Positions 1 to 64,000 of a stretch of DNA of 64,000 bases are shown here, one piece after another; position 1 is the first letter of the stretch, and each line of letters opens with the position of its first letter. The DNA is taken from contig NZ_CP090642.1 in the NCBI RefSeq assembly GCF_029633825.1, positions 496,001-560,000 on the forward strand. The letters are read 5' to 3'. The DNA is from Burkholderia contaminans (GTDB lineage Bacteria; Pseudomonadota; Gammaproteobacteria; Burkholderiales; Burkholderiaceae). The notes beneath the pieces are model-generated. The model searched no databases. It had not been told where the DNA came from and saw nothing but the letters and a program-made list of their open reading frames with translations. Made by a program: the position numbers and the translations under genes.

Positions 1-785
1 CGGCCGCGGCGATCGTGCTCGACGCGGACCCGTCGCGGGTCGGCACGGCACTGGCCGCCGCGCTCGGCGTCGGGCTGCTGGCCGGCGCATGGAACGGGCT
101 GCTGGTGGCGTTCGTCGGGATGCAGCCGATCATCGCGACGCTGATCCTGATGGTGGCCGGCCGCGGCGTCGCGCAACTGCTGACGGGCGGCCAGATCATC
201 CCGATCGGCGCGCCCGGCTACCTCGCGCTCGGCGGCGGCTATCTCGCGGCCGCGCCGTGCGCGGTGTGGATCGCGCTGGCGACGATCGCCGCGACCGCGC
301 TGCTGGTGAACCGCACCGCGCTCGGGCTGTTCATCCGTGCGATCGGCGTGAACCCGGTCGCGACACGGCTCGTGGGGTTGCGCTCGGGCGCGATCGTGTT
401 CGGCGTGTACCTGTGCTCGGGCGTGATGTCGGCGCTCGCGGGCATCCTGGCCAGCTCGAACGTGCGCAGCGCCGACGGCAACAACGCGGGGCTGCTGCTC
501 GAACTCGACGCGATCCTCGCGGTGACGCTCGGCGGCACGTCGCTGCTCGGCGGCCGCTTCAGCCTCGCCGGCTCGGTGCTCGGCGCGCTGATCATCCAGA
601 CGCTCACCTACACGACCTATTCGATCGGCGTGCCGCCGGAGGCGACGCTCGTCGTCAAGGCGGTCGTCGTGATCGTCGTGACGCTGATCCAGTCGGACGC
701 GGCGCGCGCGCTGGTCGTCCGGCACGCGTCGCGGCTGCTGTCATCCGCGCGTTCGCGCGCCACCTCCGGAGCGACGCCGCGATGA
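1..785 (+). CDS. ytfT: Sugar ABC transporter permease, YtfT-like (5'-partial)
   Basis: Inner-membrane permease of a ribose/galactofuranose-class (BPD_transp_2) ABC importer, which would pair with the next gene to form the channel. The reading frame is open to the window edge. The first possible start inside is GTG at 15, but family members are about 330-340 residues and only about 260 are present, so the N-terminal helices lie upstream. Visible hallmarks are repeated hydrophobic helices and the family loop LDAILAVTLGGTSLLGGRFS near residue 165, counted from the GTG. The stop TGA overlaps the next ATG (ATGA), so the two permeases are translationally coupled. The ATPase and binding-protein genes should lie just outside the window. 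Sugar specificity is inferred from family resemblance only. Confidence 0.85.
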   Translation, partial: AAAIVLDADPSRVGTALAAALGVGLLAGAWNGLLVAFVGMQPIIATLILMVAGRGVAQLLTGGQIIPIGAPGYLALGGGYLAAAPCAVWIALATIAATALLVNRTALGLFIRAIGVNPVATRLVGLRSGAIVFGVYLCSGVMSALAGILASSNVRSADGNNAGLLLELDAILAVTLGGTSLLGGRFSLAGSVLGALIIQTLTYTTYSIGVPPEATLVVKAVVVIVVTLIQSDAARALVVRHASRLLSSARSRATSGATPR

Positions 786-1870
786 ACCGATTCCTTGGCC
801 GGCTCGCCGATCCGCGCACACTGCCGATCGTCGTGACGGTCGTGCTGTTCGCCGCGCTGTTCGGCTTCGGGTCCGTGACCTACACGGGCTTTTTCTCGAT
901 GCAGGTGCTGACCGGGCTGCTCGTCGACAACGCCTTCCTGCTGATCGTCGCGATCGGGATGACGTTCGTGATCGTGTCGGGCGGGATCGACCTGTCGGTC
1001 GGCTCGGTCGTCGCGCTGACGACGATCTTCTGCGCGGTCGGCGCCGAGCGGCTGCACTGGCCCGTGTGGGTGATCGTGCCGCTGGCGCTCGCGTTCGGCG
1101 CGCTGTACGGCGCGGCGATGGGTGCGTTGATCCATTATTTCCGGCTGCAGCCGTTCATCGTCACGCTGGCCGGGATGTTTCTCGCACGCGGCGCGTGCTT
1201 CCTGATCACGACGCAGTCGATCACGATCAACGAGCCGGTGTTTCATGCGATCGCGGGCTTCAGCGTGCCGGTGGGCGGCGGCACGTTGAGCGCGGGCGCG
1301 TTGATCGCGCTTGCGACGCTGGCCGGCGCGATCTACGTCGCGCATTTCACGCGCTTCGGCCGCAACGTCTACGCGATCGGCGGCAACGAGCGTTCGGCGC
1401 TGCTGATGGGGCTGCCGGTCGCGCGCACGAAGGTCGGCGTGTACGCGCTGAGCGGCTTCTGTTCGGCGCTCGGCGGCGTGGTCTTCACGCTGTACGTGCT
1501 GTCGGGCTACGGGTTGCAGGCACAGGGGATGGAGCTCGACGCGATCGCCGCGACCGTGATCGGCGGCACGCTGCTCACCGGCGGCGTGGGCTACGTGATC
1601 GGCTCGGTGTTCGGGGTCGGCATCCTCGGCACGATCCAGGTGCTGATCACGTTCGACGGCACGTTGAGTTCGTGGTGGACGCGGATCGTGGTCGGCGCGC
1701 TGCTGTGCGTGTTCTGCGTGCTGCAACGGGTGATCGAACGGCACGCGGCGCGGCGGCGCACGGGCGGCACGGGGCTTGGGGCGCCGAGGTCGAAACGGGG
1801 CCCCGCACAGGCGCGGCCGGCATCGCCCGACGAGGATGCCGCGCTGGTTTCGACGATGCGGCGGCTGTAG
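782..1870 (+). CDS. yjfF: Sugar ABC transporter permease, YjfF-like
   Basis: Second permease of the same importer, 362 residues, starting at the ATG that overlaps the upstream stop. The N-terminus (MNRFLGRLADPRTLPIVVTV) leads straight into the first membrane helix. The family signature GGIDLSVGSVVAL lies near residue 65, and ELDAIAATVIGGTLLTGGVG lies near residue 245. About 40 residues after the last helix form a polar, Arg/Pro-rich tail longer than in the E. coli protein, which may be extra cytoplasmic sequence. A much longer same-frame reading begins upstream at 89, but it lies inside the first permease gene and its first 230 residues are Arg-rich shadow sequence, so it was not used. Confidence 0.85.
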   Translation: MNRFLGRLADPRTLPIVVTVVLFAALFGFGSVTYTGFFSMQVLTGLLVDNAFLLIVAIGMTFVIVSGGIDLSVGSVVALTTIFCAVGAERLHWPVWVIVPLALAFGALYGAAMGALIHYFRLQPFIVTLAGMFLARGACFLITTQSITINEPVFHAIAGFSVPVGGGTLSAGALIALATLAGAIYVAHFTRFGRNVYAIGGNERSALLMGLPVARTKVGVYALSGFCSALGGVVFTLYVLSGYGLQAQGMELDAIAATVIGGTLLTGGVGYVIGSVFGVGILGTIQVLITFDGTLSSWWTRIVVGALLCVFCVLQRVIERHAARRRTGGTGLGAPRSKRGPAQARPASPDEDAALVSTMRRL

Positions 1871-2008
1871 CGCGCGCATCGGTCCGCGGGGGCGGCAGCG
1901 GCACGAAGCATCCTGACGCGACGGCGGGCGGTGCCGATGCGCGGGCTGCCGCATCCGGCGGCCCGCCGGTGCCCGATCGGCGCGCGTGCGACGCGGTGGC
2001 CTTTGCTG

Positions 2009-4357
2009 TCAGGCCGATCCGGCTGCGTCGGCTTCGGCGTCGAACGTCGTCGCGGCGCGGCGCGCATGTTTCAGCGAGCCGGCCAGTTTCCCGATCGCGT
2101 CCAGATCGAGCGCATCGAGGTGTTCGCGCACGTCCCGCACGAAGGCCGCGTAATCCGGCTCGTCCGCATACGGGCCGAGCCATTCCTCGATATCGGTCAG
2201 CTGCCCGTTGTCGGCCAGCAGGATCAGCTGGTCGAGCGCATCGTCGGGCGGGCACGGCATCGTGGGCGCGGGGGCGTCCGGCTCGGCCTCGCCGTCCGGA
2301 TGGAACCGCCGGACGAGCTCCGACACCGGCACGAGCGCCTGCCCGACGGCCGGCGCGACGATCGCGAACGAGAATGCCGTGCCGACGCCCGGCTGGCTGG
2401 CGACGGCCAGCTCGCCCCCCATCGCGCCGACGATGCGCTGCGCGATGAACAGGCCGAGCCCAGTGCCGCCGTTCACGGCCTGCACCTGCTGGTACGCGCG
2501 GAAGATGTCGCGGTTTCCGCTGATGTCGATTCCGATGCCCGTATCGGCCACTTCGAACAGCAGGCGCCAGGTGTCGCCTTCGCGCGCGGCATGAATCGAC
2601 AGCGTGACCGTGCCGTCGCGCGTGAACTTCGATGCGTTGGACAGCAGGTTGAGCAGCACCTGCTGCAGCCGCATGCCGTCGATCGACACCGTGCGCGGCA
2701 GCGGCGTGGCCGGCCGGTAGACGAACCGGTTGTCCTGTTGCGCGCACAGCGCGACCGCATAGTGGCCGATGTCGTCGAGCAGGCCGGGCAGGTCGGTGGC
2801 GTCCGGCGTCACGCCGAGCGGCTGCAGCTCGGCCTTCGTGAACGCGAGCAGTTCGTCGATCAGCGTGAGCTGGTAGCGGATGCTGCGGTCGATCGACCGG
2901 ATCAGCCGCGCCTGGCCGCGCGTCGCGCCTTGCAGCAGCAGCTTCGCGTAGCCGTTGATCGTGGACAGCGGCGCGCGCAGGTCGTGGCTGACGTAGCCGA
3001 GCGTCTCGATCTTCTGCTGCATGTGGGTCGTCACCTGTTGCAGCGCGTCGTTGAGCGCGAGCGTGCGTCGTGCGACTTCGTCGCGCAGGCGATCCTGTTC
3101 GGTGAGTTGCCAGTGCTCGAGCCGCTTCCTCGCCTCGGTGCGCTGGCGGCCGACGTGATGGATCCACGCGGCCAGCACCAGCAGGTGCGTGGCGAGCCCG
3201 ACGATCGGGATGACGGGGTTCGGGAAGATGTCGGATTTCAGCCAGGCGAGCGCCGGCGGCAGCGCGTTCATGCCGTCGAGCACGCGGATCAGCATGTTGA
3301 AGGTGGCGATCGCGATGGCGATCAGCATCACGCGGCCGGTCGGCGTCCGGCGGATCGCGAGCAGCAGCGCGAGGCTGATGTTGACGATCGCGGTCAACGC
3401 GTTCAGCCGCAGGCAGAACCACGTGAACGTCAGCAGGTCGCCGCAGGCGGCGCCGATCATGCCGACACCTTCGAGCGCAATGAATGCCATGTAGATCGCG
3501 CGCATCGGCAGCTTTGCCTGCTCGCGCCGGGCGACCATCAGGATGAAGAGGAAGAAGCAGGAAACCGCCAGGTACGCGAAGATCACTTCGCCGCGCGCCG
3601 ACCATTCACGCAGCGCAGGCGGCAACGCCATCGCCAGATAGCCGCGGTAAGCCGCTTCGAACAGCGTCGTGCCCAGCGCCACCGCGGCCAGCACATGAAA
3701 CACGCCGCTGCGTGAAAAGAACCCGATCAGCAGCGCGCACCACATCAGCGCGAGCAGCCCGCCGAAGAAGCCGAAGTCCCACATCGTCGCGCGTCGTTCC
3801 AGCGCATCCCACGCCGCACGCGTGAACGCGGCCGGCGCGAGCCGCATTTCCTTGCGCGATGTGACGCGGATCAGCACGGGGACGCTTTCGCCGGCGCGCA
3901 GCGTGACGTCGAGTGCCGGGTAGCGCGACGATGGCGCGGCAGCATCACCGCCGGGGCCGGCGGCCGGGAAGCGGCTGTCGAGTGCCCACCGGCCGTTGCG
4001 GGCTATATAGAAGTCCGCCTGGTCGACGCGGGCGTCGCGAATCACCAGCACCAGCGGGCGCGCGACATTGTCGCGGTTGGTCAGCGTCGCGCGGATCCAC
4101 CACGCCGATCGCGAGAACTCGACGTTGAACGACGACGTGCCGGCCACCGGCGTGCCATGCGCCGGATCGGCGAGCCGCGCGGCTACCTGATCGGCGGACA
4201 TCGTGGTGCTTGCGTCCTCAAATACCGACACGGCGTCCAGTTGCGCGGGGTTCGGCGCCGACGCGGCGCGCGCCGTCGCGCACATGACGGCCATCGCGAG
4301 CAGAAACAGCAGCACCGCGCGACATCCGGCTGCCCATGCCGCGTGGCGCCTAACCAT
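2009..4357 (-). CDS. 7TM-DISM sensor histidine kinase
   Basis: Membrane-bound sensor kinase of 782 residues. Order of domains: signal/anchor (residues 5-30, ending ATARA), a periplasmic DISMED2-like beta domain (about 40-185), seven membrane helices of the 7TMR-DISM type (about 190-405), a short coiled coil, then HisKA with H458 in YVSHDLRAPL, and HATPase with N574 (LLSNASKF), DTGIGI at 605-610 and GTGLGL at 631-636. All catalytic boxes look intact. A C-terminal tail of about 130 residues is acidic and helical without a recognisable receiver or Hpt histidine. The start chosen is the ATG at 4357, which overlaps the response-regulator stop by 8 bases, so the pair is translationally coupled. The ligand is unknown; DISMED2 folds resemble carbohydrate-binding modules. 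Confidence 0.9.
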   Translation of the reverse strand: MVRRHAAWAAGCRAVLLFLLAMAVMCATARAASAPNPAQLDAVSVFEDASTTMSADQVAARLADPAHGTPVAGTSSFNVEFSRSAWWIRATLTNRDNVARPLVLVIRDARVDQADFYIARNGRWALDSRFPAAGPGGDAAAPSSRYPALDVTLRAGESVPVLIRVTSRKEMRLAPAAFTRAAWDALERRATMWDFGFFGGLLALMWCALLIGFFSRSGVFHVLAAVALGTTLFEAAYRGYLAMALPPALREWSARGEVIFAYLAVSCFFLFILMVARREQAKLPMRAIYMAFIALEGVGMIGAACGDLLTFTWFCLRLNALTAIVNISLALLLAIRRTPTGRVMLIAIAIATFNMLIRVLDGMNALPPALAWLKSDIFPNPVIPIVGLATHLLVLAAWIHHVGRQRTEARKRLEHWQLTEQDRLRDEVARRTLALNDALQQVTTHMQQKIETLGYVSHDLRAPLSTINGYAKLLLQGATRGQARLIRSIDRSIRYQLTLIDELLAFTKAELQPLGVTPDATDLPGLLDDIGHYAVALCAQQDNRFVYRPATPLPRTVSIDGMRLQQVLLNLLSNASKFTRDGTVTLSIHAAREGDTWRLLFEVADTGIGIDISGNRDIFRAYQQVQAVNGGTGLGLFIAQRIVGAMGGELAVASQPGVGTAFSFAIVAPAVGQALVPVSELVRRFHPDGEAEPDAPAPTMPCPPDDALDQLILLADNGQLTDIEEWLGPYADEPDYAAFVRDVREHLDALDLDAIGKLAGSLKHARRAATTFDAEADAAGSA

Positions 4358-5186
4358 CGTGATGGTGCGCCCCGGGTGTGGCGGGCGGGGCATTGACCGC
4401 ATGGCGCTGGCGCCGCCAGTCAGACGGCGTGATGCCGAAGCGTTCGCGGAAGGCGGTGGCGAAGTTGCCGGGCGTGGAAAAGCCGATTTCCTCGGCGATG
4501 TCGCCGATCCCCATCGACGTCTCCGCGAGGAAGTGCATCGCGGCGCGCAGGCGCGTGTCGCGCAGATATTCGAACACGGTCTGGCCGAGATGGTCGCGGA
4601 ATACGCGGGACAGGCGCTTCTCGTGCGTACCGACCTGTCTGGCGAGCGCCTCGAGCGCCGGCGGATGGCGCAGGTCGCGCAGCAGGACCTCGGACGCCGC
4701 GCGCACGAGGGCCGCATCCGGGTTGTCGGGCAGCTCGGGCAGATGCGCGAACGGCTGGCTGCGCCGCGCGCGTTTCAGGTGATTGCGGATCCGGGCCAGC
4801 ACTTCGGTCGGCTCGAACGGCTTGATGATGTAGTCGATCGCGCCGGTTTCGAGCCCCGCGATGCGATCCTCGAGATCGCCCGCGGCCGTCAGGATGATGA
4901 CCGGGATCGATTGCGTCGAAGGCGTCGATGCCAGCAGCCGGCACGCGGCGAAGCCGTCCATGCGCGGCATGCGGACATCCATCAGGATCAGGTCGGGCGC
5001 GATCGCCTGGGCACGGTGATACGCCTGCAGCCCGTCGAACGCGACACTGATCCGGCACCGTGCGGCACGCAGGATTTCCGTGAGGAGCCGCAGGTCGTTC
5101 GGGCGATCGTCGACGACAAGAATATGTGCGTCAGCAAGATCCGGCGTAGGACGAGGCGGCGCCGGACTGGACGAGCGGGATGACAT
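4350..5186 (-). CDS. Response regulator with AraC-type DNA-binding domain
   Basis: Cytoplasmic transcription regulator, 278 residues. The receiver domain (about 20-135) has the acidic pair D26/D27, phospho-acceptor D70 in LILMDVRMP, T100 and K122 (IIKPF). The AraC/XylS double helix-turn-helix spans about 175-265 (VGTHEKRLSRVFRDHLGQTV, then GFSTPGNFATAFRERFG). It is the first gene of the operon and is followed by the kinase with an 8-base overlap, so it is the kinase's cognate partner. The start ATG at 5186 removes a low-complexity upstream extension. The next gene beyond its promoter is the trimeric autotransporter, transcribed away from it, which makes that adhesin a candidate target (inference). 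Confidence 0.88.
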   Translation of the reverse strand: MSSRSSSPAPPRPTPDLADAHILVVDDRPNDLRLLTEILRAARCRISVAFDGLQAYHRAQAIAPDLILMDVRMPRMDGFAACRLLASTPSTQSIPVIILTAAGDLEDRIAGLETGAIDYIIKPFEPTEVLARIRNHLKRARRSQPFAHLPELPDNPDAALVRAASEVLLRDLRHPPALEALARQVGTHEKRLSRVFRDHLGQTVFEYLRDTRLRAAMHFLAETSMGIGDIAEEIGFSTPGNFATAFRERFGITPSDWRRQRHAVNAPPATPGAHHHDG

Positions 5187-5461
5187 GGTTGCGGAAGCGT
5201 TGGAAGGGTGGCCGGTCAGATGATGTGCATCGCGGTCTGCGCGATTGTTGCGAAAAATTATATGCCGACAACAAGTCACATTGTGAGGATTCCGTGCGAC
5301 ATGTGGGGGCTTGTGCGGCGGGGTGTTGCGTGTTTGCCGCCACGGCGTCCGGCCGGACGAAACGGAAGTGGAAAAACATGCCGAACCGGAATTTAATGAT
5401 CGGTCTTTATTGCCGGAATGATTTGGAATAATTTGAATTGGAAGGGATGTGGAATCAGTTT

Positions 5462-5480
5462 GACGTACGTTCAGTACGTC
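5462..5480. promoter_or_regulatory. Inverted repeat GACGTAC-N5-GTACGTC
   Basis: Perfect 7-bp arms separated by five bases, in the AT-richer gap upstream of the response-regulator gene and the adhesin. It looks like a dimeric regulator site; the cognate protein is unknown. Confidence 0.35.
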
Positions 5481-5608
5481 GACACCTTCCATGTAAAGAG
5501 AATGAAGAAATCGCGGGTCTGAGGATTAATTTTTTCTCGATGTCCGGTCGGAATCATGTTAGTCGAGAAATCGCATTTTTCGTTGAAATGTATGAATGTA
5601 AATGCTGT

Positions 5609-5644
5609 CCGCTCCGGAAAAGGATTTTTCCGCTCAGGAAAAGG
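5609..5644. promoter_or_regulatory. Tandem direct repeat, 21-bp period (possible regulator sites)
   Basis: CCGCTCCGGAAAAGG at 5609-5623 recurs as CCGCTCAGGAAAAGG at 5630-5644, with 14 of 15 positions matching. A 21-bp spacing is two helical turns, the geometry typical of AraC- or response-regulator-type tandem sites. Confidence 0.4.
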
Positions 5645-6637
5645 TTCGTTCTGGCGGATGCCAGCACACTAGCCCCGGCGCGGCTGGAATCGGTTCTTTG
5701 AAACGGTCGGGATCGCGCGGATCGCATGCCGAAGTTTCATTCCGATGCAAGCGATACCAATGAGACATTGACCGATGTTCGATTCCAGGATATGGGATGG
5801 CAGCGGCGAACAAATAACTGGCACGAGGGTAATGCAAATTTCATTGTTCATCGAATACGTTGCGATATAAGAGAAATCGGTGAATTCTGGAAAGCAGTTG
5901 GGATGTGGGGCACCTGTCGAGACGAAATTGTCAAGGAAATTCGATCGATTAATTCGGTGCAGGGGTCGTCAGGCAAGTCGTCGATGCTTTCCGGGATTCC
6001 GGAAAAGCGTTTGAATGCCGGACGGAAAAGGGTGAGTGGCTGCGCGTGGGCCGTCCGGGGGTTCGATCCATCGGGGGACGGTCGCGCGCGGCGCGCTCTC
6101 GAATCAGGCGGGTACGAAAACGATGAGCACAACAGGCATGACAGGCCAACGCACCGGTTCGCACGAACCGGCCGCGCATGCTTCAGTCCCGGGGATCGCA
6201 CGGCGCCATCCTCCTTCTCCTCCTGAATGAAACAGGGCGGGCCGCCCCCGGGTGCGGGCCGGCTTTTCGCCTATCCGGCGTCTGAATGACGCTTTCCCAT
6301 GAGATTCGAGGTCGTCGCGGGTTCGGCGCGACGGCGCGCGCGTGCGCGAATGAACTGCACGCCCAGCGCTGGACCGTCGGGCTTGCCGTGTCGGCTTCCA
6401 TGATTCGATAACCGGCGATCGTCGCCTCGCATCGTGTCGACCGGCACGGGCGGCGCGCGATCGCGTGATCGCGATGTCCATCGCGCATGTCGTGCAGCAT
6501 TACCCGGCTGTTTAGTTAGTGATCCAAAGTGAGTTGCGGGGCGTCGCGAGGCGGACGGGAACGTACAGAGGGTGTTCTCGCCGGTCGCCGTGTTCGCCGT
6601 TGCGTCATCCAGCACATGAGAACCGAGGGAAGACAAG

Positions 6638-9600
6638 ATGAACAAGACGTTCAAGTCGATCTGGAACGAAGCATTGGGAGCCTGGGTTGCGGCTTCGGAG
6701 CTTGATCGGGCACGCGGAAAGCGCGTTGCGTCGTCGCGTGGCACGGCGGAGCGTGCCGCCGAAGGGGTGGCTCCGTCGCTCAGGCGGCTCACCCTGCTGA
6801 TGGCGTCCGCGTATCTCGCGCTGTTCCATGCCGGTGCGCATGCGCAGTACAACCCGGATGGCGGTACAGCCACCGGCGGCGTCAGCTCGATCTCGATCGG
6901 CGTCGGGTCGAGCGCCGCGCAGACGAATTCCACCGCGTTGGGCAACCTGGCGACGGCGCAGGGCGTATCGGCCACGGCACTTGGCCCGGGTGCGCACGCG
7001 ATGGCCGACGGTTCGACGGCCGTCGGCATCAACGCGCAGGCGACCGGCGTCAACAGCGCGTCGATGGGCGTGCAGGCGATCGGTTCGGGCGACTACTCGG
7101 TTGCCATCGGCAACCTGTCGAGTGCGACGCAAAGCGGCGCGGTGGCGATGGGCAGCGGGGCGGCCGCGACCGGAGTGTCCGCCATCGGGCTCGGCAACAA
7201 TGCGCTGGCTTCCGGCCAGTACGCGGCCGCGCTCGGCCTTGGGGCGAGCGCGGTCGGGGTCCAGAGCGTCGCGCTCGGCTACGCGTCGCACGCGACCGAT
7301 ACGGGCACGATCGCGATCGGCAACCAGGCGACGAGTTCGGGCGGAGCCGGGGTGGCCGTCGGTAGCGGCGCACTGGTGACCGGCAATTCCGGCGTCGCGA
7401 TGGGCGTCAACAGCGGTGCGAAAGGCACGACGTCGATTGCGATCGGCTGGGGCGGGGTCGCAGGCGTACCGGGCTCAGGCACGCAGTCGCTCGGCACCAG
7501 TTCGATCGCGCTGGGCTCGAATACGACGGCTGGCGCCGATACCTCGATGGCGCTCGGCACGAACACGAAGGCGACGGGTATCAGTTCGATTGCGATGGGC
7601 GTCCAGTCGAGCGCGACGCAGCAGTTCGCGACCGCGCTCGGCAATGCCGCGCTTGCGACCGGCGTGTCGGCGAGCGCACTGGGGGGCGGTGCGACGGCGT
7701 CGGCCACGAATGCGACGGCCATCGGCATCAACAGCGTCGCGGCGGCGGGTTCCACAGTGGCGATCGGCGACAGCAACTCGGTCGCGGCTGCGGCGGGAGC
7801 GGGCTCGATTGCCGGCGGCAACAACTCGAAGGTGCTGGGCGGCAGTGGCGCCGTCGCGCTGGGTCTGGGGCAGACGGTCAGCGGCAACGGTGCGGTGGCG
7901 ATCGGCGACCCGAGCACCGCGATCGGCACCGGTGCGGTCACGGCCGGGGCGAACAACACGGCGAACGGCAACGGCGCGGTCGCCATCGGCAATTCGAACA
8001 TCGCGCAGGGCACCGGTTCGCTCGCGCTCGGCAACACGTCGACGGCCGCGGCGGCCGGTGCGCTGGCGTTCGGCGCGTCGGCCGTGGCAAACAATGCAGG
8101 CGACGTCGCGCTCGGCTCGGGCTCGACGACGGCCGCGCCGAACCCGACCGCCAGCGCGACGATCGGCGGCGTGACGTACACGTTCAACGGTACGAATCCG
8201 ACCAGCGTCGTCAGCGTCGGCGCAGCGGGTACCGAGCGTCAGATCACCAACGTCGCGGCCGGGCGCATCAGTTCGGCGAGCACGGATGCGATCAACGGGT
8301 CGCAGCTCGACGCGACGAATCAGGCGGTGAATTCGCTGTCGACTTCCACGGCGTCGAGTGTCAGCTCGTTGTCGACGGGGGTGTCGTCGCTGTCGACCGG
8401 GTTGTCGTCGGCCAACAGCTCGATCACGTCGCTTTCCACGTCGACGTCGACCGGGATCAGCTCGTTGTCGACGGGATTGAGCTCGACCAATAGCTCGGTG
8501 ACGTCATTGTCGACCTCGACGTCGACGGGGCTGTCGTCGGCCAACAGCGCGATCACGTCGCTGTCGACGTCGACCTCGACCGGCATCAGTTCGCTGTCGA
8601 CGGGGTTGAGTTCGACCAACAGCTCGGTGACGTCGTTGTCCACTTCCACGTCGACCGGATTGTCGTCGGCCAATAGCGCGATTACGTCGCTGTCGACGTC
8701 GACCTCGACCGGGATCAGTTCGTTGTCGACGGGATTGAGCTCGACCAACAGCTCGGTGACGTCGCTGTCGACTTCCACGTCGACCGGATTGTCGTCGGCC
8801 AATAGCTCGATCACGTCGCTGTCGACGTCGACCTCGACCGGCATCAGTTCGCTGTCGACGGGCTTGAGCTCGACCAACAGCTCGGTGACGTCGCTGTCTA
8901 CTTCCACGTCGACCGGGTTGTCGTCGGCCAATAGTGCGATCACGTCGCTGTCGACGTCGACCTCGACCGGCATCAGTTCGCTGTCGACGGGGTTGAGTTC
9001 GACCAACAGCTCGGTGACGTCGTTGTCGACTTCCACGTCGACCGGTCTGTCGTCGGCCAATAGTGCGATCACGTCGCTGTCGACGTCGACCTCGACCGGG
9101 ATCAGTTCGCTGTCGACGGGGTTGAGTTCGACCAACAGCTCGGTGACGTCGTTGTCGACTTCCACGTCGACCGGTCTGTCGTCGGCCAATAGCTCGATCA
9201 CGTCGCTGTCGACGTCGACCTCGACCGGGATCAGCTCGCTGTCCACCGGCTTGAGTTCGACGAACAGCTCGGTGACGTCGCTATCGACTTCGACGTCGAC
9301 GGGCATCAGCTCGCTGTCCACCGGCCTGAGTTCGACGAACAGCACGGTCACATCGCTGTCCACGTCGACCTCGACCGGCATCAGCTCGCTGTCCACCGGC
9401 TTGAGTTCGACGAACAGTTCGATCACGTCGCTGTCGACCGCGACCTCGACGAGCATCGGTTCGCTGTCGACCGGGCTCAGTTCGACGACGAGCTCGATCG
9501 CGTCGCTGTCGACGTCCACCTCGACGACCGTCGGTTCGCTGTCCACCGGGCTGTCGAGCACCAACAGCAACCTGACTTCGCTGTCCACCGCGACGTCGAC

Positions 9601-11392
9601 GGGCATCAGCTCGCTGTCCACCGGCCTCAGCTCGATCGCCACCAACAACACCAACCTCGGCAACAGCACGGCGGGCGCGATCGGCGGCGGGGCCACCTAC
9701 GATCCGACGACCGGCACGATTTCGGCTCCGTCGTACGTGACGTACAACAGCGACGGCTCGACGACGATCAACAACAACGTCGGCTCGGCAATCGACAACA
9801 TCAACGCGCACGGCATCAAGTATTTCCACGCGAACTCGACCGCGCCGGACAGCCAGGCGATCGGGCTCGACAGCGTCGCGATCGGCCCGAATGCGATCTC
9901 GAAGGTGGACGGCAGCATCGCGCTCGGTGCGGGGTCGGTATCCGACCGCGCGACGACGCCGGCGTCGGGCATCCTCCGCAACGGCACCGCATCGATCCCG
10001 TTCAACACGACGGACCAGACGCTGCTCGGCGCGGTTTCGGTCGGCGACGCAACCGGCAAGACGTATCGCCAGATCACCAACGTCGCGGACGGCACCGGGC
10101 AACAGGATGCGGTGACCGTGCGGCAGCTCGCCGGCGCGTTGCAATCGTTCGCGGTCACGGGCCAGAAGTATTTCCACGCGAATTCGACGGCGGCCGACTC
10201 GCTCGCCGTCGGCGCGGAATCGGTCGCGGTGGGGCCGACGTCGGTCGTCAACGGCGACAACGGCGTGGGCATCGGCAACGGCGCGATCGTCGACCAGACC
10301 GCCCCTGGCGGCGTCGCGATCGGGCAGGCGGCGAGTTCCGCGCAGGCCGACGCGATTGCGCTCGGCAGCGGCGCGACGGCACTGGGCGCGCAGTCGGTCG
10401 CGCAAGGCGCCAATGCGAAGGCGGTCAGCGTGGGCAGCGTCGCGCTGGGTTCCGGCGCGCTCGGCAACGCAACCGATGCGCTCGCGCTGGGCGCCGGGGC
10501 GTCCGCGACGTTCGCGAACAGCGTGGCATTGGGCGCCGGTTCGCTGACGACGGTCGGCGCGCTGACGAACTACGTTGCGTACGGCCTGAGCAGCCCGCAA
10601 TCGTCGGCCGGCGAAGTGAACATCGGCAACCGGCAGATCACGGGCCTCGCGGCCGGCAAGAACGGCACGGACGCGGTGAACGTGTCGCAGCTCGACTCGG
10701 TCGCGAACCAGCTGACGACGCTGATCGACCAGCGCACGACCAACCTCGGCGGCCAGTACACGACGAACCCGAGCGGCACGAACGTGCCGCCGGGCTCGAC
10801 CGGCGCGAATTCGTCGGCGGGTGGTTCGGGGGCGGTGGCATCGGGCTCGAACAGCACGGCGGTCGGCAACAACTCGCTCGCATCAGGCAACGGTTCCACC
10901 GCCTTCGGCGTGGGCTCGACGGCGTCGGGTAACAATTCGACCGCGATCGGCACCGGCAGCAACGACGGCGGGCGCTCGAACGTCGTCGCGGTCGGTTCGG
11001 CGGATTCGGCGCGCCAGGTGGTCAACGTCGCGGCCGGTACGCAGGGCACGGATGCGGTGAACGTGAACCAGCTGAACGCGGTGTCGAACCAGTTCACGCA
11101 GTCGCTGAACACGGTCAACAACCAGCTCACGCAGATGCAGCAGCAGATCCAGCAGACCGATTCGATGGCACGCGAGGGGATCGCGGCCACCGCCGCGATG
11201 GCGTCGATCCCGCACATGGACCGCGACTCGAACTTCGCGATGGGGGTCGGCACGGCGACGTTCCAGGGGCAGAAGGCCATGGCGGTCGGCGTGCAGGCGC
11301 GCGTCACGGAAAACCTGAAGGCGACGCTGAACGGCGGCTTCGCCGGCAGCCAGCGCGTCGTCGGCGCGGGCATGCTGTATCAGTGGAAGTAA
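6638..11392 (+). CDS. Trimeric autotransporter adhesin (YadA-like)
   Basis: Surface adhesin of 1584 residues, type Vc secretion. The N-terminus carries an extended signal peptide region (MNKTFKSIWNEALGAWV...) with likely cleavage after residue 69 (AHA|QYN). A YadA-type head follows (about 70-500) made of many AxAxG hep/hag repeats, then a neck (TDAINGSQLDATN). Next is a Ser/Thr/Leu stalk (about 565-1005) built from tandem SLSTSTSTG / GLSSTNSS units, then further head and neck repeats (TDAVNVSQL, TDAVNVNQL). It ends in a coiled coil and the YadA_anchor barrel, finishing GAGMLYQWK. Start: ATG with upstream AGGGAAG. An OmpA-type lipoprotein gene follows. Adhesion to host cells is family knowledge; the target is unknown. 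Confidence 0.93.
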   Translation: MNKTFKSIWNEALGAWVAASELDRARGKRVASSRGTAERAAEGVAPSLRRLTLLMASAYLALFHAGAHAQYNPDGGTATGGVSSISIGVGSSAAQTNSTALGNLATAQGVSATALGPGAHAMADGSTAVGINAQATGVNSASMGVQAIGSGDYSVAIGNLSSATQSGAVAMGSGAAATGVSAIGLGNNALASGQYAAALGLGASAVGVQSVALGYASHATDTGTIAIGNQATSSGGAGVAVGSGALVTGNSGVAMGVNSGAKGTTSIAIGWGGVAGVPGSGTQSLGTSSIALGSNTTAGADTSMALGTNTKATGISSIAMGVQSSATQQFATALGNAALATGVSASALGGGATASATNATAIGINSVAAAGSTVAIGDSNSVAAAAGAGSIAGGNNSKVLGGSGAVALGLGQTVSGNGAVAIGDPSTAIGTGAVTAGANNTANGNGAVAIGNSNIAQGTGSLALGNTSTAAAAGALAFGASAVANNAGDVALGSGSTTAAPNPTASATIGGVTYTFNGTNPTSVVSVGAAGTERQITNVAAGRISSASTDAINGSQLDATNQAVNSLSTSTASSVSSLSTGVSSLSTGLSSANSSITSLSTSTSTGISSLSTGLSSTNSSVTSLSTSTSTGLSSANSAITSLSTSTSTGISSLSTGLSSTNSSVTSLSTSTSTGLSSANSAITSLSTSTSTGISSLSTGLSSTNSSVTSLSTSTSTGLSSANSSITSLSTSTSTGISSLSTGLSSTNSSVTSLSTSTSTGLSSANSAITSLSTSTSTGISSLSTGLSSTNSSVTSLSTSTSTGLSSANSAITSLSTSTSTGISSLSTGLSSTNSSVTSLSTSTSTGLSSANSSITSLSTSTSTGISSLSTGLSSTNSSVTSLSTSTSTGISSLSTGLSSTNSTVTSLSTSTSTGISSLSTGLSSTNSSITSLSTATSTSIGSLSTGLSSTTSSIASLSTSTSTTVGSLSTGLSSTNSNLTSLSTATSTGISSLSTGLSSIATNNTNLGNSTAGAIGGGATYDPTTGTISAPSYVTYNSDGSTTINNNVGSAIDNINAHGIKYFHANSTAPDSQAIGLDSVAIGPNAISKVDGSIALGAGSVSDRATTPASGILRNGTASIPFNTTDQTLLGAVSVGDATGKTYRQITNVADGTGQQDAVTVRQLAGALQSFAVTGQKYFHANSTAADSLAVGAESVAVGPTSVVNGDNGVGIGNGAIVDQTAPGGVAIGQAASSAQADAIALGSGATALGAQSVAQGANAKAVSVGSVALGSGALGNATDALALGAGASATFANSVALGAGSLTTVGALTNYVAYGLSSPQSSAGEVNIGNRQITGLAAGKNGTDAVNVSQLDSVANQLTTLIDQRTTNLGGQYTTNPSGTNVPPGSTGANSSAGGSGAVASGSNSTAVGNNSLASGNGSTAFGVGSTASGNNSTAIGTGSNDGGRSNVVAVGSADSARQVVNVAAGTQGTDAVNVNQLNAVSNQFTQSLNTVNNQLTQMQQQIQQTDSMAREGIAATAAMASIPHMDRDSNFAMGVGTATFQGQKAMAVGVQARVTENLKATLNGGFAGSQRVVGAGMLYQWK
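8411..9301 (+). repeat. Tandem array, 129-bp unit x about 7, in the adhesin stalk
   Basis: Seven copies start at 8411, 8540, 8669, 8798, 8927, 9056 and 9185. Each unit encodes 43 residues and is itself a composite of a 25-residue module (GISSLSTGLSSTNSSVTSLSTSTST) split over two parts here as GISSLSTGLSS + TNSSVTSLSTSTST, plus an 18-residue module ending GLSSAN. The unit is a multiple of three, so copy-number change lengthens or shortens the stalk without a frameshift. Confidence 0.92.
9227..9650 (+). repeat. Tandem 75-bp repeats continuing the stalk array
   Basis: Units begin at 9227, 9302, 9377, 9452, 9527 and 9602 and encode the 25-residue GISSLSTG module. They diverge progressively towards the 3' end (SIGSLSTG, TVGSLSTG), whereas the 129-bp units are nearly uniform. 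This suggests the 129-bp array is the more recently homogenised part. Confidence 0.85.
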
Positions 11393-11410
11393 TCGCGCGC
11401 TGCGGTTCGT

Positions 11411-11429
11411 TCCGGCACGCGTTGCCGGA
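11411..11429 (+). terminator. Hairpin between adhesin and OmpA genes (possible attenuator)
   Basis: TCCGGCA and TGCCGGA form perfect 7-bp arms around a 5-base loop, 20 bases after the adhesin stop. No T-run follows, so partial attenuation or transcript stabilisation is more likely than full termination. Confidence 0.35.
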
Positions 11430-11517
11430 GCGGACCGCGCTGAACGCAAACGCACGCGGATGCGGCTGCGCCCTTGCGCCGCCCGCGCTGCGCCCCTGGC
11501 ATTTTCGGAGTAATCAA

Positions 11518-12180
11518 GTGAAAAACATTCATCTTGCACTGCTGGCGTCCGTCGTTTCCCTCGCGGCCTGTTCGAGCGCATCGGGGCCGACGTACAACGC
11601 ATACGAACTTCAGCCGCGCGACGGCATCCGGACGTTCCGCGTCGACTGCCACGGCATCCTGTCGAGCGCCAATACCTGCATGAAGGTCGCGACGCGCATG
11701 TGCGGCAACGAGGCCGTGCGCAGGGTCGATTCCACGACGCCGTACCGCGACGGCGCCGATCCGCACTCGATCGTGTTCCAGTGCGGTGCGGCACCCGCGC
11801 CGGTCGCCGCGGCGGCTGCGCCCGCGCCCGCCGCGGTCGAGAAGGTGAGCCTGACCGGCGATGCGTACTTCGCGACCGACTCCGCGGTGCTGACGTCCGC
11901 CGCCACCGCCGCGCTCGACACGTTGCTGAACCAGCAGGGGGACAGGCATTTCTCGCGTGTGGAAGTGGACGGTTATACCGACGCGACCGGCTCGGATGCA
12001 CACAACCAGGCACTGTCGAAGCGTCGCGCCGATGCCGTCGCCGGGTACCTGCGCGAACACGGGCTGAAGGCGGATTCGATCGCGGCGACGGGGCATGGAG
12101 AGACCAACCCGGCCGCATCGAACGAGACCGCCGAAGGGCGGGCGCGCAATCGCCGGGTGGAAATCTCGTTGCAGAAGTAG
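11518..12180 (+). CDS. OmpA-family outer-membrane lipoprotein
   Basis: Peptidoglycan-anchoring lipoprotein, 220 residues. It starts at GTG 11518, preceded by CGGAG at good spacing; this start gives a clean lipoprotein signal peptide with lipobox LAAC (Cys18) followed by SSASG. Residues about 25-90 form a small Cys-containing region, then an Ala/Pro linker, then the OmpA C-terminal domain (about 105-220) with the peptidoglycan-binding stretch TDATGSDAHNQALSKRRADAV and the ending GRARNRRVEI. It lies 125 bases after the adhesin and is probably co-transcribed. By family, it would tether the outer membrane to the wall and may help display the adhesin (inference). Confidence 0.88.
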   Translation: MKNIHLALLASVVSLAACSSASGPTYNAYELQPRDGIRTFRVDCHGILSSANTCMKVATRMCGNEAVRRVDSTTPYRDGADPHSIVFQCGAAPAPVAAAAAPAPAAVEKVSLTGDAYFATDSAVLTSAATAALDTLLNQQGDRHFSRVEVDGYTDATGSDAHNQALSKRRADAVAGYLREHGLKADSIAATGHGETNPAASNETAEGRARNRRVEISLQK

Positions 12181-12416
12181 GACGTAGCCACCGGCTTGCC
12201 GCAGGCGTGGCCGTCGAGAACGGACGGCTCGCTTGCGTCAGCGGTGCCGTCCGGGGGCGCAGGCGGTCGAGTCAGGCGATGCGTCGCGACGGGCGCGTGC
12301 GGTGCCGCCATCGCGGCGGATGTCGGCGTGTTCACCGAATGCCCTGCGCGCGTGGCGATCGAAGTCGGCACCCGCCCTCCGCAAACCAGCCTCGGTATCG
12401 AGCGACATCGATTCGG

Positions 12417-12815
12417 CTACGCGTATTTGTCGCCCACGGTACTGCGAATCGGATGGGTGTCGTAGACGATGATCATCCGCTCGATGCGCCCGTCGTCGTC
12501 GAATTCGAAAACATCGACGCACTCGAAACGCACCGCGGATCCATCTTTCAGCCCCCAGTCATAGACGAAGTAACCGGTCGCACGTCGAGCCCCCGTCGTG
12601 CTGACGCAGATGTCGATGGGCGTTATCTTGCTCGCCCCGGACGCGGCATTGACCTTCGCAAAGAATGGCGCGGCGTTCATCCAGCCGAGAAACGGCGAGA
12701 AGACCTGGGCGTCCGGCGTGAACAACGCACAGATCGCCGCGACATCGCCGCGCTCCAGCTCCGCGAGATAGTTGCGAACCTGCCGGGTGTATAGTGCTTC
12801 CGACGATGAGACCAT
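12417..12815 (-). CDS. SnoaL-like / NTF2-fold protein
   Basis: Small cytoplasmic protein of 132 residues with the NTF2-like cone fold. The N-terminal helix pattern (VRNYLAELERGDVAAICALF) leads to TPDAQVFSPFLGW and, near the end, FECVDVFEFDDDGRIERMIIVYD, which is the typical closing beta hairpin of SnoaL-like domains. It starts at ATG 12815, preceded by GGAGA; a longer in-frame reading upstream has no ribosome site. It is divergent from a LysR gene with an 81-bp shared promoter region, so it is a likely target of that regulator. Members range from polyketide cyclases to steroid isomerases, and the substrate cannot be read from the sequence. Confidence 0.8.
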   Translation of the reverse strand: MVSSSEALYTRQVRNYLAELERGDVAAICALFTPDAQVFSPFLGWMNAAPFFAKVNAASGASKITPIDICVSTTGARRATGYFVYDWGLKDGSAVRFECVDVFEFDDDGRIERMIIVYDTHPIRSTVGDKYA

Positions 12816-12896
12816 CTTTTTTCTCCGATCATTCGTTGACAACGCCGCGCATTCGGACGGGCGCGCATCCGGTACAGGCAAGATAGCGATGCCCCG

Positions 12897-13838
12897 ATGA
12901 CCGAACAATCGAAAAATCCGCAACCCGGGTATGCAACCCATGCATACCCATTGGGCGACCTGACACGGCCGCTGCCGCCGCTGACATCGTTCCAGTCGTT
13001 CGTCGCCGCGGCGCAACTCGGGAGCATCAGCAGGGCCGCCGACCATCTGTGTCGAACGCAGGGTGCGGTGAGCCGTCAGGTCCAGCAACTGGAATCGCAC
13101 TACCGGTGTGCACTTTTCGTGCGCCATGCGTCAGGGTTGACGCTGACGGCGGAAGGAAGCGAACTGTTGACCGTGGCTGTCAGCGTTCTCACGCAACTCG
13201 TTCAGCACGCAGACATTCACGCCAAGGCAGCGCCTGTCGTCACGCTGCGGTTGCCATCCACGTTTGCGCTTCGCTGGTTGCTTCCACGGCTGGCGGACAT
13301 CAATCACGCGTTGCCCGGAACGGAATTTCGCATCTCCACATCGGCGGACGACACGCCGGATTTCACGACACCCGACGTCGACGCCATCGTTGTGCGTGGA
13401 ACCGGGCAGTGGCCAGGTATGGACGCGGTGCCGTTGTTTGCCGAGCGACTCACCCCGATGTGTACCAGCGAAATGGCCGCATCACTTGGCTCGGCAGCCG
13501 ACCTTGCTCATGTCACGTTGCTTCATCCCGGACACGGCCACGAGGAGTGGCGATGCTGGCTGGAAAGCGTGGGGGCACGGCAGATCGACGCGAGCCGTGG
13601 GCTCGTTTTCGATACCCTCGAACTGACGCTCTCCGCTGCGGCGGAAGGGCATGGAGTGGCGATCGGCGATCCCCGGATGGCGAGGGACCGCCTGCAGGCG
13701 GGGACACTGACGACGCCTTTTGCCGACGTGGCGCAAAACGGCTTGTCGTACTTCGTCGTCTACCCATCCCAACGAGCCGCACAGTCCAAGATTCGTGCCC
13801 TCGCTGACGTCCTGTTTCGGCTGGCGCAGGAAGACTGA
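12897..13838 (+). CDS. LysR-family transcriptional regulator (GcvA-like)
   Basis: DNA-binding regulator of 313 residues. The winged helix-turn-helix spans about 30-90 (FQSFVAAAQLGSISRAADHL, then GAVSRQVQQLE), and a LysR substrate-binding domain covers about 115-305 with the GcvA-type LRLPSTFALRWLLPRL segment. It is transcribed divergently from the SnoaL-like gene, the usual layout for a LysR protein controlling its neighbour. The N-terminus has about 25 extra residues before the helix-turn-helix, and the ribosome site is weak, so the true start could be slightly downstream. Effector unknown. Confidence 0.87.
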   Translation: MTEQSKNPQPGYATHAYPLGDLTRPLPPLTSFQSFVAAAQLGSISRAADHLCRTQGAVSRQVQQLESHYRCALFVRHASGLTLTAEGSELLTVAVSVLTQLVQHADIHAKAAPVVTLRLPSTFALRWLLPRLADINHALPGTEFRISTSADDTPDFTTPDVDAIVVRGTGQWPGMDAVPLFAERLTPMCTSEMAASLGSAADLAHVTLLHPGHGHEEWRCWLESVGARQIDASRGLVFDTLELTLSAAAEGHGVAIGDPRMARDRLQAGTLTTPFADVAQNGLSYFVVYPSQRAAQSKIRALADVLFRLAQED

Positions 13839-14073
13839 TCGTTATCGGGGAACACGCGCCTGTACTGCGGCTTCGCAGTTGGCAGGTGACGCGAGCGCGA
13901 ACACCGCCCATGCCGGCGTTCAAATCATCGATGCTCACGTTGTGCATCGCCTCCGAAGAACCGGCTCGCCTGTCGAGCCCGCCCGTCTGATCTGCCGCAA
14001 GCGCGCAGCGAATATGGCGCCCGCGTTCCCAATGGCGAGTACACTGAAAATGCCCTAGAAACAGGAGAATGCG

Positions 14074-14409
14074 ATGATCGACGCTGGCCCCAAAAGCACC
14101 TTCCGAGGGCTGCCGCTGACCGTGGAGCAGGACGCGGAAGTGAGGCACTACATCAAGGATCGGACTCGGCGTGGGCTGCCGTGGGACACGTCGGAACTGA
14201 GCGCGATGCTCAAGGACATGCTGCACCCCCCGGGCGACGGTGATGGCGATCGCGATGGCGACGATGATTTCGCCTCCCCGGCAGACGAGACGAGAGCGGC
14301 CGCCGAGCGCGCGACGGCCTCCGTCGACGAAGCGATGGACCCGATCGAGGCGAATGAGGAGTGGCACGCGGCCATGGAGTCGGAGGGCATGAAAGGGCCC
14401 AGACGATAA
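14074..14409 (+). CDS. Conserved hypothetical protein, acidic linker
   Basis: A soluble 111-residue protein of unknown function. It starts at ATG 14074, preceded by AGGAGA at ideal spacing, which supports it as a real gene. Residues 1-52 are a compact charged region (LTVEQDAEVRHYIKDRTRRG). Residues about 54-65 are a Gly/Asp repeat (GDGDGDRDGDDD) encoded by near-hexanucleotide repeats. The rest is acidic and helical. I recognise no catalytic motif. It stands alone between a LysR gene and an oppositely oriented small gene. Confidence 0.68.
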   Translation: MIDAGPKSTFRGLPLTVEQDAEVRHYIKDRTRRGLPWDTSELSAMLKDMLHPPGDGDGDRDGDDDFASPADETRAAAERATASVDEAMDPIEANEEWHAAMESEGMKGPRR

Positions 14410-14490
14410 AAGCGGCGCAACGACGCGCCGATTCCTTGCGGCGCCGCGTACGGGGGAATGCGCGCCGGGCGTCCGTCGCCGGGCGCCCTG

Positions 14491-14679
14491 TCAGTGCCTG
14501 ATCACGCAGACGGCCACGATTTCGTATCCGGGGTCGGCATGCACGTGCGCCGCCTTTTCCGCTTCTTCATACGAACCAAACGACGTGGCATCCTCAACGG
14601 CCGGTGCCATGCCGATATCGCCATCCTCGGCGGTGCAGAGGAACTGCTCGCCGGTCTTCACGACATAGACGGACATCAT
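14491..14679 (-). CDS. Small conserved hypothetical protein
   Basis: A protein of 62 residues, or 61 if the second of two adjacent ATGs (14679, 14676) is used. A GGAGGG ribosome site lies 5 and 8 bases upstream of the two starts. The sequence opens MMSVYVVKTGEQFLCTAEDG and contains an acidic, helical EEAEKAAHVHAD segment, with no signal peptide or membrane helix. The strong ribosome site and non-shadow composition support a real gene. No family or function is recognised. Confidence 0.65.
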   Translation of the reverse strand: MMSVYVVKTGEQFLCTAEDGDIGMAPAVEDATSFGSYEEAEKAAHVHADPGYEIVAVCVIRH

Positions 14680-14805
14680 GATTCCCTCCATCGTGTGCAG
14701 GGGGGGGAATTCCAGTCTAGCAGGCGAGAAAAGGGGCGCAGGTGGTTCGCTGAATCCTTCTCGCAAGGTCAGCGACGGGACCCAAAAGCCGTGCACAATA
14801 CCCGC

Positions 14806-15021
14806 ATGCAAAATCCAGACCTCGAACAACTCGTCACCGTCGTCATGCCGTTCGGGAAATACAAGGGCCGGCTGATTGCCGACCTGCCCGGGCCTTACCT
14901 CAACTGGCTGGCGCGCGAAGGGTTTCCGCGCGGCGAAATTGGCCGGCAGCTCGCGCTGATGCACGAGATCGACCACAACGGTCTGCGGGACTTGCTGGCG
15001 CCGTTGCGAAAGCGCGGATAG
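14806..15021 (+). CDS. DUF3820-family small protein
   Basis: A 71-residue protein matching the DUF3820 pattern: MPFGKYKGRLIADLPGPYL near residues 14-32, then NWLAREGF and a C-terminal helix ending DLLAPLRKR. The family has been described as a putative quorum-sensing-regulated virulence factor and is also fused to exonucleases elsewhere, so its biochemical role is open. The ATG at 14806 has no clear ribosome site; a GTG at 14791 would add five residues. It reads away from the preceding small gene. Confidence 0.75.
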   Translation: MQNPDLEQLVTVVMPFGKYKGRLIADLPGPYLNWLAREGFPRGEIGRQLALMHEIDHNGLRDLLAPLRKRG

Positions 15022-15232
15022 TGCGGATAGCGCCAGTTGGGGGGCAAATGTCCCGCGCCCCCGCATCGATCGACCGCGATCCCCACCGCGCTTCAACCAC
15101 CCCTGCCACGCGTGCCGAATGCTCGCATGCGACCCCGTCCGTGGCCCGCATGTACCTGGCACGTTGCCGATGCTGACATAGAATATAAAGCAGTCCCTTG
15201 GACGCGTTGATGGCAAGAAAAGGGGTGCCAAC

Positions 15233-15742
15233 ATGAGACGCCTTTATTTCCTCGTACCCGATACCCAGATGGCGAAGGCCATCGTCGACGATCTATTGCG
15301 CGCACGCATCACCTGGCGCCATATCCACGTTCTCGCCGACCACAGCGTTACACTCGATCAGTTACCCGAAGCATCGTTGCTGCAAAGCAGCGACGTCGTG
15401 CATGCGCTCGAACGCGGTGTCGCGCTCGGCGGCGCGGCCGGCGCGCTGATCGGCCTCGTCGCGCTCGTCTTTCCTCCGGCGGAGCTCGTGATCGCGGGCG
15501 GCGCCGTCGTCGGCTTGACGTTGGCCGGCGCGGGTTTCGGGGCGTGGACCGCCGCGATGATCGGCATCGCCGAGCCGAACGCGCGACTCCAGCGATTTCG
15601 CGAGGCTATCCAGGCAGGCCAGATCCTGATCATGGCCGATGTTCCGGCATTGCGAGAACAGGAAATCGAAGAGATGGTCGCCCAGCATTTTCCGAAGGCG
15701 GACCTGGAGGGCGCCGAGCCTACGTCACCGATCTTCCCCTGA
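15233..15742 (+). CDS. DUF1269-like membrane protein with glycine zipper
   Basis: A 169-residue protein. Residues 1-60 resemble a small alpha/beta stress-type domain (MRRLYFLVPDTQMAKAIVDD, WRHIHVLAD). Two Gly/Ala-rich hydrophobic segments lie at about 65-110 (ALGGAAGALIGLVALVFPPA and GGAVVGLTLAGAGFG), followed by a soluble C-terminal helix region rich in Glu. This is the layout of DUF1269-type proteins, which are often general-stress-linked. It starts at ATG 15233, preceded by AAGGGG. Its function is unknown; membrane insertion of the zipper is predicted from composition. Confidence 0.75.
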   Translation: MRRLYFLVPDTQMAKAIVDDLLRARITWRHIHVLADHSVTLDQLPEASLLQSSDVVHALERGVALGGAAGALIGLVALVFPPAELVIAGGAVVGLTLAGAGFGAWTAAMIGIAEPNARLQRFREAIQAGQILIMADVPALREQEIEEMVAQHFPKADLEGAEPTSPIFP

Positions 15743-15958
15743 CACACGACAGCAAATCGGCTGGCCCGACAACCGCGTCGATCGACGCGTTTCGTCGAGC
15801 GCACGGCCGCGGCCGCGAGCCGCGCGGGGAGCGGGGCGTGCGCACGTTGCGCAGGCAATCCTGTCGGCCATGCCGAATCGCGCAAGCGACGCAGGCTGGA
15901 CGCGCGGGATGCCTTGGGAATCGAAGTGCCAACGTCGAACCGTCGGCAAGGAGGCCGT

Positions 15959-16474
15959 ATGGAACTGCACATTCAATCGCACCATTGGGAGCGTCGGTCG
16001 CCCGACTGGGTCGCCGCTGCCGTGGCTGGCCTCGCGGGCGGCGCGCTGGTGATCGCGCTGGAATTCGTCTGGTCGACCCTGGTGCTCGGCTCGAGCCCGT
16101 GGCAACCGACCCACAAGATCGCGGCGATGGTGATGGGCCGCAGCGCGCTCGGCCAGATGACGCAATTCAACCTTGAGATCGTGGCGATGGCGCTGCTGCT
16201 GCACTACGTGCTCGGCGCGATCATGGGGATGATGCTCGCCGCGATCATGGCGCCTTTCCGCTTCGATTCGAGCGTGGGCATGGAAGCCGCCATCGGGCTG
16301 GCGTTCGGGATCGTCGCGTACGGGTGGAACTTCTACGTGATGACGGCCGTGTTCCCCTGGTTCGTCTCCGAGCGCGGTTCCGGGCCGTTGCTGGCTAACC
16401 TGTTGTTCGGCGTGGTTGCGGCCATCACCTACGGCAGGCTGGAGCGATTGCGCAAGCAGAACATGGACGACTGA
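15959..16474 (+). CDS. Conserved integral membrane protein before the oxidase operon
   Basis: A membrane protein of 171 residues with four probable helices (about 18-40, 65-95, 103-130 and 138-160). The start chosen is ATG 15959, directly after a strong AAGGAGG site, in preference to an upstream in-frame ATG that lacks one. It ends about 105 bases before the oxidase subunit II gene on the same strand. It is probably the operon's first gene, or a related membrane partner of the oxidase (inference). It does not look like a known cytochrome oxidase assembly factor. Confidence 0.75.
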   Translation: MELHIQSHHWERRSPDWVAAAVAGLAGGALVIALEFVWSTLVLGSSPWQPTHKIAAMVMGRSALGQMTQFNLEIVAMALLLHYVLGAIMGMMLAAIMAPFRFDSSVGMEAAIGLAFGIVAYGWNFYVMTAVFPWFVSERGSGPLLANLLFGVVAAITYGRLERLRKQNMDD

Positions 16475-16578
16475 CCCATCGCGTTTCCCGCCGCGCCGAC
16501 CGTGCACACGCGGCGCCCGCGGGAGACGCGTAACCCGGTGTCGGCGGCTCCGGCGAGTGACATGCAGCGAGGCGGCCT

Positions 16579-17727
16579 ATGGCCCTTGCGATTGCCCTGG
16601 TCCTGATCATCCTGTTGGCGGTGGGGTTTCACTTTGCCAGTCCGTGGTGGATCACGCCGATCGCGTCGAACTGGGTGCGCATGGACGACATGCTGACGAT
16701 CACGCTCGTCATCACCGGCGCATTCTTCATCGCCATCAACCTGTTCATCGTGGTCGCCCTGGTGCGCTATCGCCACCGCAGCGGGCATCGTGCGGCCTAC
16801 GAACCGCACAACCGGAAACTGGAATGGTGGCTGATCGGCCTGACCATCGTCGGCGTGGCGGCATTGCTGGCGCCGGGGCTGTTCGTCTACGCGGACTACA
16901 TCCGGCCGCCGCGCAACGTGCTGCAGATGGAAGTGCTCGGCCAGCAATGGCAATGGCGCTTCCGCTTCGCCGGGCCCGGCGGCAAGCTGGGCACGACCGA
17001 CGTGCGCTACATCGGCAACGACAACCCGTTCGGCCTGAACCCTGCCGACCCCAACGGCCGTGACAACTACCTGATCGAAAGTCCCGAGGTGCACCTGCCG
17101 CTCAACCGGCCGGTCCAGGTACTGACACGGTCGCGCGACGTGCTGCACGACTTCTACGTTCCGCCGTTCCGCGCGCGGATGAACATGGTGCCGGGCATGG
17201 TCACTACTTTCTGGTTCACGCCGACCAAGGCAGGGCGCTACGACATCCTGTGCGCGCAACTCTGCGGAATCGGGCATTCCGGCATGCGCGGCGTGGTGGT
17301 GGTGGAAGACGAAGCCGCGTTCTCGCGCTGGCTCGCGCAGCAGACCACGTTCGCGCAGCAGCAGATGGCCCACGTGCAGGCCGCACCGGCCGCGGCAGGC
17401 GGCAGCGCGCAGGCGCTGGCCAACCTGGGCAAGACGCTCGCGGCGGCCAAGGGCTGCGTCGCCTGTCATACCGTGGACGGCAGCCCGCTCGTGGGCCCGA
17501 CCTGGAAGGGCCTGTACGGCAAGACGGAAACGATGACCGACGGCAGCACCGCGAAGGTCGACGAGGCCTATCTGCGCGCGTTCATTCGCAATCCGACGGC
17601 CCGCGTCGTGAAGGGCTTCTCGCCGATCATGCCGCACTTCGACCTGAGCGAGCAGGAACTGACCGCACTGGTGGCCTACATCAAGGCGCAAGGCGGGACG
17701 TCCGCCGGCACTGCGGCCCAGCCCTAG
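16579..17727 (+). CDS. coxB: Cytochrome c oxidase subunit II with fused cytochrome c (caa3-type)
   Basis: Electron-entry subunit of a heme-copper oxidase, 382 residues. Two N-terminal membrane helices (about 2-22 and 40-63, with another hydrophobic stretch at 83-105) precede a periplasmic cupredoxin domain. The CuA ligands are visible as H190, C225, C229, H233 and M236 (CAQLCGIGHSGM). A C-terminal class I cytochrome c domain carries heme motif C293-V-A-C296-H297 and a likely axial Met351. The fused heme makes this caa3-type: it accepts electrons directly from a soluble donor. It is the first oxidase gene of a run of five, with a HiPIP downstream. Confidence 0.93.
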   Translation: MALAIALVLIILLAVGFHFASPWWITPIASNWVRMDDMLTITLVITGAFFIAINLFIVVALVRYRHRSGHRAAYEPHNRKLEWWLIGLTIVGVAALLAPGLFVYADYIRPPRNVLQMEVLGQQWQWRFRFAGPGGKLGTTDVRYIGNDNPFGLNPADPNGRDNYLIESPEVHLPLNRPVQVLTRSRDVLHDFYVPPFRARMNMVPGMVTTFWFTPTKAGRYDILCAQLCGIGHSGMRGVVVVEDEAAFSRWLAQQTTFAQQQMAHVQAAPAAAGGSAQALANLGKTLAAAKGCVACHTVDGSPLVGPTWKGLYGKTETMTDGSTAKVDEAYLRAFIRNPTARVVKGFSPIMPHFDLSEQELTALVAYIKAQGGTSAGTAAQP

Positions 17728-17758
17728 CGGAACGGACGAAGCAGACGGAGCAGACGCC

Positions 17759-19519
17759 ATGACCTACGCGCACACCGACCACGTCCCGCACAGCTTCTGG
17801 ACCCGCTACGTGTGGAGCCAGGACCACAAGGTCATCGCCGTGCAGTACGCGCTGACGGCCATCGCGATCGGCCTGGTCGGCCTCGTATTGTCGGACCTGA
17901 TGCGGCTGCAGCTCGGCTTTCCGGGCAAGTTTGCGTTCATCGACGCGAACCACTACTACCAGTTCGTCACGATGCACGGGATGATCATGGTGATCTACCT
18001 GCTGACGGCACTGTTCCTCGGCGGCTTCGGCAACTACCTGATCCCGCTGATGCTCGGCGCGCGCGACATGGTGTTTCCGTTTCTCAACATGCTGAGCTAC
18101 TGGGTCTACCTGCTGGCCGTGCTGGTGCTGGTGGCGAGCTTCTTCGTGCCGGGCGGGCCGACCGGCGCGGGCTGGACGCTGTATCCGCCGCAGGCGATTC
18201 TGCCGGGCACGCCGGGCGTGGAATGGGGCATCGTGCTGATGCTCGTGTCGCTGGCGATCTTCATCGTCGCGGCCACGATGGGCGGCCTGAACTACGTGAC
18301 CACCACGCTGCAGGCGCGCACGCGCGGCATGACGCTGATGCGCATGCCGCTCACGGTGTGGGGCATCTTCATCGCGACCATCATGGCGCTGCTGGCGTTT
18401 CCGGCGCTGTTCGTGTCGGCGGTGATGATGCTGTTCGACCGGACGCTCGGCACCAGCTTCTTCATCCCGGCCGTGGTGTCGATGGGGCAGACGCTCAAGC
18501 ACGCCGGCGGCAGCCCGTTGCTGTTCCAGCACCTGTTCTGGTTCTTCGGGCATCCGGAGGTCTATATCGTCGCGCTGCCGGCCTTCGGCATCGCGTCGGA
18601 TCTCATCAGCACGCACGCGCGCAAGAGCATCTTCGGCTACCGGATGATGGTATGGGCCATCGTCATCATCGGCGCGCTGAGCTTCGTGGTCTGGGCGCAC
18701 CACATGTTCATCGCCGGCATGAATCCGTACTTCGGCTTCTTCTTCGCTACCACGACGCTCATCATCGCCGTCCCGACCGCCCTCAAGGTCTACAACTGGG
18801 TGCTGACGCTGTGGCGCGGCGACATCCACCTGACCGTGCCGATGCTGTTCGCGATCGGCTTCGTCAGCACCTTCGTGCTGGGCGGGCTGACCGGGCTCTA
18901 CCTCGGCAACGTGAGCGTGGATATCCCGCTGTCGAACACGTATTTCGTGGTCGCGCACTTCCATATGGTGATGGCCGTGTCGCCGATCCTCGTGGTGTTC
19001 GGCGGCCTGTATCACTGGTACCCGAAGGTGACCGGCCGCATGCTCGACGACACGCTCGGTCGCGCGCACTTCTGGATCACCTTCGTCGGCACCTATGCGA
19101 TCTATTTCCCGATGCACTATCTCGGCATCCTGGGCATGCCGCGGCGGTATTACGCGTATCAGGGCTACAGCTTCATCCCGCATTCGGCGCAGACGCTCAA
19201 CACGTTCATCACGATCGTCGCGCTGATCGTCGCGGCGGCGCAGTTGCTGTTCCTGTTCAACCTCGCATGGAGCCTCGGGCACGGCCGGCGCGCGGACGGC
19301 AACCCGTGGCGGGCCACCACGCTCGAATGGCAGACGCCGCAAACGCCGCCCGTACACGGCAACTGGGGGCCGACGCTTCCCGTCGTCTACCGCTGGGCAT
19401 ACGAATACAGTCCGCCGGGGCAAGAGGAAGACTTCGTGCCGCAGAATCAGCCGCCGGCGACGGCGCCCGAAGCCAAAGCGGCTCATCCGACGCTGCATCC
19501 GGGCGAGGCACAAGAATGA
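17759..19519 (+). CDS. coxA: Cytochrome c oxidase subunit I
   Basis: Catalytic oxygen-reducing, proton-pumping subunit of 586 residues with about 12 helices. Heme and copper ligands are present: H73 (TMHGM), H265 with the cross-link tyrosine in GHPEVY (265-269), H314/H315 (WAHHMF) and H400/H402 (VVAHFHMV). The GHPEVY form and the N..P/ARDMVFP D-channel segment place it in the A-type oxidases. It starts at ATG 17759 after CGGAG. A polar tail of about 70 residues follows the last helix. The stop overlaps the next start (ATGA). Confidence 0.95.
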   Translation: MTYAHTDHVPHSFWTRYVWSQDHKVIAVQYALTAIAIGLVGLVLSDLMRLQLGFPGKFAFIDANHYYQFVTMHGMIMVIYLLTALFLGGFGNYLIPLMLGARDMVFPFLNMLSYWVYLLAVLVLVASFFVPGGPTGAGWTLYPPQAILPGTPGVEWGIVLMLVSLAIFIVAATMGGLNYVTTTLQARTRGMTLMRMPLTVWGIFIATIMALLAFPALFVSAVMMLFDRTLGTSFFIPAVVSMGQTLKHAGGSPLLFQHLFWFFGHPEVYIVALPAFGIASDLISTHARKSIFGYRMMVWAIVIIGALSFVVWAHHMFIAGMNPYFGFFFATTTLIIAVPTALKVYNWVLTLWRGDIHLTVPMLFAIGFVSTFVLGGLTGLYLGNVSVDIPLSNTYFVVAHFHMVMAVSPILVVFGGLYHWYPKVTGRMLDDTLGRAHFWITFVGTYAIYFPMHYLGILGMPRRYYAYQGYSFIPHSAQTLNTFITIVALIVAAAQLLFLFNLAWSLGHGRRADGNPWRATTLEWQTPQTPPVHGNWGPTLPVVYRWAYEYSPPGQEEDFVPQNQPPATAPEAKAAHPTLHPGEAQE

Positions 19520-20127
19520 CTACGCTGCCGCGCCCCTTCGTTCCCGATGCGCCACCCGGCCTGCCGAATGCGGGGCGCACCGGCCTGGTCGTGTTCATGG
19601 CGGTTGCGACGACGCTCTTTTCGCTGCTGCTGCTCGCCTATGCGATGCGCATGCGTGAATCCGACTGGCAACCGATCCCGCATCCGGCGCTGTTGTGGTG
19701 GAACACCGGCGCGCTGGCGCTGGCCGGCATTGCGATGCAGCGAGCCCGGCGGATAGGCCCGTACCGCACGGTGTGGCTGGTAGCCGGCGGCATACTGGCG
19801 GCCGTGTTCGTGATCGGGCAACTGATTGCGTGGCACGTGCTGTCGGCAGCCGGGGAGACCGTCACCGTCAATCCGTCCGACAGTTTCCTCTACCTGCTGA
19901 CCGGCCTGCACGGATTGCATGTGCTGGGCGGGCTGGCGGCGTGGGGCGTGACGATCGCGCGGCTCCGGCGCGCGGACCCGTTTCGGGCTCAACGGGCCAT
20001 CGCGCTGTGCGCGCTCTACTGGCATTTCCTGCTCGTGGTCTGGCTCGTGCTGCTGGCGGCGATGTGGTGGTTGACCCCCGGGATCGTCGCCGCGATCTGC
20101 GGGCCGTTGTATGGAGCCGCGCCATGA
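19516..20127 (+). CDS. Cytochrome c oxidase subunit III-like membrane protein
   Basis: A 203-residue membrane protein with five to six helices and the subunit III signature region LYLLTGLHGLHVLGGLAAW near residues 117-136, then ALYWHFLLVVWLVL. It lacks the first helices of a full subunit III and so appears to be a second, shortened subunit III paralogue beside the complete one that follows. ATGA overlaps at both ends couple it to coxA and to the next gene. A role in stabilising or assembling the oxidase is inferred from position. Confidence 0.82.
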   Translation: MTTLPRPFVPDAPPGLPNAGRTGLVVFMAVATTLFSLLLLAYAMRMRESDWQPIPHPALLWWNTGALALAGIAMQRARRIGPYRTVWLVAGGILAAVFVIGQLIAWHVLSAAGETVTVNPSDSFLYLLTGLHGLHVLGGLAAWGVTIARLRRADPFRAQRAIALCALYWHFLLVVWLVLLAAMWWLTPGIVAAICGPLYGAAP

Positions 20128-20843
20128 CCGCGCCCACCGCCCACACCGAATCCGCGGCCGAATCGCCCGTGGGCATGCCCGCCGACGCGCGGCCCGACGG
20201 CTGGCGCGGCATCGTCACCGACTGGTCGTCCGACCGCGAAGCCTTCAGGGTGCCGTGGGGCAAGGCGATGATGTGGATCTTCCTGCTGTCGGACACCTTC
20301 GTCTTCAGCAGCTTCCTGATCGGCTACATGACGGTGCGCATGTCGACCACCGCGCCGTGGCCCGATACCGCGAAGGTGTTCGGGCTCAGCGTGGGCGGCG
20401 TGGAAGTGCCGTTGCTGCTGATTGCGATCATGACGTTCACGCTGATCAGCAGCAGCGGCACGATGGCGATGGCCGTCAACTTCGGCTACCGGCGCAACGC
20501 ACGGCCCGCCGCCGCGCTGTTGCTGGCCACCGCGCTGCTGGGCGCGACCTTCGTGTCGCTGCAGGCGTTCGAATGGAGCAACCTGATCTTCCGTGAAGGC
20601 ATCCGCCCGTGGGGCAACCCGCTGGGCGCCGCGCAGTTCGGCGCGTGCTTCTTCACGATTACCGGGTTCCACGGCTTTCACGTGACCTGCGGCGTGATCT
20701 ACCTGCTGCTGATCGCGCGCAAGATCCTGCAGCCGGGGTTCACCGAACACGGCAACTTCCAGATCGTCGAGATCGCCGGGCTGTACTGGCACTTCGTCGA
20801 TCTGGTGTGGGTGTTCATCTTCGCGCTGTTCTATTTGTGGTGA
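20124..20843 (+). CDS. coxC: Cytochrome c oxidase subunit III
   Basis: Non-catalytic core subunit of 239 residues. A soluble N-terminus of about 45 residues precedes helices that include FLLSDTFVFSSFLIGYMTVR. The family signature GFHGFHVTCGVIYLL lies near residue 180, with the closing segment GLYWHFVDLVWVFIFALFYL. The start ATG overlaps the previous stop. In the family, subunit III sustains proton uptake into subunit I. Confidence 0.92.
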   Translation: MTAPTAHTESAAESPVGMPADARPDGWRGIVTDWSSDREAFRVPWGKAMMWIFLLSDTFVFSSFLIGYMTVRMSTTAPWPDTAKVFGLSVGGVEVPLLLIAIMTFTLISSSGTMAMAVNFGYRRNARPAAALLLATALLGATFVSLQAFEWSNLIFREGIRPWGNPLGAAQFGACFFTITGFHGFHVTCGVIYLLLIARKILQPGFTEHGNFQIVEIAGLYWHFVDLVWVFIFALFYLW

Positions 20844-20850
20844 GGCAGCC

Positions 20851-21192
20851 ATGGAGCACATCGATCCCGCCGATCGACCCGACGCCGCGCACGGCCAGCA
20901 GCATCCGATCGGCCTCTACCTGAAGATCTGGGGGCTGCTGTTCGTGCTGAGCACGTTGTCGTACCTGGTCGACTACTTCAACGTGCAGGGCCTGATGCGC
21001 TGGGTGCTGATCGTCGTGCTGATGATCGCGAAGGCCGGGCTGATCGTGTCGATCTTTATGCACATGATGTGGGAGCGGCTGGCGCTCGTGTACGCGATCC
21101 TGATCCCGCCGCTGAGCCTGCTGGTGCTCATGGTGCTGATGGCGGCGGAAGCGCATCACACGTTCGGGATGCGGGCGTTGTTTTTTCACTGA
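20851..21192 (+). CDS. Cytochrome c oxidase subunit IV-like
   Basis: A small membrane subunit of 113 residues with three predicted helices (about 23-43, 50-72 and 78-100), matching the prokaryotic subunit IV (CyoD/COX4_pro) pattern, with MIAKAGLIVSIFMHM in the middle. It starts 7 bases after subunit III with a GAGG site. It would complete the four-subunit oxidase, probably with a structural or assembly role. Confidence 0.85.
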   Translation: MEHIDPADRPDAAHGQQHPIGLYLKIWGLLFVLSTLSYLVDYFNVQGLMRWVLIVVLMIAKAGLIVSIFMHMMWERLALVYAILIPPLSLLVLMVLMAAEAHHTFGMRALFFH

Positions 21193-21278
21193 TTCCGGCG
21201 TCGATCATGCGTCGGTGTGATGGGCGCGATACGTGCGCGATTGGCCGGCGCCGTTTCGGAGCGGGTGGCGTCCCGTCA

Positions 21279-21300
21279 TCGGGGAACGGCGCTTCCCCGA
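21279..21300 (+). terminator. Hairpin between oxidase genes and HiPIP gene
   Basis: TCGGGGAA and TTCCCCGA form perfect 8-bp arms with a 6-base loop. No T-run follows. It may be a partial terminator or an mRNA-processing hairpin letting the HiPIP be expressed at a different level from the oxidase. Confidence 0.4.
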
Positions 21301-21333
21301 CATCCGGTCATGCAAAGCTGAAGTGAGGACTCC

Positions 21334-21654
21334 ATGAAATTTTCACGTCGACGTTTTATTGCAGTCACCACCGTGCTTGCTTCCGCGCTCGCGGTTGGAC
21401 GCCGCGCGACGGCGGCCGATACCGCGACCGGTGTCGTGCAGGAAACCGATGCCAATGCCCGGGCGCTCGGCTACAAGGCGGATGCCGGCCGGGTCGACCA
21501 TGCGAAGTACCCGAAATTCCACGCGGGCGACGCCTGTGCGAATTGCCAGTTCTTCCAGGGCAAGGCCGGCGCCGCGACGGGGCCGTGCGCGGTTTTCGGC
21601 GGCAAGCAGGTCAATGCGAAAGGCTGGTGCAACAGTTATACGAAAAAGGCGTAG
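21334..21654 (+). CDS. High-potential iron-sulfur protein (HiPIP), Tat-exported
   Basis: A periplasmic electron carrier of 106 residues. The N-terminus has a twin-arginine signal (SRRRFI) with likely cleavage after ATA at about residue 27. Four cluster cysteines are visible at C68, C71, C85 and C99, in the HiPIP order (CANC...GPC...GWC). Tat export fits insertion of a folded 4Fe-4S cluster. Its place right after a caa3 oxidase suggests it is that oxidase's electron donor, as known for HiPIPs in some other proteobacteria (inference here). Confidence 0.9.
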   Translation: MKFSRRRFIAVTTVLASALAVGRRATAADTATGVVQETDANARALGYKADAGRVDHAKYPKFHAGDACANCQFFQGKAGAATGPCAVFGGKQVNAKGWCNSYTKKA

Positions 21655-21752
21655 CGAAGGGGGAGTCGTTTCTCGGTCGGGGTTCGCCAGCGGGCATCCG
21701 CCGCAGCGTTTCGGCAATCGGACCCATCACGTTCGCCTCCCGGCGACGCGAG

Positions 21753-22931
21753 TCAATGATGGAGCAGCGGGAACGCCACGAGCCCGATGACGGCGGCAGC
21801 CGTCACGATCACCGGTTCCTGGAGCTTCTTGAAACGCCACAGCAGCAGCACGGTGGCGACGGCGAGCAGGGCGGTCGGGATGTCGACGATCGATCGCTTC
21901 GCGATCACGAGGACGGAGCCCGTGATCGCGCCGACGGCTGCGGCGGTGATGCCGTTCACGAACGCCTTGACGCCCGGTCGGTGCCCGTATTTTTTCACGT
22001 AAGGCGCGGGGATGACCGTGAACAGGTAGCAAGGCAGGAACGTGCCGAGCGAAGCGACGAGTGCGCCCGGGAATCCCGCGACCAGATACCCGATGAAGCC
22101 GACGGTGATCACGACCGGGCCGGGCGTGATCATCGCGACCGCGACGGCATCCACGAACTGTTTGTCGTTCAGCCAGTGATGTTCGGTGACGACGCCGCCA
22201 TAGAGGAACGGCACGATCGCAAGCCCGGAGCCGAACACGAACGCACCTGCCTTCATGAAGAACGCACCGATCTGGACGAGCTGCGGTAAATCGATGCCGC
22301 TCAGCCATCCGCTGGCTGCGGGAAGATTGGCGGCGGCAACGGCATTCAGGCCGCCCTTGTGCAGCCACTTGGGTGGCGCGCGCCACAGCCAGCCGATCAG
22401 GCCGGCCGCGACGAACAGCCACGCGATTTCCGATTCCGTGATGAAGGTCACCGCGGCCAGGGTCAGGAAGATCGCCCAAAGGAGCTTGTCGTTGCCGACG
22501 GTCTTGGTCGTGAGCTTGTAGGCGCTCATCGCGATGATGCCGACCACCGCGGCGCCGACGCCGTAGAAGACGGCCTGCATCCACGGCAGCCCGCCGAAAT
22601 GCGCGTACGCGAACCCGAGCGCGACCACCATCAGGAACGACGGCACCACGAACGCGAAACCGACCAGCGTCGCGCCGAGGAGGCGGTAGTGGACGAAGCC
22701 GAGATAGATCGCCAACTGGGCCGCCATCGGCCCCGGGGCGAGCTGGGCCAGCGTGAGGCCTTCCTTGTAGTCGGCCTCGGTGATCCAGCCGCGACGCTCG
22801 ACCAGGTCGCGACGCATGTAGCCCGCGAGCGCGACCGGCCCGCCGAAACCCAAGGTGCCGAGACGCAGCATGTAGGCGACCAGTTCGCCCAGCGAGTAGG
22901 TCGGTTCGGTGGTGGCGATGGTAGTCGTCAT
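21753..22931 (-). CDS. chrA: Chromate efflux transporter ChrA
   Basis: An inner-membrane chromate exporter of 392 residues built of two homologous halves (bidomain CHR type). The first half has LGTLGFGGPVALAGYM at about residues 28-43 and LAQLAPGPMAAQLAIYLG near residues 61-78. The second repeats FVFGSGLAIVPFLYGGVV and AVAMITPGPVVITVGFIG. Its ATG overlaps the chrB stop (ATGA), so the two form an operon. No chrC or chrF gene is adjacent. Confidence 0.93.
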   Translation of the reverse strand: MTTTIATTEPTYSLGELVAYMLRLGTLGFGGPVALAGYMRRDLVERRGWITEADYKEGLTLAQLAPGPMAAQLAIYLGFVHYRLLGATLVGFAFVVPSFLMVVALGFAYAHFGGLPWMQAVFYGVGAAVVGIIAMSAYKLTTKTVGNDKLLWAIFLTLAAVTFITESEIAWLFVAAGLIGWLWRAPPKWLHKGGLNAVAAANLPAASGWLSGIDLPQLVQIGAFFMKAGAFVFGSGLAIVPFLYGGVVTEHHWLNDKQFVDAVAVAMITPGPVVITVGFIGYLVAGFPGALVASLGTFLPCYLFTVIPAPYVKKYGHRPGVKAFVNGITAAAVGAITGSVLVIAKRSIVDIPTALLAVATVLLLWRFKKLQEPVIVTAAAVIGLVAFPLLHH

Positions 22932-23905
22932 GATCTGGCGGTGGTTGGGTTCTTTCCGCTCGACGTGAAGTGCGCATACAGGGCGTCGAGCACGGCGCCC
23001 ATCTGCTCGAGCAACTGATCGTCGTTCTCGGTGCGCTGGCGCGTGCCGGCCATCACGGCCTCGAAGCCCACCGCTTCAGGCGCGGCGGAGCCGCCTACGT
23101 CGAGTGCATGAACGATCTCGCCGAGCCGCATCAGCGCGGCGTCGTTTTCGAGCCCGAAACTGGCGAGTAGCACCTCGAATGTCACGCGCTCGCCGACGTG
23201 CGTGAACGTCGCACCGTCGAAATCGAAGCCGAGCGCGTCGGCCGGGCAATCCGCCGGCGACGCCAGCCAGATGAAGCGGGCGCGCGCGTCGATGAATCGC
23301 TGGATCAACCATGCGCTCGCGACGCGATCGACCCACATCCGCTGCCGCGTCGCCCACGTGCGACCCTGGTACTCGCCAATCGCCAGCGGGCGAATGGCGC
23401 GATCGGCGGCGTGCGGCTCGCCCGGCGACAGCACGGTGTCGACCAGCGCGACGAAATCCTGCAGCGCGGCTTCGGCACGGGTGGCCGAATCGCCCGGGAA
23501 ATAGTCGATCGCCCGGATGGCGTCGAAATCCTTGCGCAGGCGACGCAGCAGGCGGGTGAGTTCCGTGGGGGACTGCCCGGCAAGTGTCTTGCGCGCGTCG
23601 ACGAGCGTGCGCGTGAAGGTCGCGTAGTCGTCGTCGCGGTCGAACAGCGCGCGGAATTCCTGTTCCTGCGACGCGTCGAGACTGGGCGCGCGCAGCAGGT
23701 AGGCCGTGCCCCCGCTGTCGGCGATGGCGTCCGCGAGTTCGCGCAGGGTCGCTTCATGCTCTGCGGTGTGCGGCAGCAGGTAGATGCCGTCGCGCAGCAC
23801 CGCGCAGCCCTTCGATTTGAGCGCACGCCAGAATCGCATGCGGGCCGTCGCGTTTTCTGTTGGAAGGGTCAGTACAAGGAGTGACCAGATCGATGAAGTA
23901 CTCAT
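22928..23905 (-). CDS. chrB: Chromate resistance protein ChrB
   Basis: A cytoplasmic protein of 325 residues and the first gene of the chromate operon. The N-terminal half (about 1-150) has the ChrB pattern SLLVLTLPTENATARMRFWRALKSKG and CAVLRDGIYLLP. The C-terminal half contains RMWVDRVASAWLIQRFID and a CPADALGFDFDGATFTH segment. In characterised systems ChrB represses or tunes chrA in response to chromate. Its start (ATG 23905) lies at the edge of a 6-bp dyad TGTAGA...TCTACA (23905-23940), a possible autoregulatory site. Confidence 0.9.
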   Translation of the reverse strand: MSTSSIWSLLVLTLPTENATARMRFWRALKSKGCAVLRDGIYLLPHTAEHEATLRELADAIADSGGTAYLLRAPSLDASQEQEFRALFDRDDDYATFTRTLVDARKTLAGQSPTELTRLLRRLRKDFDAIRAIDYFPGDSATRAEAALQDFVALVDTVLSPGEPHAADRAIRPLAIGEYQGRTWATRQRMWVDRVASAWLIQRFIDARARFIWLASPADCPADALGFDFDGATFTHVGERVTFEVLLASFGLENDAALMRLGEIVHALDVGGSAAPEAVGFEAVMAGTRQRTENDDQLLEQMGAVLDALYAHFTSSGKNPTTARS

Positions 23906-24348
23906 GTAGAGAATGCTACTAATGAGTTACGACATCTACAAGTCAACTTTTTCGAGCGCTACTGGGCAGGGCGGCTGCACCAGTCGTCAGCCGGCGACAG
24001 GGTGATTCGAATGGTTGGCAGTGCGCTCCCAATACGGCAGCGAACCCGCATGCAACGGGGCGCCTGTTCGGCCGTCTCCGTCGCGCGAGCGAGACGTGGG
24101 GAAGGGGGAAACGTTGGCGTATCGCGGCCGGCGCCACCCGTTCCGGCAGGCGTCTCCCCCTGCGCCAGCCGCCTGCCCATGACGCCCCAAGGGTCGTCAT
24201 GGAAAACTGTATGAATATACAGTATAGTGTCCGTCGAAATCGAGTCGCACGGGTACAACCTTGCGGCCCGTGCGCCGCGCCTGCGGGCATCCGCCGCAGC
24301 GTTCCGGCACCGTGAACTCTGGCTAACTCATTCAGACGGGCAGGCAAA
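23906..24348. other. Divergent promoter region between chrB and the tandem uvrA
   Basis: This 443-bp gap holds the chrB promoter side (dyad TGTAGA/TCTACA near 23905-23940) and the SOS box for the uvrA-like gene. No gene of its own is visible. Confidence 0.6.
24205..24224 (+). promoter_or_regulatory. LexA (SOS) box upstream of the tandem uvrA
   Basis: The core CTGTATGAATATACAG at 24207-24222 fits CTGT-N8-ACAG perfectly and is flanked by AA and TA as in strong LexA sites. A TATAGT that could serve as a -10 element overlaps its right edge at 24223-24228, so bound LexA would block transcription. The start codon lies about 125 bases downstream. No other gene in the window shows such a box. Confidence 0.85.
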
Positions 24349-27300
24349 TTGTCATCCAGCAATCTGATCCGCATTCGCGGAGCGCGTCAGCACAACCTCA
24401 AGAACCTCGATCTCGACCTGCGTACCGGCGAGATGACGGTCGTTACCGGCCCGTCGGGCTCCGGCAAGTCCAGCCTCGTATTCGACACGCTGTACGCGGA
24501 AGGCCAGCGGCGCTACGTCGAAACCTTCAGCGCGTACGCGCGGCAGTTCCTCGACCGGATGGACCGTCCGCAGGTCGAGCGTGTCGACGGCGTGCCGCCG
24601 GCAATCGCGATCGACCAGACCAACCCGGTCCGTAGCTCGCGCTCGACCGTCGGCACGATGACCGAGCTGAACGATCACCTGAAGCTGCTGTACGCGCGCG
24701 CGGCCGAGCTGTTCGATCGCAAGACCGCGCGGCAGGTGCGGCACGACACGCCGGAGACGATCTACGCGGAGCTCGTCGAACGCACGCGAGCCGACGATCC
24801 GCGTGTCGTCGTCACGTTCCCGGTCGAGCTGCCGGAAGCGGTGTCCGATGAGGAAATCGCGCAGTGGCTGTCGGCGAGCGGCTATACGCGCGTGCAGGCG
24901 CAGCGCGAGGTCGCTTCAGCCACCGGGCCGCGCAAGGTGCTCGACGTGGTGGCCGACCGCTTCCGCGTGCAGGGCGCCGACAAGGTGCGCGTGGTCGAGG
25001 CGATCGAGGCGTCGCTGAAACGCGGCGGCGGCCGCGTGAACGTCTATGTGCTGCCGGCCGACGCCGAGAATGCGGTTGCCGAGCCGCTGGTGTGGCGTTT
25101 CTCCACCGGCCTGCACGATCCCGACAGCGACCTGCGCTACGCGGAGCCGCAGGCGGCGCTGTTCTCGTTCAATTCGGCATATGGCGCATGCGAAACCTGC
25201 CGCGGCTTCGGCCGCGTGATCGGCGTCGATCTCGGCCTCGTGATCCCCGACGCGCGCAAGACGCTGCGCGGCGGCGCGATCAAGCCGATGCAGACCCCAG
25301 CCTGGAAGGAGTGCCAGGACGACCTGATGCGCTACGCGGCGAAAGCCGGCATCCCGCGCGACACGCCGTGGTCCGAGCTGTCGGACGCCCAGCGCGACTG
25401 GGTCGTCAACGGGTCGCCCGACTGGAACGGCAAGTGGCAGAGCCAGTGGTACGGCGTGAAACGCTTCTTCGGCTATCTCGAGTCGAAAGCGTACAAGATG
25501 CATATCCGCGTGCTGCTGTCGAAATACCGCAGCTACACGCCGTGCGACGTGTGCGGCGGCGCGCGCCTGAAGACGGAATCGCTGCAATGGCGGCTCGGCT
25601 CGAAAGAGAACGCGGACGCCGTGCTCGCGCCGGCCGGCCGCTTCATGCCCCGCGGCGTCGACTGGAGCCGCGCGCAGCTCGAAGCGTTGCCGGGCCTGAC
25701 CGTGCACGACCTGATGCTGCTGCCGATCGAGCGCATTCGCCGCTTCTTCGATGACATCACGCTGCCGAGCGCGCTGCTCGACGATGCGCTGAAGCTGCTG
25801 CTCGCCGAGGTGCGCACGCGCCTGAAATATCTGTGCGACGTGGGGCTCGGCTACCTGACGCTCGACCGGCAGAGCCGCACGCTGTCGGGCGGCGAGGTGC
25901 AGCGGATCAACCTGACGACGGCGCTCGGCACGTCGCTCACGAAAACCCTGTTCGTGCTCGACGAACCGAGCATCGGGCTGCATCCGCGCGACCTCACGCG
26001 GATCGTCGAGGCGATGCAGCGGCTGCGCGACGCGGGCAATACGCTGGTCGTGGTCGAACACGATCCGTCGGTGATGCTCGCGGCCGACCGGCTGATCGAC
26101 ATGGGCCCCGGCCCGGGCGAGCGCGGCGGCACGATCGTGTATGACGGCACGCCGGGCGACATTCGTTCGGCGCACACGCTCACGGGCGAGTATCTCGGCG
26201 GCCGCAAGCATGTCGCGCATGCGTCGAACTGGGCGCGCCGGGTGGTCGACGCGAACACGCCGCGCATCGTGCTCGAAGGCGCGACCGAGCACAACCTGCG
26301 CGACGTGACGGTCGAGATTCCGCTGCAGCGGCTCGTCTGCGTGACGGGCGTGTCGGGGTCCGGCAAGTCCACGCTGCTGCAGGACGTGCTCTATCCGGCG
26401 ATGGCCCGCCACCACGGCAAGGCGACCGAGTCGCCGGGCGCGTATCGCGGCCTCACGGGCGCCGACCAGGTCGGCGACGTCGTGTTCGTCGACCAGTCGC
26501 CGATCGGCAAGACCACGCGGTCGAACCCGGCGAGCTACGTCGGCGCGTTCGACGAAATCCGCAAGCTGTTCGCGAAGGCGCCGCTCGCGCTGCAACGCGG
26601 CTATGGCGCCGGCACGTTCAGCTTCAATTCGGGCGACGGCCGGTGCCCGACCTGCGGCGGCTCGGGCTTCGAGCACATCGAGATGCAGTTCCTGAGCGAC
26701 GTCTACCTGCGCTGCCCGGATTGCGACGGCAGCCGCTACCGCGCCGAGATTCTCGAGGTGCGCATCGAGCGCGACGGCCGCGCGCTGAGCATCGCCGACG
26801 TGCTCGACCTCACCGTCAGCGAAGCGGCCGCGTTCTTCGCGACCGACGCCGAGGTGCTGCGCGTGCTGCAGCCGATCGTCGACGTCGGCCTCGAATACGT
26901 GAAGCTCGGCCAGCCGGTGCCGACGCTGTCGGGCGGCGAAGCGCAGCGGCTGAAGCTTGCCGGCTTCCTCGCCGAATCGGCGGCAGCCGTCAACGGCCGC
27001 CGGGTCGTCACGGAAGAAGCGCGCATCGCGCGGGCGAAGCTGTTCATGTTCGACGAGCCGACCACCGGGCTGCACTTCGACGACATCGCGAAGCTGATGC
27101 AGGCGTTCGGCAAGCTGCTCGCCGCCGGCCATTCGCTGATCGTGATCGAGCACAACCTCGACGTGATCCGCGCGGCCGACTGGCTGATCGATCTCGGCCC
27201 GGAAGGCGGCGACGGCGGCGGCCTCGTGCTGTGCGCGGGCACACCCGACGACGTGAAGGCTTGCGCCGAATCGCATACCGGCGTGGCGCTGCTGCAGTAC

Positions 27301-30243
27301 GACCGCGCGATGGATGCCGAGCTGGCGCTCGCCGACGAAGGCAAGCCGCTGCAGGCCGTGCTGAACGCGGCGCGCGAGCGGCGTGCGATCGAAGGCGAAG
27401 ACGTCGTGCGGATCGTCAATGCACGTGAGCACAACCTGAAGGCGCTCGACGTCGACATCCCGCACGGCAAGTTCAACGTGATCACCGGCGTGTCCGGTTC
27501 CGGCAAGTCGACGCTCGCGTTCGACATCCTGTTCCATGAAGGGCAGCGCCGTTACCTCGAGTCGCTGAATGCGTATGCGCGCTCGATCGTGCAGCCGGCC
27601 GGCCGCCCTGAAGTCGATGCGGTGTACGGCATTCCGCCGACCGTCGCGATCGAGCAGCGGCTGTCGCGCGGCGGCCGCAAGAGCACGGTCGCGACCACGT
27701 CCGAGGTCTGGCACTTCCTGCGGCTGCTGTACGTGAAGCTCGGCCTGCAGCATTGCATCCACGACGGCACGCCCGTCACGTCGCAGTCCGTCGAATCGAT
27801 CGCCGCGCAGTTGCTGCGCGATCATCGCGGCGAGCACGTCGGGCTGCTTGCGCCGCTCGTCGTCAACCGCAAGGGCGTGTATACGGATCTCGCGAAATGG
27901 GCGAAGGCGCGCGGCAGCACGCATCTGCGCGTCGACGGCGAGTTCGTGCAGGTCGATCCGTGGCCGAAGCTCGACCGCTTCCGCGAGCATACGATCGAGC
28001 TGCCGGTGGCCGACATCGTCGTGTCGCCGGACAACGAGGCCGAACTGCGGCGCGTGCTCGACGAGACGCTCGAGCTCGGCAAGGGCGTGATGCATCTGCT
28101 CGCGCCGCTCGACGGGCTGCACGATGCGATGCAGAACGATCATTCGACCGCGCGCGTCGGCACGGTCAAGGTGCTGTCGGTCAAGCGCGCGTGCCCGGTG
28201 TGCGGCACGAGCTACCCGGAGCTGGACCCGCGGATGTTCTCGTACAACAGCAAGCACGGCTGGTGCACGACCTGCGTCGGCACCGGCGTCACGCTCACAC
28301 GTGAACAGCGCGCCGCGTACGACGACACCGTGCTCGCCGGGGATGACCGTGGCCGTGAGCAGACGCTGCCGTCCGACGAGCAGGAACCGGAAGGCGTGGG
28401 CAACGAGCCGTGCCCGGATTGCAACGGCACGCGGCTGAACCCGTCCGCGCGCGCGGTCACGTTCGACGCGCATCCGATCGTCGAGGTCGCGCAATGGACG
28501 GTGTCCGACACGCGGCGCTGGATCGACGGGCTGGAGCTGACGGGGCGCGACGCGCAGATCGCACGCGACATCGTCAGCGAGATCGGCAGCCGCCTCGCGT
28601 TTCTCGAGGAAGTCGGGCTCGGCTACCTGAGCCTCGATCGTGCGGCGCCGAGCCTGTCGGGTGGCGAAGCACAGCGCATCCGGCTCGCGGCGCAGCTCGG
28701 CAGCAACCTGCAGGGCGTCTGCTACGTGCTCGACGAACCGACGATCGGCCTGCATCCGCGCGACAACCAGATCCTGCTGGACGCGCTGCGCAAGCTCGGC
28801 GACAAGGGCAACACGCTCGTCGTCGTCGAGCATGACGAGGACACGATCCGTCGCGCCGATCACATCATCGACGTCGGCCCGGGCGCCGGCAAGCGCGGCG
28901 GCACGCTGGTCGCGCAGGGGGCGGTCGCGGATCTCGCCGCGCAATCCGATTCGGTCACGGGGCGCCTGCTTGCGCAGCCGATGACGCACCCGCTGCAGCC
29001 GCGCCGCAGCGTGAGCCCGCCGGGCAAGAAAGGCGGCGCCGCGGTGCCGGAGGCCTGGCTGACCGTGCATGGCGCGCGGCTGCACAACCTGCGCGACGTC
29101 ACGGTCGGCATTCCGCTCGCGCGGCTCGTCGCGGTGACGGGCGTGAGCGGTTCGGGCAAGTCGACGCTCGCGCGCGACGTGCTGATGACGAACCTGCTCG
29201 ACGCGGTCGGCCGCTCGGTGCTGTCGTCGCCGGCCACGCGCCGCGCACGCAAGGCCGCGCAGCAGGACGCGCCGGCCACCAATCGCCGGTCGAGCGTGCT
29301 CGCGCGCAGCGCGCCGCGGCCGTCGCTGAACGTCACGCATGCGTGGCAGGGCTGCGAGTCGCTGAGCGGCTGGGAGCAGATCGATCGCGTGCTGGAAGTC
29401 GACCAGACGCCGATCGGCAAGACGCCGCGCTCGTGCCCGGCCACCTATATCGGCGTGTGGGACACGATCCGCAAGCTGTTCGCCGATACGCTCGAAGCGC
29501 GGGCGCGCGGCTACACGGCATCGCGCTTCTCGTTCAATACCGGCGACGGGCGCTGCCCCGCATGCGAAGGGCAAGGCGTGCGCACGATCGGGATGAGCTT
29601 CCTGCCCGACGTGAAGGTGCCGTGCGACGTGTGCCACGGGCAGCGCTTCAACCCGGAGACGCTCGCCGTCACGTGGCGCGGCCGGAACATCGGCGACGTG
29701 CTGACGATGGAGATCGACGAGGCGGTGGAGTTTTTCGCGCCGATCTCGAACATCGCGCATCCGCTGCAGCTGATGAAGGATGTCGGGCTCGGCTACCTGA
29801 CGCTCGGCCAGCCGTCGCCGACGCTGTCGGGCGGCGAGGCGCAGCGCATCAAGCTCGTCACCGAGCTGACGAAGGTGCGCGACGACATCACGCGGCGCGG
29901 CCAGAAGGCGCCGCACACGCTGTACGTGCTCGACGAACCGACGGTCGGCCTGCACATGGCCGACGTCGCGAAGCTGATCCGCGTGCTGCACCGGCTCGTC
30001 GATGCGGGCCACAGCGTCGTCGTGATCGAGCATGACCTCGACGTGATCGCCGAAGCCGACTGGATCATCGATCTCGGGCCGGAGGGCGGCGTGGGCGGCG
30101 GCACGATCGTCGCGGCGGCACCGCCGGAAGCGCTCGTCCAGGTGAGTGCAAGCCACACCGGGCAGGCGCTCAAGCCGGTGCTGGCGCGAACCGGGTCGGA
30201 CGAAGGGGAAGCCGAGCGCGAGGGCGAAGCGCGGGTAGGGTGA
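24349..30243 (+). CDS. Double-length UvrA (tandem fusion of two UvrA units)
   Basis: A 1964-residue protein, about twice the usual 940 of UvrA. Both halves (about 1-1005 and 1025-1964) have the full UvrA order of two ABC cassettes each. Walker A lysines lie at K40, K673, K1053 and K1604. Four LSGGE signatures (LSGGEVQR, then LSGGEAQR three times) and four intact Walker B DEP motifs are present. The second half has the complete first zinc site (CPVCG...CTTC); the first half keeps only the second pair (CETC), its first CxxC being absent. The 3' zinc sites are complete in both. The start is TTG, with a weak GGCAGG ribosome site. The function is inferred as damage recognition in nucleotide excision repair under SOS control, acting beside a separate housekeeping UvrA. 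Confidence 0.93.
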
Positions 30244-30277
30244 GCGCGACGCTTCGTCTCGACGGCCCCGGTGCCGG

Positions 30278-30322
30278 GCGGTGCGCCCCCAGCTGACTTG
30301 CAAGCGGCTGGGGGCGCACCGC
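30278..30322 (+). repeat. Long inverted repeat, 16-bp perfect arms
   Basis: Left arm 30278-30293 and right arm 30307-30322 are exact reverse complements (core GGTGCGCCCCCAGC / GCTGGGGGCGCACC) around a 13-base loop, which itself contains CTTGCAAG. It lies 35 bases after the uvrA stop. It has no T-run of its own and sits just before the terminator. Confidence 0.85.
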
Positions 30323-30335
30323 GATCCGGCTCATG

Positions 30336-30363
30336 CACCCCTCGTCGAGGGGTGTTTTCTTTT
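30336..30363 (+). terminator. Rho-independent terminator of the tandem uvrA
   Basis: CACCCCTC and GAGGGGTG (8-bp arms, 3-base loop) are followed at once by TTTTCTTTT. This is a textbook intrinsic terminator on the plus strand. Confidence 0.88.
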
Positions 30364-30718
30364 GGGGCTGCGGTCGACGCCCTATGCCGCCGCCGTGATC
30401 GCGTGGTGCACCCGCCGCCACAGGCCGGCAGTCCGATCGGCATGAACGCAAGCTGCCAGGTCTCGAACCCGGCGAGCACCGGGAATGGCTGATGGACATC
30501 GCATGCGAACAAGATGACGAGGCTGCCGCCATCGCGGCGGCCGCGACACGCGCCCGACCGATCGGGTGCGTCCATTGTCCATTGTTAATGCGGCTCGAAT
30601 AGAGAGTTGGAATCAGGGGGATAAGAGAAAGCGCGCCCGATGGTTAGGATGAATGTCGTTGTCCGGCGGACGATCTTCGGATCGTCCCATCATTCTCGAA
30701 CGCATCAGGAGTGCAATC

Positions 30719-31006
30719 TTGGCGACCTATATCGTCTTCACGCATGAAAGCACGCAGGATCAGCAGGAACTCGATCTCTACCAGGACAAGGTCGGCGCGA
30801 CGATCGCCGGCCACCCGTTGAAGGTGCTGGCCGCGTATGGCCCGCAGGAAGCGCTCGAGGGTGACGGCCCGGAAGGGGTCGTGATCGTCGAGTTTCCGTC
30901 CGCGGACGCCGCGCGCGCGTGGTACGACAGCCCGGCATACCAGGCCATTGTTCAGCATCGCGTCAAGGGTGGACGCTTTCGGGCCGTGCTGGTCGAAGGC
31001 GTCTGA
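30719..31006 (+). CDS. DUF1330-family protein
   Basis: A small cytoplasmic protein of 95 residues with the ferredoxin-like alpha/beta fold of DUF1330. The start chosen is TTG 30719, preceded by AGGAG, giving MATYIVFTHE; an upstream in-frame ATG at 30653 adds 22 residues foreign to the family. Family features are GHPLKVLAAYGPQEALEG and, near the end, VIVEFPSADAARAWYDSPAYQ. It is a single-gene unit. Its biochemical role is unknown; the fold is shared with dimeric alpha-beta barrel proteins. Confidence 0.82.
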   Translation: MATYIVFTHESTQDQQELDLYQDKVGATIAGHPLKVLAAYGPQEALEGDGPEGVVIVEFPSADAARAWYDSPAYQAIVQHRVKGGRFRAVLVEGV

Positions 31007-31168
31007 CCGGGGGGCGAGCCTCTTGGCGACCGTCGCGGCGACTCCGCCTTCGGCGGGACGGTCGTGTCGCCGTTCAACGGCGAGCCGGGCTTCCCGGCAG
31101 CGCGTTCGGCGCGAGCCGCGCGAGGCCGGCTGTCGAAGTCGCCGATCTTGCCGCGTCGTAGCGACGGA

Positions 31169-32020
31169 TCATTTCCGCGTACCGGCGAGGATCGCTTCGG
31201 CCGCACGAATCACCGGGAGATCGACCATTCGGCCGTCCAGGCTGAACGCGGCGCCGCCGTGTTTCGCGGCGGCGTCGATCACGCGGCGCGCCCACGCCTG
31301 CTCGTCTTCCGAATAGCCCATCGCATCGTTCACGCCGGCGACCTGCGCCGGGTGGATGCACAGCTTGCCGCCGAAACCGAATGCGCGCGCGCGTCGGGCA
31401 TCGGCCGTCAGACGCTCGGCATCGTCGGTGCGCGTGGTCACGCCGTCGATCGGCGCGGGCAACTGTGCGCGACGCGACGCGGCCACGATCGCATGGCGCG
31501 CAAAGGCCAGCTCCGGCTCGTCGGGCGTCGCGCGCATGCCGAGGTCGAGCTGGAAATCCAGATGCCCGAACGCGACACGCACGACCTGCGGGTCGCGCGC
31601 CAGCGCATCGGCCGCATCGAGCCCCGCCAGCGATTCAATCAGCGCCACGAGTTGCGCGTGCGCGCCGAGCTGCTCCGCGACCTGGCGCAGCGCGCCCGCA
31701 TCTTCTGACTTCGGCAGCATCACGACTACGCGTTGCGCGGCCCGGTCGCGCAGCAGCGCGATGTCCGCGTCGTGCCACGGCGTGCCGACCGCGTTCACGC
31801 GCACGACGGTGCGCGCACGCTGCTCGGCCGTCAGCAACGGCAGGTGCTGCGCGAGTTGCGCGCGTGCGTCGTCCTTGCTGTCGGGGCTGACCGCGTCCTC
31901 GAGGTCGACGATGATGCAGTCGGCGCCCGAGTCGAACGCCTTCGCAAAGCGCTCGGGGCGAGTGGCCGGCACGAACAGCAGGCTGCGCGCGTGATGGACG
32001 GGGGAGAGGGGTTTGGACAT
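31169..32020 (-). CDS. CitE-like CoA-ester lyase (citramalyl-CoA lyase candidate)
   Basis: HpcH/HpaI-type lyase, 283 residues, cytoplasmic. Family motifs are RSLLFVPATRPERFAKAF at the start, DCIIVDLEDAVSPDSK (near 34-49, metal and phosphate site), VVRVNAVGTPWHDAD, a catalytic-region LVALIESLAGLDAAD and FGGKLCIHPAQV near 217-228. It is the last gene of the operon, three bases after the CoA-transferase gene. With the neighbouring CoA-transferase and hydratase it fits cleavage of citramalyl-CoA to pyruvate and acetyl-CoA, the last step of itaconate breakdown (Ccl/RipC). Malyl-CoA or other 3-hydroxyacyl-CoA substrates are also possible. Confidence 0.85.
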   Translation of the reverse strand: MSKPLSPVHHARSLLFVPATRPERFAKAFDSGADCIIVDLEDAVSPDSKDDARAQLAQHLPLLTAEQRARTVVRVNAVGTPWHDADIALLRDRAAQRVVVMLPKSEDAGALRQVAEQLGAHAQLVALIESLAGLDAADALARDPQVVRVAFGHLDFQLDLGMRATPDEPELAFARHAIVAASRRAQLPAPIDGVTTRTDDAERLTADARRARAFGFGGKLCIHPAQVAGVNDAMGYSEDEQAWARRVIDAAAKHGGAAFSLDGRMVDLPVIRAAEAILAGTRK

Positions 32021-32023
32021 GGC

Positions 32024-33223
32024 TCAGATCACGCCGGCGGCGCGCAGTTGTTCGATATCGGCGTCGGTGCGCCCGAGTTCGTGCAGGATGGCCGCGCTGT
32101 GCTCGCCCAGCGCGGGCACTGCATCCATGCGCGCGTCGAAGCTGTCGATCGTTGCGGGCGGCAGCAGCGCCCGCAGTTCGCCGGCCGGCGAGTCGATCGT
32201 GCGAAAGCGCTGGCGCGCGTGCAGTTGCGGATGCGTCCAGAGATCGCCGATCTGGTTCACGGCGGCGTTCGCGATCTGCGCGGCGTCGAGGCGCGCGATC
32301 ACGTCCTGCGCGGTGAGCGAGGAGAATGCCTGTTCGATCACGGCCTTCAGTTCCGCACGATGTTCGGAACGGCGCACGTTGGCGTCGAAGCGCGGGTCGG
32401 TCGCGAGCGCCGGGTCGCGCAGCACGACATCGCAGAACGCTTTCCATTCGCGCTCGTTCTGCAGTCCGAGCATCACGACGCGGCCGTCGCCGGCCTTGAA
32501 CGGGCCGTACGGGTAGATGGTCGCGTGCGCGGCGCCGTTGCGGGCCGGCTGCTGCTGGCCGTCGTACGCGTAGTACATCGGGAAGCTCATCCACTCGGCC
32601 AGCGCTTCGAGCATCGAAATTTCCACGTGCGAGCCGATGCCCGTGACGCCGCGCTGCAGGAGCGCGCTGAGGATGCCGGTGTACGCGTACATGCCCGCCG
32701 CGATGTCGGCGATCGAGTTGCCGGCCTTGCAGGGCTCGTCTGCCGTGCCCGTGATCGACAGGAATGCCGCCTCGCTCTGGATCAGCAGGTCGTAGGCTTT
32801 CTTGTCGCGGTACGGGCCGTCGGCGCCATAGCCCGAGATGTCGCAGACGATCAGCCGCGGGTGCTTCGCGTGCAGCGCATCGAACGACAGGCCCAGGCGC
32901 GCGGCCGCGCCGGGCGCGAGGTTCTGCACCAGCACGTCGGCCTGGCCCACGAGTTCGCCCAGCACCGCCTGCGCGGCCGGTTGCTTCAGGTCCAGCGTGA
33001 GGCTTTCCTTCGACCGGTTGGTCCACACGAAGTGCGACGCGAGGCCGCGGGTGCGGTGATCGTACGCCCGCGCGAAATCGCCCACGCCAGGGCGTTCCAC
33101 CTTGATGACACGGGCGCCGAGGTCGGCGAGCTGGCGTGTGCAGAACGGCGCGGCAATCGCGTGTTCGAGCGCGACGACGGTCATCCCGCTCAGCGGGCCG
33201 GGTTGAGCTTTGCGAGCTTGCAT
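32024..33223 (-). CDS. CaiB/BaiF family III CoA-transferase (itaconate CoA-transferase candidate)
   Basis: CoA-transferase of 399 residues. The N-terminal region is GMTVVALEHAIAAPFCTRQLADLGARVIKVERPG. The catalytic-region KKAYDLLIQSEAAF near 135-148 includes the expected family III acid (Asp in AYDLL). VEISMLEALAEWM follows further on. It starts at ATG 33223, ten bases after the hydratase stop; a longer reading overlaps that gene and was rejected. Operon context suggests transfer of CoA to a C5 dicarboxylate such as itaconate or mesaconate (Ict/RipA type). The exact acid is not determinable by eye. Confidence 0.86.
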   Translation of the reverse strand: MQARKAQPGPLSGMTVVALEHAIAAPFCTRQLADLGARVIKVERPGVGDFARAYDHRTRGLASHFVWTNRSKESLTLDLKQPAAQAVLGELVGQADVLVQNLAPGAAARLGLSFDALHAKHPRLIVCDISGYGADGPYRDKKAYDLLIQSEAAFLSITGTADEPCKAGNSIADIAAGMYAYTGILSALLQRGVTGIGSHVEISMLEALAEWMSFPMYYAYDGQQQPARNGAAHATIYPYGPFKAGDGRVVMLGLQNEREWKAFCDVVLRDPALATDPRFDANVRRSEHRAELKAVIEQAFSSLTAQDVIARLDAAQIANAAVNQIGDLWTHPQLHARQRFRTIDSPAGELRALLPPATIDSFDARMDAVPALGEHSAAILHELGRTDADIEQLRAAGVI

Positions 33224-33233
33224 GGTCGGAACG

Positions 33234-34091
33234 TTACTCCAGTTCGGCGCTGGCCTGCATGGCCAGCCGCCCTTGCGGGCCGCGCGCCCACAGGCGGGCG
33301 GCATGTCCTTCGAGCTTGCCGTTCACCGTGAACGGCGCGGTGTCGAACAGCGGGCTCACAGCCTTGAACTCGAAGCGGCGAACGGTCTTGCCGGAGTGCG
33401 TGCGGCGCAGTTCCTCCAGCAGCAGCATCGCGATCAGCGGGCCGTGCACCACGAGGCCCGGATAGCCTTCTTCCTGCATCGCGTAGGGCCGGTCGTAGTG
33501 GATCCGGTGGCCGTTGAAGGTGAGCGCGGAAAAGCGCATCAGCAGCACCGGATCGGGCGTGACGATGCGCGAAAACTGTTCGTCGGTCGGCGCCGGTGCT
33601 GGCTCAGGTGTCGGCGCGCCGGCAGTGGCAGGCGGCGGCGCATCGCGATACACGATGTCCTGTTCTTCGCGGATGGCCACGCCCTCGGCGTCGCTCGTTT
33701 CGTGCAGCACGGTGACGAACACCAGCCGGCCGCTGCGGCCGGATTTACTCTGCACGCTGAGGATCGTGGAGCGGCGCTGCACGGGTGCATCGACGGCCAG
33801 CGGGCGAAGGAACTGCAGCCGTCCGCCGGCCCACATGCGGCGCGGCAGCGTGACGGGCGGCAGGAAGCCGCCGCGCTGCGGGTGACCGTCGACGCCGATG
33901 TTCGACTGTCGCTCGCCCGGCAGGAAGTACAGCCAGTGCCACAGTGGCGGCAGCGTCGCGGGGAGTTCGGATGGGGTCGCGTAGTCCAGAGTTGCCTGCA
34001 ACAGACGGACGGGCGCCCGAGTAATCCGGTCCGTATGGCCTTCGCTGCGGCCGACCCACGCGTCGAAGGATTCGGAAAGCTCGACATTCAT
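33234..34091 (-). CDS. MaoC/FAS1-like dehydratase (itaconyl- or mesaconyl-CoA hydratase candidate)
   Basis: Double-hotdog hydratase of 285 residues. The N-terminal FAS1-like dehydratase half (about 1-140) includes [29 protein letters not shown]. The C-terminal MaoC half has the active-site pattern [19 protein letters not shown] (Asn-Gly-His-x-Ile-His) and [13 protein letters not shown]. Length and motifs match mesaconyl-C4-CoA and itaconyl-CoA hydratases. The start chosen is ATG 34091: the in-frame sequence upstream is not part of this protein but the remnant of an electron-transfer flavoprotein gene. A weak ribosome site makes the start moderately certain. Confidence 0.84.
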
Positions 34092-34167
34092 GGTGCTTCG
34101 TACTAGGTGATGGAAGTGTCCGGCAGGCAATCGACGCCGGTATTTCAGGTGCCGGCTGCCCTTGCCG

Positions 34168-34396
34168 TCAGCGTGCGTTGACCTGGTCGGGTACGGCCGG
34201 AGCAGGTCCGTTTCGAGGCTGTAGTCGGCCACGCTGAAGATCAGTGCTTCGGAATGCTTGTCGATCGAGACGACTGCCGTTGAACCCTTCATGCCGGCCA
34301 AGTGCTGGATCGTCCCCGAGATGCCGGCCGCGATGTACTGTTGCGGCGCGACGATCTCGCCGGTCTGGTCGATCGGGTACGAGCATCTTCATGGAG
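34168..34396 (-). pseudogene. etfB-etfA remnant (deletion scar of electron-transfer flavoprotein genes)
   Basis: Just after the acyl-CoA dehydrogenase stop, a GGAAGGA site is followed by ATG and codons for MKMLVP, the usual opening of ETF beta subunits. The sequence then jumps, in another frame, into the C-terminal domain of ETF alpha: [20 protein letters not shown], then [12 protein letters not shown], then [18 protein letters not shown] one-base shift near 34200 restores an ETF-alpha-like ending [10 protein letters not shown] with a TGA at 34168. The simplest reading is one internal deletion that removed most of etfB and etfA. About 65 ETF-alpha codons remain and no functional protein is expected. 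Confidence 0.78.
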
Positions 34397-34412
34397 AGGA
34401 ATCCTTCCGGAA

Positions 34413-35585
34413 TCAGTAGGAACGAGGGAGCTGCAGCACGTGCTCGGCCACATGCCCGAGGATCATGTTGGTGGAAATCGGCGCGACCTGGTACAGGCGC
34501 GTTTCGCGGAACTTGCGCTCCACGTCGTATTCGCAGGCGAAACCGAAGCCGCCGTGCGTCTGCAGGCAAGCATTGGCCGCTTCCCAGCTCGCTTTCGCGG
34601 CCAGGTACTTGGCCATGTTGGCCTCGACGCCGGCATTCTGGCGCGCGTCGATCTTCTCGCAGGCGCGCCAGCGCATCAGGTTCGCGGCCTCCAGCTCGAT
34701 GAACGATTCGGCGAGCGGGAACTGGATACCCTGGTTCTGGCCGATCGGCCGGCCGAACACCTTGCGCTCGCTCGCGTAGTTGCGCGCTTTCTCGAGGAAC
34801 CAGTAGCCGTCGCCGATGCACTCGGCCGCGATCAGCGTGCGCTCGGCGTTCAGGCCGTCGAAGATCACTTTCAGCCCCTTGCCTTCGGTGCCGAGCAACG
34901 CGTCTTCCGGCAGCTCCAGGTTGTCGAAGAACAGCTCGTTGGTCTCGTGGTTGACCATGTTGAGGATCGGGCGCACCGTCAGCCCGTTGCCGATCGCCTT
35001 GTCCAGCTCGACGATGAAGCACGACAGCCCGTCGCTCTTCTTCTGCACCTGGTCGAGCGGCGTCGTGCGCGCGAGCAGGATCAGCAGATCGCTGTGCTGG
35101 ACCCGCGAGATCCATACCTTCTGGCCGTTGACGACCCAGCGGCCGTCCTTTTTCACGGCCGTGGTCTTGAGCTTGGTGGTGTCGCTGCCGGTGGTGGGCT
35201 CGGTCACGCCCATCGACTGCACGCGCAGTTCGCCCGCCGCGATGCGTGGCAGGTAGCGCTGCTTCTGCGCTTCGGTGCCGCTGAACACGATGGTGTTCAT
35301 CACGTACATCTGGCCGTGGCACGCGCCCGAATTGCCGCCGGAGCGGTTGATCTCTTCCATGATCACCGACGCCTCGGCCATCGACAGCCCCGGGCCGCCG
35401 TATTCCTGCGGAATCAGCGCGGCCAGCCAGCCGGCCTGCGTGAGGGCCGTGACGAACGCTTCGGGATAGCCGCGTGCCTCGTCTATCTTGCGGTGGTAGT
35501 CGGCCGGAAACTGATTGCACAGGCCGCGTACCGCGTCGCGGATTTCCTGGTACTGGTCGGGGGCGGAGAAAACGGAGGCGCTCAT
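34413..35585 (-). CDS. Acyl-CoA dehydrogenase
   Basis: FAD-dependent acyl-CoA dehydrogenase of 390 residues, first gene of the CoA-ester operon. It starts at ATG 35585 ([13 protein letters not shown]); the longer frame upstream runs into the divergent LysR gene. Features are [19 protein letters not shown], the FAD/substrate segment [37 protein letters not shown] and, near the end, [39 protein letters not shown]. Electrons from such enzymes go to ETF, and an ETF remnant lies immediately downstream, so the enzyme must now rely on ETF encoded elsewhere. Confidence 0.92.
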
Positions 35586-35658
35586 GAATCGTGTCTCGTC
35601 ATTGGCATGGGTTGAGCCCATAATAAGTTTTGATGGATTTCTTAAACAATAGAATTTC

Positions 35659-35674
35659 CTGATCGTCGAATCAG
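35659..35674. promoter_or_regulatory. Short dyad in the LysR/acyl-CoA dehydrogenase divergent promoter
   Basis: CTGAT and ATCAG arms six bases apart lie 24 bases before the LysR start in an AT-rich 112-bp divergent region. It is a candidate LysR binding half-site pair; the dyad is short, so this is weak. Confidence 0.3.
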
Positions 35675-35697
35675 TTTTTGGTATCGAGGTATCCGCG

Positions 35698-36627
35698 ATG
35701 GATCTCAAGCAATTGCGCGCGTTCGTCACCGTGGCCGAAACGGGCAACGTCACCCGGGCGTCGAGCCTGTTGAATCTCGTGCAGCCGGCCGTGTCGCGCC
35801 AGCTGCGCCTGCTCGAGGACGACATGGGGACGGAACTGTTCGACCGCAGCCGCCACGGCATGCGGCTTACGCCGTCGGGCAAGACGATGCTCGAATACGC
35901 GCGCCGCATCCTCAACGAGGTGGCGCGGGCCAAGGCCGAGATCCAGCCGACCGAGGGGCCGGTGGCGGGCATCGTGAGCATCGGGCTGCTGGCCAGCACG
36001 TCGGACCTGCTGGCCACGCGGCTGGCGGGCGAGGTGGCGCGGCGCTACCCGCACATCCGCCTGCGGCTCACGATCGGCTACGCGGGCCATCTGCAGGACT
36101 GGCTCGAAGCGGGCGATGTCGATGCGGCGCTGCTGTACGGGCAGAAGGAGACGCCCGCGCTGCACGTCAAGGCGTTGATCGACGAAAGTCTGTGGGCCGT
36201 CGCGGCGCCGTCGGCGAAGCTGTCGCACAAGCGGCCGGTGTCGCTGGATCGGGTCGCGCGCGAGCCGTTCATCCTGCCTTCCGCGCCGCAGGGCCTGCGC
36301 GCTGCGATCGAGCACGCGGCGGCCGAGGCGGGCGTGACGTTGCAGGTGTTCGCCGAAACCAATGCGCTGAGCGTGCAGAAGGAACTGGTCGCGCAAGGCC
36401 ACGGCTGGACGATCCTGCCGGCCGTCGGTGTGACGCAGGAGGTCGAGCGCGGGATCCTGAGCGCGGCGCCGCTCGCGTCGCCGGGCGTCCGGCGCACGAT
36501 CGTGCTCGCGGCGCCCAGCAGCCGGCAGGCCACGGCGCCGGTGCGCTGCGTGGTCGGTGTGCTGCTCGATTGCGTGAAGGCTACGTTCGACCAGGGCGAC
36601 TGGCCCGATGCGCGCTGGCTGGGCTAG
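35698..36627 (+). CDS. LysR-family regulator of the divergent CoA-ester operon
   Basis: Transcription regulator of 309 residues. The helix-turn-helix is at about 1-62 (MDLKQLRAFVTVAETGNVTR, then QPAVSRQLRLLEDDMG), and the effector domain at about 90-300. The start is ATG 35698 with an upstream GAGG. It is divergent from the acyl-CoA dehydrogenase gene across 112 bp, the standard layout for control of that operon. If the operon degrades itaconate, this would be the itaconate-responsive regulator, as in other bacteria carrying such loci (inference). Confidence 0.88.
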   Translation: MDLKQLRAFVTVAETGNVTRASSLLNLVQPAVSRQLRLLEDDMGTELFDRSRHGMRLTPSGKTMLEYARRILNEVARAKAEIQPTEGPVAGIVSIGLLASTSDLLATRLAGEVARRYPHIRLRLTIGYAGHLQDWLEAGDVDAALLYGQKETPALHVKALIDESLWAVAAPSAKLSHKRPVSLDRVAREPFILPSAPQGLRAAIEHAAAEAGVTLQVFAETNALSVQKELVAQGHGWTILPAVGVTQEVERGILSAAPLASPGVRRTIVLAAPSSRQATAPVRCVVGVLLDCVKATFDQGDWPDARWLG

Positions 36628-36668
36628 AACGAGCCCGTTGTTGGCGTGAACTGCCTCCAGGGCGATCG

Positions 36669-36706
36669 TGGCTGACTCCGGCGGCGTGCCGGGCCGGAGT
36701 CAGCCA
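36669..36706. terminator. Large hairpin between convergent LysR and AraC genes
   Basis: TGGCTGACTCCGGC (36669-36682) and GCCGGAGTCAGCCA (36693-36706) are perfect 14-bp arms with a 10-base loop. Beyond a 3-base bulge a further GGCGA/TCGCC pairing extends the stem. It lies between two convergent genes, 42 and 45 bases from their stops, and likely acts as a shared terminator despite the missing T-run. Confidence 0.65.
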
Positions 36707-36750
36707 TCGCCGGGGCGGGCCCGGCGTGACTCCGCGGGGCCGTGCGGCGC

Positions 36751-37584
36751 TTACTTCAACGGCATGCAGATGCGCGTCTGCAACTGCGCGGGTGGGGTGC
36801 TGCGCGGGTCGTTCAGGTACTGCTCGAACATCGGGAAGTCGGCCGGCACGTTGCCGCTCGCGGGCAGCCATTCGGAGAACATCCAGTTATACGGCCGGTC
36901 CATTTCGTTGTACGGCCCGGTGTAGGTCAGGATCGCGCAGCGGCCGGCTGGAATCTCGAAGCGTTCCAACTCGTCGCCCACTTCGGCGTCCGGCGCGACG
37001 GACATGCCGGCCATCGAGCGCAAGCGGTCGGCCGGCACCTGCTCGGGATCGTCGAAATACACGCCGAAGCCGATCGCCTCAGGGTGCGCCAGGCCGCGGG
37101 CGGCGGCCAGCATGAAGGCACGGGTGAAGACCGGGCCGATTGCCTGATAGCTGCCGTGGTGCGGCAGTGCGGCGAGTACGGCGCCAGGGAACGTTTCGAT
37201 GGTAACGGGATACATGCCGAGCTCCTGTGGATTGAACGGAACGGAGCGGGCCGCGCGGTAGCGCCCCGGCGACAGGCCGAAGGTCGCGCCGAACGCACGG
37301 CTGAAGGCAGCATCCGACGTATAGCCGGCTTGCTGCGCAACCTCGCGCAATGGCACCCCGGTCCCGCCCAACGCGACCGCCGCACGGTGCATGCGAATGC
37401 GCTGCACGGTGGCGTTCACCGTCTCGCCGATCATCGCGCGGTAGACGCGATGAAAGTGATACGGCGACAAGCACGCGAGGTCGGCCAGCAGATACAGATC
37501 CGGGTCGGCGTCGGGGTGGCTTGCCAGCCAGCGCAGGACGGGATCCATGCGCCGGGCGTATTGGGTCAGGGTTCGGGTTTTCAA
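36751..37584 (-). CDS. AraC-family regulator with GyrI-like effector domain
   Basis: Regulator of 277 residues in Rob/SoxS-with-GyrI order. The N-terminal AraC double helix-turn-helix spans about 5-105 (LADLACLSPYHFHRVYRAMI, then AGYTSDAAFSRAFGATFG). The C-terminal GyrI-like small-molecule-binding domain spans about 120-277 (TIETFPGAVLAALPHHGSYQ, then MCMPLK-type ending ICMPLK). The start chosen is TTG 37584, placed seven bases after an AGGAG site; no ATG in that frame has comparable context. Likely effectors are lipophilic cations or drugs (family knowledge). It may regulate itself, since no target gene is adjacent. Confidence 0.85.
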   Translation of the reverse strand: MKTRTLTQYARRMDPVLRWLASHPDADPDLYLLADLACLSPYHFHRVYRAMIGETVNATVQRIRMHRAAVALGGTGVPLREVAQQAGYTSDAAFSRAFGATFGLSPGRYRAARSVPFNPQELGMYPVTIETFPGAVLAALPHHGSYQAIGPVFTRAFMLAAARGLAHPEAIGFGVYFDDPEQVPADRLRSMAGMSVAPDAEVGDELERFEIPAGRCAILTYTGPYNEMDRPYNWMFSEWLPASGNVPADFPMFEQYLNDPRSTPPAQLQTRICMPLK

Positions 37585-37679
37585 TTGCGTGCTCCTGGAG
37601 GAGCAATGTAGGGTCGGCGGGTTTGCAGATTTTGCGGTTTTTCGGGGAAGGAGACATCGCGCCGGCACGCCTTCACACG

Positions 37680-37785
37680 CTACAGCCGCGCGAGCAATTC
37701 CCGCCGCATGAGCTTGCCGTTGCCGTTGAACGGCAGTGCGTCGATCGGGATGATGCGCGCCGATGCACGGGGCGGCGCGCTCGAG
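37680..37785 (-). pseudogene. 3' remnant of an AMP-forming acyl-CoA synthetase gene
   Basis: The frame ends ARIIPIDALPFNGNGKLMRRELLARL, a close match to the C-terminal lysine region of acyl-CoA synthetases (P-x-NGNGK-x-RRELR). Upstream the similarity fades into unrelated reading within about 40 codons. There is no adenylation domain nearby, so this is a decayed gene end. Confidence 0.55.
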
Positions 37786-37912
37786 AACCGGATGCGCCTT
37801 CCGCTTGCGCGGCGCGCCGAAGCGGCCGTGCGCTCGTGCACCTGGTGTGCCGGGCTGGAAGAACAAGCGAAAGGCGAGTTCGACGTGCCCGGATGAAACC
37901 GAGCGGGCCCTG

Positions 37913-38704
37913 TCAGCGCGTGGGGTTCCGTCGATCGAGATGGCTGCTCAATGTCGCCTGAACGCGTTCTCGCGCCTGGGTGTTGATCCTCGCATCCAGC
38001 ACCATGATCACGGCGGCGACCAGGAAAATCACCAGGCTGAAAGTCACGACGATACCGGCCAGCCACGGTGCGGGCAGATTGGCGAGGGTCGCCGCCGAGT
38101 CGCTGCCTCGTTCGAAACTGGCCGCTGCCATGCCGCAGTAATGCATTCCGCACACGGCCACGCCCATGACGATGGCCGAACCGATCTGGCGTGTCCTGCC
38201 GAATGCGCTCGGCCGGCGCAGGTCGAAGGCCAGCAACAAGGCGGCGCCGCTTGCCAGGATCGCGATGATGACGGACAGCACGACCAACCAGGGCTGGTAT
38301 CGAATGCCGGAGCAGATGCTCATTGCCTGCATGCCGAGATAGTGCATGCCGGCGACGCCCAGTCCCATGACGACTGCGCTGACGATGAGTTGCGGCCAGT
38401 GCAGCGCGAAGCGGGCGAGCGGGATGAAGCCGACTGTCGAAGCGGCAATCGCGATGAGCAGGGAAGCGACGGTGGTGGGAATGTCGTATCCGACGGCCAC
38501 CGGCAGGTGAAATGCCAGCATGGCGACGAAATGCATCGACCAGATGCCGAGCCCCATGATGCAACCGCCGAAAGCGATCCAGGGCCAGATCGAACGATTC
38601 CCGATGAGATTCAGGCGATCGGAGATATTGAGTGCCGTGAACGATGCGAGGATCGAAAGCAGGCAGGAAAGTACGACGAGCGTAAGGTCGTAGGTGCCGG
38701 ACAT
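37913..38704 (-). CDS. MHYT-domain integral membrane sensor protein
   Basis: A seven-helix membrane protein of 263 residues. Three MHYT-type motifs are visible: SMHFVAMLAF near residues 56-65, GMHYLGMQAM near 119-128 and GMHYCGMAAAS near 184-194, each at the cytoplasmic or periplasmic end of a helix as in the family. MHYT domains are thought to bind copper and to sense O2, CO or NO. Here there is no fused GGDEF, EAL or kinase domain, so output must come through a partner or the protein serves another role. The C-terminus is a short basic tail. Confidence 0.88.
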   Translation of the reverse strand: MSGTYDLTLVVLSCLLSILASFTALNISDRLNLIGNRSIWPWIAFGGCIMGLGIWSMHFVAMLAFHLPVAVGYDIPTTVASLLIAIAASTVGFIPLARFALHWPQLIVSAVVMGLGVAGMHYLGMQAMSICSGIRYQPWLVVLSVIIAILASGAALLLAFDLRRPSAFGRTRQIGSAIVMGVAVCGMHYCGMAAASFERGSDSAATLANLPAPWLAGIVVTFSLVIFLVAAVIMVLDARINTQARERVQATLSSHLDRRNPTR

Positions 38705-39069
38705 GATCGTTATTCTCGGTTATAGGCTTTTTGGTCGTTTGAGGGCGCCCTGTTTTTGCGAGTGCGCCATCCCCTCGTGTGTCCCGCAAATATACCGAAA
38801 CCCCGCATCGAATCAAGGGCACCGCTGCCGAGTTAGGGTGGTGCGTCGGTGCGACGGACATCCGGGGATCGTGCCGGTTTTTCGGTCCCGGGCGGACCGG
38901 GTCGAATGCGCCGTGCGCGCATGGCGGCGCGCCGAGGGAGTCCGGCTGGCCGACGTCCGCGCCAGCCTCATCACGACGTCGCCGATCTGCGATAATGTCG
39001 GCCGCCCTGGCGGACGGCAGCGTACGATCGCGTTGCCCGCCCGCCGTGAATTCGTATCAGGAGAGTCCC
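38705..39069. other. Intergenic gap before carbonic anhydrase
   Basis: A 365-bp divergent gap between the MHYT gene and the carbonic anhydrase gene. It is AT-richer near 38705-38760, where the MHYT promoter should lie. I see no gene or strong repeat in it. Confidence 0.5.
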
Positions 39070-39714
39070 GTGCGCGACATCATCGACGGCTTTCTGCGCT
39101 TTCAGCGCGAGGTCTATCCGCAACGTGTCGAGCTGTTCAAGCAGCTCGCGTCTGCCCAAAATCCCAAGGCGCTGTTCGTGACGTGCTCGGACAGCCGCGT
39201 GGTGCCCGAACTGCTGACGCAGCGTGAACCGGGCGAACTGTTCGTGATTCGCAACGCGGGCAACATCGTGCCGTCGTACGGCCCGGAGCCGGGCGGCGTG
39301 TCGGCCACCGTCGAGTATGCGGTCGCCGTGCTCGGCGTGCGGGATATCGTCATTTGCGGGCACTCGGATTGCGGCGCGATGGGCGCGATCTCACGGTGTA
39401 CGTGTCTCGACCATATGCCGGCTGTCGCGAACTGGTTGCGCCATTCCGATGCCGCGAAAGTCATCAACGCCGCGCATCAGTTCGACTCCCCTCGGGCCAA
39501 GCTCGACGGTCTGGTGCGCGAGAACGTGATCGCACAGCTCGCCAACCTGCGCACGCATCCGTCGGTTGCGCTCGCGCTCGAGCAAGGACGAATGAATCTG
39601 CACGGTTGGGTCTACGACATCGAGATGGGGCGCATCGACGCACTCGACGGCACGACGCGCCAGTTCGTCCCGTTGAGCGAGTCGCCGGCCACGGTGGCGG
39701 TCAAGTCGTACTGA
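39070..39714 (+). CDS. Beta-class carbonic anhydrase
   Basis: Zinc enzyme of 214 residues interconverting CO2 and bicarbonate. The zinc ligands and catalytic dyad are visible: C39-S-D41-S-R43 (TCSDSR), then H98 and C101 in [10 protein letters not shown]. The start chosen is GTG 39070, preceded by CAGGAGAG; the upstream in-frame sequence has shadow-like composition. The ending [13 protein letters not shown] is as in close family members. It stands alone, likely supplying bicarbonate for carboxylations. Confidence 0.92.
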
Positions 39715-39831
39715 GCGCCGGGGCCTCGCTCTGGCTGGCCGCAACCACCGTGCCGAATCGTGCAAGCTCAAGCGGCCGGCGGGAAGCGGGGCGATAACCG
39801 ATCCTGGATCGCTGGGTGACGCCCCGTGCCG

Positions 39832-40566
39832 TCACGCTTGCGGCGCGACGGATGCGCCAGAGATGCCATGCCGCCGCAGCGAATCCGCGACGAAGCCCGA
39901 CGCCTTCATTTCCTCGACGAAGGCATTGAGAGCCGCCGCGGCCGCTTCACCGCGGCTCTTCGGCACGCCCATGGCCTGCCGGATCACCATGAACCGCTCG
40001 TAGAGCAGGCGCAGGCCGGGCGTTTTGGCGGCGTCGGCCTCGAGCTGCTGCTTCACGCCTGCGGCCACTTCCAGTTGCTGTTCGAGGAAGGTCTGCACGA
40101 CGGCTTGCGACGTGGGCGCGCGCACGATCTGCGCGGCCTTCAGTTCGCGCGTGAGGAACAGGTCGTAGGCGCTGCCCTTGCCGACGGTCACGCGGTTGTC
40201 CGGCCGGTCGACGTCCGCGTTCGTGCGGATCGGCGAAGCGTCGCGCACCAGATAGAACCCCTCGATCAGCACGTACGGCGCCGTGAACGCGACCGTTTCG
40301 CCGCGCAGCGGATCGACCGCGAAGAAGCCGAAATCGGCACGCTCGTCGGTCAGTGCCTGCACCGACTGTCCGGCGGTGTCGAACACGACCAGTTCCAGCT
40401 CGGCCGACAGGCGCTCGGTGAACGCGCGCGCGAGATCGATCGACACGCCGAACGGTTCGCCCGTCGCCGGGTCGCGGTTCGCGAGGATCCGGTTGCCGAG
40501 GTTGATCGACGCGCGCAGCTTGCCGGTCGGCGTGAACGCGGAGAGGACGGAAGGGGCGAGGGGCAT
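39832..40566 (-). CDS. Substrate-binding domain protein lacking a signal peptide
   Basis: Type 3 (amino-acid class) solute-binding protein of 244 residues. The family pattern is seen in LRASINLGNRILANRDPATGEPFGVSIDLARAF at the N-terminus, then LTDERADFGFFAVDPLRGETVAFTAPYV and VTVGKGSAYDLFL. The start at ATG 40566 gives a protein that begins directly with the mature fold, and no in-frame upstream sequence encodes a signal peptide. No transporter permease or ATPase gene is nearby. It may be a cytoplasmic ligand-binding protein or a degenerate transporter part. Confidence 0.82.
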   Translation of the reverse strand: MPLAPSVLSAFTPTGKLRASINLGNRILANRDPATGEPFGVSIDLARAFTERLSAELELVVFDTAGQSVQALTDERADFGFFAVDPLRGETVAFTAPYVLIEGFYLVRDASPIRTNADVDRPDNRVTVGKGSAYDLFLTRELKAAQIVRAPTSQAVVQTFLEQQLEVAAGVKQQLEADAAKTPGLRLLYERFMVIRQAMGVPKSRGEAAAAALNAFVEEMKASGFVADSLRRHGISGASVAPQA

Positions 40567-40963
40567 GGGTGGCTCGTGGCGGTCGTAGGGGCAGGGTTTG
40601 GCGCGCGTCGATGTGCGACCGCGCGCCGGCATCGAGCTTATCACCTGGCTTTCGTCATCGAGCACCGTCGAGCGGCGCAAGCTTGACTTCCTTCGTTGCG
40701 AACGCGGTGACGCGCGGCATATGCCGTTTCCTCGTCCAGTGGCGTGAACCATCCGCCATGAAGTGATGGGCACGTAAAGGGACAGAGTCGCGACGAAGGG
40801 GGCATCAGTGCTGGAAAAGGTGCCGGGCTTGCCTGCCTTGCGTCGCCCCGTGGTTGCTTCCGGTTGGCCATGCCGCACCCCGCCGGCGCCGTCCAGCCGG
40901 GCGCAGTGGGCCTTGATTCGCCCGGCAACCGCTAGAATTGCGGTTTTAGTCCGGAATACGTCC
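40567..40963. other. Intergenic gap upstream of the RNA helicase
   Basis: A 397-bp divergent gap. The last 40 bases are AT-richer and should hold the rhlE promoter. No gene is supported inside; the frames crossing it are extensions of the neighbours. Confidence 0.5.
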
Positions 40964-42409
40964 ATGTCTTTTGCCTCGCTCGGCCTGATCGATCCCTTGC
41001 TGCGTAACCTGCAGGACCTCAATTACCAGGCCCCCACGCCGGTGCAGGCCAAGGCGATTCCTGCCGTGCTCGGTGGCAAGGACGTGATGGCGGGCGCCCA
41101 GACCGGCACGGGGAAGACGGCGGGTTTTGCGCTGCCGCTGCTGCAGCGGCTGGTGCAACACGGCCCGGCGGTGTCCAGCAACCGCGCACGTGTGCTGGTG
41201 CTGGTGCCCACGCGTGAACTGGCTGAACAGGTGCTGCAAAGCTTCATCGCTTACGGCAACGGCCTCGATTTGCGGTTTCTGGCCGCTTACGGCGGCGTGA
41301 GCATCAATCCGCAGATGATGAAGTTGCGCAAGGGCGTGGATGTGCTCGTGGCCACGCCGGGCCGTTTGCTGGACCTCAATCGCCAGAACGCGGTGCAGTT
41401 CGATCAGGTGCAGACGCTCGTGCTGGACGAAGCCGACCGCATGCTGGATCTCGGCTTTGCACGCGAGCTCAACGCCGTCTTTGCCGCGCTGCCCGCGCAG
41501 CGCCAGACGCTGCTGTTCTCGGCCACGTTTACCGACGATATCCGCGCGATGGCGGCGACCATCCTGCGCAGTCCGGTCAACATCAGCGTCAGTCCGCCCA
41601 ATGCCACGGCCAGCAAGATCAAGCAGTGGGTGGTGACGGTGGACAAGCGGAACAAGCCCGATCTTTTCATGCACCTCGTGGCCGAGAACAAGTGGGAGCA
41701 TGCGCTGGTATTCGTCAAGACGCGCAACGGCGTGGATTACCTGGCGGCGATGCTGGACGAAGCCGGCTACGCCGTCGACACCATCCACGGCGACAAGCCG
41801 CAACCGGCGCGCCTGCGTGCGCTGGAGCGTTTCAAGACGGGCGAAGTCCAGATGCTGGTGGCCACCGATGTGGCGGCGCGCGGGCTGGATATCGACGACC
41901 TGCCGCTCGTGATCAACGTCGACCTGCCGATCGTGGCGCAAGACTATGTGCACCGCATCGGCCGTACCGGCCGCGCGGGCGCCAGTGGCGTGGCGGTGTC
42001 CCTCGTGTGTGCGGATGAAGCGCCGCAACTGGCCGCGATCGAGGCGCTGATCAAGCAAACGCTGCGCCGCGAGGAAGAGCCGGGTTTCGAGGCCGAACAC
42101 CGCGTGCCGGAAACCAGCGCGACGGGCCAGATCATCAAGAAACCCAAAAAGCCGAAGAAGCCGAAAGTGCCGCAAGCTGCGTCGGCGGCCATGCCGGTGG
42201 CGGGTAAGAAGCCGCGTCCGCAAGGCGGCGAGAACAAGCGCAAGGCTGCGGCGCCGCACGCGAAGCCGGCCGGTAACGGACCGGACTACACCGTCGGCAG
42301 CCCGTTCAGCGTGCAGAAGTCGCGTGGCAAATCTGCCGGCAAGCCGGCGGCGGGCGCGCGCAAGCCGGCTGGCAAACCCGCTGGCGCTCGCGGGAAACGT
42401 CCGTCCTGA
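40964..42409 (+). CDS. rhlE: DEAD-box ATP-dependent RNA helicase RhlE
   Basis: RNA helicase of 481 residues. Helicase motifs in order: Q motif (LNYQAPTPVQAKAIP), motif I AQTGTGKT with K51, PTRELAEQ, DEAD box VLDEADRML, SATF, and the C-terminal HRIGRTGRAG. Residues after about 365 form a Lys/Pro/Ala-rich basic tail that probably binds RNA non-specifically. It acts in ribosome assembly or RNA decay and is often important at low temperature (family knowledge). The start is ATG 40964; an upstream in-frame ATG at 40808 adds shadow-like sequence. Confidence 0.92.
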   Translation: MSFASLGLIDPLLRNLQDLNYQAPTPVQAKAIPAVLGGKDVMAGAQTGTGKTAGFALPLLQRLVQHGPAVSSNRARVLVLVPTRELAEQVLQSFIAYGNGLDLRFLAAYGGVSINPQMMKLRKGVDVLVATPGRLLDLNRQNAVQFDQVQTLVLDEADRMLDLGFARELNAVFAALPAQRQTLLFSATFTDDIRAMAATILRSPVNISVSPPNATASKIKQWVVTVDKRNKPDLFMHLVAENKWEHALVFVKTRNGVDYLAAMLDEAGYAVDTIHGDKPQPARLRALERFKTGEVQMLVATDVAARGLDIDDLPLVINVDLPIVAQDYVHRIGRTGRAGASGVAVSLVCADEAPQLAAIEALIKQTLRREEEPGFEAEHRVPETSATGQIIKKPKKPKKPKVPQAASAAMPVAGKKPRPQGGENKRKAAAPHAKPAGNGPDYTVGSPFSVQKSRGKSAGKPAAGARKPAGKPAGARGKRPS

Positions 42410-42426
42410 TGCGTGGGGATGCCGCT

Positions 42427-42451
42427 CGCCAGCCATTGAGTCTGGCTGGCG
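42427..42451 (+). terminator. Putative terminator hairpin of rhlE
   Basis: Nine-bp perfect arms around a 7-base loop, 17 bases downstream of the rhlE stop. It has no T-run. Confidence 0.45.
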
Positions 42452-42535
42452 GCTCGGCGGCTGAAGGCAACCTCGAGCGTGTGGCGTCGTCGGGTTGAAT
42501 CTGCAGCCAATTGCGATCCGTCGGCGCAAATTTCA

Positions 42536-42567
42536 GAACCACCGTTTCAGGCTGAAACGGAAGGTTC
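42536..42567. repeat. Nested dyad GAACC/CCGTTTCAG-G-CTGAAACGG/GGTTC
   Basis: The inner 9-bp arms at 42542-42550 and 42552-42560 meet at a single central base and are flanked by a 5-bp outer pair. An odd-length palindrome with one central base resembles an operator more than a terminator. Confidence 0.4.
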
Positions 42568-42779
42568 AGGAAAGTCCGCCGGGACGAGCCCCGTTGCTGA
42601 TGCCAGGGCGGCGGTGAGGATTCGCGCTGCAAAGGCAGATCGAGAGACTGGACGAATCGCCGGGAAACCTGTTCGACTGCTTGCTGCGGCAACTGCGAAT
42701 GCGAGCATCGCCGGTGAAGACTGGGCCCTGCGATCCGCTCCTCGGCCGTGCGGCATTCTGTCCTGCTATTGGTGCGGCT

Positions 42780-43199
42780 TTACTGCCATTCACCGGGATG
42801 ACAGATCACCCAACCGGGAAGGTAGCTATCCATGTCCGTATGGCCCCAGCACCAGTTGTGCTGGTGAAGGGTCTTCATCAGTTGTTCGCGTTGTGCGCAG
42901 GCGCTTCCCGGTGCATATTGCCCGTCAGGCAACAATCTGGGTGCCGGGCCGTTCCGGCATTTGTCATTGGCGACTTCTTCCTGATGCATCAATGCCTGGA
43001 CGTCGGCGGGAATGGTGCGCGCCAACGTGGCCTTGTATTCGATGCAGGCTGGCGCCTTCGGATCGTTGGACTTGCGGGCGCATTGGGACTGAAGCTTGTC
43101 GATGCTTCTCGATACTTCGGGTGGATAGGTCTCGGCGTGCGCCGCAGCAAGACATCCAGCCATCAGCAGACAGGCGGCAAGTGATCTGATCAAAATCAT
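42780..43199 (-). CDS. Secreted Cys-containing hypothetical protein
   Basis: A periplasmic protein of 139 residues. The signal peptide (residues 1-22, MILIRSLAACLLMAGCLAAA then HA|ETYP) fits signal peptidase I cleavage. The mature part has seven cysteines, consistent with disulphides, and ends with a Trp-rich segment (HNWCWGHTDMDSYLPGWVICHPGEW). The start is ATG 43199; the ribosome site is weak, but a longer frame upstream would bury the signal peptide. I do not recognise the family. It faces rhlE convergently. Confidence 0.72.
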   Translation of the reverse strand: MILIRSLAACLLMAGCLAAAHAETYPPEVSRSIDKLQSQCARKSNDPKAPACIEYKATLARTIPADVQALMHQEEVANDKCRNGPAPRLLPDGQYAPGSACAQREQLMKTLHQHNWCWGHTDMDSYLPGWVICHPGEWQ

Positions 43200-43331
43200 T
43201 TCGCGTATGACACGATGTATCCGGTAGCTCGGGAACGGGCGAATTATGGCATGTGCGTGCGGTCCGTATTCGAGGCGCTTGCCCCGGTGCGGCCCGTGCG
43301 ATGATGTGCGTTGAACGACATGAGAGATGGA

Positions 43332-43715
43332 ATGACGACACCATTCGACGAGGCGACAACGGCGGCGATCGCCGCGTTTGCCCAACTGGATTTCTACACG
43401 GCGTTGCAGGCGATGCGCGCCGAGGCCGACTACGACCGCGAACGGGACCAGTGGATCTCGCGCTATATCGACGAGCACGGCGGCGGCGCGGACGATGCCG
43501 AATACGACGCGTTGCACGCGCGGGCCCAGGCAACCCCGGAATACGCGCAGTTCATCGACGCGGCTCGACGGGAAATCCTGGAATACTTCGACGTGACCGA
43601 CGATCAACTGGACTGGATGGTCGTGCTGCGCGACGACGACAGCGATGAGCTTTGGGCGGAGGTCAACCGGCAGCGGAACGCGCTGGGAACCGGTGAAGTG
43701 CGCGGAGATCTCTGA
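43332..43715 (+). CDS. Acidic conserved hypothetical protein
   Basis: A soluble, strongly acidic protein of 127 residues with helical regions (EATTAAIAAFAQLDFYTALQ, REILEYFDVTDDQLDWMVV). The start chosen is ATG 43332 (MTTPFDEATT); ATG 43320 and TTG 43311 are possible earlier starts in the same frame. There is no signal peptide, membrane helix or recognised motif. Codon use looks like the surrounding genes. Its function is unknown. Confidence 0.62.
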   Translation: MTTPFDEATTAAIAAFAQLDFYTALQAMRAEADYDRERDQWISRYIDEHGGGADDAEYDALHARAQATPEYAQFIDAARREILEYFDVTDDQLDWMVVLRDDDSDELWAEVNRQRNALGTGEVRGDL

Positions 43716-44143
43716 TCGTTGCTTGCCATTGGGGGCGCAGGTCGTGCCGGATGCGGCGCTGGAGTCCGGTCAAGCGCGAGGTGCGCCGGGCTTTCGGTTG
43801 CTGAAGCCGATCCGTCAAGGGGGGGGAAGATTTTCGGATCTTCGGAACGCGTGACTGTTGTGCTCCGACACTTGCCATCGAGGTGCACCGCTCGATCTGC
43901 TGCAATGGGGCGTGCGTGGGCGGCCGCATTGGATAGCGGCCGGCCAGGAGGAGACACAGGGCCGAATGGTTCGAATTGCCGGCAATCGTCAGTGTTGTTA
44001 GTGACCGGGGAGCATCAGAAGACTGACACTCCATTGAATTGGCATGACATTCACATATGTGTCGGGTTTAAGCGCCCCACGGGCAAAGTACCGAACGGTG
44101 TCGTTGGGACCTTTCGAGGCCGATCCGATGGGGACCTATAGAC
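43716..44143. other. Gap before the AT-rich orphan gene, possible gene-end remnant
   Basis: In the last 150 bp a plus-strand frame (ending LNWHDIHICVGFKRPTGKVP, then NGVVGTFRGRSDGDL, stop at 44141) looks protein-like and stops two bases before the next start. Its upstream part does not look coding, so it may be the 3' stump of a lost gene. Nothing else is seen. Confidence 0.35.
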
Positions 44144-44719
44144 ATGAGCGAACTCAAAACGCTAATAAAAAGGTATGGCGGGGCGGTGGATCATATCAGG
44201 GGAGCCACTTACGTCCACATGCCAATGAAACTACCTTCAGGGATTGATGTAGGCTTCGCGACGACTTATTCCGCGGAATGGCTTGGCCGCCTATTTCCAT
44301 TCCTTCGCCACTTTGAAATGCCACAGGGGCTGTATATTTACGGCGACCGGGCAGAGATTCTGTCCCGCGTCATTGGACATGATCACGAGCTTTGTTCTGC
44401 GCTACGCTTCGTCCTCGATCAGTATGCGTTTGACTTGGAATGCACTGATATGCGGCTGGTCGCGAGCTTGAATACGATTTCTCGGCCGCTGTCGCTCGAT
44501 CCTAGCGGCGGTTGGCATTTGGTTTCAAAACTTGCGATGATTGCGGGACGATTGGGTGAACTTGATTATCACGAATTTGATACGACTCCCCGCTCGATTT
44601 TTGCTTGGGGGCCGGGTCGCTTTCGTAACCTATCTATCCGGGCGATCTTCGTGGTCGTGTTTTGCATACCGCTTTATTTAATGATTCACTTTTCGCATCC
44701 AATCACGGTATTGAAGTAA
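44144..44719 (+). CDS. Orphan hypothetical protein with C-terminal membrane helix, AT-rich
   Basis: A 191-residue protein of unknown family. A globular region (about 1-160) includes MPMKLPSGIDVGFATTYSAE and QGLYIYGDRAEILSRVIGHD. It is followed by one strong membrane helix near the end (AIFVVVFCIPLYLMIHF) and a short tail, so it is probably a C-tail-anchored inner-membrane protein. Base composition and codon use (many A/T-ending codons such as TTA, ATA and AAA) differ clearly from neighbouring genes, a sign of recent transfer. Small tail-anchored, AT-rich orphans beside gene stumps are often immunity proteins, but nothing here proves it. Confidence 0.7.
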   Translation: MSELKTLIKRYGGAVDHIRGATYVHMPMKLPSGIDVGFATTYSAEWLGRLFPFLRHFEMPQGLYIYGDRAEILSRVIGHDHELCSALRFVLDQYAFDLECTDMRLVASLNTISRPLSLDPSGGWHLVSKLAMIAGRLGELDYHEFDTTPRSIFAWGPGRFRNLSIRAIFVVVFCIPLYLMIHFSHPITVLK

Positions 44720-44964
44720 GGCGCGCGCGATCGTCGCGCAAAACCTGCAGACACTGGCACAACGGCCGCTTTTGCCACGCGCGGAAGTCCGCTTCGGGTC
44801 GATAACTGCGGGCCAGGAACGCAGCGCCGATGCGAGAACACGACACGCACCCTCCGACCAGACCCCCGTTCCCGAAACAGCAACCGTCAGGTCTTCGCCA
44901 ACGTGAATCCATACATCGCGCCGATCTGGCAATATGCATCGACCGACCTCAGCCAGGGCACCCC

Positions 44965-45564
44965 ATGCACATCGCCATTCTGACCTTCCAGGGTTTCAAC
45001 GAACTCGATTCCCTCATCGCGCTTGGCGTGCTCAATCGAATCAAGAAACCCGAATGGCGGGTGACGCTGTCATGCCCGGAGCATTTCGTCACATCGATGA
45101 ACGGCGTGACCGTGCAGGCGCAATCGACGTTGGCGGACGCACGCGCGGCGGATGCCGTCATCGTCGGGAGCGGTATCCAAACCCGGGATGTCGTCAACGA
45201 TGCGACGTTGATGGAGCAACTGAATCTCGATCCGACCCGGCAACTGATCGGTGCCCAATGTTCGGGCACGCTGGTTCTGGCAAAGCTTGGCCTTCTCGAC
45301 GACATTCCGGCGTGCACGGACCTCACGACCAAACCCTGGGTCGTCGAGGCGGGCGTCGAAGTCCTCAATCAGCCATTCTTCGCACGAGGCAATGTCGCAA
45401 CGGCAGGTGGCTGCTTTGCTTCGCAGTATCTGGCCGCGTGGATCATTGCGCGCCTGGAGGGCGAGGAAGCCGCGCGGAGCGCACTGCACTATGTGGCGCC
45501 GGTCGGGGAGAAGGAGGCGTACGTTTCTCGTGCGTTGTCGAACATCACGCCTTACCTGCCGTAG
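44965..45564 (+). CDS. DJ-1/PfpI-family protein
   Basis: A cytoplasmic protein of 199 residues with the class I glutamine-amidotransferase-like fold. The opening MHIAILTFQGFNELDSLIAL carries the family acid (E14). The nucleophile elbow AQCSGTLVLAKLGLL places the reactive cysteine near residue 98. The start chosen is ATG 44965; a longer frame begins at 44830 but has no supporting site. Such proteins include isocyanide hydratases, glyoxalase III and chaperones. There is no regulator domain, in contrast to the GlxA-type protein later in the window. Confidence 0.86.
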   Translation: MHIAILTFQGFNELDSLIALGVLNRIKKPEWRVTLSCPEHFVTSMNGVTVQAQSTLADARAADAVIVGSGIQTRDVVNDATLMEQLNLDPTRQLIGAQCSGTLVLAKLGLLDDIPACTDLTTKPWVVEAGVEVLNQPFFARGNVATAGGCFASQYLAAWIIARLEGEEAARSALHYVAPVGEKEAYVSRALSNITPYLP

Positions 45565-45919
45565 CGCGCAAAAAAATCGCGCTGCCACCATCGCAGTGAG
45601 CCGGGTTCGGCGGTGACGTCGGGTTCCCGACGCCGGCTTCTCCCACGTGCCCGGTTGCCACGTCGTCCGGCTGCCGCGTGGAAGAGGGGGCGAGAATGTT
45701 CGATGACTCGTTCAGGCAGAGCCATTCGGTGGCGCCGGTCCGCAACGGATCGGACTCCACCAGCCAGTTCGTCGTGCAAAGGCGGCAGCGATACTGTCGC
45801 ACGACGATTGGCGGCCGACCGAGCGGCCGCAATTTCGTTGGCTTGTGCAATTCCACCAGTCCGCGATGTGCGACGGGATCGGACATCATGCGCATGTTCG
45901 TGGAGGCTTCGCAACGCAT
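45545..45919 (-). CDS. Small CxxC hypothetical protein (uncertain)
   Basis: A frame of 124 residues from ATG 45919 (AAAGG nine bases upstream), or about 116 from a later ATG. The central stretch PPIVVRQYRCRLCTTNWLVE, then SDPLRTGATEWLCL looks like a single zinc-ribbon half and reads as real protein, while the last 40 residues are Gly/Pro-rich and overlap the preceding gene's end by 20 bases. The composition supports the middle better than the tail, so the gene may be decayed or its end may be frameshifted. No function assigned. Confidence 0.4.
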   Translation of the reverse strand: MRCEASTNMRMMSDPVAHRGLVELHKPTKLRPLGRPPIVVRQYRCRLCTTNWLVESDPLRTGATEWLCLNESSNILAPSSTRQPDDVATGHVGEAGVGNPTSPPNPAHCDGGSAIFLRATAGKA

Positions 45920-46161
45920 GTGCGTCAGCCTTTCAGGAACGCGTCGGCGCGGTGAATCACTTCTTCGCTCATCGTTCAAATTGTCCGCTGATTGCAACGT
46001 GATCGGCAGTGCGTCCGTTCCATGCTTGAATCAGGCCTGCTCGCCGTCGCGGTGTGCGTCGATCGGCGGTCGTGACGGACCTTCCGGAAGGTAGTCATCA
46101 ACGGGGCGTCTTCCTGCGCTGCGCGGCGAATGCGGGCGATTGCGCGTCTCGTCCGGACTCC

Positions 46162-47187
46162 TCAGTTTGAAATCGACTTACCGGACGCATCCTTGATTTT
46201 CGCTTTCCATTGCGTGCGGATTTCGGACACCACCGATTCGGGAAGCGAGATGTAGTCCAACTCCGTGGCGGCCTGGTTGCCGTTGTGGAACGCCCAGTCG
46301 AAGAACTTCAGCGTTTCCGCACCTTGTGCCGGCTTCTCTTGCGTTGCATGCAGCAGCACGAACGTCGCGCCGACCACCGGCCATGCGCCCTTGCCCGGCT
46401 CGTCCGTCAGGATCTGATAGAACGACTTCGACCAGTTCGCGCCTGCAGCGGCGGCCTTGAACGTTTCCGTTTTCGGCTCGACCACCGTGCCCGCCGAGTT
46501 CTTCAGCGCGGTGTAGACCATGTTGTTCTTCTTCGCGTACGCCCATTCGACGTAGCCGATCGCGCCCGGCAGGCGCTGCACGAACGCTGCCACGCCGTCG
46601 TTGCCCTTGCCGCCCGTGCCCGTCGGCCAGTTGACCGTCGTCCCGTCGCCGACCTTCGACTTCCATTCGCCGTTGACCTTCGACAGGTAGTTCGTCCAGA
46701 TGAAGCTCGTGCCCGAGCCGTCAGCACGGCGAACCACGGCGATGTCCGTATCCGGCAGCTTGGCCTTCGGGTTCAGCGCGGCAATCGCCGGGTCGTTCCA
46801 CTTCTTGATCTTGCCGAGGTAGATGTCGCCCAGCACCGGGCCCGACAGCGTCAGTTCGCCGGCCTTCACGCCCGGCACGTTGACGACCGGCACCACGCCG
46901 CCGACCACCGTCGGGAACTGGAACAGGCCCGCCTTCGCGAGCTCGTCATCCTTCAGCGGGGCGTCCGAACCGGCAAAGTCGACCGTCTTCGCGTTGATCT
47001 GCTTCAGTCCGCCCGACGAGCCGATACCTTGATAGTTGACCTTGCCGCCGCCCGCCTTCTTGTACGCATCTGCCCACTTTGCATAAATCGGTGCTGCGAA
47101 AGTGCTGCCTGCGCCGGTGATATCTGCCGCATGAACATTGAAGGCAACAAGAACCAGGGTGCAGGGCATCAAGATCCGGATGTTCAT
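46162..47187 (-). CDS. pstS: Phosphate-binding protein PstS (orphan)
   Basis: Periplasmic high-affinity phosphate-binding protein, 341 residues. A signal peptide (residues 1-20) is cut before [15 protein letters not shown]. Phosphate-site segments are GAGSTFAAP (about 24-32), the [14 protein letters not shown] region, and [20 protein letters not shown] near 150-169. The start is ATG 47187 after GGGAGG. The usual pstC, pstA, pstB and phoU genes do not follow, so this is a second, isolated pstS. I looked upstream for a Pho box and found no good match by eye. Confidence 0.93.
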
Positions 47188-47599
47188 GTAACGCCTCCCG
47201 TCTGCTATCGGCATGCCGGCCCGCAAGCAGGCCTCGGTTGAGAAGTCTGACTGGTCGAGCGGGGGCCGCCGGCCGCCTTTCGGCAACGTCTGTCGATTGA
47301 CCGCGGCAATGATCGTCTCTCGATTGCTTTCGAGCACGATGCGCGATTGCGCCGGGGCAGTAGCCTCCGTGCCGCATCTTTCTCGTATGACATTCGCCGG
47401 AAAGTTGATTGCAACGTACCGCAACCGAGACCGCACGTAGCGACCGGCTGGTCGGGATCGTCACTGACGATCGGGTAGCTCAGGCGAGTGGCGAAGTCCG
47501 TCATCGTGCGCGGTAAGCGGTCTCGCAACGAAGGGTGCTAGGAGTATTGCAGTTGGCTGTGAAAATTCAAGGAAGGCGCAATTGCTCGATCCGCCAGAT
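47188..47599. other. Gap upstream of pstS
   Basis: A 412-bp gap with the pstS promoter side. No gene, clear Pho box or strong repeat could be supported by reading. Confidence 0.45.
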
Positions 47600-47815
47600 T
47601 CAATGCACGTCAGTGGCGACGATGGAGGCCAATGCACGATCGCCGTCGCGTTGGGCAGTGTCTTCAGTGGAAAAGATGTCGGTACTGAATGCGATCAGTT
47701 TGAAGCCGGATCCCGCGGAGCGAGGAACCGTGATGCCCCAGTGCCAGCCGCCATCTTGCTGGAACACGTGGAGCGCAGGGGGGGCCTGGTTCAGTGCTGG
47801 TGAAGAAGTCGTCAT
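47600..47815 (-). CDS. Small conserved hypothetical protein
   Basis: A 71-residue soluble protein, starting at ATG 47815 behind a GGGAGAG site. The sequence (ALHVFQQDGGWHWGITVPRS, then GSGFKLIAFSTDIFSTEDTA) has the alternating pattern of a small beta-rich fold with a helix at the end. There is no signal peptide or known motif. The gene is oriented like pstS, 412 bp upstream of it, but the gap argues against a shared operon. Confidence 0.62.
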   Translation of the reverse strand: MTTSSPALNQAPPALHVFQQDGGWHWGITVPRSAGSGFKLIAFSTDIFSTEDTAQRDGDRALASIVATDVH

Positions 47816-48017
47816 CGCGTGCTCTCCCGTCGTGGGGCGACTGCGGGGCAACTACATCGGACGCGCGAACCCAGTCTACGGACACTTTTGCTGCGGCGCA
47901 ATATTCGAGTTTTACGAAAATGCCAATGTGTGAAACGCCACAATTTTGAAATACAAATATGCAACGTCGGAGATGGCTGGCATATTGATGTGACGATTGG
48001 GATTTTCCGGAGGCTTT

Positions 48018-48332
48018 ATGGATCGAAGTTCGCTTGTGTGGGCGGGGGTGCCGCATAGCAGCGATGGCGTCGTGTTTCAGGTTCGGGTCGGCCAGGGCCT
48101 TCAGCGTTTTCATATTGCTCGATTGATTCTCGAGAAGGCGTGCGAACTTGAGCGACTGGCGTCTGATGCACGACAGCTCGAATGCTTTTACGAGCATTTG
48201 ACGCCGATTCTGGCAGTCGCGCGGAAGACGCGCTCAAAGGCAAAGGCCGATACGGTTTCGCTGAATGTTTCGGATTTTGTTCGAACCGGGAGTGCTCGGG
48301 GCGAGCAGGGGGCTTGGGCGGTGATGCGGTGA
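48018..48332 (+). CDS. Conserved hypothetical protein, 104 residues
   Basis: A soluble protein starting at ATG 48018 right after CCGGAGG, a strong ribosome site. It opens MDRSSLVWAGVPHSSDGVVF, continues with a beta strand and a charged helix (HIARLILEKACELERLASDA), and ends in a basic then Ser-rich tail. The AT-rich stretch upstream (about 47900-48017) is a good promoter site. No family is recognised with confidence; the short strand-helix pattern weakly recalls DUF1488-type proteins. Confidence 0.58.
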   Translation: MDRSSLVWAGVPHSSDGVVFQVRVGQGLQRFHIARLILEKACELERLASDARQLECFYEHLTPILAVARKTRSKAKADTVSLNVSDFVRTGSARGEQGAWAVMR

Positions 48333-48717
48333 ACGCCGCAGGGCGGTTGAGGGGAGCGGAATTCTCGGTCTTGAAACGGGCGGGCGTGGAGCTTGGCGAG
48401 CGTCACGCGTTGCGTCTCGTCACGTGCGGAGCAGGCACTGCTGCGGTGCTGGCGGGATGTTTTTTGCGGGCTTCCGCGTAGTCTCGTGATCGAGCCTCGC
48501 GATGAAAGGGCGTCGCTCGATGACCACCCACCCACGAACGAAAAGCGCTGGCCGGTGAACTGGCCAGCAAAAAGGTCCTGGCGATCCGAGGTTGAGTGTG
48601 CCAGAACCAAAGACACTGAGCGGCGTGCGCGTGCACCCGGGCGAACATGTCGAACGATCGGCCCCGAAAGGCGGGGCTTATCCGGCTCGACCTTGCGCAA
48701 CAATCTGTGATCGCAGT
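48333..48717. other. Gap with hairpin and a 12-bp palindrome
   Basis: A 385-bp convergent gap with no supported gene. It holds a 7-bp hairpin at 48547-48568 (GCTGGCC/GGCCAGC, flanked by AAAAGC and AAAAAGG), which may terminate the minus-strand gene that ends at 48718, and the near-palindrome CTGTGATCGCAG at 48705-48716. Confidence 0.5.
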
Positions 48718-48718
48718 T
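48703..48718. repeat. 16-bp repeat, copy 1 (GntR operator candidate)
   Basis: ATCTGTGATCGCAGTT here is identical to 51169-51184, and its core CTGTGATCGCAG is a near-perfect palindrome. This copy lies at the end of the 134-residue gene, not at a promoter. Confidence 0.45.
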
Positions 48719-49122
48719 TAGGCTGGGCTAACCGATGCGACCAGACGCGTGTTCACGCTCGGAAACTGGAAGGCATCGCAGGGCTTCTTCGGTACCGTCC
48801 ATGTTGCGATCATCGCGGCGGTCGGCAGATAGTCGGGATCGGCCGACGCGACCCCGGCCCACACGCCGCGAGACACCTGCCTGCCATGGAGATAAAAGTG
48901 CAGCTCCCGGCCAGCGCGGTCGCACACACACCTGATTCTCTCCACCGATTGGCCCAATCCTCTGATCCGTGCGATTTGGTCGCGATCCAGCTCGAACAGC
49001 GCACTCACCACGCCGTCACGATTGCCAATGCCGATCATGTTGCTGTCATCGGTCAACGCCCATGTCGGATGCGGCGTGCCTAGGCGCAGCATGAAATAAT
49101 CTGCGGACTCTGAACCAACCAT
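48718..49122 (-). CDS. Conserved hypothetical protein, 134 residues
   Basis: A soluble protein starting at ATG 49122, preceded by AGGAGA at good spacing. It opens MVGSESADYFMLRLGTPHPT and has an alternating strand-turn composition (DSNMIGIGNRDGVVSALFEL, then RAGRELHFYLHGRQ). It has no signal peptide or helix long enough for a membrane. Two cysteines lie at the middle (RCVC). No family recognised. It is in the same direction as the symporter-GntR pair but separated from it by 160 bp. Confidence 0.65.
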   Translation of the reverse strand: MVGSESADYFMLRLGTPHPTWALTDDSNMIGIGNRDGVVSALFELDRDQIARIRGLGQSVERIRCVCDRAGRELHFYLHGRQVSRGVWAGVASADPDYLPTAAMIATWTVPKKPCDAFQFPSVNTRLVASVSPA

Positions 49123-49282
49123 ACCGTTTCTCCTGCAAAAGATCCGTCGTTCTGCTAACTGAAGATCAATGAAACCGAACGTTCATCCAATCCGGTTCGG
49201 ATACTCGAGTGGATGTGCCCCGGCGCGTTGCAATCGGCGGGCGCAACAGTGAAGCGCGCTGCGCCGGTCGCTTCCGAGGCAC

Positions 49283-50524
49283 TCACACGCTCGCCTGACG
49301 CGTCGCGGTTTCGGCGGCGAGACTGTCCTCCGAACCGGAAAGTTTCACCGCAACAGCTGCCGCCGCCGTGCTCCCGTAGACGTTGAGGGCGGTTCTCCCC
49401 ATGTCGAAGAAGGCGTCGACGCCCAACAGCAGCAGCACCGCATCGGCCGGCAACCCGATCGACGTCAGCACGATGGTGATGGCGACGATCGCTCCAGAGG
49501 GCACATTGGCTGCTCCGTCGATGGTGATGATCGTCAAAAGCAAAATCGTAATCACCAGCGGCCAGGACCAGGCGAGATGATATGCGTCGGCCAGATAGCC
49601 GACTGCGAGGGCCGTGTAGAGGACCGCGCCGTCGCGATTGAAAATATAGGCGAGCGGCAAAATCGTGGACGCCACGCCGTGGGGAACGCCGAATTCAACC
49701 AGCTTCTTCAGGTGCAACGGGTACGTGATTTCGGACGACCGCGTCGTGAAACCAAGGATCAGCGGTTCCTTCACCTTCCTGAGAACGGCGAGAGGCGACT
49801 GACCGGCGATGCGAATGACGAGGGTGAGGACCACCGCCAGAATCGCCATGCCGAGATAGGCCACGCCCAGAAGCTCGACGAGCGAGTGCACGCCGGCAAA
49901 GCCCTTGGCCGACAACAGCTGCGCGATCGCGGCGAAGATCGCGAGCGGCGACCATGCGATCACCCACTGGGTCATCTTGAACAGGCCGGACAGCAGCGCC
50001 TCGAAAACGGCAATCGCGGGCTCGGCCCGCTCCGGGGCAGCCGCCAATGCCGCACCGAAAATGACGCCGAAAACGAGTACCGGGAGAGAATTGCCCGCAG
50101 CGAGCGCAGCGACGATGTTCGCGGGGATCAGATCAACGAGAAATTTCGTCCAGTCGATGCTGGATGCGAGTGCTGCCGGCATCGATCCGGAGTGAGTGAG
50201 GCTCGCCCCGAGACCCGGACGAAATGCAAAATTGAGCAGCAGGCCGAGCGACGCTGCCAGGCCAGTCATCAAAACGAAGAAGACGATACTGGAGAGTGCG
50301 ACCTTTCCGAGCCGTTCGCGCAGTCGGCCCGCACGAAAGACACCGACCGTGACCGACAGGAAAATCAACGGCATGACGACCATCTTGATCGCGTGGCCGA
50401 ACATCGCACTGAGAAAGCCCAGCTTCCCGGCAAAGCCGGGAGCAAATACGCCGCAAGCGACGCCAAGTACAAGCCCGCCAAGCATTTGCATCGGAAGGGA
50501 AAGGCCCTTATTTTTCGTGTTCAT
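49283..50524 (-). CDS. Dicarboxylate/amino-acid:cation symporter (DAACS family)
   Basis: Membrane symporter of 413 residues with the glutamate/dicarboxylate transporter order: six scaffold helices, then the HP1 hairpin region (TRSSEITYPLHLKKL near 262-276), the NRDG metal segment (YIFNRDGAVLYTAL) and the HP2/final helix region (AANVPSGAIVAITIVLTSIG, then LLGVDAFFDMGRTALNVYG). It starts at ATG 50524, overlapping the GntR gene by 17 bases, so the two are one operon. Substrate could be C4-dicarboxylates or acidic or small neutral amino acids. Confidence 0.9.
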   Translation of the reverse strand: MNTKNKGLSLPMQMLGGLVLGVACGVFAPGFAGKLGFLSAMFGHAIKMVVMPLIFLSVTVGVFRAGRLRERLGKVALSSIVFFVLMTGLAASLGLLLNFAFRPGLGASLTHSGSMPAALASSIDWTKFLVDLIPANIVAALAAGNSLPVLVFGVIFGAALAAAPERAEPAIAVFEALLSGLFKMTQWVIAWSPLAIFAAIAQLLSAKGFAGVHSLVELLGVAYLGMAILAVVLTLVIRIAGQSPLAVLRKVKEPLILGFTTRSSEITYPLHLKKLVEFGVPHGVASTILPLAYIFNRDGAVLYTALAVGYLADAYHLAWSWPLVITILLLTIITIDGAANVPSGAIVAITIVLTSIGLPADAVLLLLGVDAFFDMGRTALNVYGSTAAAAVAVKLSGSEDSLAAETATRQASV

Positions 50525-51170
50525 GCCGCGCCTTTAGTAGTTTTATCCGTGCGGGCGTACCGTCAACGATGTGATTCCACATATGCTGACGCGCAAGCTC
50601 GCCGTCGTTCGCTTCGATTGCGTGAAAGATGTGCAGGTGCTCGATCGTGCCGCGCCGAACGGTTTCGGCGTCGCTACGTGGGAGTTCGTTCAGCGCCAAG
50701 GTTTGGGCTCGCAATAGGCCATACGCCGATGAGATTCGCACGTTCCTTGCTGCAGCAAATAACGCTTGATGAAACACCCAGCCGATACGTTGCTCGAGCA
50801 TGATGTCCGCGACGTCCCGTTCAATCAGGTCCTGCATTTTCTCTGCCGCGTCGCGAAGGTCCGCTGTTACACCCGACCTGGCTGCAAGAAATGCAGCCGT
50901 ACTCTCGAGGGCCAGCCGCATTTCAAAAATTTCGCGCAGATCGCTCGTCGTCGGCGAGGCGACATACGTCCCGCTTTTTTCAATCACGACGACCAGCCCT
51001 TCGGACTCGAGCAAATGCAATGCGCTGCGCACGGGCATTTGGCCGAAGCCGAGTTCCTCCGACAGGCCTCGATGGGATACTTTCTGCCCAGGCGCAAGCC
51101 GGCCGTCAAAGATCCTCGATCGGATCTCGTCGTAGGCAAGCTCTGCATCTGTCGAGACTTTCAACGTCAT
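50508..51170 (-). CDS. GntR-family regulator, FCD type
   Basis: Repressor-type regulator of 220 residues. The winged helix-turn-helix spans about 1-75 (LAYDEIRSRIFDGRLAPGQK, then LSEELGFGQMPVRSALHLLE), and a helical FCD effector domain spans about 80-210 with the metal-site region RIGWVFHQALFAAARN. It is the first gene of an operon with the symporter, and the 16-bp repeat with a palindromic core sits directly on its start codon (51169-51184), as expected for autorepression. A carboxylic or amino acid effector is likely, matching the transported substrate. Confidence 0.9.
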   Translation of the reverse strand: MTLKVSTDAELAYDEIRSRIFDGRLAPGQKVSHRGLSEELGFGQMPVRSALHLLESEGLVVVIEKSGTYVASPTTSDLREIFEMRLALESTAAFLAARSGVTADLRDAAEKMQDLIERDVADIMLEQRIGWVFHQALFAAARNVRISSAYGLLRAQTLALNELPRSDAETVRRGTIEHLHIFHAIEANDGELARQHMWNHIVDGTPARIKLLKARHEHEK

Positions 51171-51184
51171 CTGTGATCGCAGTT
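51169..51184. promoter_or_regulatory. 16-bp repeat, copy 2, at the GntR start codon
   Basis: This is the same 16 bases as 48703-48718, with palindromic core CTGTGATCGCAG at 51171-51182. The position abutting the GntR ATG fits an autoregulatory operator. Confidence 0.5.
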
Positions 51185-51321
51185 AGCGTATGATTGAAAA
51201 AGAGATAACGGATAGGAAATTACCCTTACTGGTAGCGCACGGCAACTGATAATTTTGCGAGTGGGTATGCCGAAAGCGATCCGGAAGAAAATCTTCGTCA
51301 TGAAGCGAGCTGACAAATTAG

Positions 51322-51786
51322 ATGACTTCACAAGATGTGCGCTTTACCATCTGCGCCGTTCGTGCGGAAGAAACCTATCCACTCAGGGCCGCAATCCTGA
51401 TGGCCGGAGATGAGGAAGGGAGTGCCCTACCCGGAGATCTCGCCCCGACGTCAATGCACTTTGCCGTTCATGATAATGACGGTATTGTGGCCGTGGCGTC
51501 GGTATGTCATGAAGGGCATGCCGGTGTTTTGAACGCTCAAGCCTGGCGCCTTCGCGGCATGGCCGTCCATCCATCGGTGCGTGGTATGGGATTCGGACGC
51601 CTTCTGGTCAATCTGTCCATTCGTTATGCCCGCGAACAGCATGGATTATTGCTCTGGTGTACGGCACGCGAATCGGCCTGCCCATTTTATGAAATGCTCG
51701 GCTTTAATCGCGATCCGAAACCGATTTCAATGCAGGGTCGTGATGACATGAGGTTCTTTCTCATGCAGCGCCAGATCGCGGGCTGA
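51322..51786 (+). CDS. GNAT-family N-acetyltransferase
   Basis: A 154-residue acetyltransferase. The acetyl-CoA-binding motif A is visible as RLRGMAVHPSVRGMGFGRLL near residues 77-96 (R-x-x-G-x-G), followed by CTARESACPFYEMLGFNRD, the common beta6-beta7 region. It is divergent from the GntR gene across an AT-rich 151-bp region. The acceptor substrate cannot be predicted. The start at ATG 51322 has a weak ribosome site, and no alternative in frame is clearly better. Confidence 0.88.
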   Translation: MTSQDVRFTICAVRAEETYPLRAAILMAGDEEGSALPGDLAPTSMHFAVHDNDGIVAVASVCHEGHAGVLNAQAWRLRGMAVHPSVRGMGFGRLLVNLSIRYAREQHGLLLWCTARESACPFYEMLGFNRDPKPISMQGRDDMRFFLMQRQIAG

Positions 51787-51904
51787 TTTTCGTTGGGTAC
51801 TGACGTCAGACGACCAGATGGTTTATGCGTGGTCTAGTCAGGCGTTTCTGCGATCAACTTGGAAACATTAGCAATCGAAGGGGTTTGTCACCCCGCAAAA
51901 CCGA

Positions 51905-53812
51905 TCATTGATAGACGATCTGTGCTGCAAGGTCATGTTTGATCGATGTCGCCATTCTTCCGAGCTCAGGATATTCGTCCGGCTGCAAATACGGCACTTT
52001 CGACACCAAATCAAGCGTCCGGGTCACGCTGATGGTTCTGCCTTCGCTCGCATACGAAGACGTATAAGTCCCGAACGGCGAAGTAACGGTGACGGGCCTG
52101 GGAAGGCTCAACACTTTCATCGAGGCCGGCAACTCCAGTTTCGTGACTTCGCTGAAGTGTCCTGCCTTAAAGCGGAACGGAGTTTTACGCGTGGCCGAAC
52201 CTACCCCGTCAAGAGCGCTGGAGATCGTGTTGAAGCCACCCAATCCTCTTGGGACGCGCATGGCGCCGGGGCCGGGGAGAGCAGTGTAGTCCGGTAGTTC
52301 GAACACACTGGAAAACGAAAACGGCATCCAGAGATCATTGATGTCGCCGTGGAGGTAGCGGCCGGTGCCGTCCGTCCCGCTCGCCGTCAGAAACGCTTGC
52401 GCAAACACCGGTTCCGAACCAGCCGGCAACTGGGCGAATATCGAACGCGCGATCCAGTCGTATTCGCCGCCGTTCTTGACTTCGCTATCGCCACGAACGG
52501 TGCCGAGTTTGTCGAGTGCGACGTGCGTAGTGACCGTCACCGTGTCGGCATCGGGGCGTGCAACGGGAAGGACGACCAGGCGAGACTGTTCATTGCCGAC
52601 GCCGGTCAACAACGCCTGCTTTCCCTGCTCGTTGAAAGGAAGCGTGCCGAATCGTGCCGTGCCCGCTGTCGAGTCAAGGTAGATATCGAACTCGGGAACG
52701 TAGGTGATCGCGTGATTGAACACAGCCAATGGACTGGCGGCCGAAGGTAGCCAATAGCGGCTGTCCGCATTGACGAGTACCGTGTTGCTCGGTATGCCTT
52801 TTGCGGCGAGCAGCGCCTGCAGCAGCGTCGTATGGTCCTTGCAGTCGCCATAGCGCGCATGCAGGACGTCTTGTGCGCTATGCGGAACGACTCCGCCGAC
52901 ACCGAGGAACACTGCAACATAGCGGATGTTTCGGCTAACCCATTGATAGAGCGCATCTGCCTGATCGCGCCGGCCGGCGACTCCCTTCGTGACTTCGTCG
53001 GCCAGTGTTTGCACGTCGGGCGTAATGGTCACCTGGGGCAGCGCGCGGGCGGCGTATGCCTGCCCAAGTGCCGCGTAACCCGGAAACGTCGTGACCGCGA
53101 TCCGTGGGCTGCGATCGTCGATGCTCGGTGCATTGGCTTCAAGTGGCTGCGCAGTTGCACCTTTTATCGTCCAGCGCCAAGTCTGCCGGCCGTCGACATC
53201 CGCTGCAACCAGTCCGCCCTGCATATCGACGACATCGGTATACAGTTTCATTGAGGATGGCGCATTGATCGTAATGCTGGCGCTTTGGATCGGCTTGTTG
53301 TTCGGAAACGTGTCGTCAGCCGAGAAATGACCGGGGAATAGCGGCGTTACCTGCGTCTCGCGCGTGCGCATGGTCACGGTCGCGCCAGGTTCTACGCCGG
53401 GAAAGACGATCGTCTTGACGAGGTTATCGTCGAAGGTAGGGGCGTGGACGCCCGACGCACTTTGACGAGTGAAAATTGCATTGGGCGAGACGTCGATCCG
53501 CACGCCGTCGCGCGTGGTCGTGTAAGCCTCGATCACGTCGAACTTCTGCAACGCGGGGCTATATCGATACGAAACCTGACCGTACGACCTGACGCCCTGT
53601 TCCGTCTCTATCCGGATCGACCTTGATTGATCACGAATCGACGAACTGTCGCGATTCACCGTGTAGAGCGTGTCGTCGGACAAGACGGTTGCGGGTGGAG
53701 AGAAATCAGCGGAAAAAGCGGCAGCAGCGTGCATGGCGGCTACCGCCACCGCGAGGTGTGACAGTAGCATGCAACCGATTGAAATGGATCGGCCGTCTCG
53801 CGCAATCAGCAT
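51905..53812 (-). CDS. DUF3857 / transglutaminase-like exported protein
   Basis: A 635-residue protein. A signal peptide (about 1-35, ending AAAAFSA) is followed by a DUF3857 beta domain (about 45-235). A papain-like transglutaminase core (about 265-390) has the catalytic triad visible as C324 (RYGDCKDHTTLL), H367 (VFNHAITYV) and D380 (IYLDST). A beta-rich C-terminal domain completes the chain. The start may be ATG 53812 or ATG 53770; both leave the signal peptide usable. Such proteins are thought to be periplasmic or outer-surface cysteine hydrolases or cross-linkers; the substrate is unknown. Confidence 0.88.
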   Translation of the reverse strand: MLIARDGRSISIGCMLLSHLAVAVAAMHAAAAFSADFSPPATVLSDDTLYTVNRDSSSIRDQSRSIRIETEQGVRSYGQVSYRYSPALQKFDVIEAYTTTRDGVRIDVSPNAIFTRQSASGVHAPTFDDNLVKTIVFPGVEPGATVTMRTRETQVTPLFPGHFSADDTFPNNKPIQSASITINAPSSMKLYTDVVDMQGGLVAADVDGRQTWRWTIKGATAQPLEANAPSIDDRSPRIAVTTFPGYAALGQAYAARALPQVTITPDVQTLADEVTKGVAGRRDQADALYQWVSRNIRYVAVFLGVGGVVPHSAQDVLHARYGDCKDHTTLLQALLAAKGIPSNTVLVNADSRYWLPSAASPLAVFNHAITYVPEFDIYLDSTAGTARFGTLPFNEQGKQALLTGVGNEQSRLVVLPVARPDADTVTVTTHVALDKLGTVRGDSEVKNGGEYDWIARSIFAQLPAGSEPVFAQAFLTASGTDGTGRYLHGDINDLWMPFSFSSVFELPDYTALPGPGAMRVPRGLGGFNTISSALDGVGSATRKTPFRFKAGHFSEVTKLELPASMKVLSLPRPVTVTSPFGTYTSSYASEGRTISVTRTLDLVSKVPYLQPDEYPELGRMATSIKHDLAAQIVYQ

Positions 53813-54421
53813 GTGGATTGCCCTCGTGGTTTCTTATTTTCCTCTTGCGAGGAGGGAAGCGAGAAACTACCACGACGTTGAGCATGCCGCTACGAATTGC
53901 GGTGCACGTACGAAATGGATTTGCGCGTGTCTTGTCTGCATCGACAGGAAGTTGTCGGTTGATTGCAAGCCATGTCGCAAGCATCCGCAACATGTCGTAA
54001 CCGGATGCGGAGAGCGCGCTGCTTCACGGATTTCGACGGACGTGCCGTCTTGTCGGATCGCCTGTTCCCGACCGTTTGAAAGCCCCCGCTCCGGTGGCAA
54101 TTGAACGTCGCATGAAAATCGTAAGCTACCGACTGGTGAATGGTCTCGGTGGCATCGCGCCACGTAAAGTATCTGGGTGGGAAGGAGTTTTGTCGGCCCT
54201 GGTTTTCCTGCGGTCCCGAACGGAGCTGCGCAAAGGTCGGCCACTCGCCCGTTGTACACTCAGTGCCGCCAAACCGGCAAGACGGATTCATCGGTGCTTG
54301 CAATCAGATGATTCAGTACGCCGATTCTGCAAGAAGCGTTCGCCATGCCCTATATCGGCGGCCTCGATGTCGTGTCGCGAGCGTTGGCGCCTCGATTACC
54401 GTGCAGCAACAGGAGAACCCG
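53813..54421. other. Divergent gap before the EthD gene
   Basis: A 609-bp gap with no gene I can support. A 26-codon frame at 54345-54425 has a stop that overlaps the EthD start, but its ribosome site is poor. The promoters of the DUF3857 and EthD genes must both lie here. Confidence 0.5.
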
Positions 54422-54748
54422 ATGATCAAAGTCAGTGTCATGTACCCGTACGCCGCAGGCGCGCGATTCGATCATGCTTACTACCGCGACAAGCACATGC
54501 CAATGGTGAAGCAGCGGCTCGGTGCGGCATGTCTGTACTACGCGGTCGACAAGGGCATCGCAGGCGGTGCTCCGGGCACTGATCCTGTCTACGTGGCCAA
54601 ATGCGACTTCGTCTGCACTTCTATCGAGGCTTTCCAGGCGGCTCGCGACCCGCACGCGCAGGAGATCATGGCCGACATCGCCAATTACACGGATATACAA
54701 CCCGTGCTTCAAATCAGTGAGGTGGTAGTGGACCGTTCGGAAGTATGA
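54422..54748 (+). CDS. EthD-family protein
   Basis: A small ferredoxin-like dimeric alpha-beta barrel protein of 108 residues. The EthD pattern is seen in MIKVSVMYPYAAGARFDHAY, with the conserved YYRDKHMPMVKQRLG that follows, and VYVAKCDFVCTSIEAFQAAR. The start is ATG 54422 after AGGAGA. Family members take part in ether, camphor or polyketide metabolism, often as helper proteins. It stands alone here. Confidence 0.87.
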   Translation: MIKVSVMYPYAAGARFDHAYYRDKHMPMVKQRLGAACLYYAVDKGIAGGAPGTDPVYVAKCDFVCTSIEAFQAARDPHAQEIMADIANYTDIQPVLQISEVVVDRSEV

Positions 54749-55053
54749 CCCAGGCTCGGATGTCGCCAAGCACCGCATCCGCTGATGGCGTACCCCCCGC
54801 AACGGGCGATGCTTATGCGGCCATTCTGCTGTTGTATCGAAGCCTGGGCCTATCCAGGTCGCATGCCGGGCCCCGCGGTCCGCGCCTGCAAGCAGGAAGT
54901 TGACCGTTCGCAGTAGGATAGGGCTCTGCTACGCGCAGATCACGAGCGTCGACAACGCGCCTTTGCTGTCCGACGTCCAGGGTTTTCAATGAACGCGATA
55001 CACCGCGATTCCGGCGGTTCGCCAATCAATTTGATCAATTGAAGGATGCAGAC
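54749..55053. other. Gap before glutathione peroxidase
   Basis: A 305-bp gap. Only a GAAGGA ribosome site near its end can be supported; no gene or strong repeat is seen. Confidence 0.45.
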
Positions 55054-55602
55054 ATGAGCACGATTTACGATATTCCCGTCAACGCGATCGACGGCGCGCA
55101 AACAACCCTGCGCGCCTACGAAGGCAAAGTGCTGCTGGTGGTGAACGTGGCGTCCAAATGCGGGCTGACGCCGCAATACGAAGGGCTCGAGGCGCTCTAC
55201 GAAGGCAAGCGCGCGGAAGGTCTCGAAGTGCTGGCGTTCCCCGCCAACAACTTCAAGGGCCAGGAGCCGGGCACCGACGCGGAGATCCAGTCGTTCTGCA
55301 CCGGCACCTTCGGCGTGAAGTTTCCGTTGTTCTCGAAAATCTCCGTGATCGGCGACGACCAGCATCCGCTCTATCGCTCGCTCACCCAGGCGCAGCCGCA
55401 GGCCGCCGGCGACGGCCCGTTCCGTGCGCGCCTCGAAGGCTACGGCATTCAACCGAACCCGGCGCCCGAGGTGCTGTGGAACTTCGAGAAGTTTCTCGTG
55501 AGCCGCACGGGCGAAGTGGTTGCGCGTTTCTCGCCCGATACGACCGCGGACGACCCGAAGCTCGTCGCCGCTATCGATGCGGAGCTGGCCAAGGCCGCGT
55601 AA
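55054..55602 (+). CDS. Glutathione peroxidase (cysteine type)
   Basis: Thiol peroxidase of 182 residues reducing hydroperoxides. The active-site cysteine is C36 in NVASKCGLTPQY, with Q70 (FPANNFKGQEPG) and W142 (VLWNFEKFLV) completing the catalytic tetrad with the nearby Asn. It is cysteine rather than selenocysteine, as usual in bacteria. The start is ATG 55054 after GAAGGA; an in-frame ATG at 55039 is less well placed. It is a single-gene unit. Confidence 0.93.
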   Translation: MSTIYDIPVNAIDGAQTTLRAYEGKVLLVVNVASKCGLTPQYEGLEALYEGKRAEGLEVLAFPANNFKGQEPGTDAEIQSFCTGTFGVKFPLFSKISVIGDDQHPLYRSLTQAQPQAAGDGPFRARLEGYGIQPNPAPEVLWNFEKFLVSRTGEVVARFSPDTTADDPKLVAAIDAELAKAA

Positions 55603-55936
55603 GCCTGCACGCGTGACGCGTGCCAGGACGGATTGCCTGACCTGCACCCGTGGTCGAGGGTGCCAGGGCGGGGCAATCCAACACCATTTCTGCCGACATG
55701 CCACTCGCGCATTGAAGACGGAACGCGACGGGGTGCCTGCCTCGAATGGCGAATGGGGGAATGCGTCAGGCCGACAGGCCATTGAACGGACTGTTGACGT
55801 TGCACGACGTCGTTCGGGATTCCACAGAGAAGATGAGGGCGCTGCTGAAAAAAGTCACGTTGCCCGCTTCGGATCTCAGCGGCCATACGGACAATCGATC
55901 ACGACGTAAACGACGTTTTTCCCTCATTTCAGGCTG

Positions 55937-55948
55937 AATGGCGCCATT
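55937..55948. promoter_or_regulatory. Palindrome AATGGCGCCATT
   Basis: A perfect 12-bp palindrome 54 bases before the GlxA-type regulator start, in a position suited to a repressor or autoregulator site. Confidence 0.4.
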
Positions 55949-55959
55949 TGAGGGTTCCT

Positions 55960-55978
55960 CGTAAAATGCGACTTTACG
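55960..55978. promoter_or_regulatory. Dyad CGTAAA-N7-TTTACG
   Basis: Six-bp arms, seven-base centre, 24 bases before the start codon. It is close enough to overlap the core promoter or leader. Confidence 0.35.
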
Positions 55979-56002
55979 GGATTTTCAGATAACGACTTCG
56001 TC

Positions 56003-56950
56003 ATGCATCGAATCGGATTCTTCGTTTGCCGTGGCTACGATGCGCTCGATCTGGGCGGGCCGCTGTCGGCCTTCAACCAGGTCGCCACGGCGGCAGGCCA
56101 CGCGCCCTATGATCTCCACGTCATCTCGCAGCCCGGTGGACCGGTTCCGGGCAATACGGGCCTGTCGGTCGACACGAAGCCGATCGGAAGGCGCACGTTC
56201 GACACCGTCATCTTCGTGGGCGGTGACATCGATCCGATGCAGACGCCGGAGAACATCGCCGCCGCCAGGAAACTGGGCGCGCGGGCCGCGCGGGTGGCAA
56301 GCGTGTGTACGGGGGCGTTTCTGCTTGGGGAAACCGGCTTGCTGGACGGCTTGAGAGCGACGACGCACTGGCGATACGCGGCTCGATTGCAGTCGCGCTT
56401 CCCGCGCGCCAGGGTCGAAGGCGACAGTATCTATATCGAGGAGGGCCGCATCTGGACGTCGGCGGGCATCGCGTCCGGAATCGACCTGGCGCTCGGCATG
56501 ATTGAACGAGACATGGGTGCGGAGGTTGCGCGCGCTGTCTCCCGGCTTTTGGTGGTTCCGTATCGTCGGCCGGGCGGTCAGTCCCAATTCTCGGCGATGT
56601 CGCAGATGGAGCCGGAATCGGATCGCATCCGCATCGCGCTGAATTTTGCGCGGGAACATCTGGCGGAAGCGTTGCCTGTCGAGCGGCTCGCCGAGGCCGC
56701 AAGCTTGAGTTTGCGGCAGTTCGGGCGCGCATTTCGCCGGGAAACCGGAGAAACGCCTGCGAAGGCGGTCGAGCGCTTGCGTGTCGAAGCGGCGCGGCTG
56801 CGCCTGCAGGGGGGCAGCGAACCGATAGAACAGATTGCGCTGGCCGTTGGGTTCACCGACCCGGAGCGGATGCGCCGGGCCTTCATCAAACTGCATGGGC
56901 ACCCGCCGCAAGCGATTCGACGCGAGAGCCGATCGAACGGCGCGCGCTGA
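56003..56950 (+). CDS. GlxA-family regulator (PfpI-like domain + AraC HTH)
   Basis: Transcription regulator of 315 residues. The N-terminal DJ-1/PfpI-like domain (about 1-185) has MHRIGFFVCRGYDALDLGGP at the start and an elbow SVCTGAFLLGETGLLDG with the cysteine near residue 102, plus RATTHWRYAARL. The C-terminal AraC helix-turn-helix pair spans about 215-305 (AEAASLSLRQFGRAFRRETG, then AVGFTDPERMRRAFIKLHG). It is an activator-type architecture of the kind controlling amino-acid or quaternary-amine catabolism elsewhere. Weak ribosome site at ATG 56003. Confidence 0.9.
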   Translation: MHRIGFFVCRGYDALDLGGPLSAFNQVATAAGHAPYDLHVISQPGGPVPGNTGLSVDTKPIGRRTFDTVIFVGGDIDPMQTPENIAAARKLGARAARVASVCTGAFLLGETGLLDGLRATTHWRYAARLQSRFPRARVEGDSIYIEEGRIWTSAGIASGIDLALGMIERDMGAEVARAVSRLLVVPYRRPGGQSQFSAMSQMEPESDRIRIALNFAREHLAEALPVERLAEAASLSLRQFGRAFRRETGETPAKAVERLRVEAARLRLQGGSEPIEQIALAVGFTDPERMRRAFIKLHGHPPQAIRRESRSNGAR

Positions 56951-57034
56951 TCGACCATCGACCCCTGCCCGGCCGAAGTCCTTCCAACGGACCGGCGGCG
57001 CTTTCGGTAGATCGCCATGCGTTTCGCCAGACGC

Positions 57035-57517
57035 TCAATGGTCGTCCGTGGTCAGCGGGCCGTCATCGTTCCACATGTCACGATGCAACTTCCACGCGCC
57101 GCCCTCTTTCAGAAAGACGAGAGTCTGCTTGCCGCGGTATTTGAGCTTGCCATCGTGGTCGTGGATCTCCGCATCCGACACCTCTGTCACGACCTGGTCG
57201 TTACCGTAGAACTCGTAATTGCTGAACGATACGGTGGCGGGTTTTGATCCGGCATACCCCTTGGTGAAGTACCCGACGATCGCACTGCTTCCCTTGATCT
57301 TGTCGCCTCCGGGCGGCAGGAGCGTACCGTCGCGGGTGTAGAGTCGACCGATCGCCTCGTAATCCCCTCGCGCAAAGGCATCCGCCCATCGCGCATTCTC
57401 GGCCTTGATGGCCGCTTCGGGCGGGCGCGGCGAACCACCGGCAGCCGCCGGTGCGGCGAACGCGAAAAAGGTGACGCAGGCTGCAAGAGCAGCAGTGAAA
57501 ATACGAGTCTGTTGCAT
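57035..57517 (-). CDS. Secreted DUF4440 (SgcJ/EcaC-type) NTF2-fold protein
   Basis: A periplasmic protein of 160 residues. A signal peptide (about 1-26, ending APAAA) precedes an NTF2-like domain with the DUF4440 pattern AAIKAENARWADAFARGDYE, then AIGRLYTRDGTLLPPGG, and the closing YRGKQTLVFLKEGGAWKLHRDMWN. The start chosen is ATG 57517; six codons further upstream another ATG is possible. Function unknown. It is read in the same direction as the next gene but ends that unit. Confidence 0.83.
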   Translation of the reverse strand: MQQTRIFTAALAACVTFFAFAAPAAAGGSPRPPEAAIKAENARWADAFARGDYEAIGRLYTRDGTLLPPGGDKIKGSSAIVGYFTKGYAGSKPATVSFSNYEFYGNDQVVTEVSDAEIHDHDGKLKYRGKQTLVFLKEGGAWKLHRDMWNDDGPLTTDDH

Positions 57518-57642
57518 CGAGTGATTTCCGTGCATGGTTTAAATTGAGAGGACTACAAAAAATAAAGGATGACGCAGGCAATGTCGGTCGCTGTGTTCAT
57601 CGCAGTCTGTAGATGGGCTGGCTCACATTGCCTGCAAGCTCT

Positions 57643-58503
57643 TCAACGAACGCCTGGCACGCGTGCGAGCCCCCTGGATGCACCGGGCAGTTTCTTGTCG
57701 ACCATCGCGATGAGTTCCGGCCGCGCCTCTCTCGGATGGCCGGAGTGGAACGGCGGCGCGGGATCATATTCGATCACGAGCTGCGTGAGCTCGGCGGCCT
57801 GTTGACCGCGCAGCTTCGCGGCCACGCGAAGGGCGAAGTCGATGCCCGCCGTTACACCGCCGCCGCTCATGAACCGGCCGTTGTCGTCTTCGACGAAGCG
57901 CTCGGGCACGGGAATGGCGCCATATTCGGCCAGCTTGTTGACGAAGGCCCAATGGCAGGCGCTTCGCTTTCCATTGAGAATGCCCGTTGCGGCGAGCACG
58001 AGCGATCCGTTGCACACCGACGTCACGTGCCTGGCGCTTTCTGCCAGGCGCCGGATCTGCGCTTGATATGCGGGGCGCATCGGCGCCGACAGATCGGACC
58101 CGCCAGGGACGAGCAGCACGTCCGTCTTGTCGATATCGGCCAGTCGCTCGGTCTTGCCGTACACGACGCCGAATTCGAGCGTCACGTTGCCGCCATTGAG
58201 GCTCGCGTAGCGAACGTTCGTATTCGGTAGCCGATGGAAGACCTCGCTGGGGCCGGCGAAGTCGAGCAGCGTCCCGCCGTCGTAATTGACGATCAGGATA
58301 TCGAGCGGATCATTCGGGGCAAGTGCGCCGTCGCTGCCGGACTGTGCGAGCGCAGGCGCGGTGTGTCCAAGCAAGGCGCCGCCACCGAGGACGGCGCCGA
58401 GCGTGGCGATGCTGCCGAACTTGAGCGCATCGCGGCGCGATCGACCGGCTCGGGTGAGTGGAGGTCCGGAAGTATTGTTTTCGCTACTGTCGGTCAAGAT
58501 CAT
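57643..58503 (-). CDS. Tat-exported DJ-1/PfpI-family protein
   Basis: A periplasmic PfpI-type protein of 286 residues. A twin-arginine signal (GRSRRDALKFG) with hydrophobic core (SIATLGAVLGGGALLG) ends near ALAQ at about residue 53. The PfpI domain has ILIVNYDGGTLLDFAGPSEV and the nucleophile elbow TSVCNGSLVLAATGIL. The start is ATG 58503 after AGGAG; a longer frame overlaps the SDR gene. The family contains isocyanide hydratases and other cysteine hydrolases; export through Tat suggests a folded or cofactor-bearing enzyme. It probably belongs to the SDR gene's operon. Confidence 0.85.
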   Translation of the reverse strand: MILTDSSENNTSGPPLTRAGRSRRDALKFGSIATLGAVLGGGALLGHTAPALAQSGSDGALAPNDPLDILIVNYDGGTLLDFAGPSEVFHRLPNTNVRYASLNGGNVTLEFGVVYGKTERLADIDKTDVLLVPGGSDLSAPMRPAYQAQIRRLAESARHVTSVCNGSLVLAATGILNGKRSACHWAFVNKLAEYGAIPVPERFVEDDNGRFMSGGGVTAGIDFALRVAAKLRGQQAAELTQLVIEYDPAPPFHSGHPREARPELIAMVDKKLPGASRGLARVPGVR

Positions 58504-58639
58504 TTCTCCTTGCACGTCGGCCCCGCTGCGAGCGCTACCGGGCTGGGCCGAGTGAAATAGCCGCCGCGACTCAAAGCGTGGCGGACGTGAGGTCAGTAAG
58601 GTGGATGAGCCGCGATCACGCGCAGGGCTCGCCGCAGGC

Positions 58640-59386
58640 TCAAAGCTGCGACGCGCCGCCGTCGACGACCAGCTCGGTGCCGACGACATACGAGGATTCG
58701 TCGCTGGCGAGATAGAGCGCGGCGTTGGCGATGTCCTCGGCGCTGCCCATGCGGCCCACCGGAATGGCGCCGGCGAACTCGGCCTTGCGGTCGCGAACCC
58801 ATTCGTCCGGCATGCCCCACCTGGTCAGCAGCGGCGTGTCGATCGCGCCGGGTGCGATCGCGTTGAAGCGGATCTTCCGGTCGAGAAACTCGTAGGACCA
58901 ACTGCGGGCCAGCGATCGCACGGCGGCCTTCGCGGCTGCCGTCAACGAGATGCCGTGCTTGCCGGTCTGCGCGACGAACGAGGTGTTGAGAATGACGGAC
59001 GAGCCCTCTCGCAAGTGCGGCAGCACCGCCTGAAGCGTGAACACCACGCCTTTGACGTTGATGTCCATGATCTCGTCGTAGAGCGCATCGTCGATATCGT
59101 TGAGTGCGGACGGGAACGCCCAGCCGGCGTTCGCGAACACGATATCCAGGCCGCCGAACTTCTCGTCGATCTCGGCGGCAATCGACCGCATGTCCTCGAT
59201 CGAACGGACGTCGCCCCTGAGAACGAGCGCATGACCACCGAGTTCGTCCTTCACGCGCTCGAATACAGCCTCGTCGCGCCCCGTCACTGCGACGCGGGCG
59301 CCTTCCGCGATGAACCGCTTCGCGGTGGCAAGACCGATGCCACTGGTACCGCCGGTGATTAACGCCGACTTGTTTTTAAGCCTCAT
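58640..59386 (-). CDS. SDR-family oxidoreductase lacking the catalytic tyrosine
   Basis: Short-chain dehydrogenase of 248 residues. The NAD(P) fold is intact: TGGTSGIG at 11-18, D59-V60, NAG at 86-88 and N110. The active-site Ser136 (NTSFV) and K153 are present, but the expected Tyr-x-x-x-Lys is Thr149-A-A-A-K153 (codon ACG at that point). The C-terminus is the normal NAPGxxxTP-type (NAIAPGAIDTPL), ending YVVGTELVVDGG. The start is ATG 59386 after AAGGAG. It may be a catalytically altered or binding-only SDR, or use another proton donor. Confidence 0.88.
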   Translation of the reverse strand: MRLKNKSALITGGTSGIGLATAKRFIAEGARVAVTGRDEAVFERVKDELGGHALVLRGDVRSIEDMRSIAAEIDEKFGGLDIVFANAGWAFPSALNDIDDALYDEIMDINVKGVVFTLQAVLPHLREGSSVILNTSFVAQTGKHGISLTAAAKAAVRSLARSWSYEFLDRKIRFNAIAPGAIDTPLLTRWGMPDEWVRDRKAEFAGAIPVGRMGSAEDIANAALYLASDESSYVVGTELVVDGGASQL

Positions 59387-59602
59387 CTTCTGCTCCTTTC
59401 CACGTCGTGATTGATCGGGCAGAAAGCGCAAGACGCGATGGCGTTTGTGCGTTTCCCTGCTCGATCTTCCACGTGCAGTATGGAGCGCGAAGCCGATGGC
59501 ACAAAGGTCGAATAACCCTCAAAAAACGCCACATGGATCAGGCGGGTGACTCATGTATTTCGGCGTGAGGTGGCGGCATCGCACGTCCGTACGCGTGTGG
59601 CC

Positions 59603-60448
59603 TCAGCCTTCATTCTCGTAAAGCAACCCATACCCGCCGTTCGTCCGCTTGATGCGTGCGAACCCGAGTTCCCCCAGATGCATGCCGGCGATCAGAAGCC
59701 CGTCCGCGCTGACCTGATCGAGAAGGCGTGACCGTGTAGCGGCTGCCAGCGATGCATCGTGATCGAACGCAATCGATACGTCCGGCCGCTGAATCTGGAT
59801 ATGCGGAAAGTGCACCACATCCCCCCACACGAGCAGACCTTGATCGCGGGATTCAAGAACATATCCGGTGTGTCCATCGGTGTGTCCGGGCAGCGGCAGC
59901 GCGCTGATACCGGGGAGCACTTGTCCATCGTCGAACATGCGAAGCCTGTCGACATAAGCGTCGAACACCTGACGCGCCTTCGCAAAGTTGCCGCGGGCCC
60001 GCTCGCTGGCGCGACCGAGATTTCCGTCGTCCTGCCAGAACTTGACCTCTTGCTGATGGACGACCAGCTCGGCATGTGGAAACGCGACCTGTCCTGCATC
60101 ATTCACCAGCCCGCCGACGTGATCGGGATGCGCGTGGGTAAGCAGGATGGTGTCGATCGCAGCGGGTTCGATACCGGCAAGCGCCAGGTTGGTCCGGAGT
60201 TGGCCGCCCCATTGCTTGAACCCGCCAGCCCCGCCGTCGATGAGCACGGTGTGGCCCGCTCCGCGTACGACGTAGCAATTGATATGAACGGCCGCCGGCT
60301 CTTTCTGCCCCGCATCACGCTGCATTTTTGATGCGTCATCCGAATCGATATTCGACAGGAAGTCGAGGCTCGCAGTGAGGTATCCATCGCTGATCGCGGT
60401 AATCGTGAAGTCGCCGACTTGCTGAACGGGAAAGGTAAGGGTGGACAT
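59603..60448 (-). CDS. MBL-fold metallo-hydrolase
   Basis: Metallo-beta-lactamase-fold hydrolase of 281 residues. The zinc motif is THAHPDHVGG with H105, H107, D109 and H110; the later metal ligands appear in LPLPGHTDGHTGY and VWGDVVHFPHIQI. This pattern is typical of lactonases and other quorum-signal or thioester hydrolases. It is the third gene of an operon after the tautomerase, 18 bases downstream of that gene. No signal peptide, so it is cytoplasmic. Lactonase activity is possible but not proven by motif. Confidence 0.9.
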   Translation of the reverse strand: MSTLTFPVQQVGDFTITAISDGYLTASLDFLSNIDSDDASKMQRDAGQKEPAAVHINCYVVRGAGHTVLIDGGAGGFKQWGGQLRTNLALAGIEPAAIDTILLTHAHPDHVGGLVNDAGQVAFPHAELVVHQQEVKFWQDDGNLGRASERARGNFAKARQVFDAYVDRLRMFDDGQVLPGISALPLPGHTDGHTGYVLESRDQGLLVWGDVVHFPHIQIQRPDVSIAFDHDASLAAATRSRLLDQVSADGLLIAGMHLGELGFARIKRTNGGYGLLYENEG

Positions 60449-60466
60449 CGTGTTGCTCCGAATCGG

Positions 60467-60793
60467 CTAATTGCGGGCGTGAAGGTTCGACGCGGTGTAA
60501 CCGAAACACCGAATGCGCGCCGTGAGGCCGGTGCGGCGAACGATCGCCTGATCCAGCGCTTCCATGAACCGGTTCATGACCTCCGGCGTGCGACGCGTGC
60601 CGACGCGATACCGGATGTCGGCGAAGACGGGACGTCCATGCCCGTGCCGAACCGCCAGGAAAATGACGTGGACGTTCTTGAGTTCAGCCTCAAGCACCTG
60701 CGTGCAGAGCTCGACGCAGTCGCGCGACAGCTCGGCAAGGCTTTCATCAGCCGGCATCCGCTTCGCGTCGACCGAAATCGTGACGTTCGGCAT
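60467..60793 (-). CDS. Tautomerase-family protein
   Basis: A 108-residue protein of the 4-oxalocrotonate tautomerase superfamily. Met1 is followed by Pro2 (MPNVTISVDAKRM), and removal of Met exposes the catalytic N-terminal proline. Its length fits the longer members (malonate-semialdehyde decarboxylase or cis-CaaD-like) more than the 62-residue 4-OT. Six bases separate it from the upstream gene. Middle gene of a three-gene operon. Confidence 0.85.
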   Translation of the reverse strand: MPNVTISVDAKRMPADESLAELSRDCVELCTQVLEAELKNVHVIFLAVRHGHGRPVFADIRYRVGTRRTPEVMNRFMEALDQAIVRRTGLTARIRCFGYTASNLHARN

Positions 60794-60799
60794 CGCGGT

Positions 60800-61342
60800 C
60801 TACTCCTGCGCAATCGAAAGGGCGTGTGTGCTCGTCAACTGCTCCGTCATCGGTGCGTAAAGGTGAATACCTTCGGGGAGCGCCTCGACAAGCCGCGCGC
60901 TATTCCGTGGCACGACGGCGAGCCAACGGCGCGCCGGAAACTTCTCCAGCGCAACGGCCTGCATGGCCAGCGGTTCGAGGCCCAATCGAAGCAGCGAATC
61001 CGGGCCATCGGCGCTCAGTGCGAGATGTTCACCGTCCTTTACCGCCGGCGCGAAGCCGATATCGCTGTAGAGATTCCGGTGCCAGTCGGTGATGTGCCGT
61101 TGCCATTTCGCGAAATTGCCGCCGCCTTTCCGGCGATATTCGTCGCCGGTCAGGACATCGAGGCCGTCGATCGTGTGGATCGCCAGATAGACCGGGCAAC
61201 CGCGGGTGATCGCCTTGAACCGCTGCGACGTGTGAAACCCCGTGACCGAGATCAGGGCGGGCAGCTTTTCAAGGCTGTAGAAGTCGTTCCATTCGGCTTC
61301 GCTGTCGAGGTCGGCGAAGCTGCATTCCACGGTGTAGATCAT
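60800..61342 (-). CDS. Hypothetical protein with ferredoxin-like N-terminus
   Basis: A soluble protein of 180 residues. It opens MIYTVECSFADLDSEAEWND, then FYSLEKLPALISVTGFHTSQRF, a strand-helix-strand pattern resembling dimeric alpha-beta barrel (EthD/DUF4286-like) proteins. A second, similar half may follow, with EKFPARRWLAVVPRNSARLV near its end. The start is ATG 61342 after AAAGGAC; a longer frame adds 14 residues with no support. First gene of the operon with the tautomerase and MBL enzyme. Function unknown. Confidence 0.72.
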   Translation of the reverse strand: MIYTVECSFADLDSEAEWNDFYSLEKLPALISVTGFHTSQRFKAITRGCPVYLAIHTIDGLDVLTGDEYRRKGGGNFAKWQRHITDWHRNLYSDIGFAPAVKDGEHLALSADGPDSLLRLGLEPLAMQAVALEKFPARRWLAVVPRNSARLVEALPEGIHLYAPMTEQLTSTHALSIAQE

Positions 61343-61508
61343 GGGTTTGTCCTTTGGGCAGGGTGCGCATCCATCCGCGAACATGTGATGTTCAGTGCGC
61401 TAACGTAATGCTAAGCTCGCCATTCCGCGCCATAAAACGAAATAAAGTCAGCCTTCAGTGACATTTACTCAAGCTGATGGCGAACATATCCCGACCCACG
61501 AGACTTCC

Positions 61509-62414
61509 ATGTCCCGCAAGATTCCAAGCAATTCCGCACTCCAGGTGTTCGAAGCCGCGGCCAGACACGGCAGCTTTGCCCGAGCCGCCGAGGAGCTGGC
61601 ACGCACCGAGGGTGCCGTGAGCCGTCAGATCGGCCGGCTGGAGGCGTTCCTGGGCGTCACGCTCTTCGAGCGAATCGGCAACCGGGTGCGGCTGGCGCCG
61701 AACGGTGCGCGCTATGCGGTGCAGGTTCGCGAGATTCTGGATCGGCTCGAACGGGACAGCCTGTACCTGATGGGGCAGCCGATCGAAGGCGCGAGCCTCG
61801 ATATCGCCGCGATCCCGACCTTCGCCACCCGCTGGTTGATCCCCCGGCTGAAACATTTTCAGGACCGGCATCCGAACATCACCGTGCATATCGCCGAGCG
61901 GATGGAGCCGTTCCTGCTGGCCGGGAGCGGTTTCGACGCAGCGATTCATTTCGAGCATCCGGCCTGGGTGGGGATGCATCTGCATCCGCTGCTGGAGGAA
62001 GTGCTGGTGCCCGTCTGCAGTCCGGCGCTGCTCGCCGGCGCCGGGAAGAACCCGTCGCTGGATGCATTGCCGCGTCTTCACCGGCGACAGAACCCGGACG
62101 CATGGCAGGCTTATGCGCAGGCGTGCGGCATCGTGCTGACCAACTCGGCGGTGGGCGCGCGCTACGACCTTCATTCGATGCTGATCGAAGCGGCGCTGGC
62201 CGGCCTCGGTGTCGCGCTGGTGCCGCGCCTGTACATCGATGCGGAGCTCGAGCAGGGCCGGCTGGTCGCACCGTGGCCGGCGGGAAAGACGGTGACGAAA
62301 AACTTCTGCCTCGTGCTGCCCGAACCGATCGAGTTGGCCAACGGGCCGTTGCAGGCCTTCGCGACATGGATGCTGGATGAAGCACGGGGATTGGCGCCGC
62401 ACGGTAGCGCCTGA
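61509..62414 (+). CDS. LysR-family regulator (GcvA-like) divergent from the tautomerase operon
   Basis: Regulator of 301 residues. The helix-turn-helix spans about 1-62 (NSALQVFEAAARHGSFARAA, then EGAVSRQIGRLEAFLG), and the effector domain about 90-290 with the GcvA-type DIAAIPTFATRWLIPRLKHF. The start chosen is ATG 61509, which gives the standard family opening; GTG 61458 in the same frame would add 17 residues. It is separated from the three-gene operon by 166 bp in divergent orientation, so it is the probable regulator of that operon. Confidence 0.87.
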   Translation: MSRKIPSNSALQVFEAAARHGSFARAAEELARTEGAVSRQIGRLEAFLGVTLFERIGNRVRLAPNGARYAVQVREILDRLERDSLYLMGQPIEGASLDIAAIPTFATRWLIPRLKHFQDRHPNITVHIAERMEPFLLAGSGFDAAIHFEHPAWVGMHLHPLLEEVLVPVCSPALLAGAGKNPSLDALPRLHRRQNPDAWQAYAQACGIVLTNSAVGARYDLHSMLIEAALAGLGVALVPRLYIDAELEQGRLVAPWPAGKTVTKNFCLVLPEPIELANGPLQAFATWMLDEARGLAPHGSA

Positions 62415-62518
62415 CGCTCGTCGCCCAACCGTGACGCTTGCGAAGGCAGCTTCGCCAGGCCGATGCGCCGCGCCGCGCTCGGGTACACTCGTGATCCCGT
62501 CACGCACGCGGCACCAGC

Positions 62519-63322
62519 ATGGACAGTCAGCTTTGGATCATCTGCGGGCTTACCTTCGTCATCCATATGATCGCGACACTGGCGTATGCCGTGCGGATCG
62601 CCGGCGTGCGCACGCGTCGCATCGCGTTGTCGTTTTCATTGTTCGGGATCATCGCGCTGGTGTCCCGAACGGCCAATTCCTTTCAGGGGCCGTTCATCGC
62701 GAAACGCGTTGAAATGGACATCGCGCACCGGATGGGGAGCGGGTTGCTGGCCGACTTCCGGTGGTTCCTGCTGTCCGCCACCGTGGCGACCATCGTCGGG
62801 TCGTTCCTGATCCCGACATTTCAGCGCTATTTCAGTCGCGCCGTCGAACACTTCCAGGTGAACCGCTCGATTCCCCGCCTGCTGCTGCATGCGTGCAGTC
62901 GCGCCGGGATCAACTATCTGCGCGTCGGCGCGCGACTGCCTTCGAGCCAGAACGTCACGCAACTGACCGCGAACACCGGCGTGTCGTGGCGCGTCATTGC
63001 GTTGAACGTCGCCGCGATGGCGATCTGGACGGTCGGCGTATTCGCGTCGCTGTACGCGGGCTACCTGAAGCCCGAGCTGAGAGTGACATGCGCGAACCTG
63101 TCGTCCGTCATCAACGGTTTCGCGACCGTCGTGCTGGCGGTCGTCATCGACCCGCAGGTTTCCGTCATGACCGACGACGTCATCGAAGGGCGGATCTCGG
63201 AGAACAGCTTTCGGCGGGCCATCACGACACTCGCCGGCGCACGCGTGCTCGGCACGGTGTGTGCGCAGGCGGTGCTCGTTCCGGCCGCGCTCGTCATCGT
63301 GCGCGTCGCCGAGCTGATCTAG
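62519..63322 (+). CDS. Lipid II flippase Amj-family membrane protein
   Basis: A membrane protein of 267 residues with about six helices, similar in length (268) and layout to the Amj/DUF2837 family, the alternative lipid II flippase of Bacillus. Typical segments are LFGIIALVSRTANSFQGPFI near 41-60, INGFATVVLAVVIDPQVSVM and TDDVIEGRISENSFRRAITT near the end. Those features suggest movement of undecaprenyl-linked precursors across the inner membrane, beside the main MurJ flippase. The assignment is by fold and motif. It starts at ATG 62519 with a weak site. Confidence 0.8.
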   Translation: MDSQLWIICGLTFVIHMIATLAYAVRIAGVRTRRIALSFSLFGIIALVSRTANSFQGPFIAKRVEMDIAHRMGSGLLADFRWFLLSATVATIVGSFLIPTFQRYFSRAVEHFQVNRSIPRLLLHACSRAGINYLRVGARLPSSQNVTQLTANTGVSWRVIALNVAAMAIWTVGVFASLYAGYLKPELRVTCANLSSVINGFATVVLAVVIDPQVSVMTDDVIEGRISENSFRRAITTLAGARVLGTVCAQAVLVPAALVIVRVAELI

Positions 63323-63366
63323 CGCTGCACCCGGACAACCGGCAATCTCTCCCGCGGACCATCGCC

Positions 63367-63879
63367 ATGAAACCCGTTGCTGTCGTATTGCACGGCCCGA
63401 CCAGTGCAGGGAAGAGCAGCCTGGCGAGGGCGCTCCAGCAGCGCTCGGACGTGCCCATGTTTCACGTGTCGCTCGACGCGTTCGTCGAAATGTCGCGCCG
63501 GCGTGACATGCGATCGGAAGAAGAACTGAATCAGGCGCTGAGACTTCACCAACTCAACCTGCAGTCGACGCTCGCGCGGATTGCGGCCAGCCATTTCGAG
63601 ATCGTGCTGGACCTCGTGCTTCGGGATCTCTGCGCGCTCGACGCATGCATTGCTGCGCTGTCGCCCCGTCAGACCTTTGTCATCGGCGTTACGTGTCCGC
63701 TGGATATCCTCGAACAGCGCGAACGCGCGAGAGTGGATCGAGGCGAAGGCATGGCGCGATCGCAGTTCGGGCATCCCGCTTACTCGCGGCCGTATGCGCT
63801 GCGCATCGATACCTCGACCTGCACGCCGGAGGAAGGCGCGCGCCGCATTCGTGCCCACGTCGACGCGCAGCGTGAATGA
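63367..63879 (+). CDS. Chloramphenicol phosphotransferase-like kinase
   Basis: A P-loop kinase of 170 residues. Walker A is GPTSAGKSS at 10-18, and an acidic residue D38 sits in HVSLDAFVEM where the CPT family has its catalytic aspartate. Later segments include LDLVLRDL and TCPLDILEQRERAR with an adenylate-kinase-like lid region rich in Arg. CPT proteins phosphorylate chloramphenicol, but many paralogues act on other hydroxyl substrates, so drug resistance is not shown. It follows the flippase-like gene by 44 bases and may share its transcript. Confidence 0.83.
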   Translation: MKPVAVVLHGPTSAGKSSLARALQQRSDVPMFHVSLDAFVEMSRRRDMRSEEELNQALRLHQLNLQSTLARIAASHFEIVLDLVLRDLCALDACIAALSPRQTFVIGVTCPLDILEQRERARVDRGEGMARSQFGHPAYSRPYALRIDTSTCTPEEGARRIRAHVDAQRE

Positions 63880-64000
63880 TCGTCGCCGGATTTTGGATCC
63901 GGACCGGCTGCGTTCTCCCTTAAACTCGCCTGCACCGCAGATCGTCGGCCAAATGGACTATGTCGTTTGTGCGCGACAGATCGTATTCTGCCGACGAGCG

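What the first reader, a model, noticed from the sequence alone, without database searches (positions are those of the whole stretch)
24349..30243. Double-length UvrA with four ABC cassettes and an asymmetric zinc site
The protein holds two UvrA copies in one chain (Walker A lysines near 40, 673, 1053 and 1604; four LSGGE and four DEP motifs). All nucleotide sites look intact, so neither half is obviously dead. The first half lacks the first CxxC of its first zinc site while the second half has all of it. Fusing a normal UvrA dimer into one chain could lock a fixed partner or create a specialised damage sensor.
Basis: partly seen in the sequence, partly recalled or inferred. Interest (0 to 1): 0.72.

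Follow-up and report, generated by a model that had tools for sequence, protein, structure and literature searches.

The report
Fused, lopsided UvrA DNA-damage sensor
A Burkholderia gene makes two UvrA DNA-damage sensors as one chain whose halves have become unequal: only the front half keeps the residues for docking the repair partner UvrB and a full damage-probing domain, and the gene carries a likely SOS-response switch.

Summary
One open frame (24349-30243, TTG start, 1964 aa) contains two UvrA modules with four intact ATPase sites. It is no misassembly: orthologues occur in 21 of 24 congeners, homologues in 96 of 300 sampled Burkholderiales genomes. Each of the 28 genomes with the double gene also has a single-length UvrA, so this is an accessory paralogue.

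The zinc asymmetry is real but secondary: a stepwise loss in this branch; 8 of 23 ordinary UvrA1 proteins lack three of the same four ligands.

A deeper asymmetry was not noticed. Half 1 keeps the insertion domain and UvrB-docking residues (equivalents of E. coli D205/R206/R216/E222 all present in 66 of 68). Half 2 never has that set (0 of 68) and has lost most of the insertion domain, but keeps K159/G160/H198 (68 of 68; half 1, 0 of 68) and DNA-binding R730. A perfect LexA box lies upstream in 22 of 22 genus members. Half 1 groups with a second UvrA of Bacteroidota (100/99), which coexists with a partner showing partly reversed losses.

Best reading: an SOS-induced fused UvrA pseudo-heterodimer with one UvrB-loading arm. 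Double-length UvrA is known; I found no description of this asymmetry in the open-access library searched. No biochemistry was done.

The parts
24207..24222 (+). LexA/SOS box CTGT-N8-ACAG
   Evidence: Only perfect match in the 64-kb window (0.33 expected). Within 350 nt upstream in 22 of 22 genus members and 6 of 46 other homologues, against 0 matches in about 339 kb of gene bodies; also within 400 nt in 30 of 79 named loci.
24200..24228 (+). sigma-70-like promoter overlapping the LexA box (tested in the window only)
   Evidence: Sole promoter-like hit in 23900-30700, 9 of 12 matches, 0.5 expected.
24349..30243 (+). double-length uvrA open frame, 1964 aa, TTG start
   Evidence: NCBIfam NF001503 1923 bits against a cut-off of 1147.
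24349..27318 (+). half 1 (residues 1-990): UvrA module with insertion domain and UvrB-docking residues
   Evidence: AlphaFold model mean pLDDT 85.6, best PDB match 3uwx_A (UvrA-UvrB complex).
24703..25116 (+). UvrB-binding domain of half 1 (residues 119-256); zinc module 1 lost; docking residues R181, D203, R204, R214, E220 kept
25201..25542 (+). insertion (damage-probing) domain of half 1, residues 285-398
   Evidence: Pfam UvrA_DNA-bind PF17755 at 294-359; 111-119 aa in 68 homologues.
27301..27402 (+). linker between halves, about residues 985-1018
   Evidence: 22-109 aa in 68 homologues, 34 the commonest (24 of 68).
27364..30240 (+). half 2 (residues 1006-1964): UvrA module, all ATPase motifs, insertion domain reduced
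   Evidence: AlphaFold model mean pLDDT 81.7; the first 39 PDB matches are UvrA-family chains.
27754..28203 (+). UvrB-binding domain of half 2 (residues 1136-1285): zinc module 1 cysteines and K1175/G1176/H1214 kept, docking residues replaced (H1192, A1221, D1222, E1232, D1238)
   Evidence: Pfam UvrA_inter best stretch 1146-1250.
28276..28410 (+). remnant of the insertion domain in half 2 (45 aa; 28-60 aa in 68 homologues)
   Evidence: TIGR00630 hits skip model positions 295-396.
24448..24471 (+). Walker A 1 (K40)
26347..26370 (+). Walker A 2 (K673)
27487..27510 (+). Walker A 3 (K1053)
29140..29163 (+). Walker A 4 (K1604)
30335..30355 (+). intrinsic-terminator-like stem-loop
   Evidence: fewer hits than in shuffles (1 against 3.0), so weak evidence.

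Best explanation
The gene encodes an accessory UvrA made under the SOS response, alongside a housekeeping UvrA1. The two halves of one chain probably fold onto each other as a permanent UvrA pseudo-dimer with four working ATPase sites. Half 1 is the sensing and loading arm: it carries the only full insertion domain and the only intact UvrB/Mfd-docking surface, so it should hand the lesion to one UvrB from one side. Half 2 is the partner arm: it supplies two ATPase sites, the canonical DNA-binding residue R730 and a differently conserved UvrB-binding-domain face, but neither the docking residues nor a full insertion domain. It would share the cell's UvrB and UvrC with UvrA1. Shown: architecture, motif retention, LexA box, separate uvrA, one over-cut-off uvrB and uvrC. 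Inferred: intramolecular pairing, one-UvrB stoichiometry, SOS induction itself, repair function.
For: Four ATPase motif sets nearly invariant in 68 homologues. D205/R206/R216/E222 equivalents all present in 66 of 68 half-1 and 0 of 68 half-2 sequences; K159/G160/H198 in 0 of 68 and 68 of 68; R730 in 68 of 68 half-2 while half 1 is mostly T (51 of 68). In single UvrA1s both sets are normal: DRRE in 21 of 23, KGH in 22 of 23. R216/E222 are named as the UvrB interaction surface, and the insertion domain as involved in damage recognition, in PMC3025350 (passages). Insertion domain 111-119 aa in half 1, 28-60 aa in half 2. Separate uvrA1; one over-cut-off uvrB and uvrC each. LexA box in 22 of 22 genus members, overlapping the promoter-like site here; the same motif lies upstream of recA and an imuA-like gene in this genome (recognised by eye), while uvrA1 has none within 500 nt at up to 2 mismatches. 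Half 1 groups with the Bacteroidota second UvrA, 100/99. Those type-a genes keep the docking set (4 of 4), and the type-b genes of three Bacteroidales have lost part of it. In P. gingivalis, which has two uvrA paralogues, deleting one gives UV sensitivity although the other is intact (PMC3747172, passages).
Against: No biochemistry or expression data. E. coli R216A/E222A still supports NER and TCR in the assay of PMC3025350, so half 2 may still bind UvrB; one of 68 half-2 sequences (L118) has Arg at the R216 position. Half 2's UvrB-binding domain is strongly conserved in its own way, so it is not simply dead. The complementarity as such is not beyond chance: of 29 positions conserved in 23 UvrA1s, half 1 keeps 10 and half 2 keeps 13, sharing 3 against 4.5 expected (P 0.22). 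Pairing within one chain, rather than between chains, is untested. The LexA box is absent from most homologues outside the genus (40 of 46; 49 of 79 named loci). Bacteroidota type b has lost the docking set only in part (YDKRA, NDKRK; Bernardetia KDRRK) and keeps its insertion domain.
Confidence: 0.5

Rival explanations
1. A plain fused UvrA dimer: both halves still dock UvrB, and the sequence differences are drift after fusion; it simply raises UvrA activity during SOS.
For: All ATPase motifs and Zn2/Zn3 cysteines are kept in both halves. Half 2 keeps a UvrB-binding domain with the zinc module 1 cysteines. E. coli R216A/E222A is not a null (PMC3025350).
Against: The docking set is absent in 68 of 68 half 2s while being kept in 66 of 68 half 1s, and the insertion domain is reduced in 68 of 68 half 2s. 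Drift would not spare one half so consistently.
Confidence: 0.17
2. A UvrB-independent DNA-protection ATPase, like class II UvrA2 or Ecm16, that displaces bound drugs or adducts.
For: An accessory paralogue with intact ATPases and one full insertion domain; Ecm16 gives resistance also without UvrB (PMC10192343, passages).
Against: Class II proteins lack the UvrB-binding domain and zinc module 1; here both halves keep the domain, and docking residues are kept in 66 of 68 half 1s. No antibiotic-making gene was recognised among the seven neighbours scanned, and of six neighbours tested none recurs in more than 5 of 80 named loci.
Confidence: 0.15
3. A transcription-coupled variant: half 1's docking face mainly recruits Mfd, and the single insertion domain lowers the need for damage discrimination.
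For: In E. coli, deletion of the insertion domain harms global repair more than transcription-coupled repair, and the UvrB-binding domain is called likely also the Mfd site (PMC3025350, passages).
Against: Half 1 keeps a full insertion domain; nothing here separates Mfd from UvrB docking.
Confidence: 0.08

Closest known systems
Canonical UvrA1 (class I; NF001503/TIGR00630)
   Same: Fold, ATPase motifs, Zn2, Zn3, UvrB-binding domain; over the NCBI cut-off; best PDB match of both halves is the UvrA-UvrB complex 3uwx.
   Different: Two modules in one chain; docking residues and full insertion domain in one half only; accessory; LexA box in the Burkholderia branch.
Chlamydial double-length UvrA (NF001885, PRK00635, 1809 aa)
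   Same: Model length 1809, i.e. two UvrA lengths. That the model is chlamydial, and that this is the only UvrA of Chlamydia, is recalled and comes from no call.
   Different: Scores 1079 against a cut-off of 3054; seven of nine pieces match it, all best in the first half of that model, so a common origin of the fusion is not shown.
'Dimeric uvrA' / 'uvrA2' of Alcaligenes and Cupriavidus metallidurans (Rmet_4549)
   Same: C. metallidurans CH34 carries this same double protein (82% identical; 1982-codon frame) and its genome paper names a second uvrA, uvrA2, on CHR2 (PMC2864759, passages); 'dimeric uvrA' is listed in PMC7643998 (passages).
   Different: Only gene names; no mechanism or asymmetry in the passages seen. 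That Rmet_4549 is the matched locus is inferred, because the PLSDB record carries no gene table.
Class II UvrA2 (Deinococcus) and Ecm16
   Same: Accessory UvrA paralogues.
   Different: Lack the UvrB-binding domain and zinc module 1 (passages); both halves here keep the domain.
Bacteroidota paired UvrAs (types a and b, names given here)
   Same: Type a groups with half 1 (100/99) and shares the kept docking set and the loss of zinc 1, K159/G160/H198 and R730; type b keeps KGH and R730 with a partly lost docking set.
   Different: Separate genes; type b keeps a full insertion domain; half 2 is not shown to be type b (AU p 0.685 and 0.062 for holding them together).

Membership tests
UvrA (NCBIfam equivalog NF001503) | Whole-protein score over curated cut-off | tested here: met
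   1923 bits against 1147.
UvrA (NCBIfam equivalog NF001503) | Two ABC ATPase sites per UvrA module, intact | tested here: met
   Four Walker A, four LSGGE, four DEP; nearly invariant in 68.
Class I UvrA (UvrA1) | UvrB-binding domain with docking surface | tested here: inconclusive
   Domain in both halves (Pfam UvrA_inter, 2 stretches); docking set kept in half 1 (66 of 68) and in no half 2.
Class I UvrA (UvrA1) | Insertion domain in each UvrA module | tested here: not met
   Reduced to 28-60 aa in half 2 of all 68.
Class I UvrA (UvrA1) | Loads UvrB at lesions | not testable with these tools
   Needs biochemistry.
Class II UvrA (UvrA2/Ecm16) | Absence of UvrB-binding domain and zinc module 1 | tested here: not met
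   Domain present twice; C120, C253 and C256 kept in half 2, 68 of 68.
Chlamydial double UvrA (NF001885) | Score over curated cut-off | tested here: not met
   1079 against 3054.
LexA/SOS regulon gene | LexA box near the promoter, conserved | tested here: met
   Box in 22 of 22 genus members; promoter overlap tested in the window only; not conserved in most homologues outside the genus.
LexA/SOS regulon gene | Induction by DNA damage, lost in a non-cleavable lexA mutant | not tested
   No expression data used.

The most novel reading that the evidence does not exclude
UvrA can be a heterodimer. Burkholderiales carry it as one fused chain and Bacteroidales as two genes (types a and b). One protomer docks UvrB; the other is a non-docking partner that provides DNA contact and ATPase sites. 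The docking loss in the partner would have occurred in parallel in the two groups, which would mean that productive UvrA needs only one UvrB-loading protomer per dimer, i.e. UvrA2B1 is sufficient for repair.
Probability: 0.33. Interest if true: 0.75.

Novelty: new variant of a known kind. Interest (0 to 1): 0.57.

Why it matters
[quoted passage not shown] listed). In canonical UvrA the two protomers are identical, so one cannot be mutated alone. This natural single-chain protein with a docking half and a half without the docking residues would make that question, and the need for one or two insertion domains, directly testable. It also points to an SOS-controlled second excision-repair sensor in Burkholderiaceae, and offers an explanation for why Bacteroidales keep two UvrA genes.

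Tried and rejected
My first guess, noted, was that half 2 is the UvrB-binding half because it keeps zinc module 1 and half 1 does not. Residue mapping showed the opposite for the experimental docking residues, so it was dropped.

A recent origin of half 1 from the order's own uvrA1 was rejected (AU p 6e-14) and is disfavoured for half 2 (p 0.016). Half 1 and half 2 as sister groups is not rejected (p 0.42; 0.128). Half 2 with Bacteroidota type b is unresolved: a likelihood 11.8 higher than the free tree in one set (p 0.685) and 8.5 lower in another (p 0.062). The quick tree put half 2 beside class II UvrA, perhaps by long branches; those rows were left out.

Rows dropped before counts: L235, L237 and L258-L264 were never made into tree rows; L256 (wrong trim) and L265 were dropped from all trees and residue counts. 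One search used 19 of 25 doubles. L231 was first counted among 24 UvrA1 rows and proved to be Bacteroidota type a; one search recounts with the other 23. One search left out ten UvrA1 rows and kept 14 of 25 doubles; one search also left out four class II rows, five more doubles and two UvrA1 rows. Residue counts use 25 of the 68 doubles; searches use all 68 (68 distinct proteins).

Short copies were checked as possible unfused ancestors: of 10 matches with open frames under 1700 codons I fetched 6. Five run off a contig end (L259-L263) and one (L258) is two overlapping frames; none is a natural two-gene form. The other 4 were not checked.

Conserved neighbours: ChrA, ChrB and the DUF1330 gene occur in 0 of 80 named loci, CoA-transferase in 5, HiPIP in 2, lyase in 1; no partner gene found.

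The chlamydial sequence itself was not obtained, so its halves were not tested for the same asymmetry. Whether Bacteroidota genomes hold a third, canonical UvrA was not tested; only the plasmid collection was searched for them. Which P. gingivalis paralogue is type a or b was not tested.
Full report
WHAT IS THERE. The frame 24349-30243 (+) encodes 1964 aa from a TTG start. It scores 1923 bits against the UvrA equivalog (cut-off 1147). Walker A lysines lie at 40, 673, 1053 and 1604, with four LSGGE and four DEP motifs, exactly as reported. The window lies in G000 contig C3, and a separate canonical uvrA lies at C1:612989-615790 (1463 bits). Over the cut-off there is one uvrB and one uvrC, with weak sub-cut-off matches besides (best 50 and 35 bits).

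NOT AN ASSEMBLY ERROR, AND WIDESPREAD. Of 24 other genomes of the genus, 21 hold an orthologue over nearly the whole length at 92-99% identity, as do 6 of 16 other genomes of the order in that sample at 59-65%; all 28 with the double gene (own genome included) also show a single-length UvrA. A 203-aa piece of half 1 separates the doubles (109 bits or more) from UvrA1 (under 62 bits among those listed). With it, 3 of 150 genomes of the phylum sample (own genome included), all Burkholderiales, score as doubles, and 96 of 300 in the order sample (50 of 134 genera) match at 1e-30 (10 of these matches sit in open frames under 1700 codons). I extracted 68 full-length proteins. Large replicons of Burkholderia, Cupriavidus, Mycetohabitans and Caballeronia carry it. 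Phyla other than Pseudomonadota were not sampled for whole genomes. PMC518961 (passages) tabulates two uvrA genes in Ralstonia solanacearum.

THE ZINC ASYMMETRY. In half 1 all four zinc-module-1 positions are non-ligand (D/T/D/S), while half 2 keeps C120, C253 and C256 in 68 of 68. Across 68 homologues half 1 has four Cys in 35, one in 7 and none in 26, so the loss looks stepwise. In 8 of 23 ordinary UvrA1 sequences C120, H123 and C256 read S, T and S, with C253 kept. Loss of this site is therefore tolerated and not what makes this protein special.

THE LARGER ASYMMETRY. The insertion domain is 111-119 aa in half 1 and 28-60 aa in half 2 of all 68. In E. coli its deletion lowers the discrimination of damaged from undamaged DNA (PMC3025350, passages). 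The same paper names R216 and E222 as the UvrB interaction surface. Equivalents of D205, R206, R216 and E222 are all present in 66 of 68 half-1 sequences (the other two differ only at E222) and in 0 of 68 half-2 sequences; conversely K159, G160 and H198 are in 0 of 68 and 68 of 68. Single UvrA1s have both: DRRE in 21 of 23 and KGH in 22 of 23. R730, one of four residues of an E. coli DNA-binding mutant, is kept in 68 of 68 half-2 sequences and is T in 51 of 68 half-1 sequences. Caution: over all 29 UvrA1-conserved positions of the domain, half 1 keeps 10 and half 2 keeps 13 with 3 shared, against 4.5 expected by chance (P 0.22); the argument rests on which residues were lost, not on complementarity as such. 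AlphaFold models of the halves (mean pLDDT 85.6 and 81.7) have UvrA-family chains as their first 39 PDB matches each.

REGULATION. A perfect CTGT-N8-ACAG box lies at 24207-24222, inside the only promoter-like site of 23900-30700. It recurs upstream of the gene in 22 of 22 genus members and 6 of 46 other loci, against 0 in about 339 kb of gene bodies, and in 30 of 79 scored named loci, in Burkholderia, Paraburkholderia, Caballeronia, Pandoraea and some Cupriavidus. The same motif lies 77 nt upstream of recA and 103 nt upstream of an imuA-like gene in this genome (both recognised by eye). The genome has 61 such sites against 40 for the reversed control, so single sites elsewhere mean little. The housekeeping uvrA has none within 500 nt at up to two mismatches. 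PMC3323433 (passages) places 'uvrA' in the beta-proteobacterial SOS core; the passages do not say which copy.

ORIGIN. Halves 1 and 2 each form one clade, and half 1 joins the second UvrA of Bacteroidota (type a) at 100/99 with the domain and trait columns removed (97). Type a keeps the docking set and has lost zinc 1, KGH and R730, like half 1. Its co-resident type b in B. finegoldii, Phocaeicola massiliensis and Parabacteroides distasonis keeps KGH and R730 and has lost part of the docking set. A sister relation of the two halves is not rejected, and whether half 2 derives from type b is unresolved. P. gingivalis has two uvrA paralogues, and deleting one makes cells UV sensitive although the other remains (PMC3747172, passages). 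This fits a mandatory pair, but it also fits two non-redundant homodimers; which type was deleted was not checked.

HOW IT LIKELY WORKS. Inferred: the chain folds into its own pseudo-dimer, half 1 probes DNA and docks one UvrB (or Mfd), half 2 clamps DNA and cycles ATP, and the complex is made under SOS to support UvrA1. Confidence 0.5.

NOVELTY. Double-length UvrA is already in databases (NF001885; 'dimeric uvrA' in PMC7643998; uvrA2 of C. metallidurans in PMC2864759). Nine searches of the open-access library listed no paper whose title or abstract start describes this asymmetry or the Bacteroidota parallel; subscription papers are mostly not held. Hence: new variant of a known kind.

Noticed in passing
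L266, L267, L268, L269, L231, L275, L270: Bacteroidota carry two UvrA types with different retention of UvrB-docking residues; possibly a two-gene UvrA heterodimer.
   Followed up: partly
L266:1-250 and window 21753-22931: A chromate transporter gene lies near uvrA type a in Bacteroides finegoldii, and a chrB-chrA pair lies divergently next to the double uvrA here; ChrA and ChrB are absent from all 80 named Burkholderiales loci (up to 7 kb flanks), so probably coincidence.
   Followed up: partly
L234:535-4359: Klebsiella grimontii plasmid pNY3A carries a divergent, N-terminally extended UvrA (CDS of 3825 bases as annotated).
   Followed up: no
L256 (G011:C2:2195210-2196688): One congener also encodes a third UvrA-like protein (787-codon frame), probably class II-like.
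   Followed up: no
L265 (G141:C33): A UvrA lies at the C-terminal end of a 1738-codon open frame; the N-terminal part was not examined.
   Followed up: no
G001, G006, G014: Three of 24 congeners lack a match to the double gene; G001 and G006 are the two smallest genomes of that genus sample.
   Followed up: no
window 24916-30303 (-): A 1795-aa open frame runs antisense through the double uvrA; probably a mechanical effect of high G+C codon usage, no evidence of a gene.
   Followed up: no
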